Source: Methanogenium organophilum (GTDB taxonomy: Archaea; Halobacteriota; Methanomicrobia; Methanomicrobiales; Methanomicrobiaceae). Taken from it: a stretch of 64,000 nucleotides of DNA. This document shows positions 1-64,000 of this stretch, in pieces. The translations under genes were made by a program, and so were the position numbers. The stretch spans positions 744,001-808,000 of the forward strand of contig NZ_CP113361.1 in the NCBI RefSeq assembly GCF_026684035.1, in the 5' to 3' direction. The notes beneath the pieces are model-generated. The model had not been told where the DNA came from. It searched no databases and worked only from the letters and a program-made list of their open reading frames with translations. The number at the start of each line of letters is the position of its first letter. Within the stretch, counting starts at the first letter, position 1.

Positions 1-1110
1 CGCTGTCCGGTGATGGAGCGGTTTCATTCCTCCGTCCGGGTAAAACCATCCGACTCCTATATGGGCGGTGCACCATCGGTATTTGTCGGGGCACATGGCT
101 ATCCAAAAGTGACAGGCGGTCCGCTCCTGATCGGTGAGAGCGACAACCCGGAGATCTGGGTAGAGAAGGCATACACCATCGATGATATCGTCGGTGTCCG
201 GTCCCGGACCATCCGGGGGAACACCGCAGGCGCCTCCCGCGGTGCGGATGCCATGCAGGAGATTGCCCTCTCTGCCACCCCCCTTGATGTGGAGGTCGCC
301 TTCACCAGGCCGGTCGCATTTGACCTCCGGTTTGACGGTACCATTGCCCCGGTCGGCCTCACGGGAGATATGAGAAAAATCGATGTTCTGGATAACGCCA
401 AAACCCCCCGCCCGGTTGACAGGGCAGTGAGTGACACGGATCTGTTAGCCGCCGACGCGGTATGGGACCTCTACCGGGACGGGGTGGGCGTGCACCAGGT
501 CTCCCAGCTCCTCAGTGCCGGTCTTCTGGGCAAACAGCGCAAGGTGGTCCCCACCCGCTGGAGCATCACTGCAACGGACGACATGTTGGGAAAGGCCTGC
601 AAGACGGTTGTTTCCCGCAACAGTGCACTGGACGAGTATCTCGTCTTCGCCGCTACTCTGCACGGGAACACCATCGTCTGCATCCTTACTCCCGGTGATT
701 TCCGCTATGAGATGATCGAGCACTGGCAGGCAGGCAGTATGTGGGGAGGGCATGCGGGCGCCATCATGACCGATGGAGAGAGCAGAAAGGGAAAAAAAGG
801 GTATTCTCCCATCGCAGGCGCCTACTACTCCGCCCGCCTTGCCGTCCTCGACTATCTCCGCACTGCAGGCAGGTCGGCGCGGGCCATTGTCATCCGGAGT
901 GTTGCCGGGTCATACTGGGCCCCTCTCGGCACATGGGTCATCCGGGAAGCCGCACGCCAGGCAATGGCACAGCCGCCCACTACCTTCGAAGACCTTTCCG
1001 GTGCAAAGGCATTTGCGACAGCAATCCTCGGCAATAGTACCTGGGAACACCACAGCACCCTTCTCACAGAAATTAAAACTCAAAAAACCCTTTTTGATTA
1101 TTTTTCATAA
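1..1110 (+). CDS. nreA: NreA-type archaeal DNA repair protein (5' truncated by window edge)
   Basis: The frame is open from the first base. It reads Arg-Cys-Pro before the first possible start at position 10, which matches the end of the N-terminal Cys-rich zinc motif of Nre proteins, so the true start lies outside the window. About 369 residues are visible. The body has the family pattern (SYMGGAPSVFVGAHGYPKV, then VRSRTIRGNTAG). The last residues, QKTLFDYFS, form a PCNA-interacting (PIP) box, a known feature of NreA. Known role of the family: DNA damage tolerance in archaea, acting with the sliding clamp. The clamp-binding tail is seen; the repair role is inferred from the family. A DNA ligase gene lies about 800 bp away on the opposite strand. 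Confidence 0.88.
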   Translation, partial: RCPVMERFHSSVRVKPSDSYMGGAPSVFVGAHGYPKVTGGPLLIGESDNPEIWVEKAYTIDDIVGVRSRTIRGNTAGASRGADAMQEIALSATPLDVEVAFTRPVAFDLRFDGTIAPVGLTGDMRKIDVLDNAKTPRPVDRAVSDTDLLAADAVWDLYRDGVGVHQVSQLLSAGLLGKQRKVVPTRWSITATDDMLGKACKTVVSRNSALDEYLVFAATLHGNTIVCILTPGDFRYEMIEHWQAGSMWGGHAGAIMTDGESRKGKKGYSPIAGAYYSARLAVLDYLRTAGRSARAIVIRSVAGSYWAPLGTWVIREAARQAMAQPPTTFEDLSGAKAFATAILGNSTWEHHSTLLTEIKTQKTLFDYFS

Positions 1111-1116
1111 ATCACG

Positions 1117-1130
1117 AGAATTATATACCT
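1117..1130 (+). promoter_or_regulatory. TATA-like element for a probable leaderless transcript
   Basis: AATTATATACC lies about 25-30 bases before the ATG at 1152. No Shine-Dalgarno sequence separates it from that ATG, so transcription probably starts at or next to the start codon. This is inferred from spacing only. Confidence 0.4.
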
Positions 1131-1151
1131 CAAACCAGAAGCATTATTTCT

Positions 1152-1913
1152 ATGAATATGTGTTTGGGTGCATTGCTTGGAACGGGGGTTTTCACAGCAC
1201 TCGCTGCGCCTGTCCAGGCATCGAATATGGACTATGTCTCGAGCGGGCTGAGTGCGAACCAGTATCTGCAGATTATGATTGCGTCACTCATTCTGGTAGC
1301 GGTATTCATCGTGATCGCCTACTTCATTGGTAAGCGAAATGCACGGCGAACCAAAGTGAATCAGGTCACCAAATCCCTGGGATTTATTCTTGCCATTCTC
1401 TACCTGATTGTCGGGACGTTTCTTCTGATAATTGATTTTATTGTACTCATTGAGCCATATGTCCAGATAGATGCGTTCATCTATACGGTCCAGACATTCC
1501 GGTATTACTTCCCGGAAATGGTTTTTGGCATCATTATCGTCGGTGCGGCGGGACTTCTGCTCTATCTGGTCGGATTATACATCCTGGTCTTTGTGCGTGA
1601 CACTGAACTGGTGGAAAAAGAGAAAGGGGCATATCACATTCAGGCATCACCGGAGCTGGACAGCGAAGTGAGTAAAGGACAGGTGGAATACTCCAGACTT
1701 AAATTCCGTGTCACATTCTGGGACACCAAAGAGCCACTCTCAGACGGAAAAATCCATCTGGAGACAAAAGAAGGCACCCTGATGATGATCAAATACACGG
1801 ATATTATGGGAGAGGTGGATTTCGGCAAACTCCGCGGCACAGAGGACGACTACTATGCCTATGTCGAGGGTGACCGGGAGCGGCAGGAATACCGCATCGT
1901 CTCTCTCACCTAG
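1152..1913 (+). CDS. Conserved membrane protein with C-terminal extracellular-type domain
   Basis: 253 residues, function not recognised. The N-terminus (residues 1-22) looks like a signal peptide or short hydrophobic lead. Three membrane segments follow at about 36-60, 75-102 and 118-150. A soluble C-terminal domain of about 90 residues comes last, with alternating beta-strand-like character ([19 protein letters not shown]), like an Ig or carboxypeptidase-regulatory fold. The gene converges with the DNA ligase gene and overlaps its 3' end by 8 bases. The start is set by the TATA-like element just upstream. A surface or envelope role is a guess from topology. Confidence 0.6.
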
Positions 1914-3546
1914 CGGACTGGGCCGCAAACCGTTCTTCAATCATCCGGAGGGACTCTATCTCCTCCGGGCTTTTATCATCCCGCATCCGGATAAACCGGG
2001 GGAACCGCAGGGCAAATCCGCCGGTGTAATTCGGGCTCTTCTGAATTTCCGCATAGCCCACTTCCACCACAATCTGCGGCTCGACACGGACCATTTTTCC
2101 CTCTTCTGAGATGACAAGATCAGAGAGGGCTGCATACATCTCCTGCAGAGCCTCATCGGAAAATCCGGTCGCCACCTTGGAGAGCGGGATGAATGACCCA
2201 TCCTCACCCAGACAGGAGAGAAGAAATGACCCAAAGATATGCGCCCGTTTTCCTTCACCCCACTCCGCGCCGGTGACCACCAGATCAATGGTGTCCACCG
2301 CTGGTTTGATCTTCACCCAGAGTTTGCCACGCACACCCGGAGTATACGGGGAGCGGGGGTCTTTGATCATAATGCCTTCGTGCCCTTCTTCGAGTGCTCT
2401 GCGGTAGAGTGCGGCAATCTCGTCTTCATCCCCACTCACCAGCTGCGGCGCAACATAGGTGTCAGATACAGCCGCCTCCAGTCGTTTCCGGCGTTCTGTG
2501 AAGGGAAGGTCAATGAGCGTCTCACCATCCACCCAGAGAATGTCAAAAATATTCGGGGCAAGGGTAATCTCCTCAATATGGGAGTCAACATTATGTTTGC
2601 GGCGGAAGCGGCGGAGTACATACTGGAAAGGGAGTGGGCGACCGTCACGGACAGCAATAACCTCTCCATCGAGGATGATGTCGTGAGGTGTCGCTGCATC
2701 AAGCATTGCCACCACATCGGGAATCGCATGGGTTACCTCTTCCAGCCTCCGGGAGTACATCCGGCAGACACCACCCGATTTATGGAACTGGAACCGCGTG
2801 CCGTCATATTTGTATTCAGCAGCGATGGTGCCCGCTTCACGGAGCATATCCGTGACAGTTCCCTGTTTGGCAAGCATCATCTTCACCGGACGGAACGGCT
2901 CGATATGGACGGCATACAGGGCGTCCTCACCGGTGCGTGCGAGGAGTGCCACCTCTCCCAGATCATTTGCCGCCTGATGGGCATGCTCTACAGCGGCAGG
3001 ATTCACTCCAAAGGCCCCTGCAATGGCATCCCGCATTGTCCCCTCTCCGATACCGATCCTGAGTTCCCCCAGAAGCAGGCGGGCAAGGTATCGTCCTTCG
3101 AGGGGGGAAGCGTTCCCAAAGAGCCTGCGGAGTACCCGGTCCTTCTCCTTCTGGGATTTGGTGCCGCCGGTTGCAGCAAGGAGTGTGAAGTCACGCCCGA
3201 TCTCAGTTAGTGTCAGTGACTCGGAAAAAAAGGACATCTGCTCTTTTTTTGCAAGCAGCTCCTCAACCGCCCGGCCGGGATCTCCACTGCGATTGACGGC
3301 AGCGACAACCGCCCGGCGATCCCTGCCTGCCACATAGGCGACTGCATCATAGACACTGTTCGGGCCGATCCCGATCTTTTGCGGGCTCCAGTCCGGGAAG
3401 GGCCGTCCCATCAGGTAGCGGATAAAAAGGGGAATATCCTCCTCATCCAGTTTCGGCAGAACATCCTGTACGATTGACGTCATATCGAGCCGTCCGGCGG
3501 TTCCTTCCAGTGCATCACATATGTGAGAAAAATCCAGAAAATCCAT
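1906..3546 (-). CDS. lig: ATP-dependent DNA ligase
   Basis: 546 residues. It seals nicks in duplex DNA during replication and repair through a lysyl-AMP intermediate. The adenylation motif EYKYDGTR places the catalytic lysine at residue 246. The later nucleotidyltransferase motifs are present ([28 protein letters not shown]), and a N-terminal DNA-binding domain precedes them. The length fits archaeal and eukaryotic type I ligases (550-600). The ATG at 3546 is preferred over an upstream in-frame codon at 3582 because GAGGTG lies at the right distance in the end of the upstream MBL gene. Only 7 bases separate the two genes, so they are probably cotranscribed. Confidence 0.95.
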
Positions 3547-3553
3547 ATTTATA

Positions 3554-4330
3554 TCACACCTCAACGGTCCGGGTCGCGGCATGCTGAAGCCCGACTTCCA
3601 GTTCTACATCATGAGAGAAGAGCGCAAGTGTTTCGCGGGCAGTTCCAAGGGCTTTCTCCGGCGTATTGTTCTCTTCAGAGAGATGGGCGAGAACTGCTGC
3701 CGAGAGATCAGAGCAGAGTTCACTAAGGACATTTGACGCCGCCCGATTGGATAGATGACCGCGATTTTTATCTGCAATCCGGCGTTTCAGAAATACCGGA
3801 TACGGCCCGTTTTCAAGCATCACCGGACAATGATTGCTCTCAAGGACGAGACAGTCACAGCGGGAGAGATACGTCATCATTGCGGGAGTCACCATCCCGG
3901 TATCTGTGCAGACACCCACTGTCACCTCACCATCTGAGATACAGAATCCTGTCGGGTCCGCTGCGTCGTGTGAGGTGGAGAACGAAGTCACTGAGAATGT
4001 ATCGGTATAAAATGTCTCTCCCGGCGTGACCCGGCGAAGGTCAGCTGATTTCGGGGATTTCAGGGTTTCTTTCACCCCGGCAAGCGTTCCACCGGTGCCG
4101 AAGACGGACACCGGGCACTGGCGGGTAAAGACATCCACGCCCCGGATATGGTCCGAGTGCTCGTGGGTAATACAGAGCCCTTCCAAACAGGTGATGTCTC
4201 CGCCGCAGGCCGCAACAGATGACCGGATTCGGCGACTGCTGATGCCTGCATCCACAAGAAGGGCGCCACCGTTCCCTTCAATGTAGATGCTGTTTCCTTT
4301 GCTGCCGCTTGCAAGGACGGTAACCTTCAT
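3554..4330 (-). CDS. Metallo-beta-lactamase-fold hydrolase (YycJ/WalJ-like)
   Basis: 258 residues. The zinc-binding signature THEHSDH is at about residue 60. The opening [20 protein letters not shown] is typical of the YycJ/WalJ/PqqB-like branch of MBL hydrolases. Bacterial relatives are thought to be nucleases or phosphodiesterases with a role in DNA replication or repair. The substrate here is unknown, though the downstream DNA ligase gene is consistent with a DNA role. The ATG at 4330 is preferred over a TTG two codons upstream. The promoter should lie in the roughly 150-base divergent gap shared with the ATPase gene starting at 4483. Confidence 0.85.
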
Positions 4331-4482
4331 TGCCAATATGTTTGGCTCACATGATGGTAAAAGTCACCTCTCTGCTAGTATTACCATCCCGCATGCACCC
4401 CATGCATGCCGAAACGGTACCACAGATATCTTTTTTCTCTGTTTGGTCAATTATTGAAAATAACTGGAAACCGAGGCACAGA

Positions 4483-5877
4483 ATGACGGAGACATGGAAC
4501 GCTGCCCTGAAAGCTATCATACCAACACTCACCGGGTGCAGGGCAGGCCCCGATATGAAACACATCACGTACGGCGCAAATGCCTACTGTGTCCGTTCCC
4601 ATAGCCGCGATGAACTGCGATTTTGTCTCCCGCTTCTCGTCACGGAGAGTGTATCAAAAACAGCCTGCCCCGACAGTCGCGGACAGGACGGGGCAGTCTG
4701 GGCAGCGCTGGAGCATATCAAAACACAGGTTCCCCGCATCCCGGCACTCGCACCGGTGGGCGGCAGGGGAACCCGTCATCCCCGGCACTGCATTGCCCAC
4801 ACCGAACCCTGCACCCTCATCTGCACACCGGACGGCATGGGGGAGGCGCTCTGGAAACCGGATAGAAACAATTTTTTGGACGCGTTCGGTCTGCATATCC
4901 TGGTGCGGGGAGCACTCCCGTACCCGGGGCCGCCCACCGTCCCGGCACAGCATGACGTGCGTGAGAAACTCCGGGACCTCTGCGACGCCATCGGTGATGC
5001 CGAAGCGTCAGTTTCCCCCCGTCAGGTGGAAACAGCAGTCCTCACGGCCATTGACCAGAAATCCCTGCGCCAGAGACTGCCTGAGGAGGGCATCATCACG
5101 TTTATCGCGGATGGCAGCCTGATGGCACGAAAGGAGACGGAGGTGCGAAATCACTACCGCATCGCAGGCCCGAAAGAAGGAGTGCATATCCCCTTTTTCT
5201 GCCCGGAAACACTCACACCAGCGGAATTTGACTGCGAGGGGAGTGGGGGAAGCCTCACCGGCTTTGCCATCCGCAGGCGGGAGGCAGTTGCCATCATCGG
5301 TTCCAATGCGGAAGGAAAGACAACCATCATCCATGGCATTCTCTCAGGGGTAGACGACCATGCACCCGGTGACGGACGGGAAGGCATTGTCACCCGCCGT
5401 GGCATTGAACGGATTGCTGCCGGAGCATACGGCCTCAAAGGGGCAGACGTCAGCCTCTTTTTTAAGAGCCTTCCCCCGGGGGTAAACGGCACCCCGAAGA
5501 TGGCGTACGGTGCAGGCAGCGGATCACTGGTGATGGCCTACGAATGTGTCCGTGCCTGCGCCCGCAAGGCTCCTGCCATTCTCTTTGATGAGGATACCGC
5601 AGCTAACAATCTGCTGATCCCCTCCTCGTTTCAGACAGAGGATGTTACCCCTCTCTCAGAGGTCCTCCACCATAATCGTGAGGCGCTGGGTGAGACTGCA
5701 CTGATCTTTGCGGCAGGCTCATCGGATATGCTTGTCGCCCGGGCGGATGTAATTATCCGGCTGAAAGATCACGCGGCAGATGCCGTACCGCCACAGGAAT
5801 TCCGGGCACACCTGCAGGACCATCTCAGGGAGATGCTCGCATCGCTGAACGAAGAAAAAGGGACACCGCGGATTTAA
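4483..5877 (+). CDS. Predicted ATPase of the ABC class (COG3044 / PF09818 type)
   Basis: About 464 residues from the chosen ATG at 4483, which has GAGGC upstream; in-frame ATGs exist further 5'. The Walker A-like stretch IGSNAEGKTTIIHGI is followed by the family's PGDGREGIVT segment. A signature-like GAGSGS and a Walker B with LFDEDTAANNLLIP come next. These features define the poorly characterised COG3044 ABC ATPases, which are soluble and have no transporter partner. The gene is divergent from the MBL hydrolase and overlaps the end of the MosAB-like gene by 4 bases. The biochemical role is unknown for the family. Confidence 0.8.
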   Translation: MTETWNAALKAIIPTLTGCRAGPDMKHITYGANAYCVRSHSRDELRFCLPLLVTESVSKTACPDSRGQDGAVWAALEHIKTQVPRIPALAPVGGRGTRHPRHCIAHTEPCTLICTPDGMGEALWKPDRNNFLDAFGLHILVRGALPYPGPPTVPAQHDVREKLRDLCDAIGDAEASVSPRQVETAVLTAIDQKSLRQRLPEEGIITFIADGSLMARKETEVRNHYRIAGPKEGVHIPFFCPETLTPAEFDCEGSGGSLTGFAIRRREAVAIIGSNAEGKTTIIHGILSGVDDHAPGDGREGIVTRRGIERIAAGAYGLKGADVSLFFKSLPPGVNGTPKMAYGAGSGSLVMAYECVRACARKAPAILFDEDTAANNLLIPSSFQTEDVTPLSEVLHHNREALGETALIFAAGSSDMLVARADVIIRLKDHAADAVPPQEFRAHLQDHLREMLASLNEEKGTPRI

Positions 5878-6692
5878 TCCGCCGTGATGAGAGTGCCGGG
5901 GTTTTCCCCCTTGAGGGCACGTTCCAGAGTGCCACGCTCATGCCCGTTGATGATACGTACTTCCCGGATATTTTTGGCATTTACCAGAAGTTCGACAACC
6001 TTGCGTTCCAGGACCATATCATCCATCTTCATGTCAAGGAGTTCTTCTGCCGAGATCTCTTTTATGAGTTCTGCTTCCGGATTGATGAACGGGTTTTCGG
6101 TGAAGAGTCCGTCAACATTCTTCAGCAGGGTGCAGGACTTTGCCCCGATAACCTCGGCGGCGAGGAATGCTCCGGTGTCAGTCCTGTGCTGCGGGATGAC
6201 TGTCCCGGGCGAAGGTTCTTCGAAGTAGCTGTAGGGCGGGGTGCCGGCCATCACCGGAAGAAGGCCCATTCTCATCAGCATCGGGAGGTCCATAATTTCG
6301 TCCACTTCAACGCGGATACCACCGTCTTCAGCGAGCAGGGCCGCAACCATCTTGGTATTCTGCGTGCTCACATCCCCTGTCAGTTCAGCAAGAATCCCGG
6401 TCGGCATCCCAAGATCAATGCCGATGTCCATCACATGACGGACACGAACACCACCGCCCACCACGACAAGCATCTCATACTGTTCCTTGAGCTGACGGAT
6501 TTCATCCAGAATCGGCAACAGCACCTTTGAACCAAAGTCCACCGTTCCGTGGCCGCCGATCTTAACCACATTCAGGTTGGGTGCTATCCGCACGATACGA
6601 TCCTGGTTCTCTCCGTACTCAAGAGATCTGCGTACCAGTGTTTCTCCCTGTAATTTGTTCTTTATTTCGCGGCGTTTCTTCATGGTACTCAT
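5874..6692 (-). CDS. Molybdenum storage protein (MosA/MosB)-like amino acid kinase family protein
   Basis: 272 residues of the amino acid kinase / UMP kinase fold. It keeps the order of motifs known from Azotobacter MosA and MosB: NVVKIGGHGTVDFGSKVLLP, a Gly-rich VVGGGVRVRH, a TPPYSYFE segment, GTVIPQHRTDTGAFL, KNVDGLFTENP and EVRIINGHERGTLERAL, ending NPGTLITAD. Known family role: ATP-dependent storage of molybdate or tungstate as polyoxometalate clusters in a hollow oligomer. Only one subunit gene is present, so a homo-oligomer would be needed. A MOT1-type molybdate permease lies 1.2 kb away. A uridylate-kinase-like activity remains possible, but the C-terminal pattern favours MosAB. Confidence 0.75.
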   Translation of the reverse strand: MSTMKKRREIKNKLQGETLVRRSLEYGENQDRIVRIAPNLNVVKIGGHGTVDFGSKVLLPILDEIRQLKEQYEMLVVVGGGVRVRHVMDIGIDLGMPTGILAELTGDVSTQNTKMVAALLAEDGGIRVEVDEIMDLPMLMRMGLLPVMAGTPPYSYFEEPSPGTVIPQHRTDTGAFLAAEVIGAKSCTLLKNVDGLFTENPFINPEAELIKEISAEELLDMKMDDMVLERKVVELLVNAKNIREVRIINGHERGTLERALKGENPGTLITAD

Positions 6693-6792
6693 GTATCAGA
6701 GATTTATCTTATATGAATAAAGATTTCCTGTTCTCCCAGACCTGTTTTCATATGAGCGGTGTGCCGGATCAACTACCGCTGCCGGTTTATGA

Positions 6793-6805
6793 AAATATAT
6801 ATACC
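6793..6805 (+). promoter_or_regulatory. TATA-like element upstream of the small paralogue pair
   Basis: AAATATATATACC lies about 25-30 bases upstream of an 18-bp perfect palindrome and 70 bases upstream of the ATG at 6873. The predicted start of transcription falls inside the palindrome. Confidence 0.45.
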
Positions 6806-6822
6806 ATAGCCAACCACTAAGC

Positions 6823-6840
6823 ATATATCAGCTGATATAT
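6823..6840. promoter_or_regulatory. Perfect 18-bp palindrome, candidate operator
   Basis: ATATATCAGCTGATATAT is its own reverse complement. It sits 18 bases downstream of the TATA-like element and overlaps the expected transcription start of the two small paralogous genes. That is a usual place for repressor binding in archaea. The regulator is unknown; a metal- or oxyanion-responsive one would fit the neighbourhood, but nothing in the sequence shows it. Confidence 0.5.
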
Positions 6841-6872
6841 CAGATGTTATATCACTGCAGGATGTGAAAACA

Positions 6873-7091
6873 ATGAAAATCTATGTTCGGGCACGCACAA
6901 AAGTCGGCGAAGGCGTCCGCCAGCCGAAATTCAAGGTCGTTGCCACCACCGGTGATGCAACAGAAAAAATCAAATTCCGGGCAAAGCACCTGCGCAAATC
7001 TGAACTGGAACAGATTGCAGAGGACTGCAGTGCCACACTGGTGTACCTGGAGTCTCCCCGCGGCACCGGTGAAGGCAGCAACAAGTCATAA
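6873..7091 (+). CDS. Small conserved protein, first of a tandem pair
   Basis: 72 residues, not recognised. It begins MKIYVRARTKVGEGVRQPKF and shares about half its residues with the next gene (the motif VGEGV-QP-F-VVA-TGD, then KIK-RA-H-RK-ELE). The alternation of strand-like and helix-like stretches suggests a small alpha/beta fold. The lysine/arginine-rich first half could bind nucleic acid or an anion. The ATG at 6873 is chosen over a GTG at 6864 because GGATGTG acts as ribosome binding site. The pair lies between the MosAB-like gene and the molybdate permease gene. Confidence 0.75.
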   Translation: MKIYVRARTKVGEGVRQPKFKVVATTGDATEKIKFRAKHLRKSELEQIAEDCSATLVYLESPRGTGEGSNKS

Positions 7092-7145
7092 ATATCTTAT
7101 CACCTATTTTGAATCGTCCGTATATGCGGCGAAGAGGGGAACACG

Positions 7146-7361
7146 ATGAAAATTTATGTACGTCCACGACAAAAAGTCGGAGAAGGAGTAAAACAGCCAA
7201 TGTTCAGGGTTGTTGCAGTCACCGGAGACAGTGAAGAGAAAATTAAAGTTCGGGCCACTCATTTCCGGAAAAAAGAACTTGAGATGATTGCTTCCGACAC
7301 CGGTGCTGAGATTGTCATACTTGAACATGCGTCTGACGAATCCGGGAAAAGCCTGGACTAA
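7146..7361 (+). CDS. Small conserved protein, second of a tandem pair
   Basis: 71 residues, paralogue of the gene ending at 7091, beginning MKIYVRPRQKVGEGVKQPMF. GAGGGG provides a good ribosome binding site 7 bases before the ATG. The pair arose by tandem duplication. The C-termini differ and are both acidic/Ser-Gly rich, which suggests that only the core is constrained. No function is known to me. Confidence 0.75.
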   Translation: MKIYVRPRQKVGEGVKQPMFRVVAVTGDSEEKIKVRATHFRKKELEMIASDTGAEIVILEHASDESGKSLD

Positions 7362-7369
7362 CCACCAGC

Positions 7370-7386
7370 CTTTTTTTCTTTTCCTG
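7370..7386 (+). terminator. Poly-T tract, probable archaeal terminator
   Basis: CTTTTTTTCTTTTCC follows the second small paralogue gene by 8 bases. Archaeal RNA polymerase commonly terminates in such oligo-T tracts without a hairpin. Confidence 0.45.
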
Positions 7387-7405
7387 CCAAATACCGCATA
7401 CGTAT

Positions 7406-7789
7406 ATGGCGTCACTTGATATCCCTGCACTATTCCATGCCGCAGCCGAGATCCTTATCCGGGAAGATCACTCAGTTTCCATTGAATATTCATCCGAAGA
7501 GGTGAGGATACGGTTTCCCACGACCCGCAAACTTGCCCGCTATCTCGATGTCCCTCATTATTACGTTCTCCCGGTGTTCAGCATGATGGAGGAGAAACAT
7601 CTGGTCAGAAGAGAGGAGCGGGTCGGCATCTCTACAACCAGTGCGGGCACCATGCTCTTTCTAAAGGTCGTAGGAGAGGCAATGCCGGATGAGGCAACGG
7701 CACTCCTGGGCGAAGGAACCATCGATGCAATCACGGCAAAGATATCTTCTGCTGTGTCCCCATCAGGACTCCGGACCTCCCCTGACTAA
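7406..7789 (+). CDS. Conserved hypothetical protein with winged-helix-like segment
   Basis: 127 residues, not recognised. Residues 30-85 (IRFPTTRKLARYLDVPHYYV, then FSMMEEKHLVRREERVGIST) resemble the helix-turn-helix plus wing of small archaeal DNA-binding proteins: a recognition-like helix, then a beta-hairpin. The last 40 residues are a helical tail rich in Ala and Thr. No ribosome binding site is visible before the ATG, so it may be leaderless or translated from the upstream transcript. A regulatory role is an inference from the fold guess. Confidence 0.6.
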   Translation: MASLDIPALFHAAAEILIREDHSVSIEYSSEEVRIRFPTTRKLARYLDVPHYYVLPVFSMMEEKHLVRREERVGISTTSAGTMLFLKVVGEAMPDEATALLGEGTIDAITAKISSAVSPSGLRTSPD

Positions 7790-7876
7790 AAGGGACAAAG
7801 GAATCGCAACAGCTATCGTAAGGCAAATCTGACGGTATGCTGATTCGCACCGGAATGCGGCAGAAACGGAGATGAC

Positions 7877-9019
7877 ATGGACCTGCTGACACATCACCCA
7901 TATAACAGAGACGATCTGCCAAAACCCGCATTTACCCTGCGTGAGGCCGCAGGATCAGTTGGCGACTTCGGGACGATCCTGCCAATTGTCCTGGGTGTGG
8001 CGCTTGTATCCGATATGAATATCAGCCACATTCTCTTCTTTTTTGCCGTATGGTTTATTATTTCCGGGTTTTATTACCGTCTCCCCGTGCCCATCGAGCC
8101 GATGAAGGCCATCGGTGCTGTTGTTATTGCAGGCTCACTCACGCATGACATCATCGCTGCATCCGGCATTATTGTCGGTATCTTCTTTCTTCTGGCAGGC
8201 CTTATGCGGTGGATGGAGGCACTGAAAAAGTATATCCCCCAGAATGTCATCCGGGGTGTGCAGGCAGCCCTTGCGCTCCTGCTTTTAAAATCAGCCCTCG
8301 GATTTGCTACGGGCGATATCATTCCGTTTACTGTGGCGACACTGGTCATTGCGCTCTTCTGGGTCGGGGCGAAGTACACCCGGATACCCGACATCTCCGC
8401 GCTCATTGTGGTCTTCGGCGGAGTGGGTGCAGGGATTCTCATCTCCGGCATGCCGGAATTTATTCTGCCTGCTCTCCCCACCGTATTTTTACCGTCACCG
8501 GAGGTGTTCTTCCCGGCATTCACCGACCTTGTCCTCCCGCAGATCCCGCTCACGATCACAAATGCCATCCTTGCAACCTCTCTTCTGACACTGGACCTCT
8601 TCCGGCATGAAATAAAACCGGACCGTCTCTCTGCCACTATCGGTGTAATGAATCTGGTCTCTGTTCCCTTCGGCGGATTTCCGATGTGCCACGGGGCAGG
8701 AGGGATGGCAGGACAGTACCGCTTTGGTGCACGCACCGGCGGGGCAAACATCATTGCAGGCATTATCCTGCTTGCATTTGCCTTTCTTTTCGCCTCAGCA
8801 GGCGTGCTCTCCATAATTCCCACCGGCATATTCGGCGCACTCCTCCTCTTTGTGGCGCTCGAACTGGGAATTCATGCAACGAAAACCGACTCCGCGGTAG
8901 TGACCGGTGTCATAGCTGTGGTCTCCATTGTAGGGAACATCACTATCGCATTCATTATCGGCATGATACTTGCATGGGGACGAATCTGGTACAGGAAACG
9001 CACCGGACAGGATCCATAA
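7877..9019 (+). CDS. MOT1-family molybdate/sulfate-type permease
   Basis: 380 residues with about 10-11 hydrophobic segments. The two hallmark motifs of MOT1 (MFS_MOT1/PF16983) are present: SVGDFGTILP at about residues 27-36, and GGFPMCHGAGGMAGQYRFGA at about 262-281. Plant and algal members are high-affinity molybdate carriers. The prokaryotic ones are annotated as putative sulfate or molybdate permeases, so the substrate is inferred. A GGAG ribosome binding site precedes the ATG. The MosAB-like storage protein gene 1.2 kb away on the other strand strengthens the molybdate/tungstate reading. Methanogens need these metals for formylmethanofuran dehydrogenase. Confidence 0.85.
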   Translation: MDLLTHHPYNRDDLPKPAFTLREAAGSVGDFGTILPIVLGVALVSDMNISHILFFFAVWFIISGFYYRLPVPIEPMKAIGAVVIAGSLTHDIIAASGIIVGIFFLLAGLMRWMEALKKYIPQNVIRGVQAALALLLLKSALGFATGDIIPFTVATLVIALFWVGAKYTRIPDISALIVVFGGVGAGILISGMPEFILPALPTVFLPSPEVFFPAFTDLVLPQIPLTITNAILATSLLTLDLFRHEIKPDRLSATIGVMNLVSVPFGGFPMCHGAGGMAGQYRFGARTGGANIIAGIILLAFAFLFASAGVLSIIPTGIFGALLLFVALELGIHATKTDSAVVTGVIAVVSIVGNITIAFIIGMILAWGRIWYRKRTGQDP

Positions 9020-9085
9020 GCTGCGGAAAAGAATTCAGAAGAAGAAACACAGGAAAATCCCTGAGGGCTGGGTGCTCCGGCATAT

Positions 9086-9108
9086 GGCTGCAGTGCGCCA
9101 CTGCAGCC
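9086..9108. repeat. Perfect 10-bp inverted repeat with 3-base loop
   Basis: GGCTGCAGTG, loop CGC, CACTGCAGCC, starting 67 bases after the permease stop codon. No T-tract follows, so it is not a classical terminator. It may be a 3'-end RNA hairpin or a binding site. Confidence 0.55.
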
Positions 9109-9149
9109 GAATGACGGCAGGCCCCCATTCAGGGACAGTCCCGGATTGT

Positions 9150-9690
9150 GTGTGTGCCAGTTCAGACCGAACGAGAGACGCTGGCTGAACACTGAGAAGC
9201 AAATCAGGGCCGTTCACATATGTATGGAAAGCGTGGTGTCACTGGAGCGGTATGGGTAATCCCCTCTGCCTGTCTTACTCAGGATCAGGCATGAAAAGAT
9301 ACGGAGATGTGAAACGGCCACTGGATGTGTGAACCCCCGCCCGGTTGAGATTGGTTCTTTCCCCTACGGGAAATGAGACTGACGATTCCACATCGGAGAG
9401 AGGGGGGCGAGGATTCATAGGTTCGTGCTACGCGGAAGAGCGAGGAAAACCACACCAGGCAGTGTCCGGCCGAGGCGGAGTGAGGGAGTGCTTTGAACGA
9501 GCAATGTGGGCGAGTATACCAAATCGACCGTATCTGACAGGTGTCTGCACGGGTACGAAAGAACATGAGGTATGGTGCCATGCCGGTGCACCCATTGCAT
9601 GAAGCCCCTTCCGCAGGGTCTTCGGCATCCGGTTTCAGTTATCCTCACCAGAGGGTTGCAGTGAAGGAATATAACTCTTTATATTTCATC
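9150..9690 (+). mobile_element. Probable group II intron remnant (domain I-like RNA, no reverse transcriptase)
   Basis: About 540 bases without a convincing ORF. From memory of bacterial and archaeal group II introns, several conserved blocks appear in order: GGAGCGGTATGGGTAATCCC at 9244, CCCCTACGGGAAATGAGACT at 9361, GTTCGTGCTACGCGGAAGAG at 9421, GAGGAAAACCACACCAGGCA at 9442, GTCCGGCCGAGGCGGAGTGA at 9464 and GGGTACGAAAGAACATGAGG at 9551. A possible GTGTG-type 5' end lies near 9149. No reverse transcriptase ORF and no domain V hairpin were found before hisD. It is therefore either a 5' remnant or a degraded ORF-less intron. Boundaries are approximate. RNase P RNA was considered and not favoured. 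Confidence 0.45.
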
Positions 9691-9791
9691 CATTGTTAAT
9701 TATTTAATATTAACATACCAAGGAAGAACACCGGAATCTTATCTGCACAGAATACCTGCCGGACATTAACCATTATGCCATTTTGAAACGA

Positions 9792-11051
9792 ATGCTTTCC
9801 CATATGTTGAAACCGCTGCAGGTCGGGGCCTGGGTGCAGTCCCGTCGGTCCGACCTTGATAATGTACGTGAACCGGTCGAGGCGATCATCCGGCAGGTGC
9901 GCGACGAGAAGGACGCCGCCCTGCGTGACCTGACTGCCCGGTTTGACGGAATCGAGATAGAAGACTTCCGTGTCACTGAAGAGGAGATTGAGGCGGCCTA
10001 CGAGGAGGTGGACGCCGAACTCACCGAACGTCTTATCGAGGCGGAGGCCCGTATCACCCAGTTCCATGAACTCCAGAAGCGCACCGGGATGTGGCTGCAG
10101 GAGACCGAACCCGGTATCACCCTCGGGGTGAAGACGACCGCACTCTCCCGTATCGGTGCCTATGTGCCCGGCGGGCGGGCCGCATACCCGTCCACGGCGC
10201 TTATGACCGCGGTTCCCGCACGGGTGGCAGGAGTAAAGGAGATCTGCTGCTGCACGCCGCCGCCCATCCACCCCCTGACACTCGTCGCGCTTGATATTGC
10301 CGGCGTCTCTGAGATATACCGCCTTGGCGGGGCACAGGCCATTGCAGCGATGGCCCTTGGGACAGAGACCATCGAACCGGTGCAGAAGATCGTCGGGCCG
10401 GGGAACATCTTTGTGACAGCGGCAAAGATGATGCTCCGCGACCACGCGGAGATCGACTTCCCGGCAGGCCCCTCCGAAATTGGCATCATCGCAGACGACA
10501 CAGCAGTGCCTGAATATATTGCAGCAGACATCATGGCACAGGCCGAGCATGACCCGAAGGCCGCCTGCATACTTGTCACGACCGACACCAAAATCGCAGA
10601 GGCAGCCTCTGCTGAAGTGGCCCGCATGTTTACCGAGAGTCCCCGGCAGGAGATCATCGGGAAAGCACTGGAGAACTCCGGCTACATCATCGCAGAGACA
10701 CTGGACGAGGCCATCAGCCTGATAAACGAGATTGCCCCCGAGCACCTCTCTATTCAGGTGGCGGATACCTTTTCCGTCCTTTCAAAAATTGAGAATGCCG
10801 GCTCCATCTTCGCAGGACCTTTCACCGCGGTTGCCTGCGGGGACTACGCCTCCGGCACAAACCACGTCCTCCCGACGGCCGGCTACGCCCGGATGTATTC
10901 GGGCCTTAATGTGGACCACTTCTGCAAGACGTCAACCATCCAGATGATTGACCGGGAAGGGCTGGAAGCGATTGGCGATATCGTCGAGACGCTGGCCGAC
11001 GCCGAAGGGCTGCATGCGCATGCGGAATCGGTCAGGGTTCGGCGGAAATAA
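9792..11051 (+). CDS. hisD: Histidinol dehydrogenase
   Basis: 419 residues. It performs the last two steps of histidine synthesis, oxidising histidinol to histidine with two NAD+ on a zinc site. Family motifs are seen in order: [20 protein letters not shown], the NAD-site [11 protein letters not shown], the zinc/catalytic [17 protein letters not shown] (the Glu-His pair), [20 protein letters not shown] and C-terminal [10 protein letters not shown]. The exact start is uncertain (ATG at 9792 or 9804, TTG at 9783). It stands alone; hisC is 42 kb away. A mutated copy of its 3' end lies at 12736-12830. Confidence 0.95.
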
Positions 11052-11515
11052 ATAATTGGTAAAGACTGATATTACTGGAAAGAAGAGGACTGGTTTATTG
11101 CTTTTTCTCTTATTTCCTAGAACTGTTCAACCAAACAATGCCTAAAGAGTGAAGGTTTCCCGGCGATTAAGAAAAACACAGAATATTCTAAGTCATTGTC
11201 GGCAGATTATGCTGCTTTAACGGTTCTTGTTGCACGCGTAGCGTTAGGAGTTCCCTGAGGAGCCGAGGGTGCGTTAGCAGCGACAATTGCAGCAATAGTT
11301 AGTCCAGGGGTTTTGTCAGGCATGGAATAATATTGTTTGATGAAGAAAGTTGTATCTTGGGCTGGGCAATCAAACAAGTGGGCGTTGAAATGGTTCTGGA
11401 CCCCGCCAGGATATGTTTAGCCCCAAAATATCTGATGACCGCATCTTTCACATTGTGAGAGGATCTGGGAATTGGAGACCCATACCATTATTTCCTTTTT
11501 TGCGAATGTGGTATT
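11052..11515. other. Intergenic stretch, no supported gene
   Basis: 464 bases, more AT-rich than the flanking genes. The only reading frame of note is 38 codons on the minus strand (11207-11323), Ala/Thr-rich with no ribosome binding site. I see no RNA gene or repeat here. Confidence 0.4.
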
Positions 11516-11947
11516 ATGGTTTCAGAATATTATAAAAATGCAGAGGGGTGGGGAGTTTTTATCACTGGGGCCATCGTGATTTTGTATGTACTTTTAAATG
11601 CCTACTATAATCATTCAATGTATAAGGCACCCATACCTAACTGGATTTTCGCTGGGCTGTTGCCATTCATAGCATCTGTCGGCTTGTTTATTTACCTGCA
11701 CCTGATATCGCACAGGAAACTAACCGATGAGGAGGATATAAAAAAGGCTCATCTAAACTATCTGATGGTGATCGCTTCTCTTATTGGTTTTTTTATCTGG
11801 CTTCTAGTGCTTGTCATTCTTAACCTGATTCACCTTGACATAAGCATTTTCTTGTCAGTATTATGCGGAGCTGCTGTTATAATACTGCTGTATTATCTGT
11901 TGAGAGGGATTGACAATAAACGAAGTACAACTATTGTTGACCAGTGA
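11516..11947 (+). CDS. Hypothetical four-helix membrane protein
   Basis: 143 residues, not recognised. Four hydrophobic segments are visible at about 13-30, 43-63, 80-105 and 108-128, with a short charged loop (HRKLTDEEDIKKAH) between the second and third. The gene is clearly lower in GC than its neighbours and uses many A/T-ending codons. Together with the flanking gene fragments and the intron remnant this suggests acquired DNA. No ribosome binding site is evident before the ATG. Confidence 0.5.
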   Translation: MVSEYYKNAEGWGVFITGAIVILYVLLNAYYNHSMYKAPIPNWIFAGLLPFIASVGLFIYLHLISHRKLTDEEDIKKAHLNYLMVIASLIGFFIWLLVLVILNLIHLDISIFLSVLCGAAVIILLYYLLRGIDNKRSTTIVDQ

Positions 11948-12443
11948 TTTTCTTTAAAAATACAGGTTAATGAATAGGGAAGCCATCCTCTGCACAATTT
12001 TTGCCCGGTTTTACAAACTCTGACCACCCGCACTAAAAATTCATATCTCACAGAAGGTGAGAAATCGACAGAAAAAACGGAGCGGTGGGGCGTCTCATCT
12101 CCCTCCGATTGGAGAATGGTACAGTCATCGAATACCCAGATTCCAACAATAAAATTACGTTCAAATACCGCCCAAACAGCACATACCACAGACCCACGCC
12201 CCATATGAACCATCCCCACAGAAGCCCGGAGCTGGCCTTTCTTAGGCGGGGTAGTCCATACTTCCTCCCATTATTTCTACCAATAGCACCCCCTCAATAG
12301 TCCGCAATCAACCAGTATTTGAGCAAATAACCGACATTACACCCGTATAATTCCGATAATGAATATGACCGAAAAATACGTCCATATCACCCTCTAATCC
12401 TTAAAGACAGGGCATCAAAAAGGGTCAGAAAGGCGGAAATGGG
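11948..12443. other. AT-rich intergenic stretch, no supported gene
   Basis: About 500 bases. A short open frame at 12085-12300 on the plus strand lacks a ribosome binding site and has a Pro/His-rich, low-complexity end, so it is not called. No structural RNA signature was seen. Confidence 0.35.
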
Positions 12444-12735
12444 TCACGGCAGATACCCGTCCATGTAGTTAAGGAACCGCTCCACCGTCTCCCGCGAATA
12501 CGGCCCCTCCTCATACGCTGCGACAATCGTCATAGCATCCCGGAAGGTAGAAAGGCACATCAGAAACCCATAGGGCCAGCAGATACACGGGAAGAGACAG
12601 ACATCACAGAGACAAAGCGGGCGGGCGTCCGTTCCCGCAAGCGGGAGGAAGTCCTCCTCCCGGAATATGCCGATGAACGAGAAGACCGGGTTCTTCTGGC
12701 CGGTCGTTTCGTAGCCCTGCATCATCGCATAAAAT
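12444..12735 (-). pseudogene. 3' fragment of a condensation-type acyltransferase gene
   Basis: The encoded 97 or so residues match the last 97 residues of the intact gene at 13682-15022: GYETTGQKNPVFS-IGIFRE-FLPL, then CWPYGFL-CLST-RDAM and ETVERFL-Y. DNA identity is high but clearly not recent. The 5' three quarters, including the HHxxxD active site, are missing. The break in homology at about 12735 abuts a hisD fragment facing the other way, so a rearrangement junction lies here. Confidence 0.8.
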
Positions 12736-12830
12736 ATGTGGACCACTTCTGCAAGACGTCAACCATCCAGATGATTAACCGGGAAGGGCTGCATGTGCAT
12801 GCGAAATCGGTACGGGTTCGGCGCGGGTGA
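12736..12830 (+). pseudogene. 3' fragment of hisD with an internal 48-bp deletion
   Basis: The sequence is nearly identical to hisD 10909-11051, from ATGTGGACCACTTCTGCAAG through the final GTACGGGTTCGGCG-like end, closing in TGA. Exactly 48 bases of hisD (between the two GAAGGGCTG copies at 10956 and 11004) are missing, leaving a single copy of that 9-bp repeat, as expected for slippage or recombination between direct repeats. The conserved C-terminal His segment remains (HVHAKSVRVR). There is no start codon context. It is a non-functional duplicate. Confidence 0.85.
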
Positions 12831-12911
12831 GATACTACTCACATTTTTTTGCAGGCCTGTTCTCCACGTATCGCCGAGATTACTTTTTCCCGAATTCCTG
12901 GTGTTCAGACA

Positions 12912-13661
12912 TTACGAACGCTTCTTCCTGAACAACAGGAGAGCGAGTCCGGCCGGCACCACCATACCGCATGTCGCAAGAACGGAACCCGCCACAGTCG
13001 GCTCCTCACATTCCAGTACAAAATCCTGTTCAGACATCTGGTTTTCAAAGACACATTCCGACTGAAAAGGAAGATATCCATCTTTCCTGACAGCGATCTT
13101 CTGCCGGTACCCAACGAGATTCTCCGCACGATACGTACCATCATCTCCCGTCACGGTAGTCAGACGAAGGGGGGAATTATTGAACGAAAGTCCTGTTCCG
13201 GATTCAAATTCCACAATTGCACCGAATAGGGGACTGCCGTCAGTTGCCGTGACTCGTCCGAAAACCGTGATCTCCGGGGGAGGAGGCAGACCGATATGGA
13301 CAGTAACGTTCACCATGCATTCTGCCCGATTGCCCTTGTGGTCTTCAGCAATGATGTATATGGTATTCGCACCGGCAGAGACAGGCACACTGCATGCGAA
13401 ACTGGTGTCATTCCCGCATGAAACCTCCCCGGCAGCACTTTCGACACGGATGCTCCGGATGTCTGCAGAAGCCCTGATTTCACCTACAACTGCGGCATGA
13501 GGGGGGACAACGTCGATCCAGAGGTCCATTCCCTCAACCGGAGTTGAAACGGTGATGCCAATGAGCTCGCTGCTGAGATTCATATCTCCAGTATCCAGTG
13601 CAGTGCATGCCGCCGGAAGAAGAAGAAGCAGGATACATATTCCCGGAACCGTAGATTTCAT
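12912..13661 (-). CDS. Secreted/membrane-anchored protein with carboxypeptidase-regulatory-like domain
   Basis: 249 residues. A signal peptide is evident (MKSTVPGICILLLLLPAACT, cut near residue 20). An Ig-like domain follows at about 30-122, containing a Cys pair (EVSCGNDTSFACSV). A CarbopepD_reg-like domain lies at about 130-220 (VFGRVTATDGSPLFGAIVEF, then GDDGTYRAENL). A C-terminal membrane anchor ends in RKKRS. This layout is common in surface proteins of Methanomicrobiales. It lies 20 bases downstream of the acyltransferase-like gene on the same strand. The precise role is unknown. Confidence 0.7.
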   Translation of the reverse strand: MKSTVPGICILLLLLPAACTALDTGDMNLSSELIGITVSTPVEGMDLWIDVVPPHAAVVGEIRASADIRSIRVESAAGEVSCGNDTSFACSVPVSAGANTIYIIAEDHKGNRAECMVNVTVHIGLPPPPEITVFGRVTATDGSPLFGAIVEFESGTGLSFNNSPLRLTTVTGDDGTYRAENLVGYRQKIAVRKDGYLPFQSECVFENQMSEQDFVLECEEPTVAGSVLATCGMVVPAGLALLLFRKKRS

Positions 13662-13681
13662 ACCAGATCTCCCATTTCATC

Positions 13682-15022
13682 TCACCAGGGCAGATATTCC
13701 TCAACATATGCAAGAAACCGCTCCACCGTCTCCCCCAAATACGGCCCCTCTTCATACGCCACCACGATTCTCATCGCATCGCGATAGGTGGAAAGACAGA
13801 TCAGAAACCCATACGGCCAGCAGACACACGGAAGGAGGCAGACATCGGTGAGACCAAGGGAGCGACCGTCCCTTCCCACAAGCGGGAGGAATTCATCCTC
13901 ACGGAATATACCGATATTCGAGAAGACCGGATTCTTCTGCCCGGTCGTCTCATACCCCTCCATCATCGTATCAAAGAACTGACGGACGGCGGGCATTCCC
14001 CCGGCACATATTTCTTCGTAGAAGAGGATGCATCCGAGACCCATCGCGGCACCCTCCGCCTTACGCTTGCGGGTGATTGCCGTCACCTGACCGATGACAT
14101 CCTTCAGGCGGGCGTTTCCTCCGGCGGTCACGGTGACCTCGTATGCGACAGAGAGATTCATGGGTGGGAATTCCTCCGTTCTGTCCGTAACGGTGAGATG
14201 GCGCCGGAGGTCTGCGGAGGTGAGGAGCGATCGGGGAGCGTCGCAGTCTTCAGGGTCGTTGCGGACGGCATGAAAGGCGAGATAACAGGCCCCGATCATG
14301 ATATCATTGATTGTGGCGCCATGCTCTTTCCCAAATGCCTTTGCCCGCCGGAGCCGATCGGGAGAGAGGGTCCGGGAGGCAATACGTGGTGTCCCACGCC
14401 CCGTTCTCTCTGTCGGGAACCGCCACCGGTCCACAAAGGGCTCCTCATTCTCCTGGGCTGCCTGCTTCTCCTCTTCCGTGAACCGGGAGAGGAACGGGTG
14501 CATGCTGCGGTCGTACCACCCGGTGGGAGCGGGGCGGAAGTCCGGATTTCGCAGGAGCTCTCCATACGTGGTAAAGAGGGTGCGTGCAAGGTCCCGGAGG
14601 CCGCCTGCGTCACAGAACCCGTGATGACAGGTGACCGTTACCCGGTCTCCCTCCGTTTCGCGTGAGAGGGTGATCCGCAGTTGCGGCCCGCAACGGACAT
14701 CGAGCGGAGCAGGCGGCGTTGTGGGAGGAAATGCATTTGCATCCATCCTGTCCTCCTCTTCATTCTCCGGAAGATAAACAAACGCCCGCCCCCACTCCGT
14801 TTCCGGGGTCTCCTCCCAGCGGGGCATCCCGTCCCCTTCCGCAAACCGTGACCGGAGATAGGGGTCTCGTTCCAGGAGGCGCCGGGTCGCCGTTCTGAGG
14901 ATATCCTCGTCCAGCTCCCCGTCGAAAGCAAAGACGAGGTGCATCGTCGGGTCGTAGATGCGCTCGAAATAGACATTGAAGAGGTCGAAGGCAGGTGCCG
15001 GACGGGAGGAGGGGAAAGTCAT
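13682..15022 (-). CDS. Condensation-domain/acyltransferase-like protein, paralogue 1
   Basis: 446 residues from the ATG at 15022, chosen because the downstream MTFPSSRPAPAFDLFN aligns with the paralogue at 58185-59525 of equal length; a frame extends further upstream without similarity. The motif CHHGFCDAGG at about residue 136 matches the HHxxxDG active site of the CoA-dependent acyltransferase / NRPS condensation superfamily. The final glycine context is altered. It is a stand-alone enzyme with no adenylation or carrier domain in the window, so an alcohol or lipid acyltransferase role (as in WES or Atf-type enzymes) is more likely than peptide synthesis. The substrate is unknown. A third, truncated copy lies 1 kb away. 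Confidence 0.7.
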   Translation of the reverse strand: MTFPSSRPAPAFDLFNVYFERIYDPTMHLVFAFDGELDEDILRTATRRLLERDPYLRSRFAEGDGMPRWEETPETEWGRAFVYLPENEEEDRMDANAFPPTTPPAPLDVRCGPQLRITLSRETEGDRVTVTCHHGFCDAGGLRDLARTLFTTYGELLRNPDFRPAPTGWYDRSMHPFLSRFTEEEKQAAQENEEPFVDRWRFPTERTGRGTPRIASRTLSPDRLRRAKAFGKEHGATINDIMIGACYLAFHAVRNDPEDCDAPRSLLTSADLRRHLTVTDRTEEFPPMNLSVAYEVTVTAGGNARLKDVIGQVTAITRKRKAEGAAMGLGCILFYEEICAGGMPAVRQFFDTMMEGYETTGQKNPVFSNIGIFREDEFLPLVGRDGRSLGLTDVCLLPCVCWPYGFLICLSTYRDAMRIVVAYEEGPYLGETVERFLAYVEEYLPW

Positions 15023-15672
15023 ACAGAAGGATATTCTCCCGGAAGAGGATATGTGTGTTCCCGATTGTTCCCGGCCCTTTTGGTTACACCATGATATTCC
15101 CAACCCTTTCCCTGCACTCATACTTACACCTAAAATAAGTCCGAATATCCAACAAAAAGAATAATCATACCCACATTGACGGATTTACCCGTATCGTTGC
15201 ACTCATACCAAAATCACACATACAACCACAACCAGTCACCCACACTACACCGTCATTGAAATACTGAATGTTTGGGTATTTGTGTGTAATATTCCTATAC
15301 TCTCTGTACTCCTCTCTCTAGTACTATCTTCTGTACAGGAATACTCAACAGTATGCCTGCGATGTATTGTTGCACTTCTAAGAACATTCAGATGCAAAAT
15401 TGGTGAAAAGGTGGGAGGATTTATTCCACTCTTCTCTCTGCCGGAGGGACAATACCCTGAACAGGACAATGAAGACAGGTGAAGAGGTTCAAACCACTAA
15501 CCAGTTTGTCAGAGATACCTGACAATATTGGACAGAACCTGCAAAGGAAGACCCCACCATTCACCGTTCCATTTCCCCGCCATTCACCGGCAGAACAGTT
15601 CTGCCAGGTAAGGGAAAGATTTTGGAGAATCGTAACAGACTCTCAGTATGAAGCGACTCCCGAAGGTGAAAC
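15023..15672. other. Long intergenic region between divergent genes
   Basis: About 650 bases. It must hold the promoters of the acyltransferase-like gene (minus) and the beta-propeller membrane protein (plus). Short frames on the plus strand (15282-15482 and 15479-15676) lack ribosome binding sites and protein-like composition. A short palindrome CTGTACAG is seen near 15333. I see no RNA gene. Confidence 0.35.
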
Positions 15673-17301
15673 GTGACTGACAACCATCCTGCCATTTACA
15701 GTGCCGCAGTCGGCATCAGTGCCGGAGCAATCGTCACCGGGATCATACTTCTCTTCTCGAAAGGATGGATGCGCCTGAATTCGTATAACCAGACCATTCT
15801 GGGAATAGGAATCATACATATGTATGCATCTCTTCTCTTAGTGCTCTTCTTCGCCGGATGCTGCATCCCCTTTATTCTTTATAACAGTTCACGACGCACA
15901 ATACTCCTGCATGCCGCCCTGACCGGTCTCATCGCCGCAGGCGTGGCCCGCATCCTGCCGTTCGTCGGGAGGCCTGCCTATCTGATCTCCTCACTTCTCT
16001 CAACCATCCCGCAACTGCTCATCATCCTCGCCTGCGGATTACTGGTAGTCGTCTTCGGGGGACTCTTTGCCTCATTCATCAGGAAGGATGAAGAACAGGG
16101 ATTTGCACCGCTCATCCCGCTCGCCATTGTTACCATCGCGGTGATTATTCTTCCGCTGCTCCTGGTCCCTGCCGGCATATCCACCGGCATCATTCCCCCC
16201 ACTTCATATGACACCGCCACACCTGTCTCATCCCATGGGAGTAGTATGTCTGTCGTAGCCTATCGGAGCGCAGTGTACGATCCACCGACAGATCTGTGGG
16301 TGCTAAAACTCTCTCCGGAAGGCGCCATAGAATGGGAACAAACGGTGGACATCAGCACCTATGACCGGGCAGATGCCCTCACCGAATCTCCTGCCGGATA
16401 TGCCATAGCCGCAACAGAATCCGGGCAGGAATACCTTACCGTGCATCTGGTACGGTTTGATAGCGTTGGCGCCTACACCCGTCTGCCGGGCACAAACATC
16501 GAATTCAGCCCGGTCACATCCATCGTCCCCGCACCGGACGACGGATTTCTCCTCGCAACAGAAACGCCGGAGATCATGCACATCACGACCACGGGAGAAA
16601 CCCTCTGGAGAAAATCGCTCGCAAACGGGAGTCAGGGCATGGCACCGGTCTCCCTTCTGGCCCGTGATGACGGCACCTTCGTTGCCGCCTGGGCAGACCA
16701 AACCGCCTGTCTGGATGCAAACGGGACCATGCTCTGGGATGTATCTCCTGATGCAATAGGGAGCGGACCATCCTTAGCCATCCTTACGGAGGCTGATAAT
16801 GGCGGCGTTCTTGTCTGCACGGAAGGGAAGCACATCAGGGCCAATAATCAATATATGGTTTATCCGGTGGTAGTCTGTCTCAGTGCAGACGGCACAGTCA
16901 TGTGGGACCAATCCTTCGGAAGCGGAATCGCAGACACCCTTTTGGGCGTCTGGCAGAACGGTACGGGACATACCATCCTCTACCGCACCATCACATTCCC
17001 AAAAAATCTCTGGGGCAACGTCGTGCATGCATACACCAGTCACCTCATCAGCCTGAGTGACGATGGAACGGTTACCGGATTTCAGGAAATACCTGATTCC
17101 GGCGGAGACGTGATCCCGTCACTATACGGAGGATTCCTCTCACTTGACACAGGGGAGTCCACCATCACCGGCACCGGATATAATGCAGGAGGACAGGAAC
17201 TCTGGACACGGGAATACGACGTGCAGGCGAATCCTTACTCTCTCCGGGGTATCGGAACAACAGACGGCGGGTATCTCATCGCCGTCTCCTCTCCGTCATG
17301 A
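15673..17301 (+). CDS. Membrane protein with N-terminal helices and C-terminal beta-propeller
   Basis: 542 residues from a GTG start set by a strong AAGGTGA ribosome binding site 5 bases upstream. Five hydrophobic segments lie within residues 1-175. The rest is a PQQ/WD-like propeller with repeating W-lined strands (LWVLKLSPEGAIEWEQTV, then TLWRKSLA, TMLWDVS, TVMWDQSFG and ELWTREYD). Such fusions place a sensor or adhesion propeller outside the cell. The 3' end overlaps the converging gene by 6 bases. The ligand is unknown. Confidence 0.65.
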   Translation: MTDNHPAIYSAAVGISAGAIVTGIILLFSKGWMRLNSYNQTILGIGIIHMYASLLLVLFFAGCCIPFILYNSSRRTILLHAALTGLIAAGVARILPFVGRPAYLISSLLSTIPQLLIILACGLLVVVFGGLFASFIRKDEEQGFAPLIPLAIVTIAVIILPLLLVPAGISTGIIPPTSYDTATPVSSHGSSMSVVAYRSAVYDPPTDLWVLKLSPEGAIEWEQTVDISTYDRADALTESPAGYAIAATESGQEYLTVHLVRFDSVGAYTRLPGTNIEFSPVTSIVPAPDDGFLLATETPEIMHITTTGETLWRKSLANGSQGMAPVSLLARDDGTFVAAWADQTACLDANGTMLWDVSPDAIGSGPSLAILTEADNGGVLVCTEGKHIRANNQYMVYPVVVCLSADGTVMWDQSFGSGIADTLLGVWQNGTGHTILYRTITFPKNLWGNVVHAYTSHLISLSDDGTVTGFQEIPDSGGDVIPSLYGGFLSLDTGESTITGTGYNAGGQELWTREYDVQANPYSLRGIGTTDGGYLIAVSSPS

Positions 17302-17721
17302 AATCCCGGAGAGAAACAGCAGAATCCACAGGGCAGCAAGAGGCAGAGCCAGAATGCGTGGAAGGCTCTCCTTTTTTGAAGCCATCCATCCGATCAGCCC
17401 GAGACAGAGAGGCAGGATCAGATGATACCCTGCAAACCTGGCCAGATACGCTGTATCCATGGGATACATTGCAAAGCCCGGAGAGAGGAGAATCAGGAGA
17501 ATCAAAAACACGTATGAGAAAGTGCCTGCAAGGAATGCCCGGATTGCATCACCGGTCAGACACCCAAACAGCATGGCTCCTGAGGGATACCCGAAGAGCA
17601 TAATGAAGGCGAGAACCGGGTACACATACATTGCAGCGGTGAGAATCGCAAAGCCGAGAAGATAGAGGAGAAGAAGAACGTTTTTTCTTTCAGGACTCAT
17701 CTGTTCATACCGTTCTCTCAT
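17296..17721 (-). CDS. Hypothetical four-helix membrane protein
   Basis: About 141 residues from the ATG at 17721 (MRERYEQMSPERKNVLLLLY). Earlier in-frame codons exist but give a basic, unstructured lead. Four hydrophobic segments are separated by short loops (Y-P-S/G-rich: GYPSGAMLFGCLTGDAIRAF), and the tail is also hydrophobic. Not recognised. It converges with the propeller gene and its start region is divergent from the lipoprotein gene. Confidence 0.5.
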   Translation of the reverse strand: MRERYEQMSPERKNVLLLLYLLGFAILTAAMYVYPVLAFIMLFGYPSGAMLFGCLTGDAIRAFLAGTFSYVFLILLILLSPGFAMYPMDTAYLARFAGYHLILPLCLGLIGWMASKKESLPRILALPLAALWILLFLSGIS

Positions 17722-17822
17722 GAGAGAGGGATTCCATCTTCTCCGCCATGAAGGTTTGCCGGGATACCCGTCTCTCCGATGCATGCCAACCTTTACCATG
17801 CTGTACAGGAAAAATCCTGTTT

Positions 17823-19262
17823 ATGGGCCACAGGATCTGCGGATGCGATAAGACCGCCCTCTTTGTGAAAGCGGAAGCCCGTATCCGTAACCGGATAAAG
17901 GGCATCGCAGCATTCTGCCTTATTCTTTCATTGATATTCTCCGCCGGATGCATCACAGAAGACTGCGGCACAGAGATGCCAAAAGATACCGTGAACGGGA
18001 CACAGTTTTCCGGCTGGTCGCAGTATCCGTCCATCTCCGGCGACGGAAGATATGTGGCCTTTGTCACCGGCGCCGACGACCCGGAGCGGCCATTCATGCA
18101 GTATCCGGCAGACATCCGAATACGCAGTCAGGAAACAGGCCAACTCATAAGCGTCAAAGCGTCTGCGGCACTCCCGGAAGAATACGCCATATTCACCTAT
18201 CCCTCGCTCTCCGGCGATGGCAGATACTGTGCCTTTGAAGCAGCATCCCGCATCTCAAAATCAGATTACATCACAGAGAAAACCGGCCTCTACGGGATCT
18301 TTGTCTTCGACGGGGATACCGGAGAAACCACCTGTGTCTCGATGGCCTCCGACGGCACCCGGGGAAATGCCCGGTCGGAACACCCCGTCATCTCAGACGA
18401 CGGCCGGTATGTCACCTTCTCTTCATGGGCAACCAATCTGGTGGAGAATGATACGAATACCGTCGCGGATGTCTTCCTACATGACCTGCAGACAGGAGAG
18501 ACCGGCCGCATCACCCGGGGAAGCGGGGCATCCGGCCCGTCCGCCATCTCCGGCGACGGACGTATGGTTGTCTTCGCGTCCACGGCATCTGATCTGGTGC
18601 AGGGCGATACCAATGGAGGGACCGATATCTTCACATACAACCGCCTGACAGGTGTCACCACCCGTGTTTCGGTCTCTTCAGACGGCACGGAGGGAAACGA
18701 CTCCTCTGTCAGCCCCGATATTTCAACAGACGGCAGATTTGTCTCATTCCGGTCATGGGCCGCCAATCTGGTGGAGGGCGATACAAACGGCGTGGATGAT
18801 GTCTTTGTGCACGACTGCCTCACAAGAAAGACCACCCGTGCGAGGGATGCGGCACCCGGCACCTTTGAGCTGGGGTGGTCACGTTCACCTCCGCTCTCCG
18901 GGGATGGACGGTATGTAGCATTTGAATCTGCTGCCGAAACCCTGGTTGCGGGGGACACGAACCGGATGGAGGATGTCTTCGTCTATGACACCGAGACCGG
19001 AGAGACAACACTCATATCGGTCGCTTCTGACGGAAACCCCGGGAACGGGAACTCAAACGCCCCTGACCTCTCCCATGACGGCCGCTATGTGGTCTTTGTA
19101 TCCGGGGCATCCAGTCTGGTGGAGGGGGATGAGAACGGATATGCCGATGTGTTTGTACATGACCGGAAGACGGGCAGAACCACCATGATATCCTGCTATC
19201 CGGACAATATGACTCCGGTTCTGCAAAGGGAGCAAACCACCGGAAAAACCGTACCTGCATAG
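17823..19262 (+). CDS. TolB/PD40-type seven-bladed propeller lipoprotein
   Basis: About 479 residues from the ATG at 17823; an upstream ATG at 17748 or a GTG at 17865 (giving an ideal 29-residue signal peptide) are alternatives. A lipobox-like SAGC follows the hydrophobic segment CLILSLIFSAGC. Seven PD40 repeats are countable, each built on S-DGRYV-F-S-A then LV-GDTNG-DVFVHD-TG. This predicts a complete seven-bladed beta-propeller outside the cell. Aspartate-rich loops (GDTNGVDD) may bind calcium. The binding partner is unknown. Confidence 0.7.
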   Translation: MGHRICGCDKTALFVKAEARIRNRIKGIAAFCLILSLIFSAGCITEDCGTEMPKDTVNGTQFSGWSQYPSISGDGRYVAFVTGADDPERPFMQYPADIRIRSQETGQLISVKASAALPEEYAIFTYPSLSGDGRYCAFEAASRISKSDYITEKTGLYGIFVFDGDTGETTCVSMASDGTRGNARSEHPVISDDGRYVTFSSWATNLVENDTNTVADVFLHDLQTGETGRITRGSGASGPSAISGDGRMVVFASTASDLVQGDTNGGTDIFTYNRLTGVTTRVSVSSDGTEGNDSSVSPDISTDGRFVSFRSWAANLVEGDTNGVDDVFVHDCLTRKTTRARDAAPGTFELGWSRSPPLSGDGRYVAFESAAETLVAGDTNRMEDVFVYDTETGETTLISVASDGNPGNGNSNAPDLSHDGRYVVFVSGASSLVEGDENGYADVFVHDRKTGRTTMISCYPDNMTPVLQREQTTGKTVPA

Positions 19263-19357
19263 AATAATTGCCTCAATGCCGGGCAGGAACTGTTCAGATC
19301 CCCGGCTGGTATCCGGTAAGGGGGCAAAAATAGTGGTGGGATGGCGGAGCAGAAAGG

Positions 19358-20158
19358 CTACCGGACGCGGCCGGCATCCACTACCGCCGCCTTCATGCGG
19401 GCGATGTAGTCCGAGAGTTCCCGCTCCAGTGTCTCCGCATCCCCGGCATACCTCTCGACAATCTCCACAATGGCACTCCCAACGATAACCCCGTCCACAC
19501 CGGCCGCCACTGCCTGCCGGGCATGCGTTTCTGTCGCGATACCAAAGCCAAGGGCAAGCGGCATTGTGGTCTCTTCCCGAACCCTCTGTATCAGGGGAAG
19601 AGCGGCATCCGAGAGCGTGGTGCGTTTCCCGGTCACCCCCGAGAGGGAGACCAGGTAGAGAAAGCCCCCAGCCATATCGGCAATCTGTTTCACCCGCTCA
19701 GAGGGGGTGGTCGGTGTCACCGTGAATATCGGTGCAATCCCGGTCTCTGTTGCATGCTCCATCACCAGATCCGCCTCCTCAACCGGCATATCGACGATCA
19801 AAATGCCGTCCACTCCGGCCTGCTTTGCCTCACGATAGAACCGTTCCGGCCCGCGGGCAAAGACCGTGTTGCAGTAGACGAGAAGGACAATCGGCACGTC
19901 CGACTCCTTCCGGACCTCCCGGACCAGTTCAAAGGCCGTATCGGTCGTTGCTCCGGCACAAAGCGCCCGTTCATCAGCCCTTTGGATGACCGGGCCGTCA
20001 CCAACCGGGTCGGAGAACGGGATGCCGAGCTCCAGAATGTCTGCTCCGGACCGGATGATGGTCTGCGCCGACAATAGGGAGGTCGCATAGTCAGGATCCC
20101 CTGCCACCGTGAAGGCAATGAAGGCCGGGCGTCTGAATACCTCTTCAAAACGGTGCAT
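19358..20158 (-). CDS. trpA: Tryptophan synthase alpha subunit
   Basis: 266 residues. It cleaves indole-3-glycerol phosphate to indole and glyceraldehyde 3-phosphate, passing indole to TrpB through a tunnel. The TIM-barrel catalytic glutamate and aspartate are in [18 protein letters not shown]. The phosphate-binding ends are present ([10 protein letters not shown] and [11 protein letters not shown], then [12 protein letters not shown]). It is the last gene of the trp operon; its start overlaps the end of trpB by 14 bases, implying translational coupling. Confidence 0.97.
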
Positions 20159-21311
20159 GCACTACCTCCCGTGAGATGTCCTTATCCCCTCTCCCGGAGA
20201 GGTTGACGATGACGATGTCATCTCTATCGAACCGGTCCTGCTCGCGGAGGAGGTAGGCAACCGCATGCGACGACTCGAGCGCCGGGATGATGCCTTCCTT
20301 TCGTGAGAGGTAGCGGAAGGCGTTCAGGACTTCATCGTCCAAAACGCTTCCATACCGCACCCGTCCGGTATCTTTGAGCATGCTGTGCTCCGGTCCTACC
20401 GCCGGGTAGTCCAGTCCTGCTGCGACAGAGTAGGTGTCCAGCACCTGTCCGTCCGCATCCTGCAGGAGGTATGAGAGAGCGCCATGGAGCACGCCCGGGG
20501 TGCCGCCGCCGAGCGACGCCCCGTGGTCACCGGGGCACTTCCCCCGGCCACCCGCCTCAACGCCGGTGAGCGCTACATCATCCTTCAGGAAGGGATGGAA
20601 GATGCCGATGGCATTGGACCCGCCACCCACACAGGCGATCACCTCATCGGGAAGGCGGCCCTCGTGCTCACGGATCTGCTGCCGTGCCTCAATGCCTATG
20701 ACGGTCTGGAAATCACGGACCATCTCGGGATAGGGGTGCGGGCCGACGACAGACCCGAGGATGTACGCCGAATCCTCAGAGGTGGCCGCCCATTCCCGCA
20801 TCGCCTCATTGACTGCATCCTTGAGAGTCGCCGTGCCGCCGGAAACCGGGATAACCTTCGCACCCATCAGTTCCATGCGGAATACGTTGAGCTGCTGGCG
20901 TTTGCAGTCAGTCTCACCCATATACACCTCAACGGGAAGACCCAGGACAGCGCCTGCAATTGCGGTTGCAACACCATGCTGACCAGCCCCGGTCTCGGCA
21001 ATCAGCCGTTTCTTACCCATATGGCGGGCAAGAAGGCCCTGTCCAAGGGTGTTATTGAGTTTATGTGCCCCGCTGTGAAGGAGGTCTTCGCGCTTGAGAT
21101 ACACTTTGCATCCCATATCTGCCGAGACATTCCGACAGAAGGTCAGAGGGGTCTCCCGCCCGGCATACTCTGTCAGGTAGAACGCAAGTTCATCCCTGAA
21201 CGCATCTGTCGGGCATATTGCCTTTCGTCCTTCTTCGAGTGCCGTCACCGCCGCCATCAGGGTCTCCGGGACAAACTGCCCGCCATACGGGCCAAACCGT
21301 CCGGTGCTCAT
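20145..21311 (-). CDS. trpB: Tryptophan synthase beta subunit
   Basis: 388 residues. A PLP enzyme joining indole and serine to tryptophan. The start region [16 protein letters not shown] is typical of TrpB1. The PLP lysine is in [20 protein letters not shown], and the phosphate-binding GGGSN segment is in [15 protein letters not shown]. The ATG at 21311 is fixed by AGGAGG six bases upstream; an ATG five codons earlier precedes the ribosome binding site and cannot use it. The start overlaps the trpF stop as ATGA. Confidence 0.97.
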
Positions 21312-21877
21312 GTAAACCTCCTGCATGTACGGATGAACGCACGCACCAGAAGCGGGTCCTTGATGCCGGGACGGTATTCAACCCCGGAAGCCACATCAAG
21401 GCCATACGGGCCAAGGGCCACCGCAGTCCTTACATTCTCCGTGGAGAGACCTCCTGCGAGGATGACCGGAAGTGATGACGTCTCCAGCACCTGCCGGGCA
21501 AATTCCCGGTTGAAGGGCAATCCCTTCCCCCTGCTTGCATCGATGACGACCGCGTCACAGGGTTGCGATGGTGTCTCTCCGGGGGCAACCATTCGCAGGA
21601 CGCGGGCACGGGTTGGGGGGAGAGAGACCTCTGCTCCCACCTGCACCACTGAAGGACAAAGAGCCAGCATCTCATCGATTTCTTCCGCATCATTCGTTGC
21701 CGTCACACAGACACCGGTCGTGAAGGGCCCTAGGGCGTCGAATATCTCTCCGGCACACTCCGGTCCGACCGAACGCGGTGAATCACTAAAGAGAACCACG
21801 CCCACGGCATCGGCTCCCGCCTCTTCTACACAGCGTGCGTCCTCAGGTGAGGTCACGCCGCAGATTTTTATGCGCAT
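21308..21877 (-). CDS. trpF: Phosphoribosylanthranilate isomerase
   Basis: 189 residues, a small TIM barrel isomerising phosphoribosylanthranilate. It begins with the diagnostic [14 protein letters not shown] (catalytic Cys in KICG). Near the end come the phosphate-site stretch [10 protein letters not shown] and GLDVASGVE, with a substrate-contacting aspartate in VVIDAS. The length is slightly short for the family (about 200) but complete. The stop overlaps the trpB start; the start overlaps the trpC end by 10 bases. Confidence 0.95.
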
Positions 21878-22614
21878 ACCAGTTCCTCCAGTACCATCTT
21901 CGGATCGTCTGCTGACATGAGCACGGTCCCGGCAAGGAAGGCGTCGGCATGGGGAGCCGTCCGACGGATATCCTCCGGCCCCCTGATACCGCTCATCGAG
22001 ACGACAATCCTTCCGGCATTCCGTAGCGGGCCTGCCAGTGCAGCGGTTGTCCCCCGTATGACCTCCATTGTCCGGAGGTCACGGTTGTTGATGCCGATCA
22101 ACTCCGCCCCGGATGCACGTGCAAGCTCAGCTTCCGCCGGTGTGTGCACCTCGACAAGGGGTTCCAGGCCCGCTCTCCGGGCAGCAGAAACAAATTCACC
22201 CGTACGCCCGCCCAGAAGGCCTGCAATCAACAGCACGGCATCCGCACCGAGGGCTCTCGTTTCTTCAATCTGGCGCAGATCGGTGATGAAGTCCTTCCGT
22301 AACACCGGAAGAGAGACCGCATTCTTTACCACTGCAATATCGTCCGGACGTCCCCCGAAGTAGTCAGGTTCTGTGAGGACCGATATCGCCGCACATCCTC
22401 CGTTCTGGTATTCTTCGGCAATTTTTCCCGGATCTGTTCGTTCCCGTATCTTCCCTGCGGAGGGAGAGGAAAACTTGATTTCTGCAATCACTGCATGCCT
22501 GCCCTGCACGGACAGGATGGCCTCTTTCAGGCTCAGCGGAGTCATTTTCTCTCCACTCTCTTCAGGCTCCCGGATACGAAGCGCTGTGTTTCTGACAATA
22601 TCATCGAGTATCAT
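21868..22614 (-). CDS. trpC: Indole-3-glycerol phosphate synthase
   Basis: 248 residues. Decarboxylating ring closure of CdRP to indole-3-glycerol phosphate. The family signature VIAEIKFSSPSAGKIRE is at about residues 38-54. The catalytic lysine segment is VLRKDFITD, with LIGINNRDLRTMEV and VSMSGIRGPEDI further on. It overlaps trpD by 4 bases (ATGA). Confidence 0.96.
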   Translation of the reverse strand: MILDDIVRNTALRIREPEESGEKMTPLSLKEAILSVQGRHAVIAEIKFSSPSAGKIRERTDPGKIAEEYQNGGCAAISVLTEPDYFGGRPDDIAVVKNAVSLPVLRKDFITDLRQIEETRALGADAVLLIAGLLGGRTGEFVSAARRAGLEPLVEVHTPAEAELARASGAELIGINNRDLRTMEVIRGTTAALAGPLRNAGRIVVSMSGIRGPEDIRRTAPHADAFLAGTVLMSADDPKMVLEELVCA

Positions 22615-23636
22615 TGGGTCATTCCTCCGGTCATTTCCAGAAGAGTGTTCAGTTTTTCCTGTGCACGCCCGGAGTCGATGGACGTCTCCGCACGGCTGAT
22701 GCCCTCCTCAAGGGAAGCCGCCCGTCCGCCGATGCAGATCGCGGCCCCGGCATTCAGAAGCACGATGTCGCGGGCAGGCCCCTCGTCTCCCCTGAGCACC
22801 TTCCTGAAGATCGCGGCATTGTCCTTGTCGTCACCACCAGTCAGCGCCACAGGATCTGCCTCCGGGATGCCGAAGTCACTGCATCGAAGTTCATACTGTT
22901 CAACGGTGCCGTTCTTCAGTTCTGATACCTGCGTCACGCCGGTCGTCGTTATTTCATCGAGCCCGTCGCCATGGACAACCATCGCACGTTGTGTACCGAG
23001 GATCATCAGGGCCTCTGCCACCATCTCTGTCAGTTCCGGACGATATACGCCGAGAAGCTGGGCCTCTGCCCCTGCAGGATTTGCAAGCGGGCCAAGAATG
23101 TTGAAGAGGCTTCGTGTCCCGATCTCCTTCCTTGGTCCTGCCACCGATTTCATGGCCGGGTGATGAAGAGGGGCATACAGAAAACCAATGCCAATCTCTT
23201 CAATGATGCGACAGGTCTCTTCCGGCGGGATGGTGAGGCAGACGCCCAGCCGCTCCAGCAGGTCCGCTGAACCGCACCGGCTGCTCACACTTCTGTTTCC
23301 GTGTTTGACGACCGAGATCCCGGCACCCGCCGCAACAAACGCAGCTGTCGTGCTGATATTAAAGGTCCCCCGCATATCGCCGCCTGTACCGCAGGTATCA
23401 ACGAGTGTGCCCGTCACCTGCGGGCGTATTGATGCGGCATGCTCCCTGAGCACCGCCGCACAGGCAGCAATCTCTGCCGTGGTCTCACCCTTCATACTCA
23501 TTGCAGTCAGGAAAGCACCAACCTGTGCATCGGTTGCCCTGCCGGTCATCATCATCTGCATGGCGGATGTTGCCTCACCTGTGGTGAGATTCATCCGGGC
23601 TGCCGCCTTTGCAATGCTCTCCTGCATCACCGGCAT
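22611..23636 (-). CDS. trpD: Anthranilate phosphoribosyltransferase
   Basis: About 341 residues. It transfers phosphoribose from PRPP to anthranilate. Motifs: the PRPP-binding DTCGTGGDMRGTFNISTTAA, the anthranilate-binding KHGNRSVSSRCGSADLLE, and a glycine-rich VVHGDGLDEIT. Two starts are possible: ATG at 23636 with GGGAG close upstream, or ATG at 23627 overlapping the trpG stop as TGATG. The protein is the same apart from three residues. Confidence 0.96.
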   Translation of the reverse strand: MPVMQESIAKAAARMNLTTGEATSAMQMMMTGRATDAQVGAFLTAMSMKGETTAEIAACAAVLREHAASIRPQVTGTLVDTCGTGGDMRGTFNISTTAAFVAAGAGISVVKHGNRSVSSRCGSADLLERLGVCLTIPPEETCRIIEEIGIGFLYAPLHHPAMKSVAGPRKEIGTRSLFNILGPLANPAGAEAQLLGVYRPELTEMVAEALMILGTQRAMVVHGDGLDEITTTGVTQVSELKNGTVEQYELRCSDFGIPEADPVALTGGDDKDNAAIFRKVLRGDEGPARDIVLLNAGAAICIGGRAASLEEGISRAETSIDSGRAQEKLNTLLEMTGGMTQ

Positions 23637-24202
23637 CCGCTCCCGAGGAAGTTCTCCATCAGGTGGAGGCCCTGTTCAGTGAGGATGCTCTCCGGATGGA
23701 ACTGGATGCCCTCCACCGGATAGTCCCGGTGCCGGACGCCCATCACATACCCATCATCGCAGCTGACCGCAGTCACCGCAAGTTCATCGGGAAGGGTGTC
23801 TTCGTCCACGACGAGGGAATGATACCGGGTCGCGGTAAACGGATTTTCAAGCCCTGAGAAGACCCCGCTTCCGTCATGGGAGATCTGCGAGGTCATGCCG
23901 TGCATCATGTTCCCTGCCCGAACGATTGCTCCCCCGGATGCGTAACAGATCGCCTGATGGCCAAGGCAGACGCCAAGTGTCGGGATCTCGCGGGAAAAGG
24001 TCTTGAGAGCATGGAGGGAGAGACCGGATTTCTCAGGCCTTCCGGGACCGGGGGAGAGAACAACCCGTTCGATATCCCGGAGAGGAACTCTCTCCGGCGA
24101 TTGATCGTTTTGCACCACCACCGGTTCTGCACCCAGACGGCCAATCATCTGGCAGAGGTTGTAGGTGAAACTGTCGTAGCAGTCAATCACAAGTACCTTC
24201 AT
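23627..24202 (-). CDS. trpG: Anthranilate synthase glutamine amidotransferase subunit
   Basis: 191 residues, class I glutamine amidotransferase supplying ammonia to TrpE. The catalytic triad is visible: Cys in TLGVCLGHQAICYA, and His and Glu in GIQFHPESILTEQG. The N-terminus MKVLVIDCYDSFTYNLCQ is typical of TrpG/PabA. Placement directly after trpE settles the assignment to tryptophan synthesis. The start overlaps the trpE stop by 4 bases. Confidence 0.96.
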   Translation of the reverse strand: MKVLVIDCYDSFTYNLCQMIGRLGAEPVVVQNDQSPERVPLRDIERVVLSPGPGRPEKSGLSLHALKTFSREIPTLGVCLGHQAICYASGGAIVRAGNMMHGMTSQISHDGSGVFSGLENPFTATRYHSLVVDEDTLPDELAVTAVSCDDGYVMGVRHRDYPVEGIQFHPESILTEQGLHLMENFLGSGCR

Positions 24203-25689
24203 ACTCCTTCCTCCGCCATCCGGATCGCGGCAAGCATGGCTCCCGCCTTCATCCCGGTCTCTTCATACTCCTTCTTCGGCACAGAGTCGGCGACAATGCC
24301 CGCCCCTGCCTGCACCGAAGCCTTCCCGTCCTCTATGATGACTGTCCGGATGGCGATCGCAAGGTTCAGGTCTCCGTTCAGCCCGATGTAGCCCACCGCC
24401 CCTGCATAGATGCCCCTCGGGTCATCCTCAAGTTCATCAATTATCTGCATTGCCCGTATCTTCGGCGCACCGGAGACCGTGCCTGCGGGAAAACAGGAGG
24501 TGAACGCATCAAACCGGTCGCAGTCATCGCGCAACTCACCGCTCACCCGGGAGACGATATGCTGCACGTGAGAAAACTTCTCAACCTTCATGAACGTCTC
24601 GGGAACAACCGAGCCGTATCTGCACACCCGACCGAGGTCATTGCGTGCAAGATCGACAAGCATGAGGTGTTCTGCACATTCTTTTTTGTCTGCAAGAAGG
24701 TCGCGTGCAAGCTCGATATCTTCCTCCCCGTTTCGTCCCCGCGGACGGGTGCCGGCGATGGGGACGGTTGTGACCGTGCGTCCCTCAACCCGCACCAGCA
24801 TCTCCGGGCTGGACCCGATGATCTGCTGCACTCCAAAGTCAATGAAATACATATAATTGCTCGGGTTTACGTAGCGGAGGGCGGAATAGAGGGCGATAGG
24901 TGGTGCCGTATAGGCGCACTCCATCCTTCGGGATATGACTGCCTGGAGAATCTCCCCTGCATGGACATATTCCCGCGTCTGTGCCACCCGCTCCTCAAAG
25001 GTGTCCTGTGCGATGTTTGACGTAGGACGTATCTCTCCGGTACCGTTGTCACTCTTTGTTTCTTCTGCTGCTTCCGGTGTGCACAATATCGTTTGCATTC
25101 TCCGGACTGCGTTCTCATATTCCTCTTTCGGGTCTGAGTCTTCGGTAATCAGCGGATAGCTGAAAAGATGGGTCTCATTCGTATCGTGATCAGTGACAAT
25201 GCTCTCCTGTGTTAACATGAACCGGGCCACCGGTTGATCGCGTTTCACCGGTTTCCCGTTCTTTTGACGCCCGGATATTTTGTTAAAGAGCGAATAGATG
25301 AGATCATAGGCAAAGTAGCCGGCAAAACAGCCGGTGAACTCCGGGGTATTCTCTGCATGTATTGTAAAAGCGTCAACAATGGACCGTATTGTTTCAACCG
25401 GCGTTTCCCCTGCTGCCGCCCGGCGTGCACAGGCAACATATTGCTCATCACCCGTCAGGCTAAGAGTTTCACCAATTGTGATGGTTAGTACTGGCTCCAT
25501 TCCCATAACCGAATGACGTGCATCCCGCCTCTCCCGATCAAGGGATTCCAGAATAAATCCACACTCTTTCACCGGGGGAAAATTTCCTGCCATTTTCGTG
25601 CAAAGAGGGATTATCAGGGGCTTTGTGTGTTCTTTTGCAATTCTTTCAAATGCTTCTCTCGTCAGATTCAGTTTCATAGCGGTTTCCAT
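24199..25689 (-). CDS. trpE: Anthranilate synthase component I
   Basis: About 496 residues from the ATG at 25689 (further in-frame codons at 25713 and 25677). It makes anthranilate from chorismate and ammonia. The tryptophan feedback element LLES-X10-S is present as FILES then LDRERRDARHS at about residues 44-60. The chorismate-binding core is clear (IIGSSPEMLVRVEGRTVTT, PIAGTRPRGRNGEED, then VSGAPKIRAMQIIDELE and GIYAGAVGYIGLNGD). First gene of trpEGDCFBA. The promoter carries repeated TTGTAC boxes. Confidence 0.96.
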   Translation of the reverse strand: METAMKLNLTREAFERIAKEHTKPLIIPLCTKMAGNFPPVKECGFILESLDRERRDARHSVMGMEPVLTITIGETLSLTGDEQYVACARRAAAGETPVETIRSIVDAFTIHAENTPEFTGCFAGYFAYDLIYSLFNKISGRQKNGKPVKRDQPVARFMLTQESIVTDHDTNETHLFSYPLITEDSDPKEEYENAVRRMQTILCTPEAAEETKSDNGTGEIRPTSNIAQDTFEERVAQTREYVHAGEILQAVISRRMECAYTAPPIALYSALRYVNPSNYMYFIDFGVQQIIGSSPEMLVRVEGRTVTTVPIAGTRPRGRNGEEDIELARDLLADKKECAEHLMLVDLARNDLGRVCRYGSVVPETFMKVEKFSHVQHIVSRVSGELRDDCDRFDAFTSCFPAGTVSGAPKIRAMQIIDELEDDPRGIYAGAVGYIGLNGDLNLAIAIRTVIIEDGKASVQAGAGIVADSVPKKEYEETGMKAGAMLAAIRMAEEGV

Positions 25690-25705
25690 TCCACCGGCAT
25701 CACCA

Positions 25706-25744
25706 TTGTACATAATTGTACTTCATTGCATATATATGTTGTAC
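25706..25744 (-). promoter_or_regulatory. trp promoter with three TTGTAC boxes around a TATA element
   Basis: Plus-strand TTGTAC occurs at 25706-25711, 25716-25721 and 25739-25744. The first two are one helical turn apart, and the first extends to TGTACA at 25707-25712. A TATA-like CATATATATG lies between the second and third box. In Methanothermobacter the TrpY repressor binds TRP boxes of sequence TGTACA at the trp promoter. The arrangement here, flanking and abutting the TATA box, fits tryptophan-responsive repression. No trpY gene is in the window. Confidence 0.55.
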
Positions 25745-25865
25745 GAGGTTGCAACATTGACATCCGGACCAGAGGTCCCCCCGGCAATACGATTGGAAGG
25801 TGCATTCAACGCATTTTTAGAGAAACGGGAACCAAACATGCCGCTTTCGTCGCATAGTTATCATC

Positions 25866-25880
25866 GCCAACCATATATCC
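25866..25880 (+). promoter_or_regulatory. TATA-like element for the ABC exporter operon
   Basis: CCAACCATATATCCC lies about 40 bases before the ATG at 25917 and precedes a GGGGGAG ribosome binding site. Inferred from position only. Confidence 0.35.
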
Positions 25881-25916
25881 CGGTCAGAGAGATAGTTATC
25901 CAAGGGGGAGATACTC

Positions 25917-26645
25917 ATGCCACCCGTAATCAAAACAGAGAATTATTCAAAGGTGTTCGGAGACCTGAAAGCCGTTGATTCAGTCAGTCTTTCTGTTGAA
26001 AGGGGCAGACTCTTCGGCCTTCTCGGACCAAACGGCTCGGGGAAGACAACAATGATCAAGATGCTCACGGGACAGATGAATCCATCATCCGGGACGGCAG
26101 AGGTGCTCGGGATTGACCCCTCAGCCGATCCTGTTGCCGTCCGTGAGGCAGTAGGCATCATCCCCGAACAGGAGACACCACCCAGTTTTCTCACAGCAGT
26201 TGAGTATCTCGCATTTGTCGGAAAAATCCGGAATCTGGAAGATACGGAAGAACAGGCCGAATGGTGGTTTGAGTTCCTTGATTTCCGGGACAAAAAGGAC
26301 GTGCTCTGCAAGGACCTCTCCCGGGGCACACGCCAGAAACTGATGTTTGCACAGGCATTTCTCCACACACCGGAGGTCGCCCTCATCGATGAACCCCTAA
26401 TCAATCTCGATCCGGTCATGCAACGGACGGTGAAGGAATTTCTGGCAGAGTATGTCCGCTCCGGGAAGACCATCTTTCTTTCAACCCATATCCTGGAAAT
26501 TGCAGAGGATATCTGCACGGACTTTGCCATCCTCCACAAGGGGAAACTGCTCCACACCGGACGGGTAGACGAACTCACCGGAGCAGACATTCACCTTGAT
26601 GATTTCTTCATGGACCTTGTCAAACGAGGGAGAACGGATGTTTGA
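25917..26645 (+). CDS. ABC transporter ATP-binding protein
   Basis: 242 residues. Walker A is LLGPNGSGKTTMIKML (about residues 36-51), the signature is degenerate as DLSRGTRQKLMFAQAF, and Walker B is ALIDEPLINLDPV followed by a switch His in STHILEIAE. This is the CcmA-type ATPase of two-component exporters. A GGGGGAG ribosome binding site precedes the ATG. The stop overlaps the start of the permease gene. The substrate cannot be told. Confidence 0.92.
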   Translation: MPPVIKTENYSKVFGDLKAVDSVSLSVERGRLFGLLGPNGSGKTTMIKMLTGQMNPSSGTAEVLGIDPSADPVAVREAVGIIPEQETPPSFLTAVEYLAFVGKIRNLEDTEEQAEWWFEFLDFRDKKDVLCKDLSRGTRQKLMFAQAFLHTPEVALIDEPLINLDPVMQRTVKEFLAEYVRSGKTIFLSTHILEIAEDICTDFAILHKGKLLHTGRVDELTGADIHLDDFFMDLVKRGRTDV

Positions 26646-28044
26646 ACTCTTCACCGTGATGTTCAAAGAAGAATGGCGGATGCATTCCACGCTCTTTGGC
26701 AGCCTGAACTTTGCCCTGTTTCCGGTGCTTATCTGTGCCATCGCCTTCATGGGTGCCTTCCTGCTGCCCCTGATCGGCACCGTGATGGACATCTCTGTCC
26801 TTGTCATCCTCGCGCATGGGAACTTTGCCCTGCTGGGAATCATGGTCGGCTCATTCGGTATAATGGGAAAAGAGATCATGAACCGGCGATTCGGGCAGGC
26901 AAGCCTCATCGCCTATTCGGCACGCAGCCTTCCCGTATCAGAAAAACGGTTATTTCTGAACTTTGTCGTAAAAGACATCGTGTATTACTTCATCCTCTGG
27001 GTATTGCCGTTCTGCATGGGCTTTATTCTGGCAGCACCGGTTCTCGGGATGAGCCTGTATTATCCGTTTCTCACCCTGCTGACACTCACCCTTTCGTTTC
27101 TCACCGGGCTGTGTGCAGTGTTCCTGTTATCATCCGGATATTCCCGGAGCAAAACAGCGTTCGTCATCGTGATTGCAATTCTGGTGCTTGCGGCCGCCCT
27201 GTTTGTATTCGGATATAACGGGGAAGCAACCGCTCTTTTTCCCCCGCTCGCGGTATTCTATTCATTCTCAGCAGGAACCCTCGTCATATCCGTGGGGGTC
27301 ATCCTTATCCTGTTTGCCCTCTCGATGGTCTTTTTCACCTCAGAATACCAGAGTGCAGAGAAACATTACACAAATCGCCTCATCCCGCTTTCCCAAAGGC
27401 TCGCCATGCTGCCGCAACATGATCTGGTTGCAAAGGATTTCATCGATCTGTATAGGAGCGGGATCGGCATCGGACAGACACTCTTCTCATTTCTTCTGCC
27501 GTTGGGCCTGATCTGGATGATCCTCTCAGTGATGGGAGGGTTTCTCTCACCAGAGAAGGTATTGTTCATGTTTGCAGTAGTAACAGGCGTGATATCCTCA
27601 ACAATGTACACCTGGCTGACCGAGTTTGATGCGGTTGCGTCCTATATGTTCCTGCCTCTGCGGGTATCGTCTGTGATGAAAGCAAAAATTGAGTCGTTTA
27701 CCGTCCTCCAGATAGTTCCCGTCATATCTCTGATCTGCGTCGCCCTTTCTTCCGGCACGGCTGCATACATTCCGCATGCCCTCGTAATCGCTCTTTCGAC
27801 ATCCTTTTTTGCTCTCGCGGTCATGGTACGGTTCTGCGGACTTGCTCCTTCTACCCTGATCTACAATGCCAGAATATTTCTGACCTATATCCTTCTCACG
27901 GGACCCGCGGTACTCATACTCATCACACTCACCTTCGCGAGTCCGCTCTTTGCCTTTGCAGGCATTATTCTCCTCGTTCCTGCATGGCATCTCATCCAGA
28001 GCGGTTTTGAGAAATGGGACAATACGGACGTTGCAGGGTTTTAA
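26638..28044 (+). CDS. ABC exporter permease
   Basis: About 468 residues with roughly 12 hydrophobic segments. It starts MFELFTVMFKEEWRMHSTLF, a cytoplasmic amphipathic lead common in ABC-2 type permeases. The ATG at 26638 overlaps the ATPase stop codon by 8 bases, so translation is coupled; an open frame upstream is not similar to anything. The partner of the preceding ATPase. Substrate unknown. Confidence 0.8.
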   Translation: MFELFTVMFKEEWRMHSTLFGSLNFALFPVLICAIAFMGAFLLPLIGTVMDISVLVILAHGNFALLGIMVGSFGIMGKEIMNRRFGQASLIAYSARSLPVSEKRLFLNFVVKDIVYYFILWVLPFCMGFILAAPVLGMSLYYPFLTLLTLTLSFLTGLCAVFLLSSGYSRSKTAFVIVIAILVLAAALFVFGYNGEATALFPPLAVFYSFSAGTLVISVGVILILFALSMVFFTSEYQSAEKHYTNRLIPLSQRLAMLPQHDLVAKDFIDLYRSGIGIGQTLFSFLLPLGLIWMILSVMGGFLSPEKVLFMFAVVTGVISSTMYTWLTEFDAVASYMFLPLRVSSVMKAKIESFTVLQIVPVISLICVALSSGTAAYIPHALVIALSTSFFALAVMVRFCGLAPSTLIYNARIFLTYILLTGPAVLILITLTFASPLFAFAGIILLVPAWHLIQSGFEKWDNTDVAGF

Positions 28045-28102
28045 CTCCTAACGATATCATCAAAAAGCCGGGGGTGGACATCGGGCGGGGGAAAAAAGAA
28101 TA

Positions 28103-29380
28103 TTACAGGGTTTCTGCGCCGTTCATATACGGACGCAGCGCCTTGGGGATGACAACCGTCCCATCCTCTTCCTGGAAGTTTTCCATGATTGCACGAATTG
28201 TTCTGGTGGTCGCCACCGCTGTGCTGTTGAGCGTATGGAGGGGATATTTGTTCTCGAAATCGTGAGCGTCTCTCGCCCGGATATTCAGCCGCACCGACTG
28301 GTATGCCGTACAGTTGGAGCAGGAAACAACCTCGCGGTATGCCTCTTCACGCGGCATCCAGACCTCCATATCATATTTCTTCGCGGCAACGGTCCCAATG
28401 TCACCGGTACAGATGTTCACCACCCGGTACGGGAGGCCAAGCATCTGGAAAATATCCTCCGCGTTTTTAAGAAGCTCTTCATGCAGCGCCCACGAATCCT
28501 CCGGTTTGCAGTAGACGAACTGCTCGACCTTGTTGAACTGATGTACCCGGAAGAGCCCGCGGGTATCAAGACCGTGCGACCCGATCTCACGGCGGAAGCA
28601 GGGACTTACTCCGGCGAGTTTGAGCGGGAGGTCTTTTTCTTCAAAGATCTCGTTCATGTACATCGCAGCCATCGGATGTTCGCTTGTGGCGATTAAAAAC
28701 TCGTCCTCGCCGTCAATCGCGTACATCACGTTCTCAAAGTCTCCGAGATCGGTGACGCCCTCATACGCGGCACGGTTCATCATATAGGGCGGCATGACAG
28801 GGGTATAACCACGCTCACCAAGGACATCAAGTGCCAGACGCTGGAGGGCAAGGTCCAAAAGCGCCAGATTGCCTTTCAGCATATAAAATCCGGAACCGGA
28901 GATCTTTGCCGCCCGTTCGAATTCGGCAAGGCCTTTTTCTACTGCAAGTTCGCCGTGATTCCTGATTGCAAAGGAAGGAAGGGCAGTCTCCCCCCAGGTC
29001 TTTACGAGGACATTCTCTTCATCGTCTGCTCCGACCGGAACACTTTCGTGGAGAATGTTGGGAATCCGCATCTGGTAATATTTTATTTTTTCGTTGATCT
29101 CCTCAAGTGCGGCCTCAGCGTCCTTTATTTTCGCAGGAAGGGATTTTGCCTCTTCAAGAAATCCGGAGATATCCTGTTTTGCTTTTTTTGCTTCCTTTAT
29201 TTCCCGGCTGATAATATTGCGCCGGTTTCGCATGGTGTTTATTTCAGTCTGCATCTCACGTGACTGAATATCTTTTTCCAGCAGATCGTCAATCCAGGCA
29301 AGCTTTTCCTCATCTCCCCTCTTTGTGAGGTCCGCCCTGACGACATCCGGGTTGTTTCGAATAAATTTCAGTTCAAGCAT
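28103..29380 (-). CDS. serS: Seryl-tRNA synthetase (bacterial/eukaryal type)
   Basis: 425 residues. It charges tRNA-Ser. It has the N-terminal long antiparallel coiled-coil arm (about residues 30-105, rich in E/K: REIKEAKKAKQDISGF), which binds the tRNA long variable arm. A class II catalytic core follows with motif 2 around GVSPCFRREIGSHGLDTRGL and motif 3 at LNSTAVATTRTIRAIMEN. This is the common SerRS form, not the rare zinc-dependent methanogen type found in some orders. Confidence 0.97.
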   Translation of the reverse strand: MLELKFIRNNPDVVRADLTKRGDEEKLAWIDDLLEKDIQSREMQTEINTMRNRRNIISREIKEAKKAKQDISGFLEEAKSLPAKIKDAEAALEEINEKIKYYQMRIPNILHESVPVGADDEENVLVKTWGETALPSFAIRNHGELAVEKGLAEFERAAKISGSGFYMLKGNLALLDLALQRLALDVLGERGYTPVMPPYMMNRAAYEGVTDLGDFENVMYAIDGEDEFLIATSEHPMAAMYMNEIFEEKDLPLKLAGVSPCFRREIGSHGLDTRGLFRVHQFNKVEQFVYCKPEDSWALHEELLKNAEDIFQMLGLPYRVVNICTGDIGTVAAKKYDMEVWMPREEAYREVVSCSNCTAYQSVRLNIRARDAHDFENKYPLHTLNSTAVATTRTIRAIMENFQEEDGTVVIPKALRPYMNGAETL

Positions 29381-29531
29381 AACTTCATTCAGTTATGCCC
29401 ATCATATGGGATTATTGTTACGAGGGCCCGAGGCGGGACCGTATCTGCACTCCCGCGAATCATCGGAAAAACGGGAAAGGGAGAGAAACCCCTCACAGCC
29501 TGCCACAACAGGATGAGCAGGAAAAATACAT

Positions 29532-29912
29532 CTATTCATCACAGGGGGTGGTATCCTTCCCTGACATTCCGGGGAAGAGCGGGACGGTGCAGATCATCTT
29601 CAGCATTCCCTCCCCCGTATTCATGAACATGTGGTTCTCACAGGGAAGAATATAGAGAGCATCACCCGCACCAACGGGAGTCTTTTCCTTGTCATCCCCG
29701 ACAACGACACCCTCCCCTTCGAGGATGTACACCTCATGTTCTTCCTTGTGCCGGTGCCACGGCGAGTGCCCGCCAGGGGCAAATTCCATCAGACGAAGGG
29801 CATATCGCGGGCAGCCGTCATCAGCGGTCAACAGGAACCGGGCGTGCATACCGGAAACACCCGGCTTCTTAATCTCTTCGGCGGGAACATCATCTGCGTG
29901 TTTACGGATCAT
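29532..29912 (-). CDS. Cupin-domain protein
   Basis: 126 residues with a single cupin barrel. Metal-binding motif 1 is GGHSPWHRHKEEHEVYILEG (two His, one Glu, one His), and motif 2 is ILPCENHMFMNTGE. Such small cupins bind a metal and are often sensors or isomerases/dioxygenases of unknown substrate. There is no operon partner: serS is 150 bases downstream on the same strand. Confidence 0.85.
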   Translation of the reverse strand: MIRKHADDVPAEEIKKPGVSGMHARFLLTADDGCPRYALRLMEFAPGGHSPWHRHKEEHEVYILEGEGVVVGDDKEKTPVGAGDALYILPCENHMFMNTGEGMLKMICTVPLFPGMSGKDTTPCDE

Positions 29913-30219
29913 ATACGCATGTACTGACGGTGAAGGAATGTGATAAAGGTATCACAGTTATCACCCTGGGCCTGTATGAACAGCATAAGTTAACAGCATA
30001 AGAAACCACCAGCAGGACATACCTGTCGGCCCGTCACCACAGGCAGGATGCAGGCAGGGCATAGAGATTTCCGGCTCTTCGCTGTTCTGTGGGGGGGTAC
30101 AAAAACAATTGTTGTGAATGCGACACTCAGTGACTTCGAAAAGCGGAGAACGAAGTCCTTCTGAGCTCTTCACAAACACCTTCAATTTTTCAGAATCCCT
30201 TTTTCAGCATTATATGGAG

Positions 30220-30304
30220 CAAGGGGGTGCTCGTCCACCCCCTTGCGACCTCCTTCGCCTGAGGGGGAGGGGCGGGCAGGGATGGGGGTACCCCCTCCCT
30301 TGCC
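30220..30304. repeat. Two adjacent GC-rich hairpins
   Basis: First hairpin: CAAGGGGGTG, loop CTCGTC, CACCCCCTTG (30220-30245), a perfect 10-bp stem. Second: GGCAGGGA, core TGGGGGTACCCCC, TCCCTTGCC (30275-30304), with one bulged base, followed by TTTCTTTTC. They lie between the cupin gene and the trmO gene, 3' of trmO. They may be a transcript-end structure or a dispersed intergenic repeat. Confidence 0.5.
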
Positions 30305-30359
30305 TTTCTTTTCAGTATACGGGTTACCCATTTAAAATAGCGAAGAACCATATTTCCGT

Positions 30360-30950
30360 TCAGGAATCGTACTCTTCCGTAATTTTCTGCATCCATTCCG
30401 GAATCCGTATCCCATCCTGCGGATAGAATTCCCGGACATACGGCTTGATATCAATGACAGGGCTTTTATCAATCGCATCCAGTCCCAGAACCGTCAGGAC
30501 ATTTCCTTTGACCCGGACGAGAGGAACGACTTTTATCAGCACCGGATTCGGTCGTGCCGGACTGCAGGTACAGAAGAGCCCGGTGAGGGGATTTGTCGTG
30601 ACACCCATCGGGTGAACCTTTTTGAGCGAACGGCCGTCTTCTGTGATTTCATGCCCCCAGTAGATAATGACCAGATGGGAATACGCTTCGATGTCTTCAC
30701 ACAGTTCAGCATATTCCTCTTTGAGAATAATTTCCGATACTGCGTCAGGAACGTCACGAAATTTCTCCATCGCCTCTTCGAATGCACCGTTCAGTTTCAG
30801 CCCGTCCTTTCCGGCGACAAGAGGAGGTGTTGCTACAGTGTTTCTGACGATTCCGATAGGGCGCAGAATCATATCTCCATACACCTCCTCGAAATTGATC
30901 ATATCCGCTTCATTCGCCGAATCAGATGAATTCTCAGTATTGGTATACAT
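30360..30950 (-). CDS. trmO: tRNA t6A37 N6-methyltransferase TrmO-like protein
   Basis: 196 residues of the TrmO (YaeB, PF01980) family. Bacterial TrmO methylates the threonylcarbamoyl-A37 of tRNA-Thr with SAM. Seen: ILRPIGIVRNT at the start of the barrel, the SAM-loop region HPMGVTTNPLTGLFCTCSPARPNPV, and the late VIDIKPYV. The archaeal family is used more loosely, and some members act on other substrates. The ATG at 30950 is chosen over one four codons upstream because GGAG lies 6 bases before it. Confidence 0.85.
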   Translation of the reverse strand: MYTNTENSSDSANEADMINFEEVYGDMILRPIGIVRNTVATPPLVAGKDGLKLNGAFEEAMEKFRDVPDAVSEIILKEEYAELCEDIEAYSHLVIIYWGHEITEDGRSLKKVHPMGVTTNPLTGLFCTCSPARPNPVLIKVVPLVRVKGNVLTVLGLDAIDKSPVIDIKPYVREFYPQDGIRIPEWMQKITEEYDS

Positions 30951-31122
30951 AATAAACTCCATTATCTCTCAGACAATCCTGTAAAAGGGTATTGCCATTC
31001 AGTAAATAAGAAAAATCGTATTTTACAACATGCCACATACGCCCTCAGACCCGGATACACCAAAAGCTGCCATCAGGCACGACCCGGCGCATTCAGATAT
31101 GGCACGGACGCCCTGACGTGTG

Positions 31123-31575
31123 TTATTCCTCGCACTCGCCTGTTTCTGATTCGAGTTGGGCGGCCCGATGACAGATGGCAGTCAATAGACCGGATTCAAA
31201 TGCAGATTCAAGCGCCCCCTCACAGAACCGCTCCTGCCGGATGACCACCGTCAGGAGGCGGGAGAGCTGGTCCGGCGTGGCACAGGCCATGCAACGGGGG
31301 TCATCACGCAATCCTTCCGCTTCCGCCGTGTGTACCCAGTCGGGCCCGTTGAAATCTGTATTGACCCAGCCATGGGTATAGGCCATCCGGACAAAAGCAT
31401 CGGCATCATCCGAGAAACAGAAATCTGGCATCGTCATAACGTCGGGCTTTACTTATTTTGATTCAGCCCATTCTCCGAATGTGAAGCCCGCGTCTTCAAA
31501 CTTCTGCAGAAAGAGAGCAAGTTCATGGAGGCGCTCTTTTAGTGTGGCCAATGGCAATGAGTCTGTTTTTATCAT
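31123..31575 (-). pseudogene. DUF6508-family gene interrupted by one in-frame TAA
   Basis: Read as one frame it encodes about 150 residues. The first 40 (MIKTDSLPLATLKERLHELA, then FLQKFEDAGFTFGEW) end at TAA 31453-31455. After five more sense codons the frame continues through the ATG at 31437 (MTMPDFCFSDDADAFVRMAY, then HGWV, RFCEGALESAFESGLLTAI). The FEDP-x-FGEW start and the RFCEG--ES-FESG end are both parts of full-length DUF6508 proteins. It is therefore either a fresh nonsense pseudogene, a gene split in two (the downstream ATG could still be translated), or a sequencing error. Family function is unknown. GAGGAG lies upstream of the first ATG. Confidence 0.65.
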
Positions 31576-32168
31576 CAGTTATATAGCTCCTCATATTCCC
31601 TCAATTCAGGCACATAAAAATACGGGGAAAACGTGAATAAATTATTCCCGGATTTGAAAGCAGTGCACCAGAGAGAAGAGTGGATTGACAATCCGGGCAG
31701 ACGGAAATCCCATCACGTGTCCGCACCCGTGAGGAAAAACAGATCTCCACCATATACGAAATATCTATGATATAACCTGTGATTCACAGAGAACACTTTT
31801 AAGCAAGAGTACTAGTATTTATATCATAGTGACAGGGAATGCAGGCAATGGAGTATCACCATCTGTGGGGGAGTGATCCCGATGACGCATAGAAGGATTT
31901 TTTATTCTACATTATTAATAGTGATAGAGTGAGCGGTAACATCCGTGTGGCCGCCACCATGATACGGGGGATAAAAAACGGTATCACCGCAATTAAAGAA
32001 ACCGACAGGCGAAAACGGGCCAAAAACTGAATGTACCAAATAATCGATGAACTCCGCCGGTTCAATACTATCGCTGTCGAGCGGGAACTGTGGATAATCG
32101 GATTATAATGCGAGACAAACACCCTCTGGGAACAGGTTGGGAAATAGGGGAAAATACCGGATTAAAGG
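31576..32168. other. Intergenic region before the signalling cluster
   Basis: About 590 bases, AT-rich. A TATA-like TATTTATATCAT lies at 31815-31826. It is followed near the expected transcription start by a 17-codon frame (MQAMEYHHLWGSDPDDA) and then a T-rich run at 31892-31906. Two further short in-phase frames (about 31930-32107) are separated by a stop and are probably relics. None is called as a gene. Confidence 0.35.
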
Positions 32169-33017
32169 ATGAGAACGGATCTGAAAAAAGTTATTACAGT
32201 GGTGAGGAGAGTGTACGGGACAGATCTCTCGTGCTTTGACGAATCGATCCTTTCCAAATCGCTTCAAACCCGGCGTACCGAGACCTCGTCTGGAACAGTT
32301 GATGACTATTGTGAGTATTTGTCAGAACATCAGGAGGAGGCAGACACACTCTCCCGCTCCCTACAGAACGCCCACAGCGAATTCTTCAGAAACCCCCTCA
32401 CCTTTGCCCTGCTAGAATCCCTTGTACTACCCTCCCTTTTGATGGAACGGCAGGGGGCAGAGAAGGGCGGCATCCGGATCTGGTCTGCCGGGTGCGCCGC
32501 CGGTGAAGAGGCGTATTCGATCGCAATCCTGCTCAGTGAACGAGCCATGGCATCAGAACAGCCCGTCCCATACCAGATATTTGCCACCGACATCTCAGAA
32601 GATGAACTCGCACATGCAAAAATCGGGGAATACGATGCGGCAAAGGTGCAGAATGTACGCCTGAAGCATCTTCACACCTACTTCCATTCACACGGGGATA
32701 CCTATACGGTCATCCCGCGACTTCGGGACCATATCGATTTTTCCCGGTACGACCTGCTGGACGAGCACTCCAGCAGCCCCCCGACGAGCATCTACGGGAA
32801 TTTTGATCTTATCATATGCGCCAACCTGCTCTTTTATTATCGGCCGGAAGTCCGGCAGTACATTCTGAACAAACTACACCGATCTCTGGTCCCGGGAGGG
32901 TATCTCGTAACCGGAGAAGCTGAGCGGGAGATGGTTGAGCAGGCAAACGACATCTACCCGGTCTTCCGACCGGCAGCAGTGTACCGGAAGAGTAGCAGGA
33001 CGAATATAAAGACATAA
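32169..33017 (+). CDS. cheR: CheR-type protein-glutamate methyltransferase
   Basis: 282 residues. A N-terminal CheR_N-like helical domain (1-75) is followed by a SAM-dependent methyltransferase. Key stretches: HSEFFRNPLTFALLES, the SAM-binding IRIWSAGCAAGEEAYSIAI, the FATDISEDELAHAKIGEY acidic loop, and FDLIICANLLFYYRPEVRQ. In chemotaxis CheR methylates receptors. No other che gene is in the window; the next gene is a hybrid kinase, so it may belong to a non-motility signalling system. Confidence 0.9.
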   Translation: MRTDLKKVITVVRRVYGTDLSCFDESILSKSLQTRRTETSSGTVDDYCEYLSEHQEEADTLSRSLQNAHSEFFRNPLTFALLESLVLPSLLMERQGAEKGGIRIWSAGCAAGEEAYSIAILLSERAMASEQPVPYQIFATDISEDELAHAKIGEYDAAKVQNVRLKHLHTYFHSHGDTYTVIPRLRDHIDFSRYDLLDEHSSSPPTSIYGNFDLIICANLLFYYRPEVRQYILNKLHRSLVPGGYLVTGEAEREMVEQANDIYPVFRPAAVYRKSSRTNIKT

Positions 33018-33063
33018 CAGAGAACCGAGAGGGAAACAGCAGCATGCAGACAGGAGGCAGATC

Positions 33064-36057
33064 ATGACGTTTAAAGACCTGAACATTGGCACGCAATTGA
33101 TAATCGGGATTGGCATCATCATCGTTATGGCCGTCCTGCTTGGCGCAACGGCCATAATATATGAGGAGATCCTGTGGGAAGATACCACAGATCTATACGA
33201 ACATCCGCTCCAAATCAGGCGGACAGTGGGCGCACTCGAGGCAGATATCCTCAGTATTCGCGGGGGAATGAAAGACCTGGCCCTGACAGAGAATGAGCAG
33301 GAACAGGAGGAAATCCTTCAGGAAATCAGTATCAACGAGGCAGATGCCTTCCGGCAGTTCGATATCCTGTATGATCGCTATCTCGGCCCCCAATCGGACA
33401 TCGATACTGCATATGCCAGTTTTGTCGAATGGAACACCATCCGCGAGGAGACCATCCGGTTATGGCGTGAAGGAGATATCGCTGAAGCGGTGAGCCGGAC
33501 AAAAAGTACCGGTGTCGGGGGCGCCCAGGCAGAGACGATGATGGGCGACATCCAGATCATCGACAATTTTGCCCGGAATAAAGCCGATGAGTTATACCAG
33601 TCCGCACAGCAGCACAAAGATGATCTGACTGTGCAGCTCGCTGCCCTCCTTACCATCACTCTCCTGCTCTTCTTTGTTGTCACGTACATCCTGCTGAAAG
33701 CAGTGCGGGACCCAATCCTGGAACTGACCGATGTTACCAGTCGGTACGGGCAGGGGGATCACAGTGCCCGCATCGGGATAGACTCCCCAAACGAGGTGGG
33801 AGCACTCGCCACCGCCTTCAATACCCTTGCCGAAACGCTCCAGACTGAGATGCAGGGCAGGGAGAACGCCGCCGGGATCGCTGCCGGGATCGCCGCGGTC
33901 AGTCTTAAGGAAAATGAACTGCAGTTATTCTGCCGCGACATGCTGATCGTGCTGATGGAGCACACCGACTCGCAAGTGGGCGTTGTCTACCTTTTAAACG
34001 CACAGAAGACAGAGTTTACCCTCTTTGAGTCCATCGGACTTTCTGCATCAGCCCGCACGTCCTTCTCTGCCACCATGCACGAGGGGGAGTTCGGTGCAGC
34101 CCTTGCCTCCCGGGAGATCCAGCACATAACCGAGATCCCTGAGGAAACAGTGTTTACCCTCTCTACCGTGAGTGGCGATATCCGACCAAAGGATATCCTC
34201 ACCATCCCCATCCTCTCCGAAACAGAAGTCGTTGCCATCATCTCCCTTGCAAACGTCCGGGCCTATCCGGCAGAGACAATCGGCCTCATCGATGACACAC
34301 AGGGCCTCATAACCGCCCGGTTAATCGGGTTGCTGGCGTTCCAAAAAATTCAGGAATTCTCAGAAACCCTCGAAGAGCAGAACCGGGAACTCAACGAGAC
34401 GTCACGGGAGCTCGCATTCCAGGCAGACGAACTGCGTGAGCATAACATCGAGCTTGACATGCAGAAGAAGCAGCTGGATGAAGCAAACCGGGCAAAGACA
34501 GTCTTCCTCTCGAACATGAGCCACGAGCTCCGGACCCCGCTCAACTCAGTGATCGCACTCTCAGGGGTCCTGAACCGCCGGCTCCGGGGCACCATCCCCG
34601 AAGAGGAGTACAGTTACATCGATGTGATCCTACGCAACGGCAGGCACCTCCTGGCGCTGATCAACGACATTCTGGACATCGCCCGAATCGAATCCGGCCG
34701 GGAGGACATCAGCCTCAGGACATTTCCGGTGCCGGAGCTTGTCAGCACGGTTGTGGAACGGATCGGGCCACAGGCAGTGGAGAAGGGGATCACGCTGCAG
34801 AAACAGGTAAGTCCGGATCTTCCCTCCATGACCAGTGACTTTGGCAAGTGCCAGCATATCCTTGAAAACCTGGTAGCAAATGCCGTCAAGTTCACCGAAG
34901 AGGGTGAAGTGACGGTCTCAGCCACCGTCACAGACGACGAGGTGCACATCGCGGTCACCGACACCGGCATCGGGATTCCGGAAGACCGGATAGACATCAT
35001 CTTCGACGAGTTCCGGCAGGCCGATGAGAGGGTTGCACGCCAGTATGGCGGGAGCGGTCTCGGCCTTTCGATTGCCAATAAATACGCCATCCTCCTCTCC
35101 GGCAGCATCGCAATTGAGAGTATGCCCGGGAAGGGATCTACGTTTACCCTCACCCTCCCGCTCACCATCACCCTGCCCATGGCCGGGACACAGGAGGCTA
35201 CCACCGATTGGAGGGTCGGCGAGCAGGGAGATCCCGCACACCCATCCCCGGCACACTCCGGTGTGGGAAAGACCATCCTCATCGTGGAAGACAGCGAACC
35301 GGCCATCATCCAGATAAAGGACCTGCTGGAAGAAGAGGGGTACCACATCAGGGTGGCACGGAACGGGAAGGAGGCCCTGGAAGAGATCAATCGTGAGTTG
35401 CCGGACGCGATGATCCTCGACCTGATGATGCCCGAGGTGGACGGCTTTACTGTCCTGAGGATGATCCGGAGCGGCGAACAGATCACCCGCATCCCGGTGC
35501 TCATCCTGACAGCGAAACACATCACGAAAGAAGAACTCTCGTTTTTGGAGGGGAACGGCATCCACCAGCTCATCCAGAAGGGGGATATCGACCGTAAGAG
35601 TCTCCTTGCGGCGGTGGAGAGGATGGTTTCAGAACCGGTGGAACAGGTGAGTCCGAAGCCCGTACAATCCCCCCGGCACGAGGTGCGGGACCGGCCGGTC
35701 ATCCTCATTGTGGAGGACAACGCCGACAACATGATGACGGCACAGGCCCTGCTCCGTGAACATTACACCCCCATCGGGGCTGCGGACGGCCAGTCCGGCA
35801 TCGATATGGTACGAAAAGAGATGCCGGACCTGGTCCTGCTCGATATATCACTTCCGGGCAAAGACGGATTCGAGGTCTGCAGGATACTGAAGCAGGACGA
35901 GGAACTCCGGCACATCCCGGTCATCGCCCTGACCGCCCGGGCGATGAAAGGTGACCGGGCGGACATCCTCTCCCGCGGCTTCGATGGCTACCTCTCCAAA
36001 CCAGTGGACGCAGAACTTTTGGAACAGACGATCAGGAGGACTCTCTATGGAGTATAA
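33064..36057 (+). CDS. Hybrid sensor histidine kinase with two receiver domains
   Basis: 997 residues. TM1 is at about 12-32, an extracytoplasmic helical sensor at 35-190, and TM2 at 193-215. HAMP lies at about 216-268 and a GAF-like domain at about 290-430. A coiled coil (EEQNRELNETSRELAFQADE) leads into HisKA with phospho-acceptor His487 in MSHELRTPLN. HATPase follows at about 600-715 (IAVTDTGIGIPEDR, QYGGSGLGLSI). Two receivers come last: REC1 with Asp786 (ILDLMMPE) and REC2 with Asp927 (LLDISLPGKDG). It is cotranscribed with cheR (46-base gap) and overlaps the next kinase by 11 bases. Confidence 0.9.
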   Translation: MTFKDLNIGTQLIIGIGIIIVMAVLLGATAIIYEEILWEDTTDLYEHPLQIRRTVGALEADILSIRGGMKDLALTENEQEQEEILQEISINEADAFRQFDILYDRYLGPQSDIDTAYASFVEWNTIREETIRLWREGDIAEAVSRTKSTGVGGAQAETMMGDIQIIDNFARNKADELYQSAQQHKDDLTVQLAALLTITLLLFFVVTYILLKAVRDPILELTDVTSRYGQGDHSARIGIDSPNEVGALATAFNTLAETLQTEMQGRENAAGIAAGIAAVSLKENELQLFCRDMLIVLMEHTDSQVGVVYLLNAQKTEFTLFESIGLSASARTSFSATMHEGEFGAALASREIQHITEIPEETVFTLSTVSGDIRPKDILTIPILSETEVVAIISLANVRAYPAETIGLIDDTQGLITARLIGLLAFQKIQEFSETLEEQNRELNETSRELAFQADELREHNIELDMQKKQLDEANRAKTVFLSNMSHELRTPLNSVIALSGVLNRRLRGTIPEEEYSYIDVILRNGRHLLALINDILDIARIESGREDISLRTFPVPELVSTVVERIGPQAVEKGITLQKQVSPDLPSMTSDFGKCQHILENLVANAVKFTEEGEVTVSATVTDDEVHIAVTDTGIGIPEDRIDIIFDEFRQADERVARQYGGSGLGLSIANKYAILLSGSIAIESMPGKGSTFTLTLPLTITLPMAGTQEATTDWRVGEQGDPAHPSPAHSGVGKTILIVEDSEPAIIQIKDLLEEEGYHIRVARNGKEALEEINRELPDAMILDLMMPEVDGFTVLRMIRSGEQITRIPVLILTAKHITKEELSFLEGNGIHQLIQKGDIDRKSLLAAVERMVSEPVEQVSPKPVQSPRHEVRDRPVILIVEDNADNMMTAQALLREHYTPIGAADGQSGIDMVRKEMPDLVLLDISLPGKDGFEVCRILKQDEELRHIPVIALTARAMKGDRADILSRGFDGYLSKPVDAELLEQTIRRTLYGV

Positions 36058-37648
36058 CGACCCGACTATCGTCGCCATTGATGATATCAGCGACAACCTT
36101 GTGGTATTGAAAGCCTTTGTACTCGATGCCTTTCCTCGTGCCCGTGTTTTTACTGCGCAGAATGGAGAGAAAGGCATCGAGCTGGCCCGTGAACACAACC
36201 CCGACCTCATCCTCCTCGACATCGTCATGCCGGGCATGGACGGCTTTGAGGTCTGCAGGATACTGAAGCAGGATGAGGAACTCCGGCACATCCCGGTGGT
36301 CTTCCTCACCGCACTCCGGGGTGACCGGAAGAGCCGCATACGTGCACTGGATTTGGGAGGGGAGGCCTTCATCTCCAAACCCTTTGATGATGCGGAATTC
36401 ATCGCCCAGATCCGGGCCATGGTGAAGATCAAGGCGGCGAACGAACGGGAACAGGACGAGAAGAAGTACCTTGCCAGAATCGTTGATATGCGGACCGTCG
36501 AGCTCAAAGAGGAACTGGCAGAACGCAGAAGAATCGAGCAGAAACTGCTGGACCATCAGGCCGAACTGGAACTGCAAAACAAAGAACTCATCAACGCAAG
36601 GCAGACAACAGACAAACTCCGCCAGGAGTATCAGACACTCTTTGATGTAGCACCGGTCGGATATCTGGCACTCGGCCCAAACAGTATGATTCTTCGGTGC
36701 AACCACCGTGCCGCCGAACTCTTTGGCACCACCAAAGAACACCTGACCGGAAGGCATCTTGCTATGTTTCTGGACCAGGCAACTCTTCCTGCCTTCAACA
36801 CGTTTATTGAGGATTGCTGCAACAAAGAAACGAACCGGCTCTGTGAATTTATCTCTCGTTCAGGCCATACATTGCTCACAGATCCAGGGCATCTGCACTT
36901 TTTCGGCCAGGGTATTCAATCAGAACATGATTCCCATCATTGTATTGTGGCCATCAGTGATGTAACAGAACTACACCAGTCCCAGGATGCACTCCGGGAG
37001 GTCAACAGAAAACTCCACCTCCTCTCGAACATAACCAGGCACGATATTTTAAACCAGGTCATGGTACTTGCCGCAAGTCTGGAGCTCATCCGGATTAAAA
37101 AAGAGGATAATTCACCGATCGATGAGGATCTTGCCAGGTGTGAATCAGCAAGGGAAGCAATTGCTCATCTTATTACGTTTACCCGTAGCTATGAGAATCT
37201 TGGTGTGAAAAAACCCGTGTGGCAGTCTGCCAGGACTGTTGTTGAAAGAGTTCAGAAAACGACGACAATTCCGGTCACCGTTGACCATTCACTGGATCCC
37301 ATCGAAGTGTATGCCGACACGATGCTGGAGAGCGTGTTCTCCAACCTGTTTCAAAACGCCGAACAACATGGGGGCCACATCAGCGGAATTACCCTCTCAT
37401 TTCACCAAAAAGGCCGGAAAGGCATTCTTGTGGTTGAGGACGACGGCATTGGCATTCCGGATGACATGAAAGAACAGATCTTCGAACGGGGCGTGGGGGA
37501 AGGAACCGGACTGGGACTCTTCTTCTGCTCGGAAATTCTGGAGATTACGGGCATAAGCGCCTGTGAGACTGGAATACCGGGGAAAGGAGCTCGTTTTGAA
37601 CTGCACATTCCTGTAGGGGTATGGAGGAACCCAAATCAAGTACCCTGA
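36047..37648 (+). CDS. Receiver-PAS-histidine kinase of methanogen type
   Basis: 533 residues from an ATG fixed by AGGAGGA six bases upstream, inside the end of the previous gene. A receiver domain (1-125) has phospho-acceptor Asp58 in LILLDIVMPGMDG. A coiled coil follows (about 130-185), then a PAS domain (about 195-300). The kinase has His332 in NITRHDILNQV, the HDxxNQ form common in methanogen kinases. The ATPase domain ends it (DDGIGIPDDMKEQIF, GEGTGLGLFFC). No transmembrane segment, so it is cytosolic, probably receiving phosphate from or acting beside the membrane hybrid kinase. A 50-base stretch is nearly identical to REC2 of that kinase. Confidence 0.88.
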   Translation: MEYNDPTIVAIDDISDNLVVLKAFVLDAFPRARVFTAQNGEKGIELAREHNPDLILLDIVMPGMDGFEVCRILKQDEELRHIPVVFLTALRGDRKSRIRALDLGGEAFISKPFDDAEFIAQIRAMVKIKAANEREQDEKKYLARIVDMRTVELKEELAERRRIEQKLLDHQAELELQNKELINARQTTDKLRQEYQTLFDVAPVGYLALGPNSMILRCNHRAAELFGTTKEHLTGRHLAMFLDQATLPAFNTFIEDCCNKETNRLCEFISRSGHTLLTDPGHLHFFGQGIQSEHDSHHCIVAISDVTELHQSQDALREVNRKLHLLSNITRHDILNQVMVLAASLELIRIKKEDNSPIDEDLARCESAREAIAHLITFTRSYENLGVKKPVWQSARTVVERVQKTTTIPVTVDHSLDPIEVYADTMLESVFSNLFQNAEQHGGHISGITLSFHQKGRKGILVVEDDGIGIPDDMKEQIFERGVGEGTGLGLFFCSEILEITGISACETGIPGKGARFELHIPVGVWRNPNQVP

Positions 37649-37818
37649 TCTGTGCAGCCAGAGTGCCGAAATGGGTAATGGAGATACGTATCCGGTCAGG
37701 CGAAAGAAAAATCTCCATCATTCATCACCCATATCAATGGCCACACTGGTCACCCTCTCCACAGGAGCACATAAGCATTTTTCTCTCAGGTTCTGCCCCT
37801 CCCGTCTGCCTTTCCCAG
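37649..37818. other. Gap between the kinase gene and a degenerate ORF
   Basis: No gene supported. A plus-strand frame continuing past the kinase is compositionally biased and has no start signal. Confidence 0.3.
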
Positions 37819-38069
37819 CTAATATTCTCCTGCAGACTCGCCCTCCTCTTCTTCAACAGAAACCAGCACCAGATTCTTCAAAAACCTCTCCGCCCAGTGG
37901 CCTTCTTCTGCCGAATCCGCTCCAGCTCCTCAAGGAGTTTGTATTCGATATGCCGGAAAAACACCGTATCATCGCATAATTATGCTTCACAGCCCTTTCC
38001 CTGAAAACGAATAATTGCAGGGATATTGTCCCGGACTGCCTTTTTGTATTCTTTCTGTGTAGTGATGGT
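37819..38069 (-). pseudogene. Possible degenerate ORF with one stop and one frameshift
   Basis: Minus-strand reading gives protein-like sequence in three pieces: TITTQKEYKKAVRDNIPAII (ending at TAA 37980-37982), then in the same frame DDTVFFRHIEYKLLEELERI, then after a frame change around 37885-37905 EGHWAERFLKNLVLVSVEEE, ending at TAG 37819. The alternating charged/hydrophobic pattern looks like a former coding sequence. I do not recognise the family. It follows the COG1361 gene pair on the same strand. Confidence 0.3.
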
Positions 38070-38087
38070 GCATACCCCAAACCAATT

Positions 38088-39422
38088 TTATTGCTTCTTT
38101 TGCCTGCCGCACGCCACATAATATCCCGCAAGCAGCACAATTCCCGCAATCACCGCAAGGGCTACCGGGTTCATCAGAGCGTCTTTCACCGGATCGCCGG
38201 ATATCCCGTCCACCTGTAGCACAATCTGGTCAGAGAGAATAAGGGTATCCGTTTCGTCCCGGAATTTGATCTCACTGTTCAGGCCGTAGGGCACATCAAG
38301 TGAGCCGGATGCAAGCATAATCGTGAAGTTAGCCGGTTTCGTCTCATTCGGCGCCATATCACCCAGAATAGCCGTATCCACCGACGCACTCAGCGGTTCG
38401 GCCGGCACAATCCGGGCCCGTGCATCATACGCCGGTGCATCCCCGGTATTTTTGAATGTCACCCGGATGGTCTCTGACTCGCCGGGCACAATTTCAACCG
38501 GACCGGAGACAATCGCAAAGGATGCCCCGGTTCCCACCGGTATGCCAATTCTCTCAGATACCGATTTCTGTGCCTCACCCACTTCATCCGTGTAGACAAT
38601 CATCACTTCCTCCGGGTAGGTGCCTGCACTGACTGCCTCATTCACGGATGCGGTAAACGTCACCGTCCGCACCGCACCGGGAGGGAAGTCACCGATGTAC
38701 ACTCCGCCGTCCACCAGATGGAATACACCGGAAACGGCGGAAAGTTCCGCCGCAGACAACATGCCCTCCCCGTATCCCACATTCTTCAGGGAGACCGTGA
38801 TCGTTCCCGTCTGTCCGGCGTTCAGATTGTCCGTATCAATGGAGAGAATCTCCGGCTTCACCATCCCTTTCACACGCACCGGAACCTCCAGAGAGACCGT
38901 CCTCTTCTCATAGGTATACTCCCACTGCCCGGAGGGGAGCATGTGCTGGGCCGCCGCATAGTGATAATCGGCAGTGACATTGATCATATAGGACCCTGCA
39001 GGAGCATTCTCATCCACATGGGCAAATACCGTACACGGTCGGCTCACACCGGCAGGGATATCACCGATAAGATACGGTTCCGAGTGCACAGCAAGAGGTG
39101 CACCTGCGACATCAAGCCCTGCAACAGTACCCAGTGCTGTCGTCGGATTGATGGAGAAGGGCGTGTATTCCCATTCCCGTAAGGCAGCAGTGTCCACCCC
39201 CTGATTTTCAACAACAACGTCGAGCCGGATATCAGTCCCCGGATAGAACTCATTCGTCCCAGAGAGCGTCGCATACAGAGACGGCTCACTCCGGATAAAC
39301 TCCTCACCGGCACCGCACACCGGGCCAATATATGCACAGATGAGAAGAACAGCAAGAATACCATACAGGAAAACCCGTCCGGCCCCCCGATACTTCCTGA
39401 CTGCGACAGAACAGGGCAGCAT
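38088..39422 (-). CDS. COG1361-type S-layer-like surface protein, second of pair
   Basis: About 444 residues. A signal peptide or anchor is followed by repeated Ig/CARDB-like domains with the recurring pattern PGE-ETI-VTFKNTGDAPAYDARA and a YIGDFPPG / LGDMAPNE turn. A C-terminal membrane helix (residues 420-438) ends in a basic tail. The ATG at 39422 has GAGGTGTGGGGG just upstream and lies 11 bases after the preceding stop. COG1361 proteins often sit beside HAE3-type RND exporters in methanogens. The role is presumably periplasmic or envelope-facing support of that exporter, but unproven. Confidence 0.75.
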   Translation of the reverse strand: MLPCSVAVRKYRGAGRVFLYGILAVLLICAYIGPVCGAGEEFIRSEPSLYATLSGTNEFYPGTDIRLDVVVENQGVDTAALREWEYTPFSINPTTALGTVAGLDVAGAPLAVHSEPYLIGDIPAGVSRPCTVFAHVDENAPAGSYMINVTADYHYAAAQHMLPSGQWEYTYEKRTVSLEVPVRVKGMVKPEILSIDTDNLNAGQTGTITVSLKNVGYGEGMLSAAELSAVSGVFHLVDGGVYIGDFPPGAVRTVTFTASVNEAVSAGTYPEEVMIVYTDEVGEAQKSVSERIGIPVGTGASFAIVSGPVEIVPGESETIRVTFKNTGDAPAYDARARIVPAEPLSASVDTAILGDMAPNETKPANFTIMLASGSLDVPYGLNSEIKFRDETDTLILSDQIVLQVDGISGDPVKDALMNPVALAVIAGIVLLAGYYVACGRQKKQ

Positions 39423-39433
39423 ACCCCCACACC

Positions 39434-40732
39434 TCACGAGTCCTGCCTTCCGCTGTGCTGTTTCCTGCGGAGAAGATACCATCCGCCACCTGCAACCACC
39501 AGCACGCCGATGATCGCGATGATGTACATCCCGGTGTTGTCCGCCGGTTGCACATCCACGATGACCTTCACCGTATCAGAAACATAATTGTTGTTGAGGG
39601 AATCGGTGTACCGAATCTCTGAATCCAGTGAATATTTTTTGATGGTCGCCGCCTTGTCCACCTGGATGCGGTAGACAGCCTCAGCCGACTCTCCGGGTTT
39701 CATGTCACCAAGATATACATTGGAATCTGTACTGGAGAAGGGGTCTACGACGCTGATTCTGCCCTGTGCCTGGTACGCAGTCGCCGCACCCGTATTCTTA
39801 TAGGTCACATGGATCAGGTTCTCGTCGCCCGCTTCAGCCGCGGCAGGCTCACTCACCACATCAAAGGTGATCTTCCCAAGGAAATCCACCCCGATTAGAA
39901 CAGGACTCGTCATGGCATCCATTCCCTCATAGTCCTTGTACACCCCAAAGACCGTTAGTGGATACTGCTGTGTCGCATCCGCGTCCTGCGATACCGATAC
40001 CTTCACCCGCGGTGTAATAGTCTCCCCGGCGGCGAAATCACCGATATAGATATTGCCCTCAACCGGGGTGAGCGGCCCGTATCCGCCCGGTTCAATATAC
40101 AGGGCAAAATGGGAGGCGTTATCTGTCCCTGTGTTTGTAACAGACATCGTGACATACCCTTCTCCCCCGGCATTCACGTCAGAAGACTGCACGTCAGTCA
40201 CCGCAAGGATAACAGACGGAGTGACAACAACCGTCACCGGGATCTCTTCAGTGACTGTTTTAAAGTGGTAGGTGATGGCATCCAGTCCCGACTGGTCGTA
40301 TGACTGCATATATTCATACTCCACGCGGGCCGTCATCGCATAAGTGCCGGCAGGGGCGTTATCCGGGACGTGGATATCGAAGGATGCCTCCTCTACAATC
40401 CCTGACGGAAGGAGACCGATCACCTGGGTATCAGACTTCACTGTGACAGGACTGTTCCCCGGCAGGAGGGTCACCTTTACCGAACGTGCCGTCGTGGGCA
40501 GATAGTCAGGAGTCACATACCGCAACTGCACCAGTTTCATATCAATGAGCCCCCGGTTTTCAACAAGAAGGGGCAGTACTGCATCCGAATCGGGGCTGAA
40601 CTGATTGCTCCCGGATACAGAAACAGAGATGACAGGACCTTCGGTGAAAATTTTCTCTCCCGCAAGTCCGGGCGATACTGCCAGTGCCAGGAGAAGAAGA
40701 CCGGCAGTCACAGTGAGATATATTGCTTTCAT
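39434..40732 (-). CDS. COG1361-type S-layer-like surface protein, first of pair
   Basis: 432 residues. Signal peptide at 1-24 (AGLLLLALAVSPGLAGEKIF). Three or so Ig-like modules follow, with the same motifs as its neighbour (NIYIGDFAAGETITP, VYLGDMKPGESAE, HVTYKNTGAATAYQAQGRIS). A C-terminal membrane helix is at about 398-420 followed by RRKQ. Paralogue of the next gene by tandem duplication. Transcribed divergently from the RND exporter across a 230-base AT-rich gap that must hold both promoters. Confidence 0.75.
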   Translation of the reverse strand: MKAIYLTVTAGLLLLALAVSPGLAGEKIFTEGPVISVSVSGSNQFSPDSDAVLPLLVENRGLIDMKLVQLRYVTPDYLPTTARSVKVTLLPGNSPVTVKSDTQVIGLLPSGIVEEASFDIHVPDNAPAGTYAMTARVEYEYMQSYDQSGLDAITYHFKTVTEEIPVTVVVTPSVILAVTDVQSSDVNAGGEGYVTMSVTNTGTDNASHFALYIEPGGYGPLTPVEGNIYIGDFAAGETITPRVKVSVSQDADATQQYPLTVFGVYKDYEGMDAMTSPVLIGVDFLGKITFDVVSEPAAAEAGDENLIHVTYKNTGAATAYQAQGRISVVDPFSSTDSNVYLGDMKPGESAEAVYRIQVDKAATIKKYSLDSEIRYTDSLNNNYVSDTVKVIVDVQPADNTGMYIIAIIGVLVVAGGGWYLLRRKQHSGRQDS

Positions 40733-40965
40733 AGATACACCAGCATTTACCGAAACACCTTTTGTCAGAACAAAACCATCGGTTCCGGTACTAACACTAT
40801 TATACGTTCTCTTTAAACATCTTTACATAATAGAACCCTGATTCTGAGAATTATTTAAGGATAAATAGGAATCATACAGTTAAATCATAATTTGATAACA
40901 AACCGGACAGATTTCAGCCTGATACGGAAGATCAGGGAGAATCCGACGGAACCACACACAGGACG
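40733..40965. promoter_or_regulatory. Divergent promoter region between COG1361 pair and RND exporter
   Basis: 233 bases, strongly AT-rich in the centre (around 40797-40890, e.g. CACTATTATACG and GAATTATTTAAGGATAAATA). It carries TATA-like stretches on both strands. Shared control of the two transcription units is plausible. Confidence 0.4.
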
Positions 40966-43248
40966 GTGCACACCATCACAAAGAGCATTCCTTCATTATA
41001 CAGCAGTCTTGCAGGGGCCATCTACCGCCATCACCGAATTGTTCTTGCAGGTATGCTCATCCTCTTTTTTGCAGGAATAATTGCTGCAACCGGCATCCAG
41101 TTTCAGTCATCTTCTGACCAGTACCTGGACAAATCAACGCCGAAGGGGATACTCTACGACCAGTACAACGAGCAGTTCGTCTCTGACACATACATTCTCC
41201 TCATCCAGACAGCAGATCCTGCGGACTATTCCCTGTTGCAGGATCTGCTGATACTGGAAGAAGAGATTAAACGCCTTGAATACGTAACGGACACAAATTC
41301 TCTCGCCGATGTCCTGATAACAGCGAATGGCGGCGTGATGCCACAGAACCCACAAACGAACAAAGATGTCATCGCACTCCTTCCTGCTGAACTGCGCGAC
41401 ACCTTCATCCCGGACAGTCAGACAGGACTTTTATACGTCTCAATCAAACAGGGCATATCAACCGATGTCTCACAGGCAATCCTCCCCAATCTTGAAACAC
41501 TCACTACAGAAGCGGATCTGCCACCGGGAACCACCATTGATGTGACCGGTGCGACACCCTACAATGTCGAACTGCAAAACGACATGGTCATGTCAGGAGT
41601 GGTCCTTATCGTGGGTGCACTCGTCTTGATGATGATCGTCTTGTTCGTCCTCTTCTCCAATATGCGGCACTGGTATCTTCCGCTCATTCTCCTCACATTC
41701 GGGCTCGTTTACACTTTTGCCATGCTGAGCCTTCTGGGTGTGAAGATCAATAACGGGGCAATTGCGTCATTCCCCATTCTTCTCGGTCTTGGCATTGACT
41801 ATGCCGTTCAGTTTCATGCACGCTTTGATGAGGAACGGCGGGAAGGAGTGCCAATGGAGCGTGCCACAAAAGACACGCTGAAGAATACCGGGCCTGCGGT
41901 ATTGCTTGCGATGCTTGCAACCTCTATGGGATTCATCGCGATGTTCATCTCGCCGGTGCCCATGATCAGGACGTTTGCCGTCGTCTCCATCATCGGGGTC
42001 GTCTGCTGTTACCTGACCTCCCTCTTCGGATTTCCCGCCCTTGCCGCCCTCTTCGGCTATATCCCAAAAACCGGGAAACCGACAACAATGATGCGGGTGA
42101 TGACCCGCTATACTCATCTCCTTGAAGGTGTGGTTGCACGGGTTTCCAGTTCAGCCATCCCGATCCTCATCGTGGCCGTGGTCATTGCCTTTGCAGGCAT
42201 CTCACTGGACCCTTCCATCCCCATTGACACCGACACAAAGTCCATGGCGCCTGCGGACCTTCCCGCCCAGATTGCTCTTGACAAGGTGCAGGATGTACGG
42301 GGATCTGTGACGCCATTCCCACTCTACATCCGCGGCGATGACCTCAAAAGCCTTGAAGCCATCCGGTGGATTGACGCATTCAGCACCAAGGCTGTTTCAG
42401 ACCACGCTGAACTAACCAAAGCAGACAGTATCGCATCACTCGTCCGCAAACAAAATGGCGGTGTGATGCCGGACAATCAGGGCACCCTAAACGCAGTCCT
42501 CGCATCCATTCCTGATTCCAAAAAAGACCCCTATCTGGAGGGAGACTCTGAAGCAGCCATCTCCTTTACCACGCTCATCCTCACCATCGATGAACAGAAC
42601 GAACTCAAAAAGCAGGTCATGGCAGACGTCGTCTGGTCAGAACCCCCGCCCCACATCGAGGTATACCCAACTGGCGACTTTGACCTCTACACAAACCTCA
42701 TGGACATGATCGCATCCAGCAAAGAGGCGATGACCAACCTCGGGTTTGTCCTCATATTCCTCTTTCTGATTCTCGCCTACCGGAAAATCTATGCCATAAC
42801 ACCTGTCGTCCCCATCATCTGCATTGTCGGCTGGAATGCGGTTGCAATGATCCTTATAAACCTCCATTACAACCCGATCAGTGCCTGTCTCGGCTCGATG
42901 ACTATCGGGGTGGCGGCAGAGTATACGATTCTTGTGATGGAGCGGTTCACCGAGGAAAAGGAGCAGGCCGGTGACCCTGCAGATGCCATCCGCACATCTG
43001 TCGAGAAGATCGGGTCTGCCGTGACGGTTTCAGGCCTCGTCACTGCAGGAGGATTTTCCGCACTCATGCTCTCGGTCTTCCCGATTGTCTCCAGTTTCGG
43101 TCTCTCAACCGTGATTGCAGTATTGTTCTCCCTCGTCGGTGCCATCGTGATCATGCCTGCGGTACTCACCGTGATGGTCACGACAGAAAAATGGCTCAGA
43201 AAACAGAGAGAAATTGGTCTGCCCGACAACTCTTCCGGCGACCACTAA
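40966..43248 (+). CDS. RND/MMPL-family exporter (HAE3-like)
   Basis: 760 residues from a GTG start with ACAGGAC upstream. The topology is that of an internally duplicated RND transporter. TM1 is followed by a first extracytoplasmic domain (about 45-210), then five clustered helices (GIDYAVQFHARFDEERREGV motif region at about 268-300). The half is repeated: TM at about 395-415, a second domain to 585, and five helices (GVAAEYTILVMERFTEEKEQ at about 640-660). Archaeal members are proposed to move hopanoids, lipids or other amphiphiles; the substrate here is unknown. The divergent COG1361 pair is the probable partner. Confidence 0.88.
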   Translation: MHTITKSIPSLYSSLAGAIYRHHRIVLAGMLILFFAGIIAATGIQFQSSSDQYLDKSTPKGILYDQYNEQFVSDTYILLIQTADPADYSLLQDLLILEEEIKRLEYVTDTNSLADVLITANGGVMPQNPQTNKDVIALLPAELRDTFIPDSQTGLLYVSIKQGISTDVSQAILPNLETLTTEADLPPGTTIDVTGATPYNVELQNDMVMSGVVLIVGALVLMMIVLFVLFSNMRHWYLPLILLTFGLVYTFAMLSLLGVKINNGAIASFPILLGLGIDYAVQFHARFDEERREGVPMERATKDTLKNTGPAVLLAMLATSMGFIAMFISPVPMIRTFAVVSIIGVVCCYLTSLFGFPALAALFGYIPKTGKPTTMMRVMTRYTHLLEGVVARVSSSAIPILIVAVVIAFAGISLDPSIPIDTDTKSMAPADLPAQIALDKVQDVRGSVTPFPLYIRGDDLKSLEAIRWIDAFSTKAVSDHAELTKADSIASLVRKQNGGVMPDNQGTLNAVLASIPDSKKDPYLEGDSEAAISFTTLILTIDEQNELKKQVMADVVWSEPPPHIEVYPTGDFDLYTNLMDMIASSKEAMTNLGFVLIFLFLILAYRKIYAITPVVPIICIVGWNAVAMILINLHYNPISACLGSMTIGVAAEYTILVMERFTEEKEQAGDPADAIRTSVEKIGSAVTVSGLVTAGGFSALMLSVFPIVSSFGLSTVIAVLFSLVGAIVIMPAVLTVMVTTEKWLRKQREIGLPDNSSGDH

Positions 43249-43306
43249 TTCCCGGATTATTTTTCAGGATAGCTTAATACCCACAGGAAGGTATCCAGCC
43301 CGTGCA

Positions 43307-44344
43307 TCAGACGCCCAGTCGCATCTGCGAGCCGTTCTTTTCCGTATCAGGGAGAGAAGATGTGCCATTTTGCATCCTGGAAGGTTCAGGATAGCGGAAC
43401 ACCGGTCCTTTCACTTTCGGTCCGAACCGCCCTTCCCCCGGTACCGTATCTTCAATATCGGATGCCACCTCATGGAGGAGGGCACTGGTATTGTCTGCCA
43501 TATGAACCGTCCATGCCTCAACCGTCTGGGGTTTCGGGTCCCCGTGTTCACCATGATGGGTCTGAACAATGTGGAGCAGGTGGCTCAAATCCTGTCCGCC
43601 CACCCCAACATCCTGTGCGGCCTGCTCAACAATGGAGATTCCCGGGCTGATATGACCCCGGAGGAAATATATCGGCAGTTGGGAATACGAGAATCCCTGC
43701 TCTGCAAAACAGACCGCCTTTCCCACGTCATGCATGAGCGCTCCGGCGACAGCGACATCACGGTCAGCAGTGATCCCTTCCGTTCCGGTAAGGATGGACT
43801 CCGTATATCGGACGACTTCCAGTGTGTGCTCGGCAAGTCCGCCACGATAGGCATGATGTTTACCCCGTGCGGCAGGGACGAAAAAGAAGGAGTCATAGGT
43901 CGCAAAGACCCGCTCCACGATGTCACGCAGCCCCTGACGGCCGATGCCCGCCGCCATACGGAGGATGTCTTCACGGTTTTTCGTGCAATTGGCAGGAGAA
44001 AAGACAAAGTCACCGGGTTCAAGCAGGAAATGATCCACGGGCCCATGGGCGATATGGTCGATCCCATCGTTTATGCTCATCTGCAGTTCACCGTTGTAGA
44101 CCGAAGCCTGCCCATCGATCCGGTAGACCATCCCGTCACAGATGGCGTCATAGGCTATCTGCACCCGTTCGTTCTGCCCATTGACCCCCCAGATCTTGCA
44201 TGCCATCTCACCTGTCGCATCACTGATGGTGCAGGTGATATACTGCCCGCGTTTGCCCTCCCGGATATCTGCATTACTGATGACAAAGAGATCATCAACC
44301 GAATCCCGGTCCGCAACCGACTGAATGGTAAATTTCTTTTCCAT
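43307..44344 (-). CDS. OB-fold/HD-domain 3'-5' exoribonuclease-like protein (YhaM family)
   Basis: 345 residues. A N-terminal OB-fold (about 20-95: YITCTISDATGEMACKIWGV) precedes a HD phosphohydrolase domain with the YhaM-like lead HHAYRGGLAEHTLEVVRYTE, the metal motif ALMHDVGKA and a distal LLHIVQTHHGEHGD. Bacterial YhaM is a 3'-to-5' exonuclease on RNA and DNA. The activity here is inferred from domain order. The gene converges with the RND exporter; the upstream glycosyltransferase gene ends 36 bases before its start. Confidence 0.8.
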   Translation of the reverse strand: MEKKFTIQSVADRDSVDDLFVISNADIREGKRGQYITCTISDATGEMACKIWGVNGQNERVQIAYDAICDGMVYRIDGQASVYNGELQMSINDGIDHIAHGPVDHFLLEPGDFVFSPANCTKNREDILRMAAGIGRQGLRDIVERVFATYDSFFFVPAARGKHHAYRGGLAEHTLEVVRYTESILTGTEGITADRDVAVAGALMHDVGKAVCFAEQGFSYSQLPIYFLRGHISPGISIVEQAAQDVGVGGQDLSHLLHIVQTHHGEHGDPKPQTVEAWTVHMADNTSALLHEVASDIEDTVPGEGRFGPKVKGPVFRYPEPSRMQNGTSSLPDTEKNGSQMRLGV

Positions 44345-44379
44345 AATCCCGTCTCTCCTTCTAACTGGTTGTATTGATT

Positions 44380-45135
44380 TTATTTCGGGGTTGTTTTTGT
44401 CACAGATTGTTCATTCTGAGATATTTCTGCAACAGATACGGGTCTGCCCAGCCGTACCTGCACCAGCCCTTTCAGCATGGCAACGCCAGTCGTACTACTG
44501 ACACGTGAATCGGGCTGGTCCTTCCAGCGGATAGGCACTTCCCGCACCTCATATCCCTGCTTTTTCATCTGCCACAGGAGTTCAACATCAAACTCAAATC
44601 CCCGGGACAGAACCGATGGCAACACTGTTTGCACCACTTTTGTCCGGAAGACCTTCGCACCGCACTGGGTGTCCCGGTAGGGCAGGCCAAAGACAATGCG
44701 GACAAATATATTGAAGAGCCTGCTCTGCACCTGCCGTCCCATACTCTGCCGTACCGGCACACAGGCTCCTTCAATCCACCGTGACCCGATGGCCCCGTCG
44801 GTGTCTGCCAGAGTGGCAAAGAGCCGTTGCATCTCCGGGACGGTCGTCGACCCGTCAGCATCCATGAACCCGACATACAGGGTCTCTGCCTCTATCAGTC
44901 CGGCTGCAACACCACCCCCCTTACCCAGACGCTCAGGATATTCTCTGCAGTCCATCCGGCAGGAAGGGTGCTTCTGTGCAAAGGCGCGGACAACGCCTGC
45001 AGTATCATCATCACCATCACAAACGACAATGACAGGCCCCCGGTATGCTGCAAACCCTTTGAGCAGACCCCCAATCCGGTTCGCTTCGTTATAGGCCGGA
45101 ATGATGATGGTGCACTCCTCTTCACTAACCGTCAT
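44380..45135 (-). CDS. Family 2 glycosyltransferase (dolichyl-phosphate sugar synthase-like)
   Basis: 251 residues, no transmembrane segment except a weak C-terminal hydrophobic stretch. A GT-A fold: CTIIIPAYNEANRIGGLLKG, the metal-binding MDADGSTT, then VFGLPYRDTQCGAKVFR and GFEFDVELLWQMKKQGYEV, which are typical of the DPM1/DPG synthase branch. It likely transfers a sugar from a nucleotide donor to a polyprenyl phosphate for glycoprotein or envelope glycan synthesis. The sugar is not determinable. It ends 36 bases before the HD-protein gene. Confidence 0.85.
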   Translation of the reverse strand: MTVSEEECTIIIPAYNEANRIGGLLKGFAAYRGPVIVVCDGDDDTAGVVRAFAQKHPSCRMDCREYPERLGKGGGVAAGLIEAETLYVGFMDADGSTTVPEMQRLFATLADTDGAIGSRWIEGACVPVRQSMGRQVQSRLFNIFVRIVFGLPYRDTQCGAKVFRTKVVQTVLPSVLSRGFEFDVELLWQMKKQGYEVREVPIRWKDQPDSRVSSTTGVAMLKGLVQVRLGRPVSVAEISQNEQSVTKTTPK

Positions 45136-45140
45136 ACGGG

Positions 45141-45659
45141 TCAGATGCAGGAAAGTGCGCTGATGATCTCTTCTGCAAATGCTCCGGCAGCCTGCGGACC
45201 GTTTGCGGTAATAATAGTGTCATCTGTTACGACCGGAATGTCAGTCATGATGACGCCCTTATCAGCAAATGCTTTCTCTGAAAGACGGGTCTTAAAGACC
45301 GTGGCCTGCCGCCCTTCGAGGATACCTGCATAGGCAAGGACCACCGGCGCGAGGCAGATCGCGGCAACCACTTTTCCGTCGTCATACATTGTTTTGACAA
45401 GGACACGCAGGTCTGCATCTGTCCAGAGATACTCGGCAGCACCGGCACCTCCGACGATGACAATCCCATCATACAGAGACGCATCGCTATCCTGTATTGA
45501 CTGCGTCACCTCAACCGTCTCTCCCAGCATACCCATACAGGACCCCGGAACATCGGTGGCTACATCGTAGGCGATCCCTGCTTCGGTAAAGGTCTGTGCA
45601 GGAATCAGATATTCCTCATCCCTGAACTTTTCGTGTGCAATGACCATGAGCAGTTTCAT
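45141..45659 (-). CDS. DJ-1/PfpI family protein
   Basis: 172 residues. The nucleophile elbow has Cys in VAAICLAPVVLAYAG at about residue 100, with the supporting Glu in the N-terminal strand region and IVGGAGAAEYLW. Family members include intracellular peptidases, deglycases/glyoxalases and chaperones; sequence alone does not discriminate. It lies 5 bases upstream of the glycosyltransferase gene on the same strand. Confidence 0.88.
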   Translation of the reverse strand: MKLLMVIAHEKFRDEEYLIPAQTFTEAGIAYDVATDVPGSCMGMLGETVEVTQSIQDSDASLYDGIVIVGGAGAAEYLWTDADLRVLVKTMYDDGKVVAAICLAPVVLAYAGILEGRQATVFKTRLSEKAFADKGVIMTDIPVVTDDTIITANGPQAAGAFAEEIISALSCI

Positions 45660-45756
45660 ACCATTTAGGTCGTCACCAAAGGTTCATTAATTATGCGCAG
45701 CAGGTAACGGTAAAAAGCCGAATGCATAAAGGGAAAGACCACACACGTACCCATGT

Positions 45757-46173
45757 ATGAGTTATCTCGAAGAGATCTCCATGAAAGGCCGGGACGCAAA
45801 CCCCTTCTTCCGGATGATGGGAATTGATATTGTATCATACGGCGAGGGGCAGGCAATCCTCACTATGGACGTTCGGCCCGATATGATGAACGGCGATGGA
45901 TGGCTGCAGGGTGGAATCTATACTGCTCTTGCAGACGAGGCGATGGCGCTTGCCCTCTTCACCATGCTGACAGAGAGAGAAATTACCGCAACCATCAGTG
46001 AATCAACCTCCTTTTACCGGGGAGTCCGTGACGGCACCATTCTGGCGGAGGGCACTGTTATCCGGAAGGGCAGAAAAGTCGCCTTCACCAAAGGAGTGGT
46101 CAGGCAACCGGGAGAGGATGGAACAATACTGGCAGAATCCTCCGCATCCTTTGCTGTGATAGAACAGCAATAA
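45757..46173 (+). CDS. Hotdog-fold thioesterase (PaaI-like)
   Basis: 138 residues. The core (MMNGDGWLQGGIYTALADEAMALALF) is the helix-containing signature of PaaI-type acyl-CoA thioesterases, with the catalytic Asp/Glu in the helix. STSFYRGVRDGTILAEGTVI follows. The usual HGG is replaced by LQGG, so substrate activation may differ. ATGCATAAAG at about 45721 is positioned for a leaderless transcript from the ATG at 45757; an internal ATG at 45781 is the alternative. Confidence 0.8.
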   Translation: MSYLEEISMKGRDANPFFRMMGIDIVSYGEGQAILTMDVRPDMMNGDGWLQGGIYTALADEAMALALFTMLTEREITATISESTSFYRGVRDGTILAEGTVIRKGRKVAFTKGVVRQPGEDGTILAESSASFAVIEQQ

Positions 46174-46369
46174 TACCACAATATTTTCTCCAATTCCATT
46201 ATGGTACCGATCCCAATACGTCCCTTTCCCATATCTATGCACAGAGAGAGCAAAACGGGGGTACACCTGGTAGCCCAGATACCCATGTTTCCGGAAAAAA
46301 TCCCCCTCTGAAAAAGGAATTCACGCAATTATCTTTATCCTGTCAAAACTTGTATCTACCAGTGTAGTG

Positions 46370-46816
46370 ATGGAAGTGTTAACTCTTGGATGGATATTGA
46401 TCCTAATCGGGGTCATACTGCTCTTAGTTGAGGCATTCAACCCGGGATTCTTCCTCGCAGTACCCGGTACCACCCTGATCATCATCGGTGCCGTCTCACT
46501 GCTCTTCCCGGAGATCTTCAGTTCGACCTGGATCATTCTGATAGGCATCGTGACCGCACTCGCTGCGGCAGGGGGGAGCGTATGGCTGTATGCACGGATT
46601 ACCCCGGATAAGGTGCCGTCTACGATAAGCAGGGATTCTCTTGCCGGAAAGACCGGCATCGTCACAAAGACCGTGGAGCATGAAAACATTAATGGAAAAG
46701 TTGTCATCGACAGTGTGGACTGGAGTGCCCGGTCTGCAGACGGCAGTATCGCAGTTGGAACAAAAGTTCGCGTCGTGAAATCCGTTGGGGTGCACGTCGT
46801 CGTTGAAGAGGTATAA
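46370..46816 (+). CDS. NfeD-like membrane protein
   Basis: 148 residues. Two or three hydrophobic segments at 5-75 (LGWILILIGVILLLVEAFNP is the family's opening). An OB-fold domain follows at about 90-148 (LAGKTGIVTKTVEHE, VDWSARSADGSI, GTKVRVVKSVGVHVVVE). This is the short NfeD form without a protease. Next to a stomatin gene it is the standard NfeD/SPFH pair, thought to organise membrane microdomains. A GTG one codon upstream is an alternative start. Confidence 0.9.
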   Translation: MEVLTLGWILILIGVILLLVEAFNPGFFLAVPGTTLIIIGAVSLLFPEIFSSTWIILIGIVTALAAAGGSVWLYARITPDKVPSTISRDSLAGKTGIVTKTVEHENINGKVVIDSVDWSARSADGSIAVGTKVRVVKSVGVHVVVEEV

Positions 46817-46820
46817 TATA

Positions 46821-47927
46821 ATGGCATTCATTGATTTAGGAGAGACATTCTTCACTATCATTCTCGTACTCGCAATCATTCTCATCTTTGCAAAAGGTGT
46901 GGTGATTGTGCAGCCCTACCAGCAGGCGCTGGAAATACGACTGGGCCAGTACCGGGGGCGGCTGAATCCCGGATTCCGGTGGGTGATTCCCTTCATCACA
47001 GATATCATCAAAATAGACCTGAGAACGCAGGTGATGGACGTACCCCGTCAGGAGGTCATCACCAAGGATAACTCGCCAACAAACGTGGACGCCATCGTCT
47101 ACGTCCGTGTGGTTGACCCGGAGAAGTCTGCCTTTGAGGTATCTAACTTCCGGATGGCAACCGTTGCCCTCGCCCAGACCAGTCTGCGTGGCATAATTGG
47201 TGACATGGAACTTGATGAGATACTCTATAACCGCGAACTGATCAACACGCGGCTGCGCGACATCCTCGACCGCGAGACCGATCAGTGGGGAGTAAAAGTC
47301 GAGCGGGTAGAAATCAAAGAGGTAGACCCGGTCGGTGCCGTCAAGCAGGCGATGACCGAACAGACGGCAGCAGAGCGTGAACGCCGGGCGGCAATCCTGC
47401 GTGCAGATGGTGAGAAGCGCTCAGCGATACTCACCGCAGAAGGTACGCGCCAGTCAATGATCCTCGAAGCAGAGGGCGACCGCCAGAGCAAGATTCTCCG
47501 GGCAGAAGGTGACAGAAAATCCCGCATCCTGCAGGCACAGGGTGAGGCACAGGGTCTGCGCATTCTCTCCCTTGGGTCACGGCCACTTGATAAAAAAGCG
47601 ATTACGGTCCTCTCCCTTGATGCTCTCAAGCAGATGTCTGACGGGCAGGCAACAAAGATCATCTTCCCGTTCGAACTGTCAGGACTCATTAAACAGAGTG
47701 CACGGTTCCTCGGCGAAGAGGCAGAGGAACTCATCGACGAGGACTGGAAAGAGATTGCACTGGACGAATCCATCCTCGGAAAGTCTCCCGCTGAAGAGGG
47801 AATTGAGGACGCGGCAAAGTATGTGAAAGAGATTGAAAAGAAGATCCAGACCCTGGAAGACCCGACCACCCCGGTGAACGAAGATACTGCAACCCCGGCA
47901 GATACCCCGCTTACCGGTATGGAATAA
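46821..47927 (+). CDS. SPFH/stomatin-family membrane protein
   Basis: 368 residues; ATG at 46821 with GAGGT upstream, 4 bases after nfeD. A N-terminal membrane segment (8-26) is followed by the band-7 domain (about 27-190: QALEIRLGQYRGRLNPGFRW, IVYVRVVDPEKSAFEV, WGVKVERVEIKEVDP). A helical coil follows, built of about five 11-residue repeats of the form S-ILRAEGDR-. The tail is acidic and threonine/proline rich. It likely assembles large rings on the membrane with the NfeD-like partner. Confidence 0.92.
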   Translation: MAFIDLGETFFTIILVLAIILIFAKGVVIVQPYQQALEIRLGQYRGRLNPGFRWVIPFITDIIKIDLRTQVMDVPRQEVITKDNSPTNVDAIVYVRVVDPEKSAFEVSNFRMATVALAQTSLRGIIGDMELDEILYNRELINTRLRDILDRETDQWGVKVERVEIKEVDPVGAVKQAMTEQTAAERERRAAILRADGEKRSAILTAEGTRQSMILEAEGDRQSKILRAEGDRKSRILQAQGEAQGLRILSLGSRPLDKKAITVLSLDALKQMSDGQATKIIFPFELSGLIKQSARFLGEEAEELIDEDWKEIALDESILGKSPAEEGIEDAAKYVKEIEKKIQTLEDPTTPVNEDTATPADTPLTGME

Positions 47928-47936
47928 TTCTCTTTT

Positions 47937-47956
47937 CATCCATTTTTTATTTTGAA
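47937..47956 (+). terminator. T-rich tract after the stomatin gene
   Basis: CATCCATTTTTTATTTTGAA follows the stop codon by 9 bases. It is a plausible archaeal terminator for the nfeD-stomatin unit. Confidence 0.35.
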
Positions 47957-48144
47957 TCTCCGTTATCACGGGGATGAACTCTCATTCGCGCCGGCATAGT
48001 ACCGCTCTTCTGTTCCCTGCCCACGAACTCCTGATAGCATCTCGCAAACCTCCGGTAACCTCAATGATAAAGTGCGGGTACATGCAATAATATAGGCAAG
48101 GAGTATCAGCCGGCTTTCTACTCCGGTCGGGAAGGGGATATCAG

Positions 48145-49731
48145 GTGAAATATATTGTTGTAACAGGCGGTGTGATGAGTGGCCTCGGAAAAGGCATCAC
48201 CACCGCATCAATCGGCCGATTGCTAAAAAACCGCGGGTATGCGGTGACCGCGGTCAAAATAGACCCATACCTGAATATTGACGCAGGTACGATGAATCCG
48301 GGCCAGCACGGAGAGGTTTATGTCCTCTCGGACGGTGGGGAAGTTGACCTGGATTTGGGTAATTATGAACGGTTTCTGGATATTGAACTAACATCCGCTC
48401 ATAACATCACTACCGGGAAGGTCTACCGGGAAGTCATCGAGAAGGAACGGCGCGGAGACTATCTGGGTGCTACGGTTCAGATCATTCCGCATATCACCGC
48501 CCAGATCAAGGAATTTATCGCGCATGCCGCGACCCTTCAGGTCACTGCCGGTGAAGTCCCCGAGATCTGTATGGTGGAGGTCGGCGGTACCGTAGGCGAC
48601 ATTGAGAGCATGCCGTTTCTCGAGGCAGTTCGTGAGATGCGCGCCGAACTCCCAAAGGAGGACATGGCACTCGTTCATGTCACCCTGGTTCCCGCAGACA
48701 ATATGGGCGACCACAAGACCAAACCGACACAGCACTCGGTGAAGGCACTGCGGGAACTCGGGCTCCAGCCGGATGTCATCGTCGGCAGAAGCGACTACAT
48801 CATGAGCCCTTCCACCAAGAAGAAGATCTCCGCATTTACCGATGTGTCCGCAAAGGCGGTCATCAGTGCAATCACCGCGCCTGACATCTACCAGGTTCCG
48901 ATGGAAATGGAAAAAGAAGGCCTTGCTGAAGTGATAACCGAACAACTGCACCTGAAGGCCCGCGAACCGGAGAACAGCTGGTACACCCTCATCAGCCGGG
49001 AGAGCACTGCCCGTGTCAGCATCGCCATCGTGAGCAAATATGGTATCGAGGATGTCTATATCTCCATAAAGGAGTCGCTGAAGCATGCCGGGTTTGCCCT
49101 TTCAACAGAAGTGGATATCCGGTGGCTTGATGCAGAGACATTTTCCACCAGTGAACTCGCAGATGTGGATGGCATTCTGGTGCCCGGCGGATTTGGCCAC
49201 CGGGGCATTGAGGGGAAAATCAAGGCCATAAAATATGCACGAACTCACAGTAAGCCTTATCTCGGCCTCTGTCTGGGATTCCAGCTCGCTGTTATCGAAT
49301 ACGCCCGCAATGTGGCAGGGATTCCTGATGCGACAAGCGAAGAGATGGGACCCGGCTCCCATGTCATCGCCATTCTCCCCGAACAGGAAGAAGTGGAGGA
49401 TCTGGGTGGCACAATGCGCCTCGGGAACTGCACCGCAGACCTCCGCAGGGGAACCCGTGTGCATGCACTCTATGGCACCGACACCATCACCGAACGCCAT
49501 CGCCACCGCTATGAGGTGAACCCGGAATATATCGAACAACTGGAAGAGGCAGGACTTGTCTTCTCCGGCACCTGCGGGCCCCGGATGGAGACCTGTGAAC
49601 TAAACCAGGAGACATTCTTCCTTGCAACCCAGTTTCACCCGGAATTCAAATCGACACCAACCCACCCGTCACCCCCCTATGTCGGCTTTGTTGAGGCATG
49701 CCGGAAACAAAAAATACTGAATCAGGAGTAG
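48145..49731 (+). CDS. pyrG: CTP synthase
   Basis: 528 residues. It aminates UTP to CTP with glutamine-derived ammonia. The synthase half starts [20 protein letters not shown] and has [20 protein letters not shown] and [15 protein letters not shown]. The class I amidotransferase half (about 290-525) has the nucleophile in [15 protein letters not shown] and the His-Glu pair in [16 protein letters not shown]. The GTG start is set by AAGGGGATATCAG upstream. The first gene of a plus-strand run through 53970. Confidence 0.97.
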
Positions 49732-49737
49732 GACATC

Positions 49738-50655
49738 ATGGTAAAAGCAGAGAAATTTATCGAGGAAGCAATTGCAGATATCCGGCAGAAGGCCGGCGAT
49801 GACTACGTCGTTATGGCACTTTCCGGTGGTGTGGACAGTTCTGTCTGCGCAGAACTTGCAAAGCGGGCAATCGGCGAACGGTTGATCCCCATCTATGTGG
49901 ACACCGGTCTGATGCGAAAAGGCGAGAGCGACCGGATTCGTGAACTCTTCAGTGATATTAACCTGAAGATGGTCGACGCCGCAGATGAGTTCATCTCGGC
50001 CCTCTCAGGCGTCACCGACCCTGAGGAGAAACGTAAAATCATCGGTGAGAAGTTCATCCGTGTCTTTGAACGTGAAGCACGTGAGACAAAGGCTGCATAC
50101 CTGCTGCAGGGCACCATCTACCCTGACATCATCGAGAGCGAGGGCGGCATCAAAAGCCATCACAATGTCGGTGGCCTCCCGGTGGATATTGACTTCAAGG
50201 GAGTCATCGAACCGCTTGTTGACCTCTATAAGGATGAGGTTCGGGAAGTAGCCGGAGCCCTTGCAATGCCTGTTGAGATCCAGCACCGGATGCCCTTCCC
50301 CGGCCCCGGACTTGCTGTTCGTTGTGTGGGTGAGGTCACAGAAGAAAAGATTGCAATTGTCCGTGAGGCAAACGCCATCGCTGAAGAGGAACTCGTCGAA
50401 CAGTTCAAGCCATGGCAGTGCCTTGCAGCAGTCATTGGTCTCGGCACCGGTGTGAAAGGGGATATCCGCCTCCACGGATGGATTGTCGCAGTTCGTGCGG
50501 TATACTCCCGTGATGCAATGACCGCAGAACCGGTCGAAGTCCCGTGGGAGAACCTCCACCGCATTGCATCCAGAATTACTGCAGAAATTCCAGGTGTCTC
50601 CCGTGTGGTCTATGACATCACCCCAAAACCACCGGCAACCATCGAATACGAGTAA
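49738..50655 (+). CDS. guaA: GMP synthase, ATP-pyrophosphatase subunit
   Basis: 305 residues. It activates XMP with ATP and aminates it to GMP. The PP-loop is [16 protein letters not shown], and the C-terminal dimerisation half has [15 protein letters not shown] and the closing [12 protein letters not shown]. As in most archaea the glutaminase is a separate protein, and it is not in this window. Six bases separate it from pyrG, making a nucleotide-amination operon. Confidence 0.96.
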
Positions 50656-50689
50656 TACGAGTGAATAAGAGAGAAAGGAAGCGAACATA

Positions 50690-51823
50690 ATGGTACAGAA
50701 TGAATACCGCGATATGTGTGACACATACCTGATGCGCAACTTCAGCCGTGATATTTTAATCACGCGGGGCAAAGGCGCACGAGTGTGGGACGATGAGGAT
50801 AACGAATATATTGACTGTGTGGCAGGCATTGCTGTCTGTTCCACCGGCCACTGCCACCCCAAGGTCGCTGAAGCCATCTGCCGCCAGGCGCAGGAGCTTA
50901 TCCACATCTCAAACCTCTTCTACATCCCCGGACAGGCGCAGCTTGCAAAACGGATTGTAGAGAAGTCAGGTCTCAAAGGCGGACGTGTCTTCTTCTCCAA
51001 TTCCGGCAGTGAAGCCGTTGAAGCAGCGGTGAAACTTGCCCGTGTGCGTACGGGGAAGAAGCGATTCATCGCATTCCGCTCCGGATTCCACGGACGTACA
51101 TATGGGGCCCTCTCCCTGACACACAAGGAAGACTACCGTCTCCCCTTTACTCCTCTCCCCTATGAATGTGAATTCGTTAAATATGGCGACCTCGAAGGCC
51201 TGAAAGCTGTCATGGATGAAACAGTTGCCGCAGTCATCATCGAACCGGTGCAGGGCGAAGCAGGAGTCATTCCCGCACCGGAAGGATTCATGGAGGATGT
51301 CCGCAAAGTCTGCAACGAGAATGACGCTCTCATGATCGTTGACGAGGTGCAGACCGGATTCGGGCGTACCGGTACATGGTTTGCCTTCCAGCACTCTACC
51401 GCCAAACCGGACATTATCACGATGGCAAAGGGCATCGCCTCCGGATTCCCAATGGGTGGCATCGTCGCACGCGAGGGACTGGAGTTCCTCCCCGGTGAGC
51501 ACGGTGGCACGTTCAACGGCGGCCCGCTCGCCTGCGCCGCGGCACACGCCACGATAGATGTCCTTGAGGAGATCATCGGTGATATCGAACGCAAGGGGGC
51601 ACGGTTCCGTGATGGTCTCGCCGCATACAATCCCCGCCAGCGGGGTCTGATGATCGGCATCACTCTGGGAGACCGTTGCGCACCGGTGAAGCAGTACTGT
51701 GAGGAGCACGGGGTGCTCGTCAACTGCACCAGCGGAAACCTCCGTCTCGTCCCGCCGCTCGTCATCACCGACGAGGAGATAGATCAGGCGGTCAGGGTCA
51801 TCAATGAAGCACTTAATTCGTAA
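50690..51823 (+). CDS. argD: Acetylornithine aminotransferase
   Basis: 377 residues, class III PLP aminotransferase of arginine synthesis (may also act on succinyl-diaminopimelate). Seen: FSRDILITRGKGARVWDDED at the start, FHGRTYGALS, the PLP-aspartate LMIVDEVQTGFGRTG, the Schiff-base lysine in ITMAKGIASGFPMGG and a C-terminal NCTSGNLRLVPPLVIT. The stop overlaps the hisC start by 20 bases. It could accept several related acyl-amino substrates. Confidence 0.92.
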   Translation: MVQNEYRDMCDTYLMRNFSRDILITRGKGARVWDDEDNEYIDCVAGIAVCSTGHCHPKVAEAICRQAQELIHISNLFYIPGQAQLAKRIVEKSGLKGGRVFFSNSGSEAVEAAVKLARVRTGKKRFIAFRSGFHGRTYGALSLTHKEDYRLPFTPLPYECEFVKYGDLEGLKAVMDETVAAVIIEPVQGEAGVIPAPEGFMEDVRKVCNENDALMIVDEVQTGFGRTGTWFAFQHSTAKPDIITMAKGIASGFPMGGIVAREGLEFLPGEHGGTFNGGPLACAAAHATIDVLEEIIGDIERKGARFRDGLAAYNPRQRGLMIGITLGDRCAPVKQYCEEHGVLVNCTSGNLRLVPPLVITDEEIDQAVRVINEALNS

Positions 51824-52868
51824 GGAATTTCTGGAACAGGGATACGTCTTTGCGACACGGGCAGCGGAGATTGCCCGTGCCGCGGGACACACCCGCCCCG
51901 CACGCCTCGCGAGCAATGAAAACCCCTATCCGCCTTCACCCAAGGCAATCAAAGCGGCAGAAGACGTTCTGCCACATACCAACCGCTACCCGGACGAGAC
52001 CAACCGGGCGTTCATCGATGCACTGAAAGAACGCCACGGCGAGTACCACTTTGTCGCAAGTGTCGGAATGGACGGGATTATTGATACGGTCATCCGCACC
52101 ATCATCTCCGACGGAGATCGTGTCGCGGTGGCAACACCCACCTACTCCTACTACGGGCTTGCAGTCCAGGCACAGGGCGGTGTAACGGTATCCGTGCCAC
52201 GGAAGGCGGACTTCTCCGTTGACCCGCACGCCTTCTGCCGGGACGCGGCAGGGACAAAACTGGCCTTCCTCTGCACCCCGAACAACCCGACCGGGACGAC
52301 GGAGACGACGGAGACAATTGCTGCGATCTGCGAAAACTATGAAGGCATCCTCTTCCTCGATTGTGCCTATATCGAGTTTGACGAAACCGACTACCGCCCC
52401 CTGATGGAGAAATACGAGAACCTTATCATCGGGAGAACAATGTCGAAGGCCTACTCCCTCGCAGGGCTTCGGGTCGGGTACTCATTCGTGCCGGCATGGT
52501 ATGAACCGATATACCACCGGGCGGCAACCCCCTTCACCCTCAACATGGTCTCGCAGGCAGCAGCAGCAGCTGCACTGGAGGACACTGACCATGTGGAGCG
52601 GATCGTCACGATGGTGAAAGAATGGCGAAAGCGATTCATGGACGAATGCCCCTATCCGGTCGTCCCCGGCGGGGCGAACTATGTGATGGTGGATGTGGCC
52701 CCCGGAAGGGCAGATGATATGGTGACAGAACTGGCACAGAAAGGGGTCATCGTGCGTTCCTGCGCGAGCTTCCCCGGCCTCCCGGAGCACTATATCCGCG
52801 TCTCCATCGGTGAACCGTGGGAGAACGAGGCGTTCCTCACCGCTATCCGGGAACTATACCAGCCATGA
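51804..52868 (+). CDS. hisC: Histidinol-phosphate aminotransferase
   Basis: 354 residues, class I/II PLP aminotransferase. Family marks: RLASNENPYPPSPKAIKA at about 30-47, the Asn-Pro LCTPNNPTGT, the PLP lysine in GRTMSKAYSLAGLRVGYSF, and a C-terminal substrate Arg in HYIRVSIGEP. It overlaps argD by 20 bases and the next gene by 4. hisD is unlinked, so his genes are scattered in this genome. Confidence 0.93.
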   Translation: MKHLIRKEFLEQGYVFATRAAEIARAAGHTRPARLASNENPYPPSPKAIKAAEDVLPHTNRYPDETNRAFIDALKERHGEYHFVASVGMDGIIDTVIRTIISDGDRVAVATPTYSYYGLAVQAQGGVTVSVPRKADFSVDPHAFCRDAAGTKLAFLCTPNNPTGTTETTETIAAICENYEGILFLDCAYIEFDETDYRPLMEKYENLIIGRTMSKAYSLAGLRVGYSFVPAWYEPIYHRAATPFTLNMVSQAAAAAALEDTDHVERIVTMVKEWRKRFMDECPYPVVPGGANYVMVDVAPGRADDMVTELAQKGVIVRSCASFPGLPEHYIRVSIGEPWENEAFLTAIRELYQP

Positions 52869-53377
52869 TGACCGCACTGACCGGGACACCCGGTACCGGA
52901 AAGACGACCATTGCGGCCATCTTCACCGCACGGGGTATACCGGTCGTCTCCCAGAAGGAAACGATGGGGCCTCATATCCTTGAGCATGACGCGGACCGCG
53001 ACACCGATATCATCGACGAGGATGCATGGGTTGACGCCTTTGTGCCGATGGAAGGGATCATTGAGGGGCACCTCACTCATCTCCTGCCGGCAGACCGGGT
53101 GGTTGTGCTCCGCTGCCGCCCGGATATCCTCGCCGCACGCCTGAGAGCACGCGGCTATAGTGAGGAGAAGGTGCAGGAGAATGCAGAAGCAGAAGCGCTC
53201 GATGCCATTCTCATCGAGACGCTGGAAGTGCATCCTGAGGAACAGATCACGGTGATTGACACCACTGATCAAAGCCCGGAGCAGACCGCGGATGAAATCG
53301 AGGCATTTATCCGTGGTGATGCGCCACATTCCCTCGCAGTACCTGACTGGTCAGAATATTTAGGAAGACGTGTATGA
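52865..53377 (+). CDS. Adenylate-kinase-like NTPase (AK6/Fap7 type)
   Basis: 170 residues. The P-loop is at the very N-terminus (ALTGTPGTGKTTIAAIF), as in AK6/Fap7. The rest follows the small lid-less NMP kinase pattern: DIIDEDAW, VVVLRCRPDILAARLRARGY, then EKVQENAEAEALD. The eukaryotic counterpart acts in late 40S ribosome maturation, and archaeal members bind Rps11. ATGATG with the hisC stop nested (ATGA) sets the start. It overlaps the next gene by 4 bases. Confidence 0.85.
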   Translation: MMTALTGTPGTGKTTIAAIFTARGIPVVSQKETMGPHILEHDADRDTDIIDEDAWVDAFVPMEGIIEGHLTHLLPADRVVVLRCRPDILAARLRARGYSEEKVQENAEAEALDAILIETLEVHPEEQITVIDTTDQSPEQTADEIEAFIRGDAPHSLAVPDWSEYLGRRV

Positions 53378-53970
53378 CAGTAGATAACCTCCGCCCCCGT
53401 GTCCAGTGGATCGTTGAACCGGTAGCGAAGGGGATGGCAAAGGTCGGGTTCACCCCGAATGCCTGCTCTGTCATTTCATTTCTGGTGGCAATCGCCGCCG
53501 GAGCTGCATTCTATTTCGAAGAACCAATATTGGGCGTCGTCTGCGTCCTTTTGAACGCCTTCTTCGACGGGGTGGACGGAGCTATTGCCCGTGTGATGGG
53601 TAGTGCAGGGGCAAAAGGGGACTTCCTCGACCATGTCATCGACCGCTACGCAGACATCTTCATCATCTGCGGCATATTCGCAGGCCCTCTCGCCTCCCCC
53701 TTCATCGGTGTCTTCGGGCTCACCGGTGTCCTGATGTCATCCTATCTTGGGACACAGTCACAGGCGGTGGGTGTGGGTCGGGTCTACGGCGGCATTCTCG
53801 GGAGGGCAGACCGCCTGCTCCTGTTGATCGTCTTCGGCATCGCCGCTGCATTTATTCCGGGTGCCGTGTATGCAGGTCTCACGGTGATGGATGTGATGCT
53901 GATCATCTTCGGTGTCTTCGGACATATCACAGCTGCCCAGCGGTTCTACGGAACCTGGAAACAGCTCTGA
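53374..53970 (+). CDS. CDP-alcohol phosphatidyltransferase (archaetidylinositol phosphate synthase-like)
   Basis: 198 residues with six membrane helices. The CDP-alcohol signature DG-DG-AR---G---D---D is present as DGVDGAIARVMGSAGAKGDF then LDHVIDR. The C-terminal part fits archaeal enzymes joining CDP-archaeol and an inositol or glycerol phosphate. Adjacent AK6-like genes are common in methanogens. The polar head group is inferred, not shown. A T-rich terminator follows. Confidence 0.85.
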   Translation: MTVDNLRPRVQWIVEPVAKGMAKVGFTPNACSVISFLVAIAAGAAFYFEEPILGVVCVLLNAFFDGVDGAIARVMGSAGAKGDFLDHVIDRYADIFIICGIFAGPLASPFIGVFGLTGVLMSSYLGTQSQAVGVGRVYGGILGRADRLLLLIVFGIAAAFIPGAVYAGLTVMDVMLIIFGVFGHITAAQRFYGTWKQL

Positions 53971-53996
53971 TTTTTTATTTTTTATTTATTTTCCAG
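53971..53996 (+). terminator. T-rich terminator of the pyrG-to-AIPS run
   Basis: TTTTTTATTTTTTATTTATT begins directly after the stop codon of the phosphatidyltransferase gene. Such runs end archaeal transcripts. Confidence 0.55.
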
Positions 53997-54080
53997 TATC
54001 TCTCGTTACGTCCGTTTTCTTTCAATATAGACAATAAAAACCCGAATTGAGTGCAACCGTAGTAAATACTCCTCTCACCC

Positions 54081-54118
54081 GCCCGGCATACGCCGGGCTC
54101 CCCATCTCCCACGGGGAG
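54081..54118. repeat. Two tandem GC-rich hairpins in a gene-free gap
   Basis: GCCCGGC-ATAC-GCCGGGC (54081-54098, perfect) is directly followed by CTCCCC-ATCTCCCA-CGGGGAG (54098-54118). They lie in the 270-base gap 53997-54264 that otherwise holds only the AT-rich promoter region of rsgA (CAGATACCATATATC near 54238). The pattern recalls the right-end hairpins of IS200/IS605 elements, but no tnpA or tnpB sequence is visible. Confidence 0.45.
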
Positions 54119-54270
54119 AGGCAGTTCATGCGATGGGACATTTGAATTGAATGTGAGGCACAGACCAGCCCAACAGGTAATTCGGCACATAAAAATTCCG
54201 CCAAATTCACCCCCCTGCAAAAGAGAAATAAACACATCAGATACCATATATCTAATAAACGAGGATGAAC

Positions 54271-55380
54271 ATGGAGAATTCTCATGAGTCTTCTGACCGG
54301 ACAGAACGGACAGATACAACCGCATCCCTCCACACACCCGGGTGGAACAAAGAACAGGAAGAGGCATTCACCCGCTACACCGGCCCCTATCTCGCGGGCA
54401 GGGTCACGTCACGCCACAAGACGGCCTTTGACGTGCTCCTCCCCCAGGGAGAGACTGGCCGCGTGGGGGCATCAGGTGCCCTCCGGCGCCTCGGAAAGAT
54501 ACCTGCGGTAGGCGACTTCGTGGTAGTCCTCGACCAGCCGGATTCCGGCACCCGGATGATCGTCGACATCCTTCCCCGGCACGGTACCCTCTCCCGCGGC
54601 GCACCGGGTGAGGGCGGGGGCTCCCAGGTGATCGCTGCAAACCTCGATACGGTCTTCATCGTCACCGCGGCAGGCGGTGACTTCAATATCAGACGGCTGG
54701 AACGCTATCTTGCGGTCGTGCACGCATCCGGTGCCCGGCCGGTCATCGTCATCAACAAAGCGGACCTCACAGAGGATACGGACGCACTCGTCGAAGAGAC
54801 CGTCGCCATCGCCGGGGATACACCGGTCGTTGCAATCAGTGCCCGTGAAGGGGGTGGCATTGAAGAACTCAGCCCATTCCTCCCTGCAGGCACCACCGTC
54901 GCCCTCGTCGGCTCATCCGGGGTCGGCAAGTCCACCCTCATCAACACACTTCTCACGACCTCTGTGCAGGAGACACGGGACGTGCGGGACTATGACGAAC
55001 GGGGGCGCCACACCACCACTGTCCGCCAGCTCTTCTCTCTTCCCGGCGGGGCAATGGTCATTGACAACCCGGGTGTCCGTGAAATCCAGCTCGGGAATGC
55101 CGCCGCAGGACTGGAAGAGACCTTCGCGGACATCGCTGAATTTGCCGCGGACTGCCGCTACCGCGACTGCCGGCATGACGGGGAGCCCGGTTGTGCCGTG
55201 CAGGAAGCGGCGGATGCGGGGCTTCTTTCTGAGGCGCGTCTTCTCTCCTACCGCCGGCTCATGAAGGAGGCAGGGTTTCAGGCGGAGAAAAATGATATTG
55301 GTCTCAAACGGCTTGAGAAGAAGAAATACAAGTGGATTGGAAAAGCCGCAAAGGATCTGAACAGAGAGAAGGGCAGATAG
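54271..55380 (+). CDS. rsgA: Ribosome small-subunit-dependent GTPase A
   Basis: 369 residues. Circularly permuted GTPase: the G4 motif INKADLTED (about residues 165-175) precedes G1 GSSGVGKSTLINTLL (about 215), and G3 is DNPGVRE. A N-terminal OB-fold lies at about 45-100. The C-terminal zinc motif ends DCRYRDCRHDGEPGC. In bacteria it checks 30S maturation; archaeal copies are less usual and may be transferred. The ATG at 54271 has GAGG six bases upstream; the ATG two codons earlier lies inside the spacer. Confidence 0.93.
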   Translation: MENSHESSDRTERTDTTASLHTPGWNKEQEEAFTRYTGPYLAGRVTSRHKTAFDVLLPQGETGRVGASGALRRLGKIPAVGDFVVVLDQPDSGTRMIVDILPRHGTLSRGAPGEGGGSQVIAANLDTVFIVTAAGGDFNIRRLERYLAVVHASGARPVIVINKADLTEDTDALVEETVAIAGDTPVVAISAREGGGIEELSPFLPAGTTVALVGSSGVGKSTLINTLLTTSVQETRDVRDYDERGRHTTTVRQLFSLPGGAMVIDNPGVREIQLGNAAAGLEETFADIAEFAADCRYRDCRHDGEPGCAVQEAADAGLLSEARLLSYRRLMKEAGFQAEKNDIGLKRLEKKKYKWIGKAAKDLNREKGR

Positions 55381-55401
55381 AAGGGGGCCTGCATCCTCCC
55401 C

Positions 55402-56589
55402 TTACTGATCATGGTTCCGGAAATGCCGCTTCGGGATTAAGAGTTCCCGGGCGACCGACTCAAAGTATTTGTCGGTCATCCCCGCGATATAGTCACGCAC
55501 CTGTTCTGCAGGCGAGGCCTTCTCCAGATATGCCGGTGAGACCCACTCCGCACGGATGAGGTCTTTAAAGATGAGTGAGTCCGTCCGCTCTTCTTCGACA
55601 TCTCCGAGGAACCGTTCAAAGAGCACACCGTAGAGATTTTTGATGAGCGGGTCCTGCGCATGCAGGACCTCATTCTCATAGATATTCGCGTAATTGTATT
55701 GTTTCAGCGCCTGCACGCAGTCAGACACTTCCGGTGAGAAACGGACTTCTCCGTTGTCAAAACTGCAGGCGATCACGTCCCGGCAGACCGTGTCGATGAT
55801 GGACGCATTATACCGGCGATGATCACCCCTAAGAGAGAACATCGTCCGGCACTCCTCCGGGAGACCGGGAAGGGAGCGGTCGAGACATCCTATCTCGATT
55901 GCGTCCTGCAGGTCACGCCCGAGGTACGCGATGGTGTCTGCGATGCGCACCACACATCCCTCAACGGTGCCGGGGGTCTGGTCCTTTTTCTGCTGCATGA
56001 TCTCCCGTTTCCGGGACAGCCCGTCCCAGTCCGTGATCGGGTCGGGGGTGAGGCGGGCGTTATGCACCTCCCCGTCATGACAGAGGATGCCATCTAAGAC
56101 CTGCAGGGTGAGATTCGTATCCTCTATGGTGTCAAGAAACTGTATACTCTGCACGTTATGACAAAACCGGCCAGTATGATGGAATTCACAGAGTTCCGAG
56201 AGACATTTTTCCCCGAAGTGGCCGTAGGGCGGATGGCCGATATCGTGCCCGAGCGCAATCGCCTCGATTAAGTCCTCGTTCAGGGAGAGGGCACGCCCGA
56301 TGGTCCGTCCGATTTTTGCCACCAGCTGGATGTGAATCGCCCGGTGGGTGATATGCTCGTTATCCAGCAGGTAGAAGACCTGCGTCTTGTCGATATAGCG
56401 TGAGAATGCCCGTGAGTGTATGATGCGGTCGATATCCCGGAAGAACGGGGGGCGGATGACCAGGTCCTCCGGAGGGCCGCCGTCCCTGCGGATGGCCGCA
56501 TCATTACGGCAGGCATGACACGAGAGGAGTGACGCCCGTTCCTCCGTCCGTTGCGTGATGGCGTCCCGCTGTGCATCCGTGATCTGCAT
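55402..56589 (-). CDS. dgt: dNTP triphosphohydrolase (dGTPase family, HD domain)
   Basis: 395 residues. HD-domain marks: SRYIDKTQVFYLLDNEHITH, then HRAIHIQLVAKIGRTIGRAL, and the metal motif AIALGHDIGHPPYGHFGEK. A distal NARLTPDPITDWDGLSRKRE and CVVRIADTIAYLGRDLQDAI complete the core. It converts dNTP to the nucleoside and tripolyphosphate, controlling dNTP pools or phage defence. The gene converges with rsgA and follows the MATE gene by 27 bases. Confidence 0.9.
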   Translation of the reverse strand: MQITDAQRDAITQRTEERASLLSCHACRNDAAIRRDGGPPEDLVIRPPFFRDIDRIIHSRAFSRYIDKTQVFYLLDNEHITHRAIHIQLVAKIGRTIGRALSLNEDLIEAIALGHDIGHPPYGHFGEKCLSELCEFHHTGRFCHNVQSIQFLDTIEDTNLTLQVLDGILCHDGEVHNARLTPDPITDWDGLSRKREIMQQKKDQTPGTVEGCVVRIADTIAYLGRDLQDAIEIGCLDRSLPGLPEECRTMFSLRGDHRRYNASIIDTVCRDVIACSFDNGEVRFSPEVSDCVQALKQYNYANIYENEVLHAQDPLIKNLYGVLFERFLGDVEEERTDSLIFKDLIRAEWVSPAYLEKASPAEQVRDYIAGMTDKYFESVARELLIPKRHFRNHDQ

Positions 56590-56616
56590 TGCATGAGCAT
56601 TACCCGGCCCACCTGA

Positions 56617-58002
56617 TTAAACCACGTCATCCGCCATCCCGCTCCTCCGGAGGAGAATACGGGTATAGACCCGGGCCCAGAGATACGCGATGCCGGCACC
56701 GATGGTATTCCCGACGACAAGGCCCCACCAGACGCCCATGATACCCCAGCCAAGGATAACCGCAAAGAGATAGCTGGTCAGGACCGTCATCCCGATGGTC
56801 CGCAGGAGGGTGACCACGAGAGAGTCAATCCCCCGGCCGAACCCCTGCAGCAAAGAGGAGGAGAAGACACCAAAACTAACCGCCGGGAAGAAGAAGCAGA
56901 CCGTCTGCAGGAATACAACAAGACCGGGGTAGAGATGAGCTGCATCCTCACTGTACGTGAAGGCAAGGGCGATATAGGGGGCGCAGAGATAGACGGCAAC
57001 CGTTACGGCAAGGCTGATTGCTACCCCGAGGCGGATGGCGTAGAGATGGCCTTCCTCCGCCTTGCGGATGATTCCTGCGCCATAGGCTGCACCACAGACC
57101 GAGACGACCGCCGTTGATATGGCAATGAGCGGCATGATGCCAATCGTTACCACCCGCCATCCGGTGGTATAGATCGCAATACCATCGGTTGTCGCCACCA
57201 TGAGAATGATGATATTCAGTGAGAAGGTCGTCATCGCCATCGAAATATGCTGGATGGATGCGGGCAGCCCAACCTTCAGGATCTCCCGGGTGATGGTCCG
57301 TGAGAACGTGAACCCGGCGAAGGATACCTGCACATGGGTGTCGCGTTTGACAAATATCCACCAGAATATCGGGATGCAGGCGGATGTGAACGCCACCACG
57401 GTCGCCCATGCCGCCCCGGGGACTCCCAGTCCCAGCCCGTAGATAAAGATGGGGTCGAGGACGATGTTCACGAGAGAACTCACAAGCATCACGTACATTG
57501 TCCGCTTTGCATCCCCCTCTCCCCGGAGAATCGCACTCCCGATGCCCAGGGAGAGAATGAAAAAGGTCCCGAGGAAGATGATATCCGCATAATCAGATGC
57601 CATCGTCGCAACCGGCGTCTCCCCGAGAACTAAATCAAAGTGATCCGTCACCAGAAATCCGGTGATGGTGATGAGTACGGTGAATACCAGGACCAGGACT
57701 ACCGTGTGGCTCACCACCCGGTTCGCACCCTCCGCGTCCCGCATGCCGATATAACGGGATATCGCAGACCCGGCGCCGACGCCCATCCCGTTTGCAAACC
57801 CAAAGACCGCAAAGAAGAACGGGAAGAAGAATCCTACCGCCGCAAGGGCGTCCGCGCTGATCCCTGCTACCCAGAAGGCGTCCGTGAGGTTGTAGACCGT
57901 CTGGAGCACCATCCCCACCATCACCGGCCATGCAAGACTGCGGATGGCGGGTTTCGGGTCGCCGAGAAGCGTCTCGACACCGACAGTCATCGGTCTTGTC
58001 AT
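56617..58002 (-). CDS. MATE-family efflux transporter
   Basis: About 461 residues from the ATG at 58002 (another ATG eight codons upstream). Twelve hydrophobic helices in two halves of six. The MATE start ETLLGDPKPAIRSLAWPVM is followed by LQTVYNLTDAFWVAGISADA. The middle VSSLVNIVLDPIFIYGLGLG is a family hallmark. Na+- or H+-driven drug/organic cation export is the usual role. It reads toward the dGTPase gene and may share its transcript. Confidence 0.92.
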   Translation of the reverse strand: MTRPMTVGVETLLGDPKPAIRSLAWPVMVGMVLQTVYNLTDAFWVAGISADALAAVGFFFPFFFAVFGFANGMGVGAGSAISRYIGMRDAEGANRVVSHTVVLVLVFTVLITITGFLVTDHFDLVLGETPVATMASDYADIIFLGTFFILSLGIGSAILRGEGDAKRTMYVMLVSSLVNIVLDPIFIYGLGLGVPGAAWATVVAFTSACIPIFWWIFVKRDTHVQVSFAGFTFSRTITREILKVGLPASIQHISMAMTTFSLNIIILMVATTDGIAIYTTGWRVVTIGIMPLIAISTAVVSVCGAAYGAGIIRKAEEGHLYAIRLGVAISLAVTVAVYLCAPYIALAFTYSEDAAHLYPGLVVFLQTVCFFFPAVSFGVFSSSLLQGFGRGIDSLVVTLLRTIGMTVLTSYLFAVILGWGIMGVWWGLVVGNTIGAGIAYLWARVYTRILLRRSGMADDVV

Positions 58003-58184
58003 CGGGAGACACACTCCAACCCGCAATGAACCGTTTTACACCAATCGTGCAGGTATTTGATGCAACAACGGGCACGAAGCCCCATACGGCCATTCATCTA
58101 CAAGATACATGCACCGCGGAAATGATAACCCTGACCCGGAATTTCCGGCAATAAAAATGAAAAGAGTCGAAGGGATATCAAGAG

Positions 58185-59525
58185 TTACTGTTTCAAAGGC
58201 TCTTCCAGAAGAAACCTCTGCATCGCATCCGCAAGGGCACGGATATCCTCCGGCGTGTGAGCATCGGTGCAGAACGGAATGGTAACGATCATCTTACCAC
58301 GATAGGTGGAGACGTAGACACCGATCCCCGGCGGGTATGCTTCCCGGGTGGTAAGGTATGCTGTTGTGATCTCCAGTGGCATGTCATCCATCCCATGCCG
58401 GAACGCTGCTGACACCGCGGGTATTTCCCCCACATTGCTTACAAACGGGTTCTTCTTCCCGGTGAGACGGTATTCCTCTGCAAGGCCGTCCATAAAGGCC
58501 TTCACCGCACCGGTACCGCCGGCGTAGAGGCGCTCATAGAACACGGTTGACCCCAGGCCAAATCTACCGTTCTTCAACTCCCGCATCGCCTCAGAAACAG
58601 CGGTCAGAGCGCTACCCATTTCTCCGCAGCAGGCGGGAGAAAGGGAAAGGGTATAGGCGACCGAGAGGTTGCAGATACTGCGGGACAGTGCATCGGGGAG
58701 ATACCGGCGCAGGTCCATTGCCCCGAGAACCCCAAGAGAGTTCGACTCTGCATACCTCTTATCACAGACCTGTATGAGAGCGCAGAAATAAGCAGCCAGA
58801 ATCCGGTCATTGAGGGTAACGCCCGATTCCTTCCCGGCAGCCCTCAGGGAAGTAACGGTATCTGCTCCGATTGCAAACAACTCCCAGACGACCTTCCCGC
58901 ACGGACGATCCCGGTACGGAAACGACCAGTCTTCTGTACACGCCGATTCACGCTCACAGATGGGGTCGAGTTCTTCAGCGGAGAAACCGGAAAGAATGGC
59001 GTCAGTACCGCGGTATTCCCACGAAGGGCCCTGAAAGACAGGCGGCTTTCCCGAACATATCCGCCGGTAGGCATCGGCACAGAGAGCGGCAGCCTGAAAG
59101 AGACCGTTCGCGTCCATCGCCCCGTGATGGGCAGATATGATGAGAACATCCCCTTCCTCTCCGGTACTCCGGCAGAGGCGCACGTCCATCTGGGGGCCGG
59201 TGAACGGATCAATTGATACAAGCGGCAGGAAATTCGGATCTATTGGCCCTTCTATCTTATGCACCGAGAACGCAGGTTTATCACCCATCCCGGACTGCCA
59301 GTAGCCCCGGTCATCTTCCTCACCATAGTGTGACGCAAGGATGGGGGCCATCGTGCCTGCTGCTGCGACCGCGGCCTCCAGAGCGCATACATCAAAAGCA
59401 CCGTCTGCCTGCATCACAAGGTGGAGCGTCGGATCATAAATCGTAGAAAAATGGACATTTGCAACATCAAACGCCGAAGCCGGATGTTTCCCGGAATGGC
59501 GGGACGGAGAATTACTCATATTCAC
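58185..59525 (-). CDS. Condensation-domain/acyltransferase-like protein, paralogue 2
   Basis: 446 residues, the same length as the paralogue at 13682-15022. It shares the order FD-(F/A)NV-F---YDPT-HLV, the active-site HHGAMDANG at about residue 132, GVTLNDRILAAYFCALI, LRRYLPDALSRSICNLSVAY and the end G-YVSTYRGKMIV. The HHxxxDxxG is kept but the fifth position differs. Stand-alone CoA-acyltransferase-fold enzyme, with membrane lipid or alcohol acylation a possibility. No partner gene is adjacent. The start at 59525 (MNMSNSPSRH) could also be two codons downstream. Confidence 0.7.
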   Translation of the reverse strand: MNMSNSPSRHSGKHPASAFDVANVHFSTIYDPTLHLVMQADGAFDVCALEAAVAAAGTMAPILASHYGEEDDRGYWQSGMGDKPAFSVHKIEGPIDPNFLPLVSIDPFTGPQMDVRLCRSTGEEGDVLIISAHHGAMDANGLFQAAALCADAYRRICSGKPPVFQGPSWEYRGTDAILSGFSAEELDPICERESACTEDWSFPYRDRPCGKVVWELFAIGADTVTSLRAAGKESGVTLNDRILAAYFCALIQVCDKRYAESNSLGVLGAMDLRRYLPDALSRSICNLSVAYTLSLSPACCGEMGSALTAVSEAMRELKNGRFGLGSTVFYERLYAGGTGAVKAFMDGLAEEYRLTGKKNPFVSNVGEIPAVSAAFRHGMDDMPLEITTAYLTTREAYPPGIGVYVSTYRGKMIVTIPFCTDAHTPEDIRALADAMQRFLLEEPLKQ

Positions 59526-59610
59526 TCAGGGACTCCGGGTTACAGGATGATATGCCTTTGCGTCAGAGTGTGAAAGTGTGGATTGTCAGGAAAGGGATCA
59601 CTGCAGACCC

Positions 59611-60159
59611 TCAGATAAGCATGAGACAGAGCAGGCAGACCACCGGGGGTATGACCAGGTTGTCCTCAATGGGTGAGACCAGTTCTGCAATGCCTGCGAC
59701 AACGGCCGCCGCAGCAGCAGGAAGAGGAGGCAGGAGAAGTGCGAGCGGGATTAATGCCGCAATGATTCCACCTGCCGTGCCCTCCCAGGACTTTCCGTTG
59801 AATATACGGTGCCGCCCGAAATGCAGTCCCGCAATCGTGCTGACTGAATCAAGAACCGCAAGGGTGAGCACCCCAGCCACCACATAGTCCAGCGGGAAGA
59901 AGATCAAACAGAATAACGCAGAGAGGACAAAACAGACCGCACCATATCCGGGCATCCTTCCGGTGCGTTCAAGATTCTCCACCATCGATGATGCAATAGG
60001 AACCGTATAACCACGGTCCACCAGGTCAATGAGGACAAACCCGCCAAAGAGACCCAGGGCAAGTACCATGATGGCATACTCCCTGCCAAGGGCGGCAATC
60101 GCAAGAGCGATTCCAATGCCAAACGCCAGATGCACCAGCTGACGGCCGTCTTCATTCAT
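59611..60159 (-). CDS. Dolichol-kinase/phosphatidate-cytidylyltransferase-like membrane protein
   Basis: About 182 residues from the ATG at 60159 (MNEDGRQLVHLAFGIGIALA); longer readings lack similarity. Four to five membrane helices. The cytoplasmic motif GRHRIFNGKSWEGTAGG is the CTP-binding loop shared by dolichol kinase, phytol kinase and DGK1 proteins. It likely phosphorylates a prenol or diacylglycerol-like lipid with CTP. Methanogens use such enzymes in archaeal lipid salvage or polyprenol phosphate recycling, so the role is inferred. Confidence 0.75.
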   Translation of the reverse strand: MNEDGRQLVHLAFGIGIALAIAALGREYAIMVLALGLFGGFVLIDLVDRGYTVPIASSMVENLERTGRMPGYGAVCFVLSALFCLIFFPLDYVVAGVLTLAVLDSVSTIAGLHFGRHRIFNGKSWEGTAGGIIAALIPLALLLPPLPAAAAAVVAGIAELVSPIEDNLVIPPVVCLLCLMLI

Positions 60160-60310
60160 TACCCGATATTTGTGACGGGGGCGGATAAATGCGCCGGAAT
60201 TTTTCCGCAGAACGCAGCAGAACAGGTATACAGGAATCAAATCCGAAAATATTCAGACCAAAACCCTGAATAAATCTGATAAAAAAATACTAACGCAGGA
60301 AGAGGGACAG

Positions 60311-61165
60311 ATGGGTCGAATAAAGACACGTGTATTTGAGATCGTATCCTCTGCAAAAGAGGGAGACCGGACCAGTTTCTTGTTTGACATGGTGATCATC
60401 GGCTTCATCATTCTCAGCGTCGGGGAGTTAATCATTGCAAGCATCCCCGGTATGATCATTCGCTATTTTTGGGTGTTCGTTGCAGTAGAAATACTCACGG
60501 CAGTTGTATTCAGTATTGAATACATCCTCAGAATGTGGTCATGCACGGTGGATGAACGCTACCAAAACCCGATTTCCGGAAGAATCCGATTTGCCCTGAC
60601 ACCTCTTGTCCTCATTGATCTGGTATCCATTCTGCCGTATTATCTCACGATCCTTATCCCGGGTGCCAATGTCACATTCCTTCGGACACTCAGGGTATTT
60701 CGGTTCTTTAAACTGGGCAGATACTCCCGCTCATTCGGTATTATGATCAAGGTGCTGGAGCGAAAAAAGGAGTCATTGGTGGGCACGGTCTTCATCATCA
60801 TGGTGGTCCTCATCATCGCTGCCTCCCTGATGTACCGGATTGAATATACTGCCCAGCCGGAAGTATTTTCCAGTATTCCGGAAGCGATGTGGTGGGGTAT
60901 TGTCACCATTGCGACCATCGGATACGGGGATATGGTTCCTATCACTCCGATGGGAAAGGGACTGGGCTTTGTAATCTCCCTCATTGGCATCGGTCTCTTT
61001 GCTCTCCCTGCCGGTATCCTTGCATCCGGATTCTCTGAAGTCATCAAAGAAGAGGAGGAAAGAAAGGAACAGGAAAAAACCGAGAAATCGGGCATTTCAA
61101 CGGATGACTATGAGATCTGCCCTCATTGCGGACGGGAAATCCGTCCGGAAGACAAACAAAAATAA
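60311..61165 (+). CDS. Voltage-gated-type potassium channel
   Basis: 284 residues with six transmembrane helices. S4 carries regularly spaced arginines (FLRTLRVFRFFKLGRYSRSF). The pore helix and selectivity filter are MWWGIVTIATIGYGDMVPIT (about residues 193-212). A cytoplasmic tail (about 245-284) ends with a CPHC knuckle (ICPHCGREIRPE), only one CxxC pair, so a zinc ribbon would need a second subunit or be incomplete. GGAAGAGGGA precedes the ATG. It converges with the nitrogenase-like genes. Confidence 0.9.
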   Translation: MGRIKTRVFEIVSSAKEGDRTSFLFDMVIIGFIILSVGELIIASIPGMIIRYFWVFVAVEILTAVVFSIEYILRMWSCTVDERYQNPISGRIRFALTPLVLIDLVSILPYYLTILIPGANVTFLRTLRVFRFFKLGRYSRSFGIMIKVLERKKESLVGTVFIIMVVLIIAASLMYRIEYTAQPEVFSSIPEAMWWGIVTIATIGYGDMVPITPMGKGLGFVISLIGIGLFALPAGILASGFSEVIKEEEERKEQEKTEKSGISTDDYEICPHCGREIRPEDKQK

Positions 61166-61176
61166 TATTTTTCCAT

Positions 61177-62295
61177 TCAGCAGTCGTTTTTCCCTGCGTT
61201 TATGACAGACTCAATGAGCCAGAGGACACCCTCTGTCCCAATGAGCGGACGGTGACAGAGCATCGAATGTTTGCGTATGGGAATCGTTGTCTGCACTAAG
61301 GGCACATCTGGTGCGAGGGTCTTTTCATACCGTGACCCGATGATCAGATCAGGCTCGCCATCTGCAATCATCTGTTTTACCGTCCCCAGGTCGGGTGCCC
61401 AGGTACACACAGAGGCCTCAGGAGGCCGGTTGCGGGCGCCTGCGCTGCATATTTCAGCTTCCAGAAAGGTTGTGAGCAGGTCTGCTGCCATATCCATGTA
61501 ACCGGCAATCCCAAAGAGGGCCACCCGTGGTGGATCGTTGACGCGGAGATACCGGTCACATGCCTTGATCACCAGCTCTTCAGTCTCTTCGCAGATATCC
61601 ATGACAGAAGCACAGTCCGCGTCCGGGAAGGTCTCCTGAAGGGCAGAAAACGCTGACTCAATGGCATCCAGTCCGCACAGTGACCCAACAGACCTCCCGA
61701 TACCGGATGCCACATCCGGAAGGGCAGTCACCGTCACCATCGCCGGATTCAGAGCCGAGGAGAGCGTATCATCACAGTATTTCGCCGCAACCGGGATGCC
61801 TGCAGCGGCAAGCAGGCGTTCTGCTTCCATCCGGTTACCGGCGGCGAAGGGATCGGTTGAGATGAGCCCGTCAATATTCACCCCGTCACGCGCCGGGTCG
61901 GTCTCTGTGGGGAAAGCGGCGAGGGATAGCCGGTACCCGTCCATCATATCCCCACAATAGCCAGGTGCATCGATAATCAGTGCGTCTGATCCGGCACAGT
62001 ATGGCACAAGATCCTCACCAATGGTTGCCGGCACACAGGAATTGATAACAACAATCCTCTCACTGATGGGCAGGAGCGCTTCTGCCACCTCCTGCAGACG
62101 GTCCCCGGTGCCAAAGATCACCTCGTCTTCAACGAGATAGGTACAGTTCACGGGGTCAGGAATGATGGAATCAGCATAGAAATAGCAGCCTGACGCGCCG
62201 TGGATAATAACTCCTGCCCCCTCCAGACCTGCCATTGCTGCGGCGGCACCGACCATCGCACAGGGCCAGAGTGGATTGGTGCATAGCTTAGCCAT
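61177..62295 (-). CDS. Nitrogenase component-1-like protein, second subunit (NifK-like)
   Basis: 372 residues from an ATG overlapping the upstream gene by 8 bases; a longer frame upstream is an antisense artefact. It keeps the three cysteines at P-cluster positions: C12 (NPLWPCAMVG), C37 (IHGASGC) and C87 (INSCVPATIGED). The nitrogenase pattern DEVIFGTGDRLQEVAEALL is also present. It is far shorter than NifK (about 520). No obvious cofactor ligand His/Cys pair is seen. Together with its 5' neighbour it would form a heteromeric reductase fed by the NifH-like protein. Substrate unknown. Confidence 0.75.
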   Translation of the reverse strand: MAKLCTNPLWPCAMVGAAAAMAGLEGAGVIIHGASGCYFYADSIIPDPVNCTYLVEDEVIFGTGDRLQEVAEALLPISERIVVINSCVPATIGEDLVPYCAGSDALIIDAPGYCGDMMDGYRLSLAAFPTETDPARDGVNIDGLISTDPFAAGNRMEAERLLAAAGIPVAAKYCDDTLSSALNPAMVTVTALPDVASGIGRSVGSLCGLDAIESAFSALQETFPDADCASVMDICEETEELVIKACDRYLRVNDPPRVALFGIAGYMDMAADLLTTFLEAEICSAGARNRPPEASVCTWAPDLGTVKQMIADGEPDLIIGSRYEKTLAPDVPLVQTTIPIRKHSMLCHRPLIGTEGVLWLIESVINAGKNDC

Positions 62296-63331
62296 TGATA
62301 AACCTCCGCCACTGCCGGAGCATCCGCCGCAGCCCAAGTGTGCCCACCGGCATGCAGAAGGGTATAGGAATAACAGTGCCCTCCGGTGCAACCTTGACAC
62401 CAACGGCATCTGCAACCTCAGTAAACATTTCCATCCCCGCGGACTGGAAGCCAAATGAGTCAAAGGTCACATACGCACCGGATAAATCAGAAAATTCATC
62501 GGTGAGTGCCGCCTGCTGCTCCTCTTCTGCACGAACAGCGTCTGTGAAGTCCCTTCCGGTGAGACGGCCGGTCTCCCGGATGAACGCAAGTGTTGCAGAG
62601 AGACCGACCGGGAACTCCGGAATAGAGGGGATACCGGTGCAGGCATCGAAATGCCGTCCCAGGATACCGTTCGTGTCCTCCCGAAAGAGGTTCAGACCCG
62701 CATCCCCGAACCGCCCGATATTCTCTACGGTGATATCACGCACATACCGTATATTCACGTCCAGGTCCAGCATACCGAGTATTCGGGATACCTCCTGAAA
62801 ATTGTCGTCCACCTCAAACTCCAGATTCTTTTCACCGATAATATTCACTTTATCCGGGTCGCGTTTACCGGGCCGGATGAATGACGAGAGGGCGGTGAGC
62901 GTACTGGTATACCCATCGTTGAAAGTGCCTCCGAGAAAGCCGGAGCTTGGCACATAAATGACCGGGCAGTCCCATTGCCGACTGCAGATGCCTGCCACAT
63001 CGTCCCCGATTGTCTCGGAGACACAGGTGCTTGCGACCACGACTGCAGCCGGGTCATCCGCACATACTGCCGTCAGGGCATCATGGAGGGCGTCCTCTCC
63101 TCCGAAGATTACTTCATCCTCACCAAGACCGCTGGAGACAATCTCCGGGATGCGGAACACATCATGCTCTGCAAGAGTGGTGTACAAAAGGGAGGTATTG
63201 ATATGAGTACATCCGTCCGGGCCATGGATCAGGGTCACGGCATCGGTGAGAAAAGCACTCACTGAGAGGACACCCATGACCGTGCATCCTTCATAGCGTG
63301 ATGTACGACCGTGCAAGTTCTTCGAGTTCAT
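62288..63331 (-). CDS. Nitrogenase component-1-like protein, first subunit (NifD-like)
   Basis: 347 residues. The ATG at 63331 overlaps the H-like gene by 41 bases. It is preferred because the first cluster cysteine, C16 in [10 protein letters not shown], comes before the next ATG (63277). The other cysteines are C41 (IHGPDGC) and C102 ([11 protein letters not shown]). [20 protein letters not shown] matches NifD/E. The C-terminal half ([24 protein letters not shown]) resembles the third Rossmann domain. Only distantly similar to its downstream partner, so the pair is a true hetero-pair and not a recent duplication. Confidence 0.78.
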
Positions 63332-64000
63332 GCATCTCGAGTGGGGTGGGGATGGTAAGGTTCGTATTTTCCATAATCGTCCGGGCCAGGTTTCGGTAGA
63401 CTTCTGCCTGTTCGGATTCCGGTGCGTATTCAATGACCGTGCGCTGATTCACCTCTGCAACCTGAACGATGTTGGCACGGGGAATGTAGGCAACAAGACG
63501 GGAATTTACGCGTTCGGCGAATTCACGCACCAGTGCCTCTTCGCCAGGGATGTTCTTTGCATTGCAGATAACGCCTGCAAGGGAACAGACACTGCGGGTG
63601 CGGCGGGAGAGACGGGCAATTGCCTTGCAGATGTTGTTTGCCGCATAGAGTGACATGAACTCGCCGGAAGTGACGAGATAAATTTCCTGCGCATACCCGT
63701 CACGCATCGGCATCGCAAACCCGCCACAGACTACATCACCGAGGACGTCGTAGACAATGACATCGCCATAAAGGGCTTCCAGTCGCTGGAGCAGCTGGAA
63801 TGTGGCAATGATACCACGGCCCGCACAGCCGATACCGGGTTCCGGACCCCCTGCCTCAACACACCGGATACCCCCATACCCGGTGAACACCGCGTCAGGG
63901 ACCCCGACATTGGCATCACCATGTTCACGGACAAGATCCAGGACGGTAGGAATCCACTCCCCCTGCATCAGCATCCGCGTGCTGTCATGCTTTGGGTCAC
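63291..64000 (-). CDS. NifH-like iron protein (5' end outside window)
   Basis: The N-terminal P-loop is cut off by the window edge. The visible part starts [13 protein letters not shown], the switch-region motif of NifH-type reductases. Cluster cysteines are present in [20 protein letters not shown] (the Cys97 region) and [17 protein letters not shown] (the Cys132 region), so the [4Fe-4S] ATPase is intact as far as seen. It donates electrons to the following D/K-like pair. It could equally serve a CfbD-type F430 reductase elsewhere in the genome. Confidence 0.9.

Follow-up and report, generated by a model that had tools for sequence, protein, structure and literature searches.

Five genes and a putative operator make up the locus (Table 1), which lies in a 64,000-nucleotide (64 kb) stretch of the Methanogenium organophilum genome, the whole of which is called the window here. 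Re-reading of the gene ends left all five genes where a preliminary description, made from the letters of the DNA alone, had placed them; the operator had been overlooked in it. The gene mos stands head-to-head with an operon that begins with two small paralogous proteins. Rfam and tRNA scans of the 64 kb window gave no match.

Table 1. Features of the mos locus, with positions in the window
Feature	Position	Strand	Basis
Mos, archaeal MosA/MosB-like protein, 272 aa	5874-6692	-	phmmer, nucleotide-site columns, genome search
Predicted role of Mos: subunit of an ATP-dependent molybdate/tungstate storage cage	5874-6692	-	homology
Intergenic region separating the divergent mos gene and small-protein operon	6693-6863	.	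head-to-head spacing
Putative operator: 12-bp repeats in tandem (rTAwAyCArYTG) with overlapping palindromes	6817-6858	.	profile matches
Small partner protein, copy A, 75 aa	6864-7091	+	64% identity to copy B
Small partner protein, copy B, 71 aa	7146-7361	+	alignment, AlphaFold model
Winged-helix-like (HTH) protein, 127 aa, predicted regulator binding the 12-bp repeats	7406-7789	+	co-occurrence, weak matches
MOT1-type molybdate permease, 380 aa	7877-9019	+	PF16983 match

Judged by its sequence, Mos is a relative of MosA and MosB, the subunits of the Azotobacter vinelandii storage protein MoSto, and it is a separate archaeal type because the nucleotide site is kept but the cluster-binding histidine patch of MosA is missing. 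A phmmer comparison with the PDB returned MosB (2.7e-50) and MosA (8.1e-48) as the best solved relatives, as expected from the preliminary description of a MosAB-like gene, and the gap in E-value between them and the best other match, a UMP kinase (3.2e-11), exceeds 36 orders of magnitude. Mos shares with the UMP kinase PyrH the superfamily fold (PF00696, the amino-acid-kinase family) and the nucleotide site; however, it reaches only 58.6 bits against the archaeal PyrH model (TIGR02076, pyrH_arch), far below the cut-off of 158.05, and 55.3 bits in a genome search with that model, in which the true PyrH, encoded elsewhere in the genome, scores 257.5 bits. The UMP kinase reading, named beforehand as the outcome that would speak against a storage protein, is therefore rejected. 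Archaeal Mos forms its own clade apart from bacterial MosA/MosB with 100/99 support, in a tree whose MosA and MosB labels, assigned with a rough motif, are in part incorrect, the rows having later been re-sorted by identity.

Residues were compared in 20 MosA, 20 MosB and 40 archaeal rows sorted by identity; the 40 leave out three archaeal sequences shorter or longer than 250-320 aa, which also lack the MosA patch. The columns of MosA K45 (K42 in MosB), G47, G48, D52, R169 and D171, which we take to line the ATP site of the fold, are identical in 40/40 archaeal rows including that of the window, as is the column of MosB K189; these nucleotide-site residues are common to Mos and MoSto, and the solved chain 6ris_B differs at the K42/K45 lysine. 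The cluster ligands tell a different story. Glu129 and His156 of MosA are named as covalent ligands of an octamolybdate cluster in an excerpt of PMC4504029. Bacterial MosA rows keep this pair (20/20 and 19/20), whereas His156 is kept in none of the 40 archaeal rows and Glu129 in three, Mos of the window having E at 129 and S at 156 (MosA numbering). His130, His140, His157 and His158 are likewise absent from all 40 rows, and Glu129 is absent from 37. Two nearby columns carry His in 27/40 archaeal rows each; Mos of the window has neither. Among the positions conserved only in archaeal Mos are R7, E17, R21, H48, D89 and H251. Since Glu129 and His156 are not kept, MosA-type polyoxomolybdate chemistry cannot be assumed for archaeal Mos, and in the site comparison proposed in the preliminary description Mos agrees with MosA/MosB at the nucleotide site and differs from MosA at the cluster ligands.

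Of the 232 genomes sampled from the window's order, 152 (about two thirds) have a Mos relative, as do 67 genomes of a 392-genome sample of the phylum; at least 490 stretches with Mos relatives were confirmed when bacterial and archaeal genomes were scanned. According to a 2019 study of Azotobacter MoSto, databases contained no known homologs of it (PMC6448029). The earlier assumption that such proteins belong to few organisms, mainly nitrogen fixers, does not fit these counts or the nifD comparison given below. There is a single mos copy in the window genome, which has no adjacent pair of homologous subunit genes. More than one Mos match was obtained in 11 of the 152 Mos genomes (G104, G085-G091, G093, G125 and G178), some of the matches being fragments. 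The single subunit noted in the preliminary description thus applies here and to most Mos genomes, in contrast to the mosB-mosA pair of MoSto and to the bacterial mos loci, 79/80 of which have two subunit genes.

The grouping of mos with the small-protein gene is far beyond chance. In tallies that count genomes without regard to kinship, Mos and the small protein occur together in 151 of the 232 order genomes, Mos alone in 1, the small protein alone in 4 and neither in 76 (phi 0.952); the HTH family occurs in 149 (phi with Mos 0.859), and relatives of the window's permease occur in 157, together with Mos in 126, with Mos only in 26, the permease only in 31 and neither in 49 (phi 0.449). In the phylum sample the small protein is found in 67/67 Mos genomes and without Mos in 3, and the two genes are found paired across the order and in four other families of the phylum. 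The best reading is that the ~70-aa small protein, not the permease, is the strongest and obligate partner of Mos. The co-conservation with the permease on which the preliminary description had set weight is middling, neither absent nor tight, and the permease is rejected as an obligate partner.

Gene order, whose conservation had been suggested as a check, was compared in 40 neighbourhoods, the window and 39 chosen by us across genera; several of the stretches (L038-L041, L064) were placed so as to contain both mos and the small-protein gene. These genes are head-to-head with a spacing of at most 250 bp in 32 of the 40. The pair holds together in two orientations: the arrangement is divergent in most loci, and in L181, L185, L187 and L188 mos converges on the small-hth genes. 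Three loci of family f5 (L046, L047 and L070) carry the whole pair twice, with a head-to-head spacing of 66-76 bp calculated from coordinates; the His pattern does not split between the duplicated pairs in L047. Neither the small protein nor the HTH protein that accompanies archaeal Mos was found at any of 80 bacterial mos loci.

The small proteins gave no family match in Pfam or NCBIfam at E up to 1. They are similar in length to the Tub/Mop TOBE-domain proteins, which an excerpt of PMC11980592 describes as small proteins storing tungstate or molybdate, but no TOBE domain was detected in either database among 17 members of the family at E up to 1. The protein is basic and conserved, and K2, R6, R8, K10, H39, R41 and K42 of copy B are invariant in the alignment. 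In an AlphaFold model of copy B (pLDDT 73.7), four strands accompany a main helix. The profile found no convincing fold match in the PDB (best E 0.17), and the best results for the model were E 0.19 in Foldseek and Z 3.8 in VIA-align; because the model is of middling confidence, this lack of a match is not proof of a new fold. A scan of viral contigs for relatives returned none.

For the HTH protein, only weak profile matches were obtained in the PDB (2x4h, 0.0024; DtxR 7b25, 1.1), a GntR match (4.9e-4) was seen in one relative and none for the window member, and no recognised oxyanion-binding or sensor domain was found with Pfam, NCBIfam or the relatives. An AlphaFold model from the single sequence (pLDDT 49) was not used. 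The operator profile has four overlapping matches in the spacer (best 34.3 bits), the only ones of at least 13 bits in the window, with 0.45 expected in mononucleotide shuffles; shuffles of this kind also served as motif-discovery controls, for which the search was given fewer rounds and fewer starts than it had on the real sequences. At 15 bits the operator lies near mos/small in 36/36 neighbourhoods with an HTH gene in the genome and in 0/4 without one, kinship between genomes again being disregarded. For loci outside the order, which did not enter the profile, the figures are 6/6 with HTH and 0/3 without at a laxer 13 bits, and 5/6 with HTH at 15 bits. Operators of at least 15 bits away from mos/small were seen in 9/40 neighbourhoods, all of them no more than 170 bp from the start of a TupA/TupB-like gene; these genes, scanned singly, score below model cut-offs. 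The co-occurrence of HTH gene and operator points to the HTH protein as a likely regulator with its own repeated operator, to which it would bind. Some findings weigh against the module proposed below: in the window genome the operator occurs only in the mos/small spacer, the one place where a 19-bp core matches with up to two mismatches; at two mismatches this core also occurs in Mos-less genomes (8 matches in G118, 11 in G128) and has no match in G046 and G056, which have a profile-detected operator.

The permease matches PF16983 (Molybdate transporter, MOT1) strongly (1.2e-55, 187.1 bits against a cut-off of 30, in two matched stretches), which bears out its earlier assignment and makes molybdate its predicted substrate; it had no match in the PDB. 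MOT1 counts in PMC6147048 list eukaryotes only, in contrast to the relatives found here in an archaeal order. MOT1 is present in 32/40 neighbourhoods, and ABC molybdate/tungstate binding-protein genes or MOT1 in 37/40. Among 44 neighbouring binding proteins the sole NCBIfam models matched were TupA (21), ModA (19) and WtpA (11, overlapping). TupABC, WtpABC or ModABC genes are neighbours of mos in many relatives, whereas none was found beside it in the window. The molybdenum/tungsten theme first proposed for the locus is supported by these transporter genes, and handling of molybdate or tungstate is a link shared with MoSto.

We propose, with a probability of roughly 0.7, that the locus is a regulated module for the uptake and predicted storage of molybdate/tungstate, in which Mos has a new obligate partner. 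The proposal is based on homology, the nucleotide site, the linkage of Mos to the small protein and of the operator to the HTH protein, and the transporter neighbourhood. The permease would import the oxyanion, a step that TupABC-, ModABC- or WtpABC-like transporters may also perform in relatives, and Mos, as the only type of subunit, would assemble into a ring or cage and trap it using ATP. The small protein may be an accessory dedicated to the cage, acting as a gate, as a subunit that nucleates the cluster or in delivery. The winged-helix protein would bind the tandem 12-bp repeats in the divergent promoter and set, in one direction or the other, the expression of mos, the small protein, itself and the permease, and in relatives of a Tup-type transporter. 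Methanogens depend on molybdenum and tungsten enzymes, and the stored metal would most likely serve those of methanogenesis and formate use, not nitrogenase. Only tentatively do we entertain a more specific version, in which the archaeal cage consists of one Mos subunit and the small protein, whose invariant H-x-R-K and basic strands would replace the MosA histidine patch, the cage would hold mainly tungsten (or both metals) for enzymes of methanogenesis, and a new regulator family would read the 12-bp repeat operator.

Membership in a kinase family, an intact nucleotide site and the missing metal-ligand patch would also suit a small-molecule kinase, for example of a nucleotide or phosphate ester, that stores no metal and has its transporter neighbours by coincidence. 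We regard this as improbable given the margin by which MosA/MosB outscore every other match, the molybdenum/tungstate transporter genes in nearly all neighbourhoods, and the operator common to mos/small and TupA/TupB-like genes. Somewhat less improbable, though still doubtful, is the idea that the small protein senses the metal or co-regulates the operon and is not a partner of the Mos cage; in many loci its gene lies immediately beside that of the HTH protein and points the same way, and a basic, conserved protein stands there beside an HTH protein without a recognised sensor domain. Yet the small protein tracks Mos more closely than the HTH protein does, and it still accompanies Mos at loci that have lost both the HTH gene and the operator, namely L039, L048 and L049 within the order and L182 and L183 outside it (HTH sought in a 14 kb stretch). 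Because it persists in this way, a role of the small protein in binding the operator is disfavoured.

Storage mainly for nitrogenase, as in Azotobacter, appears very improbable. Nitrogenase-like genes (PF00148, 61195-63286) do lie in the same window, as pointed out in the preliminary description, but the main nif set is elsewhere, with strong nifD and PF00148 matches at 1034-1040 kb of the genome, ~226 kb past the window end. Mos is present in 23/42 nifD genomes, being missing from 19, compared with 129/190 genomes of the order without a nifD match (phi -0.106); when only nifD above the curated cut-off is counted, it is present in 17/35, missing from 18, compared with 135/197 others. As there is no positive association between Mos and nifD, nitrogenase is disfavoured as the main client of the proposed module.

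A literature search that covered mostly non-subscription sources found no published account of archaeal Mos or of molybdenum/tungsten stockpiling by a Mos-type cage in methanogens. The locus suggests a widespread archaeal way of stockpiling scarce molybdenum or tungsten, with a Mos relative in about two thirds of the sampled genomes of the order that is linked to a partner protein not described before, together with a likely regulator and an operator. The natural absence of the MosA ligand patch from these proteins would reveal what is truly required of a storage cage.

The genome of Methanogenium organophilum is a single archaeal contig of 2.65 Mb, and the window taken from it (positions 744001-808000) holds the MosAB-like gene (mos, encoding Mos) and the MOT1-type permease gene that the preliminary description had placed on either side of two small proteins and a winged-helix-like protein (HTH, a predicted regulator); all were located at the coordinates read. 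A gene for a PF09818 'ABC-class' P-loop ATPase (window 4330-5877, plus strand) shares four bases at its 3' end with the 3' end of mos, and this ATPase family is also present in four other mos neighbourhoods.

Genes of the mos locus, in window positions
Feature	Position	Strand	Basis
Mos, amino-acid-kinase fold, 272 aa	5874-6692	-	gene reading and family match
Small protein, first paralogue	6864-7091	+	gene reading
Small protein, second paralogue	7146-7361	+	gene reading
Winged-helix-like protein (HTH)	7406-7789	+	gene reading
MOT1-type permease	7877-9019	+	gene reading and family match

Among solved structures (PDB sequence search), Mos matches MosB (2.7e-50) and MosA (8.1e-48) far better than the top UMP kinase (3.2e-11), in agreement with the MosAB-like assignment made earlier. 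The possibility that it is instead a pyrH UMP kinase, raised together with that assignment, is ruled out by these matches, by its score with the archaeal PyrH model (58.6 bits, the cut-off being 158), and by a genuine PyrH (257.5 bits) encoded elsewhere in the same genome. A tree built from 80 Mos rows (40 archaeal) and this PyrH separates the archaeal rows from the bacterial ones at a branch with 100/99 support. Judged from its sequence, archaeal Mos is a relative of the bacterial MosA/MosB storage protein (MoSto) and not a UMP kinase.

Alignment of 20 bacterial MosA, 20 MosB and 40 archaeal rows places the same residue in all 80 at the columns of MosA K45, G47, G48, D52, R83, R85, H86, R169, D171 and G173; the MosB K189 column holds Lys in 40/40 archaeal and 20/20 MosB rows and Glu in 20/20 MosA. 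The MosA patch E129, H130, H140, H156, H157 and H158 is present in 19-20 of the 20 bacterial MosA, and in the 40 archaeal rows these residues occur 3, 0, 0, 0, 0 and 0 times, respectively. Glu129 and His156 of MosA are described as covalent octamolybdate ligands in excerpts of PMC4504029. His occupies the E129 column in 27/40 archaeal rows and the S150 column likewise in 27/40; the window Mos has Glu and Ala there. Two mos genes are found at 79 of 80 bacterial loci. The archaeal protein is a member of the Mos sequence family. Unlike bacterial MoSto, it lacks the MosA cluster ligands and the two-gene make-up, and since it departs in both features we file it, by sequence, as a distinct type, a variant within that family. 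In family f5, the two copies of the mos duplicates L046 and L070 differ at the E129 column, one having the archaeal His and the other Ala or Ser, a pattern that hints at a separate, later division into two subunit types; both copies of the f5 duplicate L047 have Lys.

Mos occurs in 152 of the 232 genomes sampled from the order (E up to 1e-20) and in 67 of 392 genomes of a phylum sample (1e-50), nine of these outside the order, and a MosB-led alignment over bacterial and archaeal genome contigs confirmed at least 490 stretches; the order and wider-scan counts do not support the earlier statement that such proteins are known from few organisms, mainly nitrogen fixers. The best 80 of these stretches (L072-L151) are all proteobacterial by title, with MosB identities of 84-100%, and come from Azotobacter, Bradyrhizobium, Azospirillum and methanotrophs, also from Nitrobacter and Candidatus Nitrotoga; the bacterial distribution of MoSto thus reaches well beyond Azotobacter. 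The archaeal Mos module is real and widespread. In G189 (C1:954000-954344, minus strand) the Mos match is short with an internal stop and the small gene is retained, possibly a decaying copy. Four genomes (L035, L036, L037, L065) share a four-gene block near Mos, whose 446-aa member in L035 is methyl-coenzyme M reductase beta. A ~232-aa protein (cluster c11; L042, L044, L045, L048 and others) occurs in 11/40 neighbourhoods, sometimes directly beside mos; its member in L044 gives a sub-threshold TiaS match alone.

The small protein is found in 155/232 order genomes: 151 have both genes, one has Mos alone (G216), four the small protein alone (G003, G069, G198, G212; completeness 62-84%) and 76 neither (co-occurrence coefficient phi 0.952). 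In the phylum sample it accompanies Mos in 67/67 genomes and occurs without it in three (G250, G259, G273; 70-85% complete), and in the order each of the 11 genomes that show several Mos matches also shows two or more for the small protein. Genera g1, g3, g4, g7, g10 and g16 each include genomes with both genes and genomes with neither, a pattern suggestive of repeated joint gain or loss of the pair. Among 40 neighbourhoods (that of the window and 39 others), 32 have the two genes head-to-head, at most 250 bp apart; of the other eight, one has a same-strand pair 37 bp apart, one a distance of 1.0 kb, five distances of 3.7-14.4 kb and one no small gene. Outside the order, mos converges on small-hth in L181, L185, L187 and L188. 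The sole Mos without its partner, in G216, sits at the tail of an open frame of ~800 aa (L066:4988-7387, minus strand). The small protein is a new family and an obligate partner of Mos. The 80 bacterial loci (flanks up to 8 kb, many shorter) gave no match below E 1e-5 to it or to the HTH, and a single chance-level small-protein match there had E 0.018. Searches of Pfam and NCBIfam returned no family match, single members giving weak, unrelated ones, and its profile matched nothing in the PDB (best E 0.17). Seventeen members share invariant K2, I3, R6, R8, K10, P18, A24, H39, R41, K42, E44, E46 and L59; the AlphaFold prediction built on both window copies (pLDDT 73.7) shows strands at 2-9, 19-26, 39-41 and 55-58 and a helix at 42-52, with no convincing match among known folds. 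The small protein may serve a predicted Mos cage by gating it, by nucleating the cluster or by delivery.

A 24-bp profile is common to 35 mos/small spacers and consists of a pair of 12-bp repeats, GTAwAyCArYTG rTATAwCArnTG; it totals 872 bits, vs 356-377 for five shuffled sets put through a less exhaustive search. Within the 64-kb window every match of at least 13 bits falls in 6817-6858, just 5' of the small-protein operon (0.45 expected in a shuffled window). A 19-bp core gave at least 13 exact matches in 51 genomes, those listed all in mos/small spacers; with two mismatches it hits many other sites, at reversed-control level in several genomes and including 8 in G118 and 11 in G128, which lack Mos, and it misses G046 and G056, though the profile locates their operators. 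The HTH family is present in 149/232 order genomes. An operator of at least 15 bits lies within 300 bp of a mos or small start in 36/36 neighbourhoods whose genome has the HTH and in 0/4 of those without it (L039, L048, L049, L066; Fisher p 1.1e-5, kinship uncorrected); two of these negatives (L039, L066) and six positives (L038, L040, L041, L042, L064, L067) were outside the profile training set. In L052 and L055, both counted among the 36, the HTH gene is elsewhere in the genome, the copy of G158 (genome of L055) having a stop inside its match. Ten further stretches were examined outside the order: six with the HTH have a site of at least 13 bits upstream of the small gene (one just 13.7 bits), and three without it in the stretch have none near that gene, with weak distant sites or none. 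The tenth, L190 (G250), has a small gene and a split HTH gene, and neither an operator nor Mos occurs in that stretch. Because operator presence tracks HTH presence, the HTH probably recognises the repeats, and the two likely form a new regulator/operator pair. Operators of at least 15 bits away from mos/small occur in 9/40 neighbourhoods, in every case no more than 170 bp from where a TupA- or TupB-like gene begins. All 12 of these genes hit the TupA or TupB model, under its cut-off; in L054 and L059 a hisD gene begins even nearer to the operator.

An oxyanion ABC binding-protein gene is present in 31/40 stretches of 10-20 kb, MOT1 in 32/40 and at least one of the two in 37/40. Forty-four binding proteins (two ORFs above 450 aa excluded) gave 21 TupA, 19 ModA and 11 WtpA matches, which overlap; some proteins may match none, and no other NCBIfam family was matched at E up to 1e-5. 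A 647-aa ORF (L061:1280-3220, plus strand) joins a TupA-like and a WtpA-like half, two oxyanion-binding proteins in one frame, and a 639-aa ORF in L051 falls in the same cluster. The co-conservation of Mos and permease proposed earlier does exist but is only moderate (phi 0.449 over 232 order genomes).

Nitrogenase as the shared client of Mos is countered by the distribution of nifD, found in 42/232 order genomes (E up to 1e-100): Mos is present in 23/42 of these vs 129/190 others (phi -0.106), and at the curated nifD cut-off in 17/35 vs 135/197 (a negative link at Fisher p 0.033, with no correction for kinship). With no positive association, nitrogenase is not the common denominator. Of the nitrogenase-like genes mentioned in the preliminary description, two PF00148 genes do lie in the window (61195-63286, minus strand), but the strong nifD and PF00148 matches are beyond it, at 1034-1040 kb of the genome. 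Natural clients of the module would be the enzymes of methanogenesis and formate metabolism that use Mo or W; the module most likely functions as MoSto does, with supply and control added.

Follow-up and report, generated by a model that had tools for sequence, protein, structure and literature searches.

The nitrogenase superfamily contains few characterised members that do not fix N2, and each of these has come with a new low-potential chemistry (chlorophyll, F430, C-S cleavage and isethionate). Two of them, DPOR and CfbD, have a site for a tetrapyrrole and no clusters other than [4Fe-4S]; large clusters of the nitrogenase type have been described, among these enzymes, for Mar alone (PMC12552129). 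In Isr, the D subunit retains one of three cluster cysteines (PMC11423573). Group IV proteins without an assignment, and H-D fusions, were already noted in a 2012 study, which also described unassigned sequences with 3+3 cysteines and without cofactor ligands (PMC3464626).

The locus described here, from Methanogenium organophilum, combines two short component-1 genes, D and K, with the reductase gene cfbC. Based on the results below, D and K very probably form a CfbC-coupled component 1 that is distinct from CfbD. Strong purifying selection acts on this pair, which is found almost throughout one methanogen order and is wired to the reductase of F430 synthesis instead of having one of its own. 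Literature searches outside the subscription journals returned no mention for CfbC together with Methanomicrobiales, although mention elsewhere is possible, and gave no example of a second component 1 encoded together with cfbC in one operon.

The cfbC-D-K locus and the cfb and nif genes of the genome

The window, meaning the whole stretch of DNA that was analysed, is 64,000 nucleotides in length and belongs to a genome consisting of a single contig (C1) of 2,648,164 bases. The genes of the locus are as follows.

61177-62295, minus strand: K, component-1 protein of the K type, 372 residues, ATG start (PF00148, 114.8 bits, whole length covered)
62288-63331, minus strand: D, component-1 protein of the D type, 347 residues, ATG start (PF00148, 190.6 bits, positions 1-260 of 399)
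63291-64109, minus strand (63291-64000 in the window): H, or cfbC, 272 residues (PF00142, 357 bits); product a NifH-type ATP-dependent [4Fe-4S] reductase, on the basis of NF033200 (CfbC, 418.8 bits)

The first 109 bp of H, its 5' part, lie past the end of the window and reach C1:808109, and the complete gene was read from C1:800001-819999. The original prediction of a NifH-like gene followed in overlapping frames by two component-1 genes of 347 and 372 residues, each with three cluster cysteines, is borne out in full: the frames overlap by 41 bp (H/D) and 8 bp (D/K), the three products match PF00142, PF00148 and PF00148, both lengths are exact, and the cysteines are invariant in 56 D and 57 K orthologues from across the order. 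Comparison with four close orthologues gives dN/dS values of 0.03-0.09 for each of H, D and K, indicating that these are genes under purifying selection and not chance frames. An artefactual reading of the cluster is also excluded by the conservation of D, orthologues of which (at least 309 bits) occur in 81 of 83 Methanomicrobiales genomes sampled. The other genes close to the cluster look ordinary; named from sequence only, they encode a membrane protein resembling phosphatidate cytidylyltransferase or dolichol kinase (59611-60240), a condensation-domain-like protein (58185-59525) and an RsgA-like GTPase (54265-55380).

The whole genome was searched with the profiles PF00148 and PF00142. Matches to PF00148 are nifDKEN (C1:1034576-1040135), D, K and one gene at C1:2491380, which is CfbD (TIGR03282, 494.7 bits against a cut-off of 268.4). 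This gene is part of a cfbA-cfbE-cfbD-cfbB operon near C1:2489690-2493750, in which cfbA, cfbE and cfbB were named from sequence and from CbiX and CobB/CobQ-type domains. The PF00142 search finds only two NifH-type genes, the nifH of the nif cluster and H; the remaining matches are other P-loop ATPases with weak scores of at most 42 bits, and a second cfbC is absent. Furthermore, H scores above the cut-off of the curated CfbC model NF033200 (418.8 vs 402 bits).

F430 is indispensable for methanogenesis. In a census of 106 Methanomicrobiales genomes that are at least 95% complete, exactly one CfbD is present in every genome and a CfbC-type gene in 105, with one CfbC-type gene per genome, while 67 genomes have exactly one NifH-type gene (E <= 1e-40). 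Since F430 cannot be dispensed with, H must be the reductase for CfbD in the genomes with a single NifH-type gene. H is assigned, by model score and elimination, as the CfbC of F430 synthesis. In the H tree, H, Methanosarcinaceae CfbC and NifH are not separated from one another, and this counts against our explanation. The cluster had been proposed to be separate from CfbCD, and a separate cfbC/cfbD pair was accordingly sought in the genome: separateness holds for D and K, which are not CfbD, and the cfbD gene indeed lies elsewhere, but it does not hold for H, which is CfbC and has no second copy.

Phylogeny, fold and cluster ligands of D and K

Trees of 49-60 component-1 proteins, built without Isr sequences, resolve D, K and CfbD as three separate clades with support of about 100/100 each. 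Forcing D and K into one clade is rejected (p-AU 0.0017), and the position of the long CfbD branch relative to D or K is left undecided by the same test (p-AU 0.43 and 0.42); caution on this branch has been advised before (PMC12176620). Both D and K fall outside NifDK/NifEN, the Mar-like DK sequences and CfbD. With Bch sequences left out of the tree, the sister of D is the corresponding portion of archaeal NifH-D fusion proteins (96/95). For K, one tree suggests a position close to the K of the fusion operons (90/78), a weak grouping that dissolves when Bch sequences are left out and that counts against our explanation.

Model searches agree with the trees. D and K score 40.2 and 30.8 bits with the CfbD model TIGR03282 (cut-off 268.4), neither passes the BchN, BchB and BchZ models (the best for D being 71.3 bits to BchB, with a cut-off of 490), and neither clusters with MarD or MarK. 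The expectation that the two proteins would fit no well-known assignment is thereby upheld for NifDK/NifEN, Mar and CfbD, as D and K form fully supported clades of their own, on the D and K sides of the family respectively, and make up an uncharacterised pair; neither lies in the CfbD clade, and the genome has its own CfbD. Some Methanomicrobiales also carry Mar-like H-D-K sets (L213, G435:C1:1640500-1648500; L215, G017:C1:463500-472000), and the proteins of L215 score 240 and 295 bits against the chains of the solved methylthio-alkane reductase structure. A further locus (L216, G402:C52:1-9000) has a divergent H and two component-1 genes of about 427 and 448 codons on long branches.

AlphaFold models of D and K have mean pLDDT values of 89.8 and 93.0, and the predicted folds match NifEN, Mar, nitrogenase and DPOR chains. 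D has lost most of domain III and keeps its last segment, in line with a PF00148 alignment that extends only to position 260 of 399, and K is missing a segment of domain II. These losses account for the short lengths of the proteins, which are otherwise D-type and K-type subunits.

The invariant cysteines are C16, C41 and C103 in D (56 sequences) and C12, C37 and C87 in K (57 sequences), and in the alignments the two triplets coincide with the cysteines that hold the P-cluster in NifD and NifK. The FeMo-cofactor cysteine, which is Cys275 in NifD and has equivalents in NifE and Mar-like D, is absent in D, where the column contains a conserved R-[E/D]. Invariant arginines are also found in D (R183, R195, R217) and K (R66, R160, R288), and these would suit an anionic substrate.

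Distribution and genomic neighbourhood

D adjoins H in all 30 of the H loci inspected (within a 1.5 kb flank). No D orthologue beyond Methanomicrobiales was found in a 393-genome sample of the phylum, where the next-best matches reach at most 203 bits and are all fusion proteins. Among 84,980 named genomes scanned by pattern, the best 80 of 138 loci are from Methanomicrobiales, except for a few whose records are titled only Euryarchaeota; rarer distant members may exist. In Methanoculleus loci (e.g. L060, L070, L081 and L084), K is inverted and lies 3-5 kb from D, so that the operon is broken and both genes are kept.

D/K orthologues are missing in seven genomes that have CfbC and CfbD, six of them from one genus (g28, which we take to be Methanospirillum-like) and one from another (g20, genome G173). 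In four loci without D/K (L217-L220), cfbC keeps its usual surroundings: FprA and a PRK-like gene or TrkH precede it, and three of the four have, next after cfbC, the conserved 137-residue gene that elsewhere is found 3' of K. Because the CfbD proteins of the two genera cluster together (96/92), a single event is the simplest account of the absence, and it would be a loss provided that the family-level taxonomy holds. As these seven genomes keep cfbC and CfbD, D and K are not needed for F430 and are separable from its synthesis. The function of D/K is also directly testable, given that one lineage lacks them at the locus and that a gene deletion has been reported for Methanoculleus thermophilus, as cited in PMC9081873.

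Flanking genes are conserved across the order and include FprA-type, desulfoferrodoxin, PRK-like, TrkH and leuB/leuCD genes; those for FprA, desulfoferrodoxin and TrkH are upstream of cfbC in many genomes, including that of Methanogenium organophilum. They are uninformative on D/K because they are partly retained at cfbC where D/K are absent, and reading a function for D/K from FprA, the PRK-like gene and the other neighbours was rejected for this reason. No tetrapyrrole gene is directly beside D/K, which counts against our explanation; a cfb operon as close as about 10-18 kb to cfbC-D-K is confined to some of the genera in a single family (f3; 13 genomes, examples L221 and L222). In the loci inspected there is also no radical SAM B gene or sulfur gene next to D/K. 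A conserved protein of about 137 residues, starting with MLEKAGY or similar, is encoded after K, or after cfbC where D/K are missing, and the L220 copy, the only one scanned, matches no Pfam or NCBIfam family.

The neighbourhood of the sister fusions is more telling of a substrate. The NifH-D fusion proteins have about 730-807 residues. Of eight loci, six have transporter genes of the BtuF, FecCD/BtuC and BtuD types in front of the fusion gene; CbiK follows the fusion in three of the eight, and CobN as well in one. The fusion operons, and the copies of the short conserved gene, are listed here.

L212 (2814-6379), L214 (2460-5977), L256, L258, L260 and L261: NifH-D fusion plus K, in operon with transporter genes
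L257 and L259: NifH-D fusion plus K, without transporter genes
L218 (5809-6246), L219 (7218-7742), L220 (6102-6551) and L127 (12160-12726): gene for the conserved protein of about 137 residues

This context suggests that the fusion operons likely handle an imported corrinoid, haem or siderophore. It is a lead and not proof, since the transporter family carries siderophores besides corrinoids and haem.

Proposed function, alternatives and comparison with known systems

Taken together, these observations suggest a mechanism in which the CfbC encoded by the cfbC-D-K operon would serve two component-1 partners, the CfbD homodimer from the cfb operon and a putative D-K heterotetramer from this locus. 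CfbC would alternate between them in the manner of NifH, which serves both NifDK and NifEN and provides the precedent for one reductase working with two component-1 complexes. First, CfbC would dock on D-K, hydrolyse ATP and give single electrons to a bridging cluster at the D/K subunit interface, predicted to be held by three cysteines from each subunit. The electrons would then pass to an organic substrate sitting directly in the pocket; binding without a large cofactor is proposed because D has no ligand for a FeMo- or L-type cofactor. The 3+3 cysteine set is also compatible with a P-cluster as in nitrogenase and Mar, and this too is counted against our explanation.

The substrate would most likely be a tetrapyrrole (a hydrocorphin, corrinoid or haem relative), a choice that we favour slightly. 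Counted in its support are the BtuF/FecCD/BtuD-type, CbiK and CobN genes of the fusion loci, as well as the fact that the characterised members without large clusters, DPOR and CfbD, both act on tetrapyrroles (PMC12552129). The reading as a whole, an ATP-driven D-K reductase that shares CfbC and probably acts on a tetrapyrrole, is given an even chance. The more specific proposal that D-K is an order-specific enzyme making or recycling a nickel-hydrocorphin or corrinoid variant with CfbC electrons is tentative and rather unlikely. If a shared-CfbC reductase of this kind exists, one reductase would feed two branches of tetrapyrrole metabolism, and Methanomicrobiales would hold an F430-type or corrinoid-type compound that is missing from the Methanospirillum lineage. 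The suggestion of a separate, uncharacterised group IV reductase survives in part: the D/K pair is uncharacterised and outside the NifDK/NifEN, Mar-like and CfbD clades, but its operon includes the cfbC of F430 synthesis.

Among other explanations, D-K could be a NifEN-type scaffold or maturase, for example for the L-cluster-bearing MCR activation complex, with CfbC used as NifH is by NifEN. Both sequence and fold comparisons place NifEN chains among the top matches, and nitrogenase-like clusters occur in MCR activation (PMC12176620). However, D does not have the L-cluster cysteine of NifE, and MCR activation is general to methanogens whereas D/K are limited to a single order, not all members of which have them; this makes the role improbable. 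A role like that of Mar or Isr, in C-S reduction for sulfur scavenging, is quite improbable as well. The H-D-K layout is identical to that of Mar and Isr, which are the characterised enzymes of group IV that have both D and K (PMC12552129, PMC11423573), but D is without the Mar cofactor cysteine and has three cluster cysteines where IsrD has one, Mar-like sequences form no group with D or K, and neither a B gene nor a sulfur gene adjoins the pair. The shared operon with cfbC and the undecided placement of CfbD relative to D or K would fit extra or replacement CfbD subunits in F430 synthesis, but this is very improbable and is rejected as the main reading given the separate 100/100 clades, the rejection of a single D+K clade (p 0.0017), the true CfbD in 106 of 106 genomes and the lineages that retain cfbC and cfbD without D/K. 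Oxygen defence tied to the upstream FprA (flavodiiron type), desulfoferrodoxin and TrkH genes is barely credible, because FprA and its neighbours stay at cfbC where D/K are absent and this synteny therefore belongs to the cfbC locus.

A CfbC-coupled D-K reductase would resemble CfbCD in that H is its CfbC, the component-1 subunits are short and no large cofactor is expected; it differs in that CfbD is a homodimer encoded elsewhere, while D and K are two unlike subunits that are dispensable where CfbCD is kept. The NifH-D fusion plus K systems, a layout noted before (PMC3464626), contain the sister of D, likewise have no FeMo-cofactor cysteine and have H, D and K made together. In contrast to the present locus, H and D are fused, the fusion K has one of the three cluster cysteines, and transporter genes of the BtuF/FecCD/BtuD type belong to most of the operons and CbiK to some. 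DPOR (BchLNB/ChlLNB) also has two unlike component-1 subunits and no large cofactor ligand, and its fold is close to that predicted for D (best TMq 0.76, to 3aet_B), but DPOR works with a reductase of its own, BchL, and an aspartate serves as a ligand of its cluster (PMC3464626), whereas D/K have six cysteines. MarHDK and IsrHDK share the group IV H-D-K operon. MarD, however, binds [Fe8S9C] (PMC12552129) through the cysteine position absent in D, IsrD differs from D in its cysteine count (PMC11423573), and both systems work with a radical SAM B gene of the kind not seen beside D/K. The best profile match of D among solved structures is a NifE chain (E 1.2e-41), yet NifE has the cofactor cysteine missing in D, the NifEN subunits are longer and the genome has its own nifEN elsewhere. 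Finally, the three P-cluster cysteines per subunit of NifDK and NifEN are also present in D and K, and this full P-cluster ligand set in a pair without a cofactor ligand bears on the evolution of nitrogenase.
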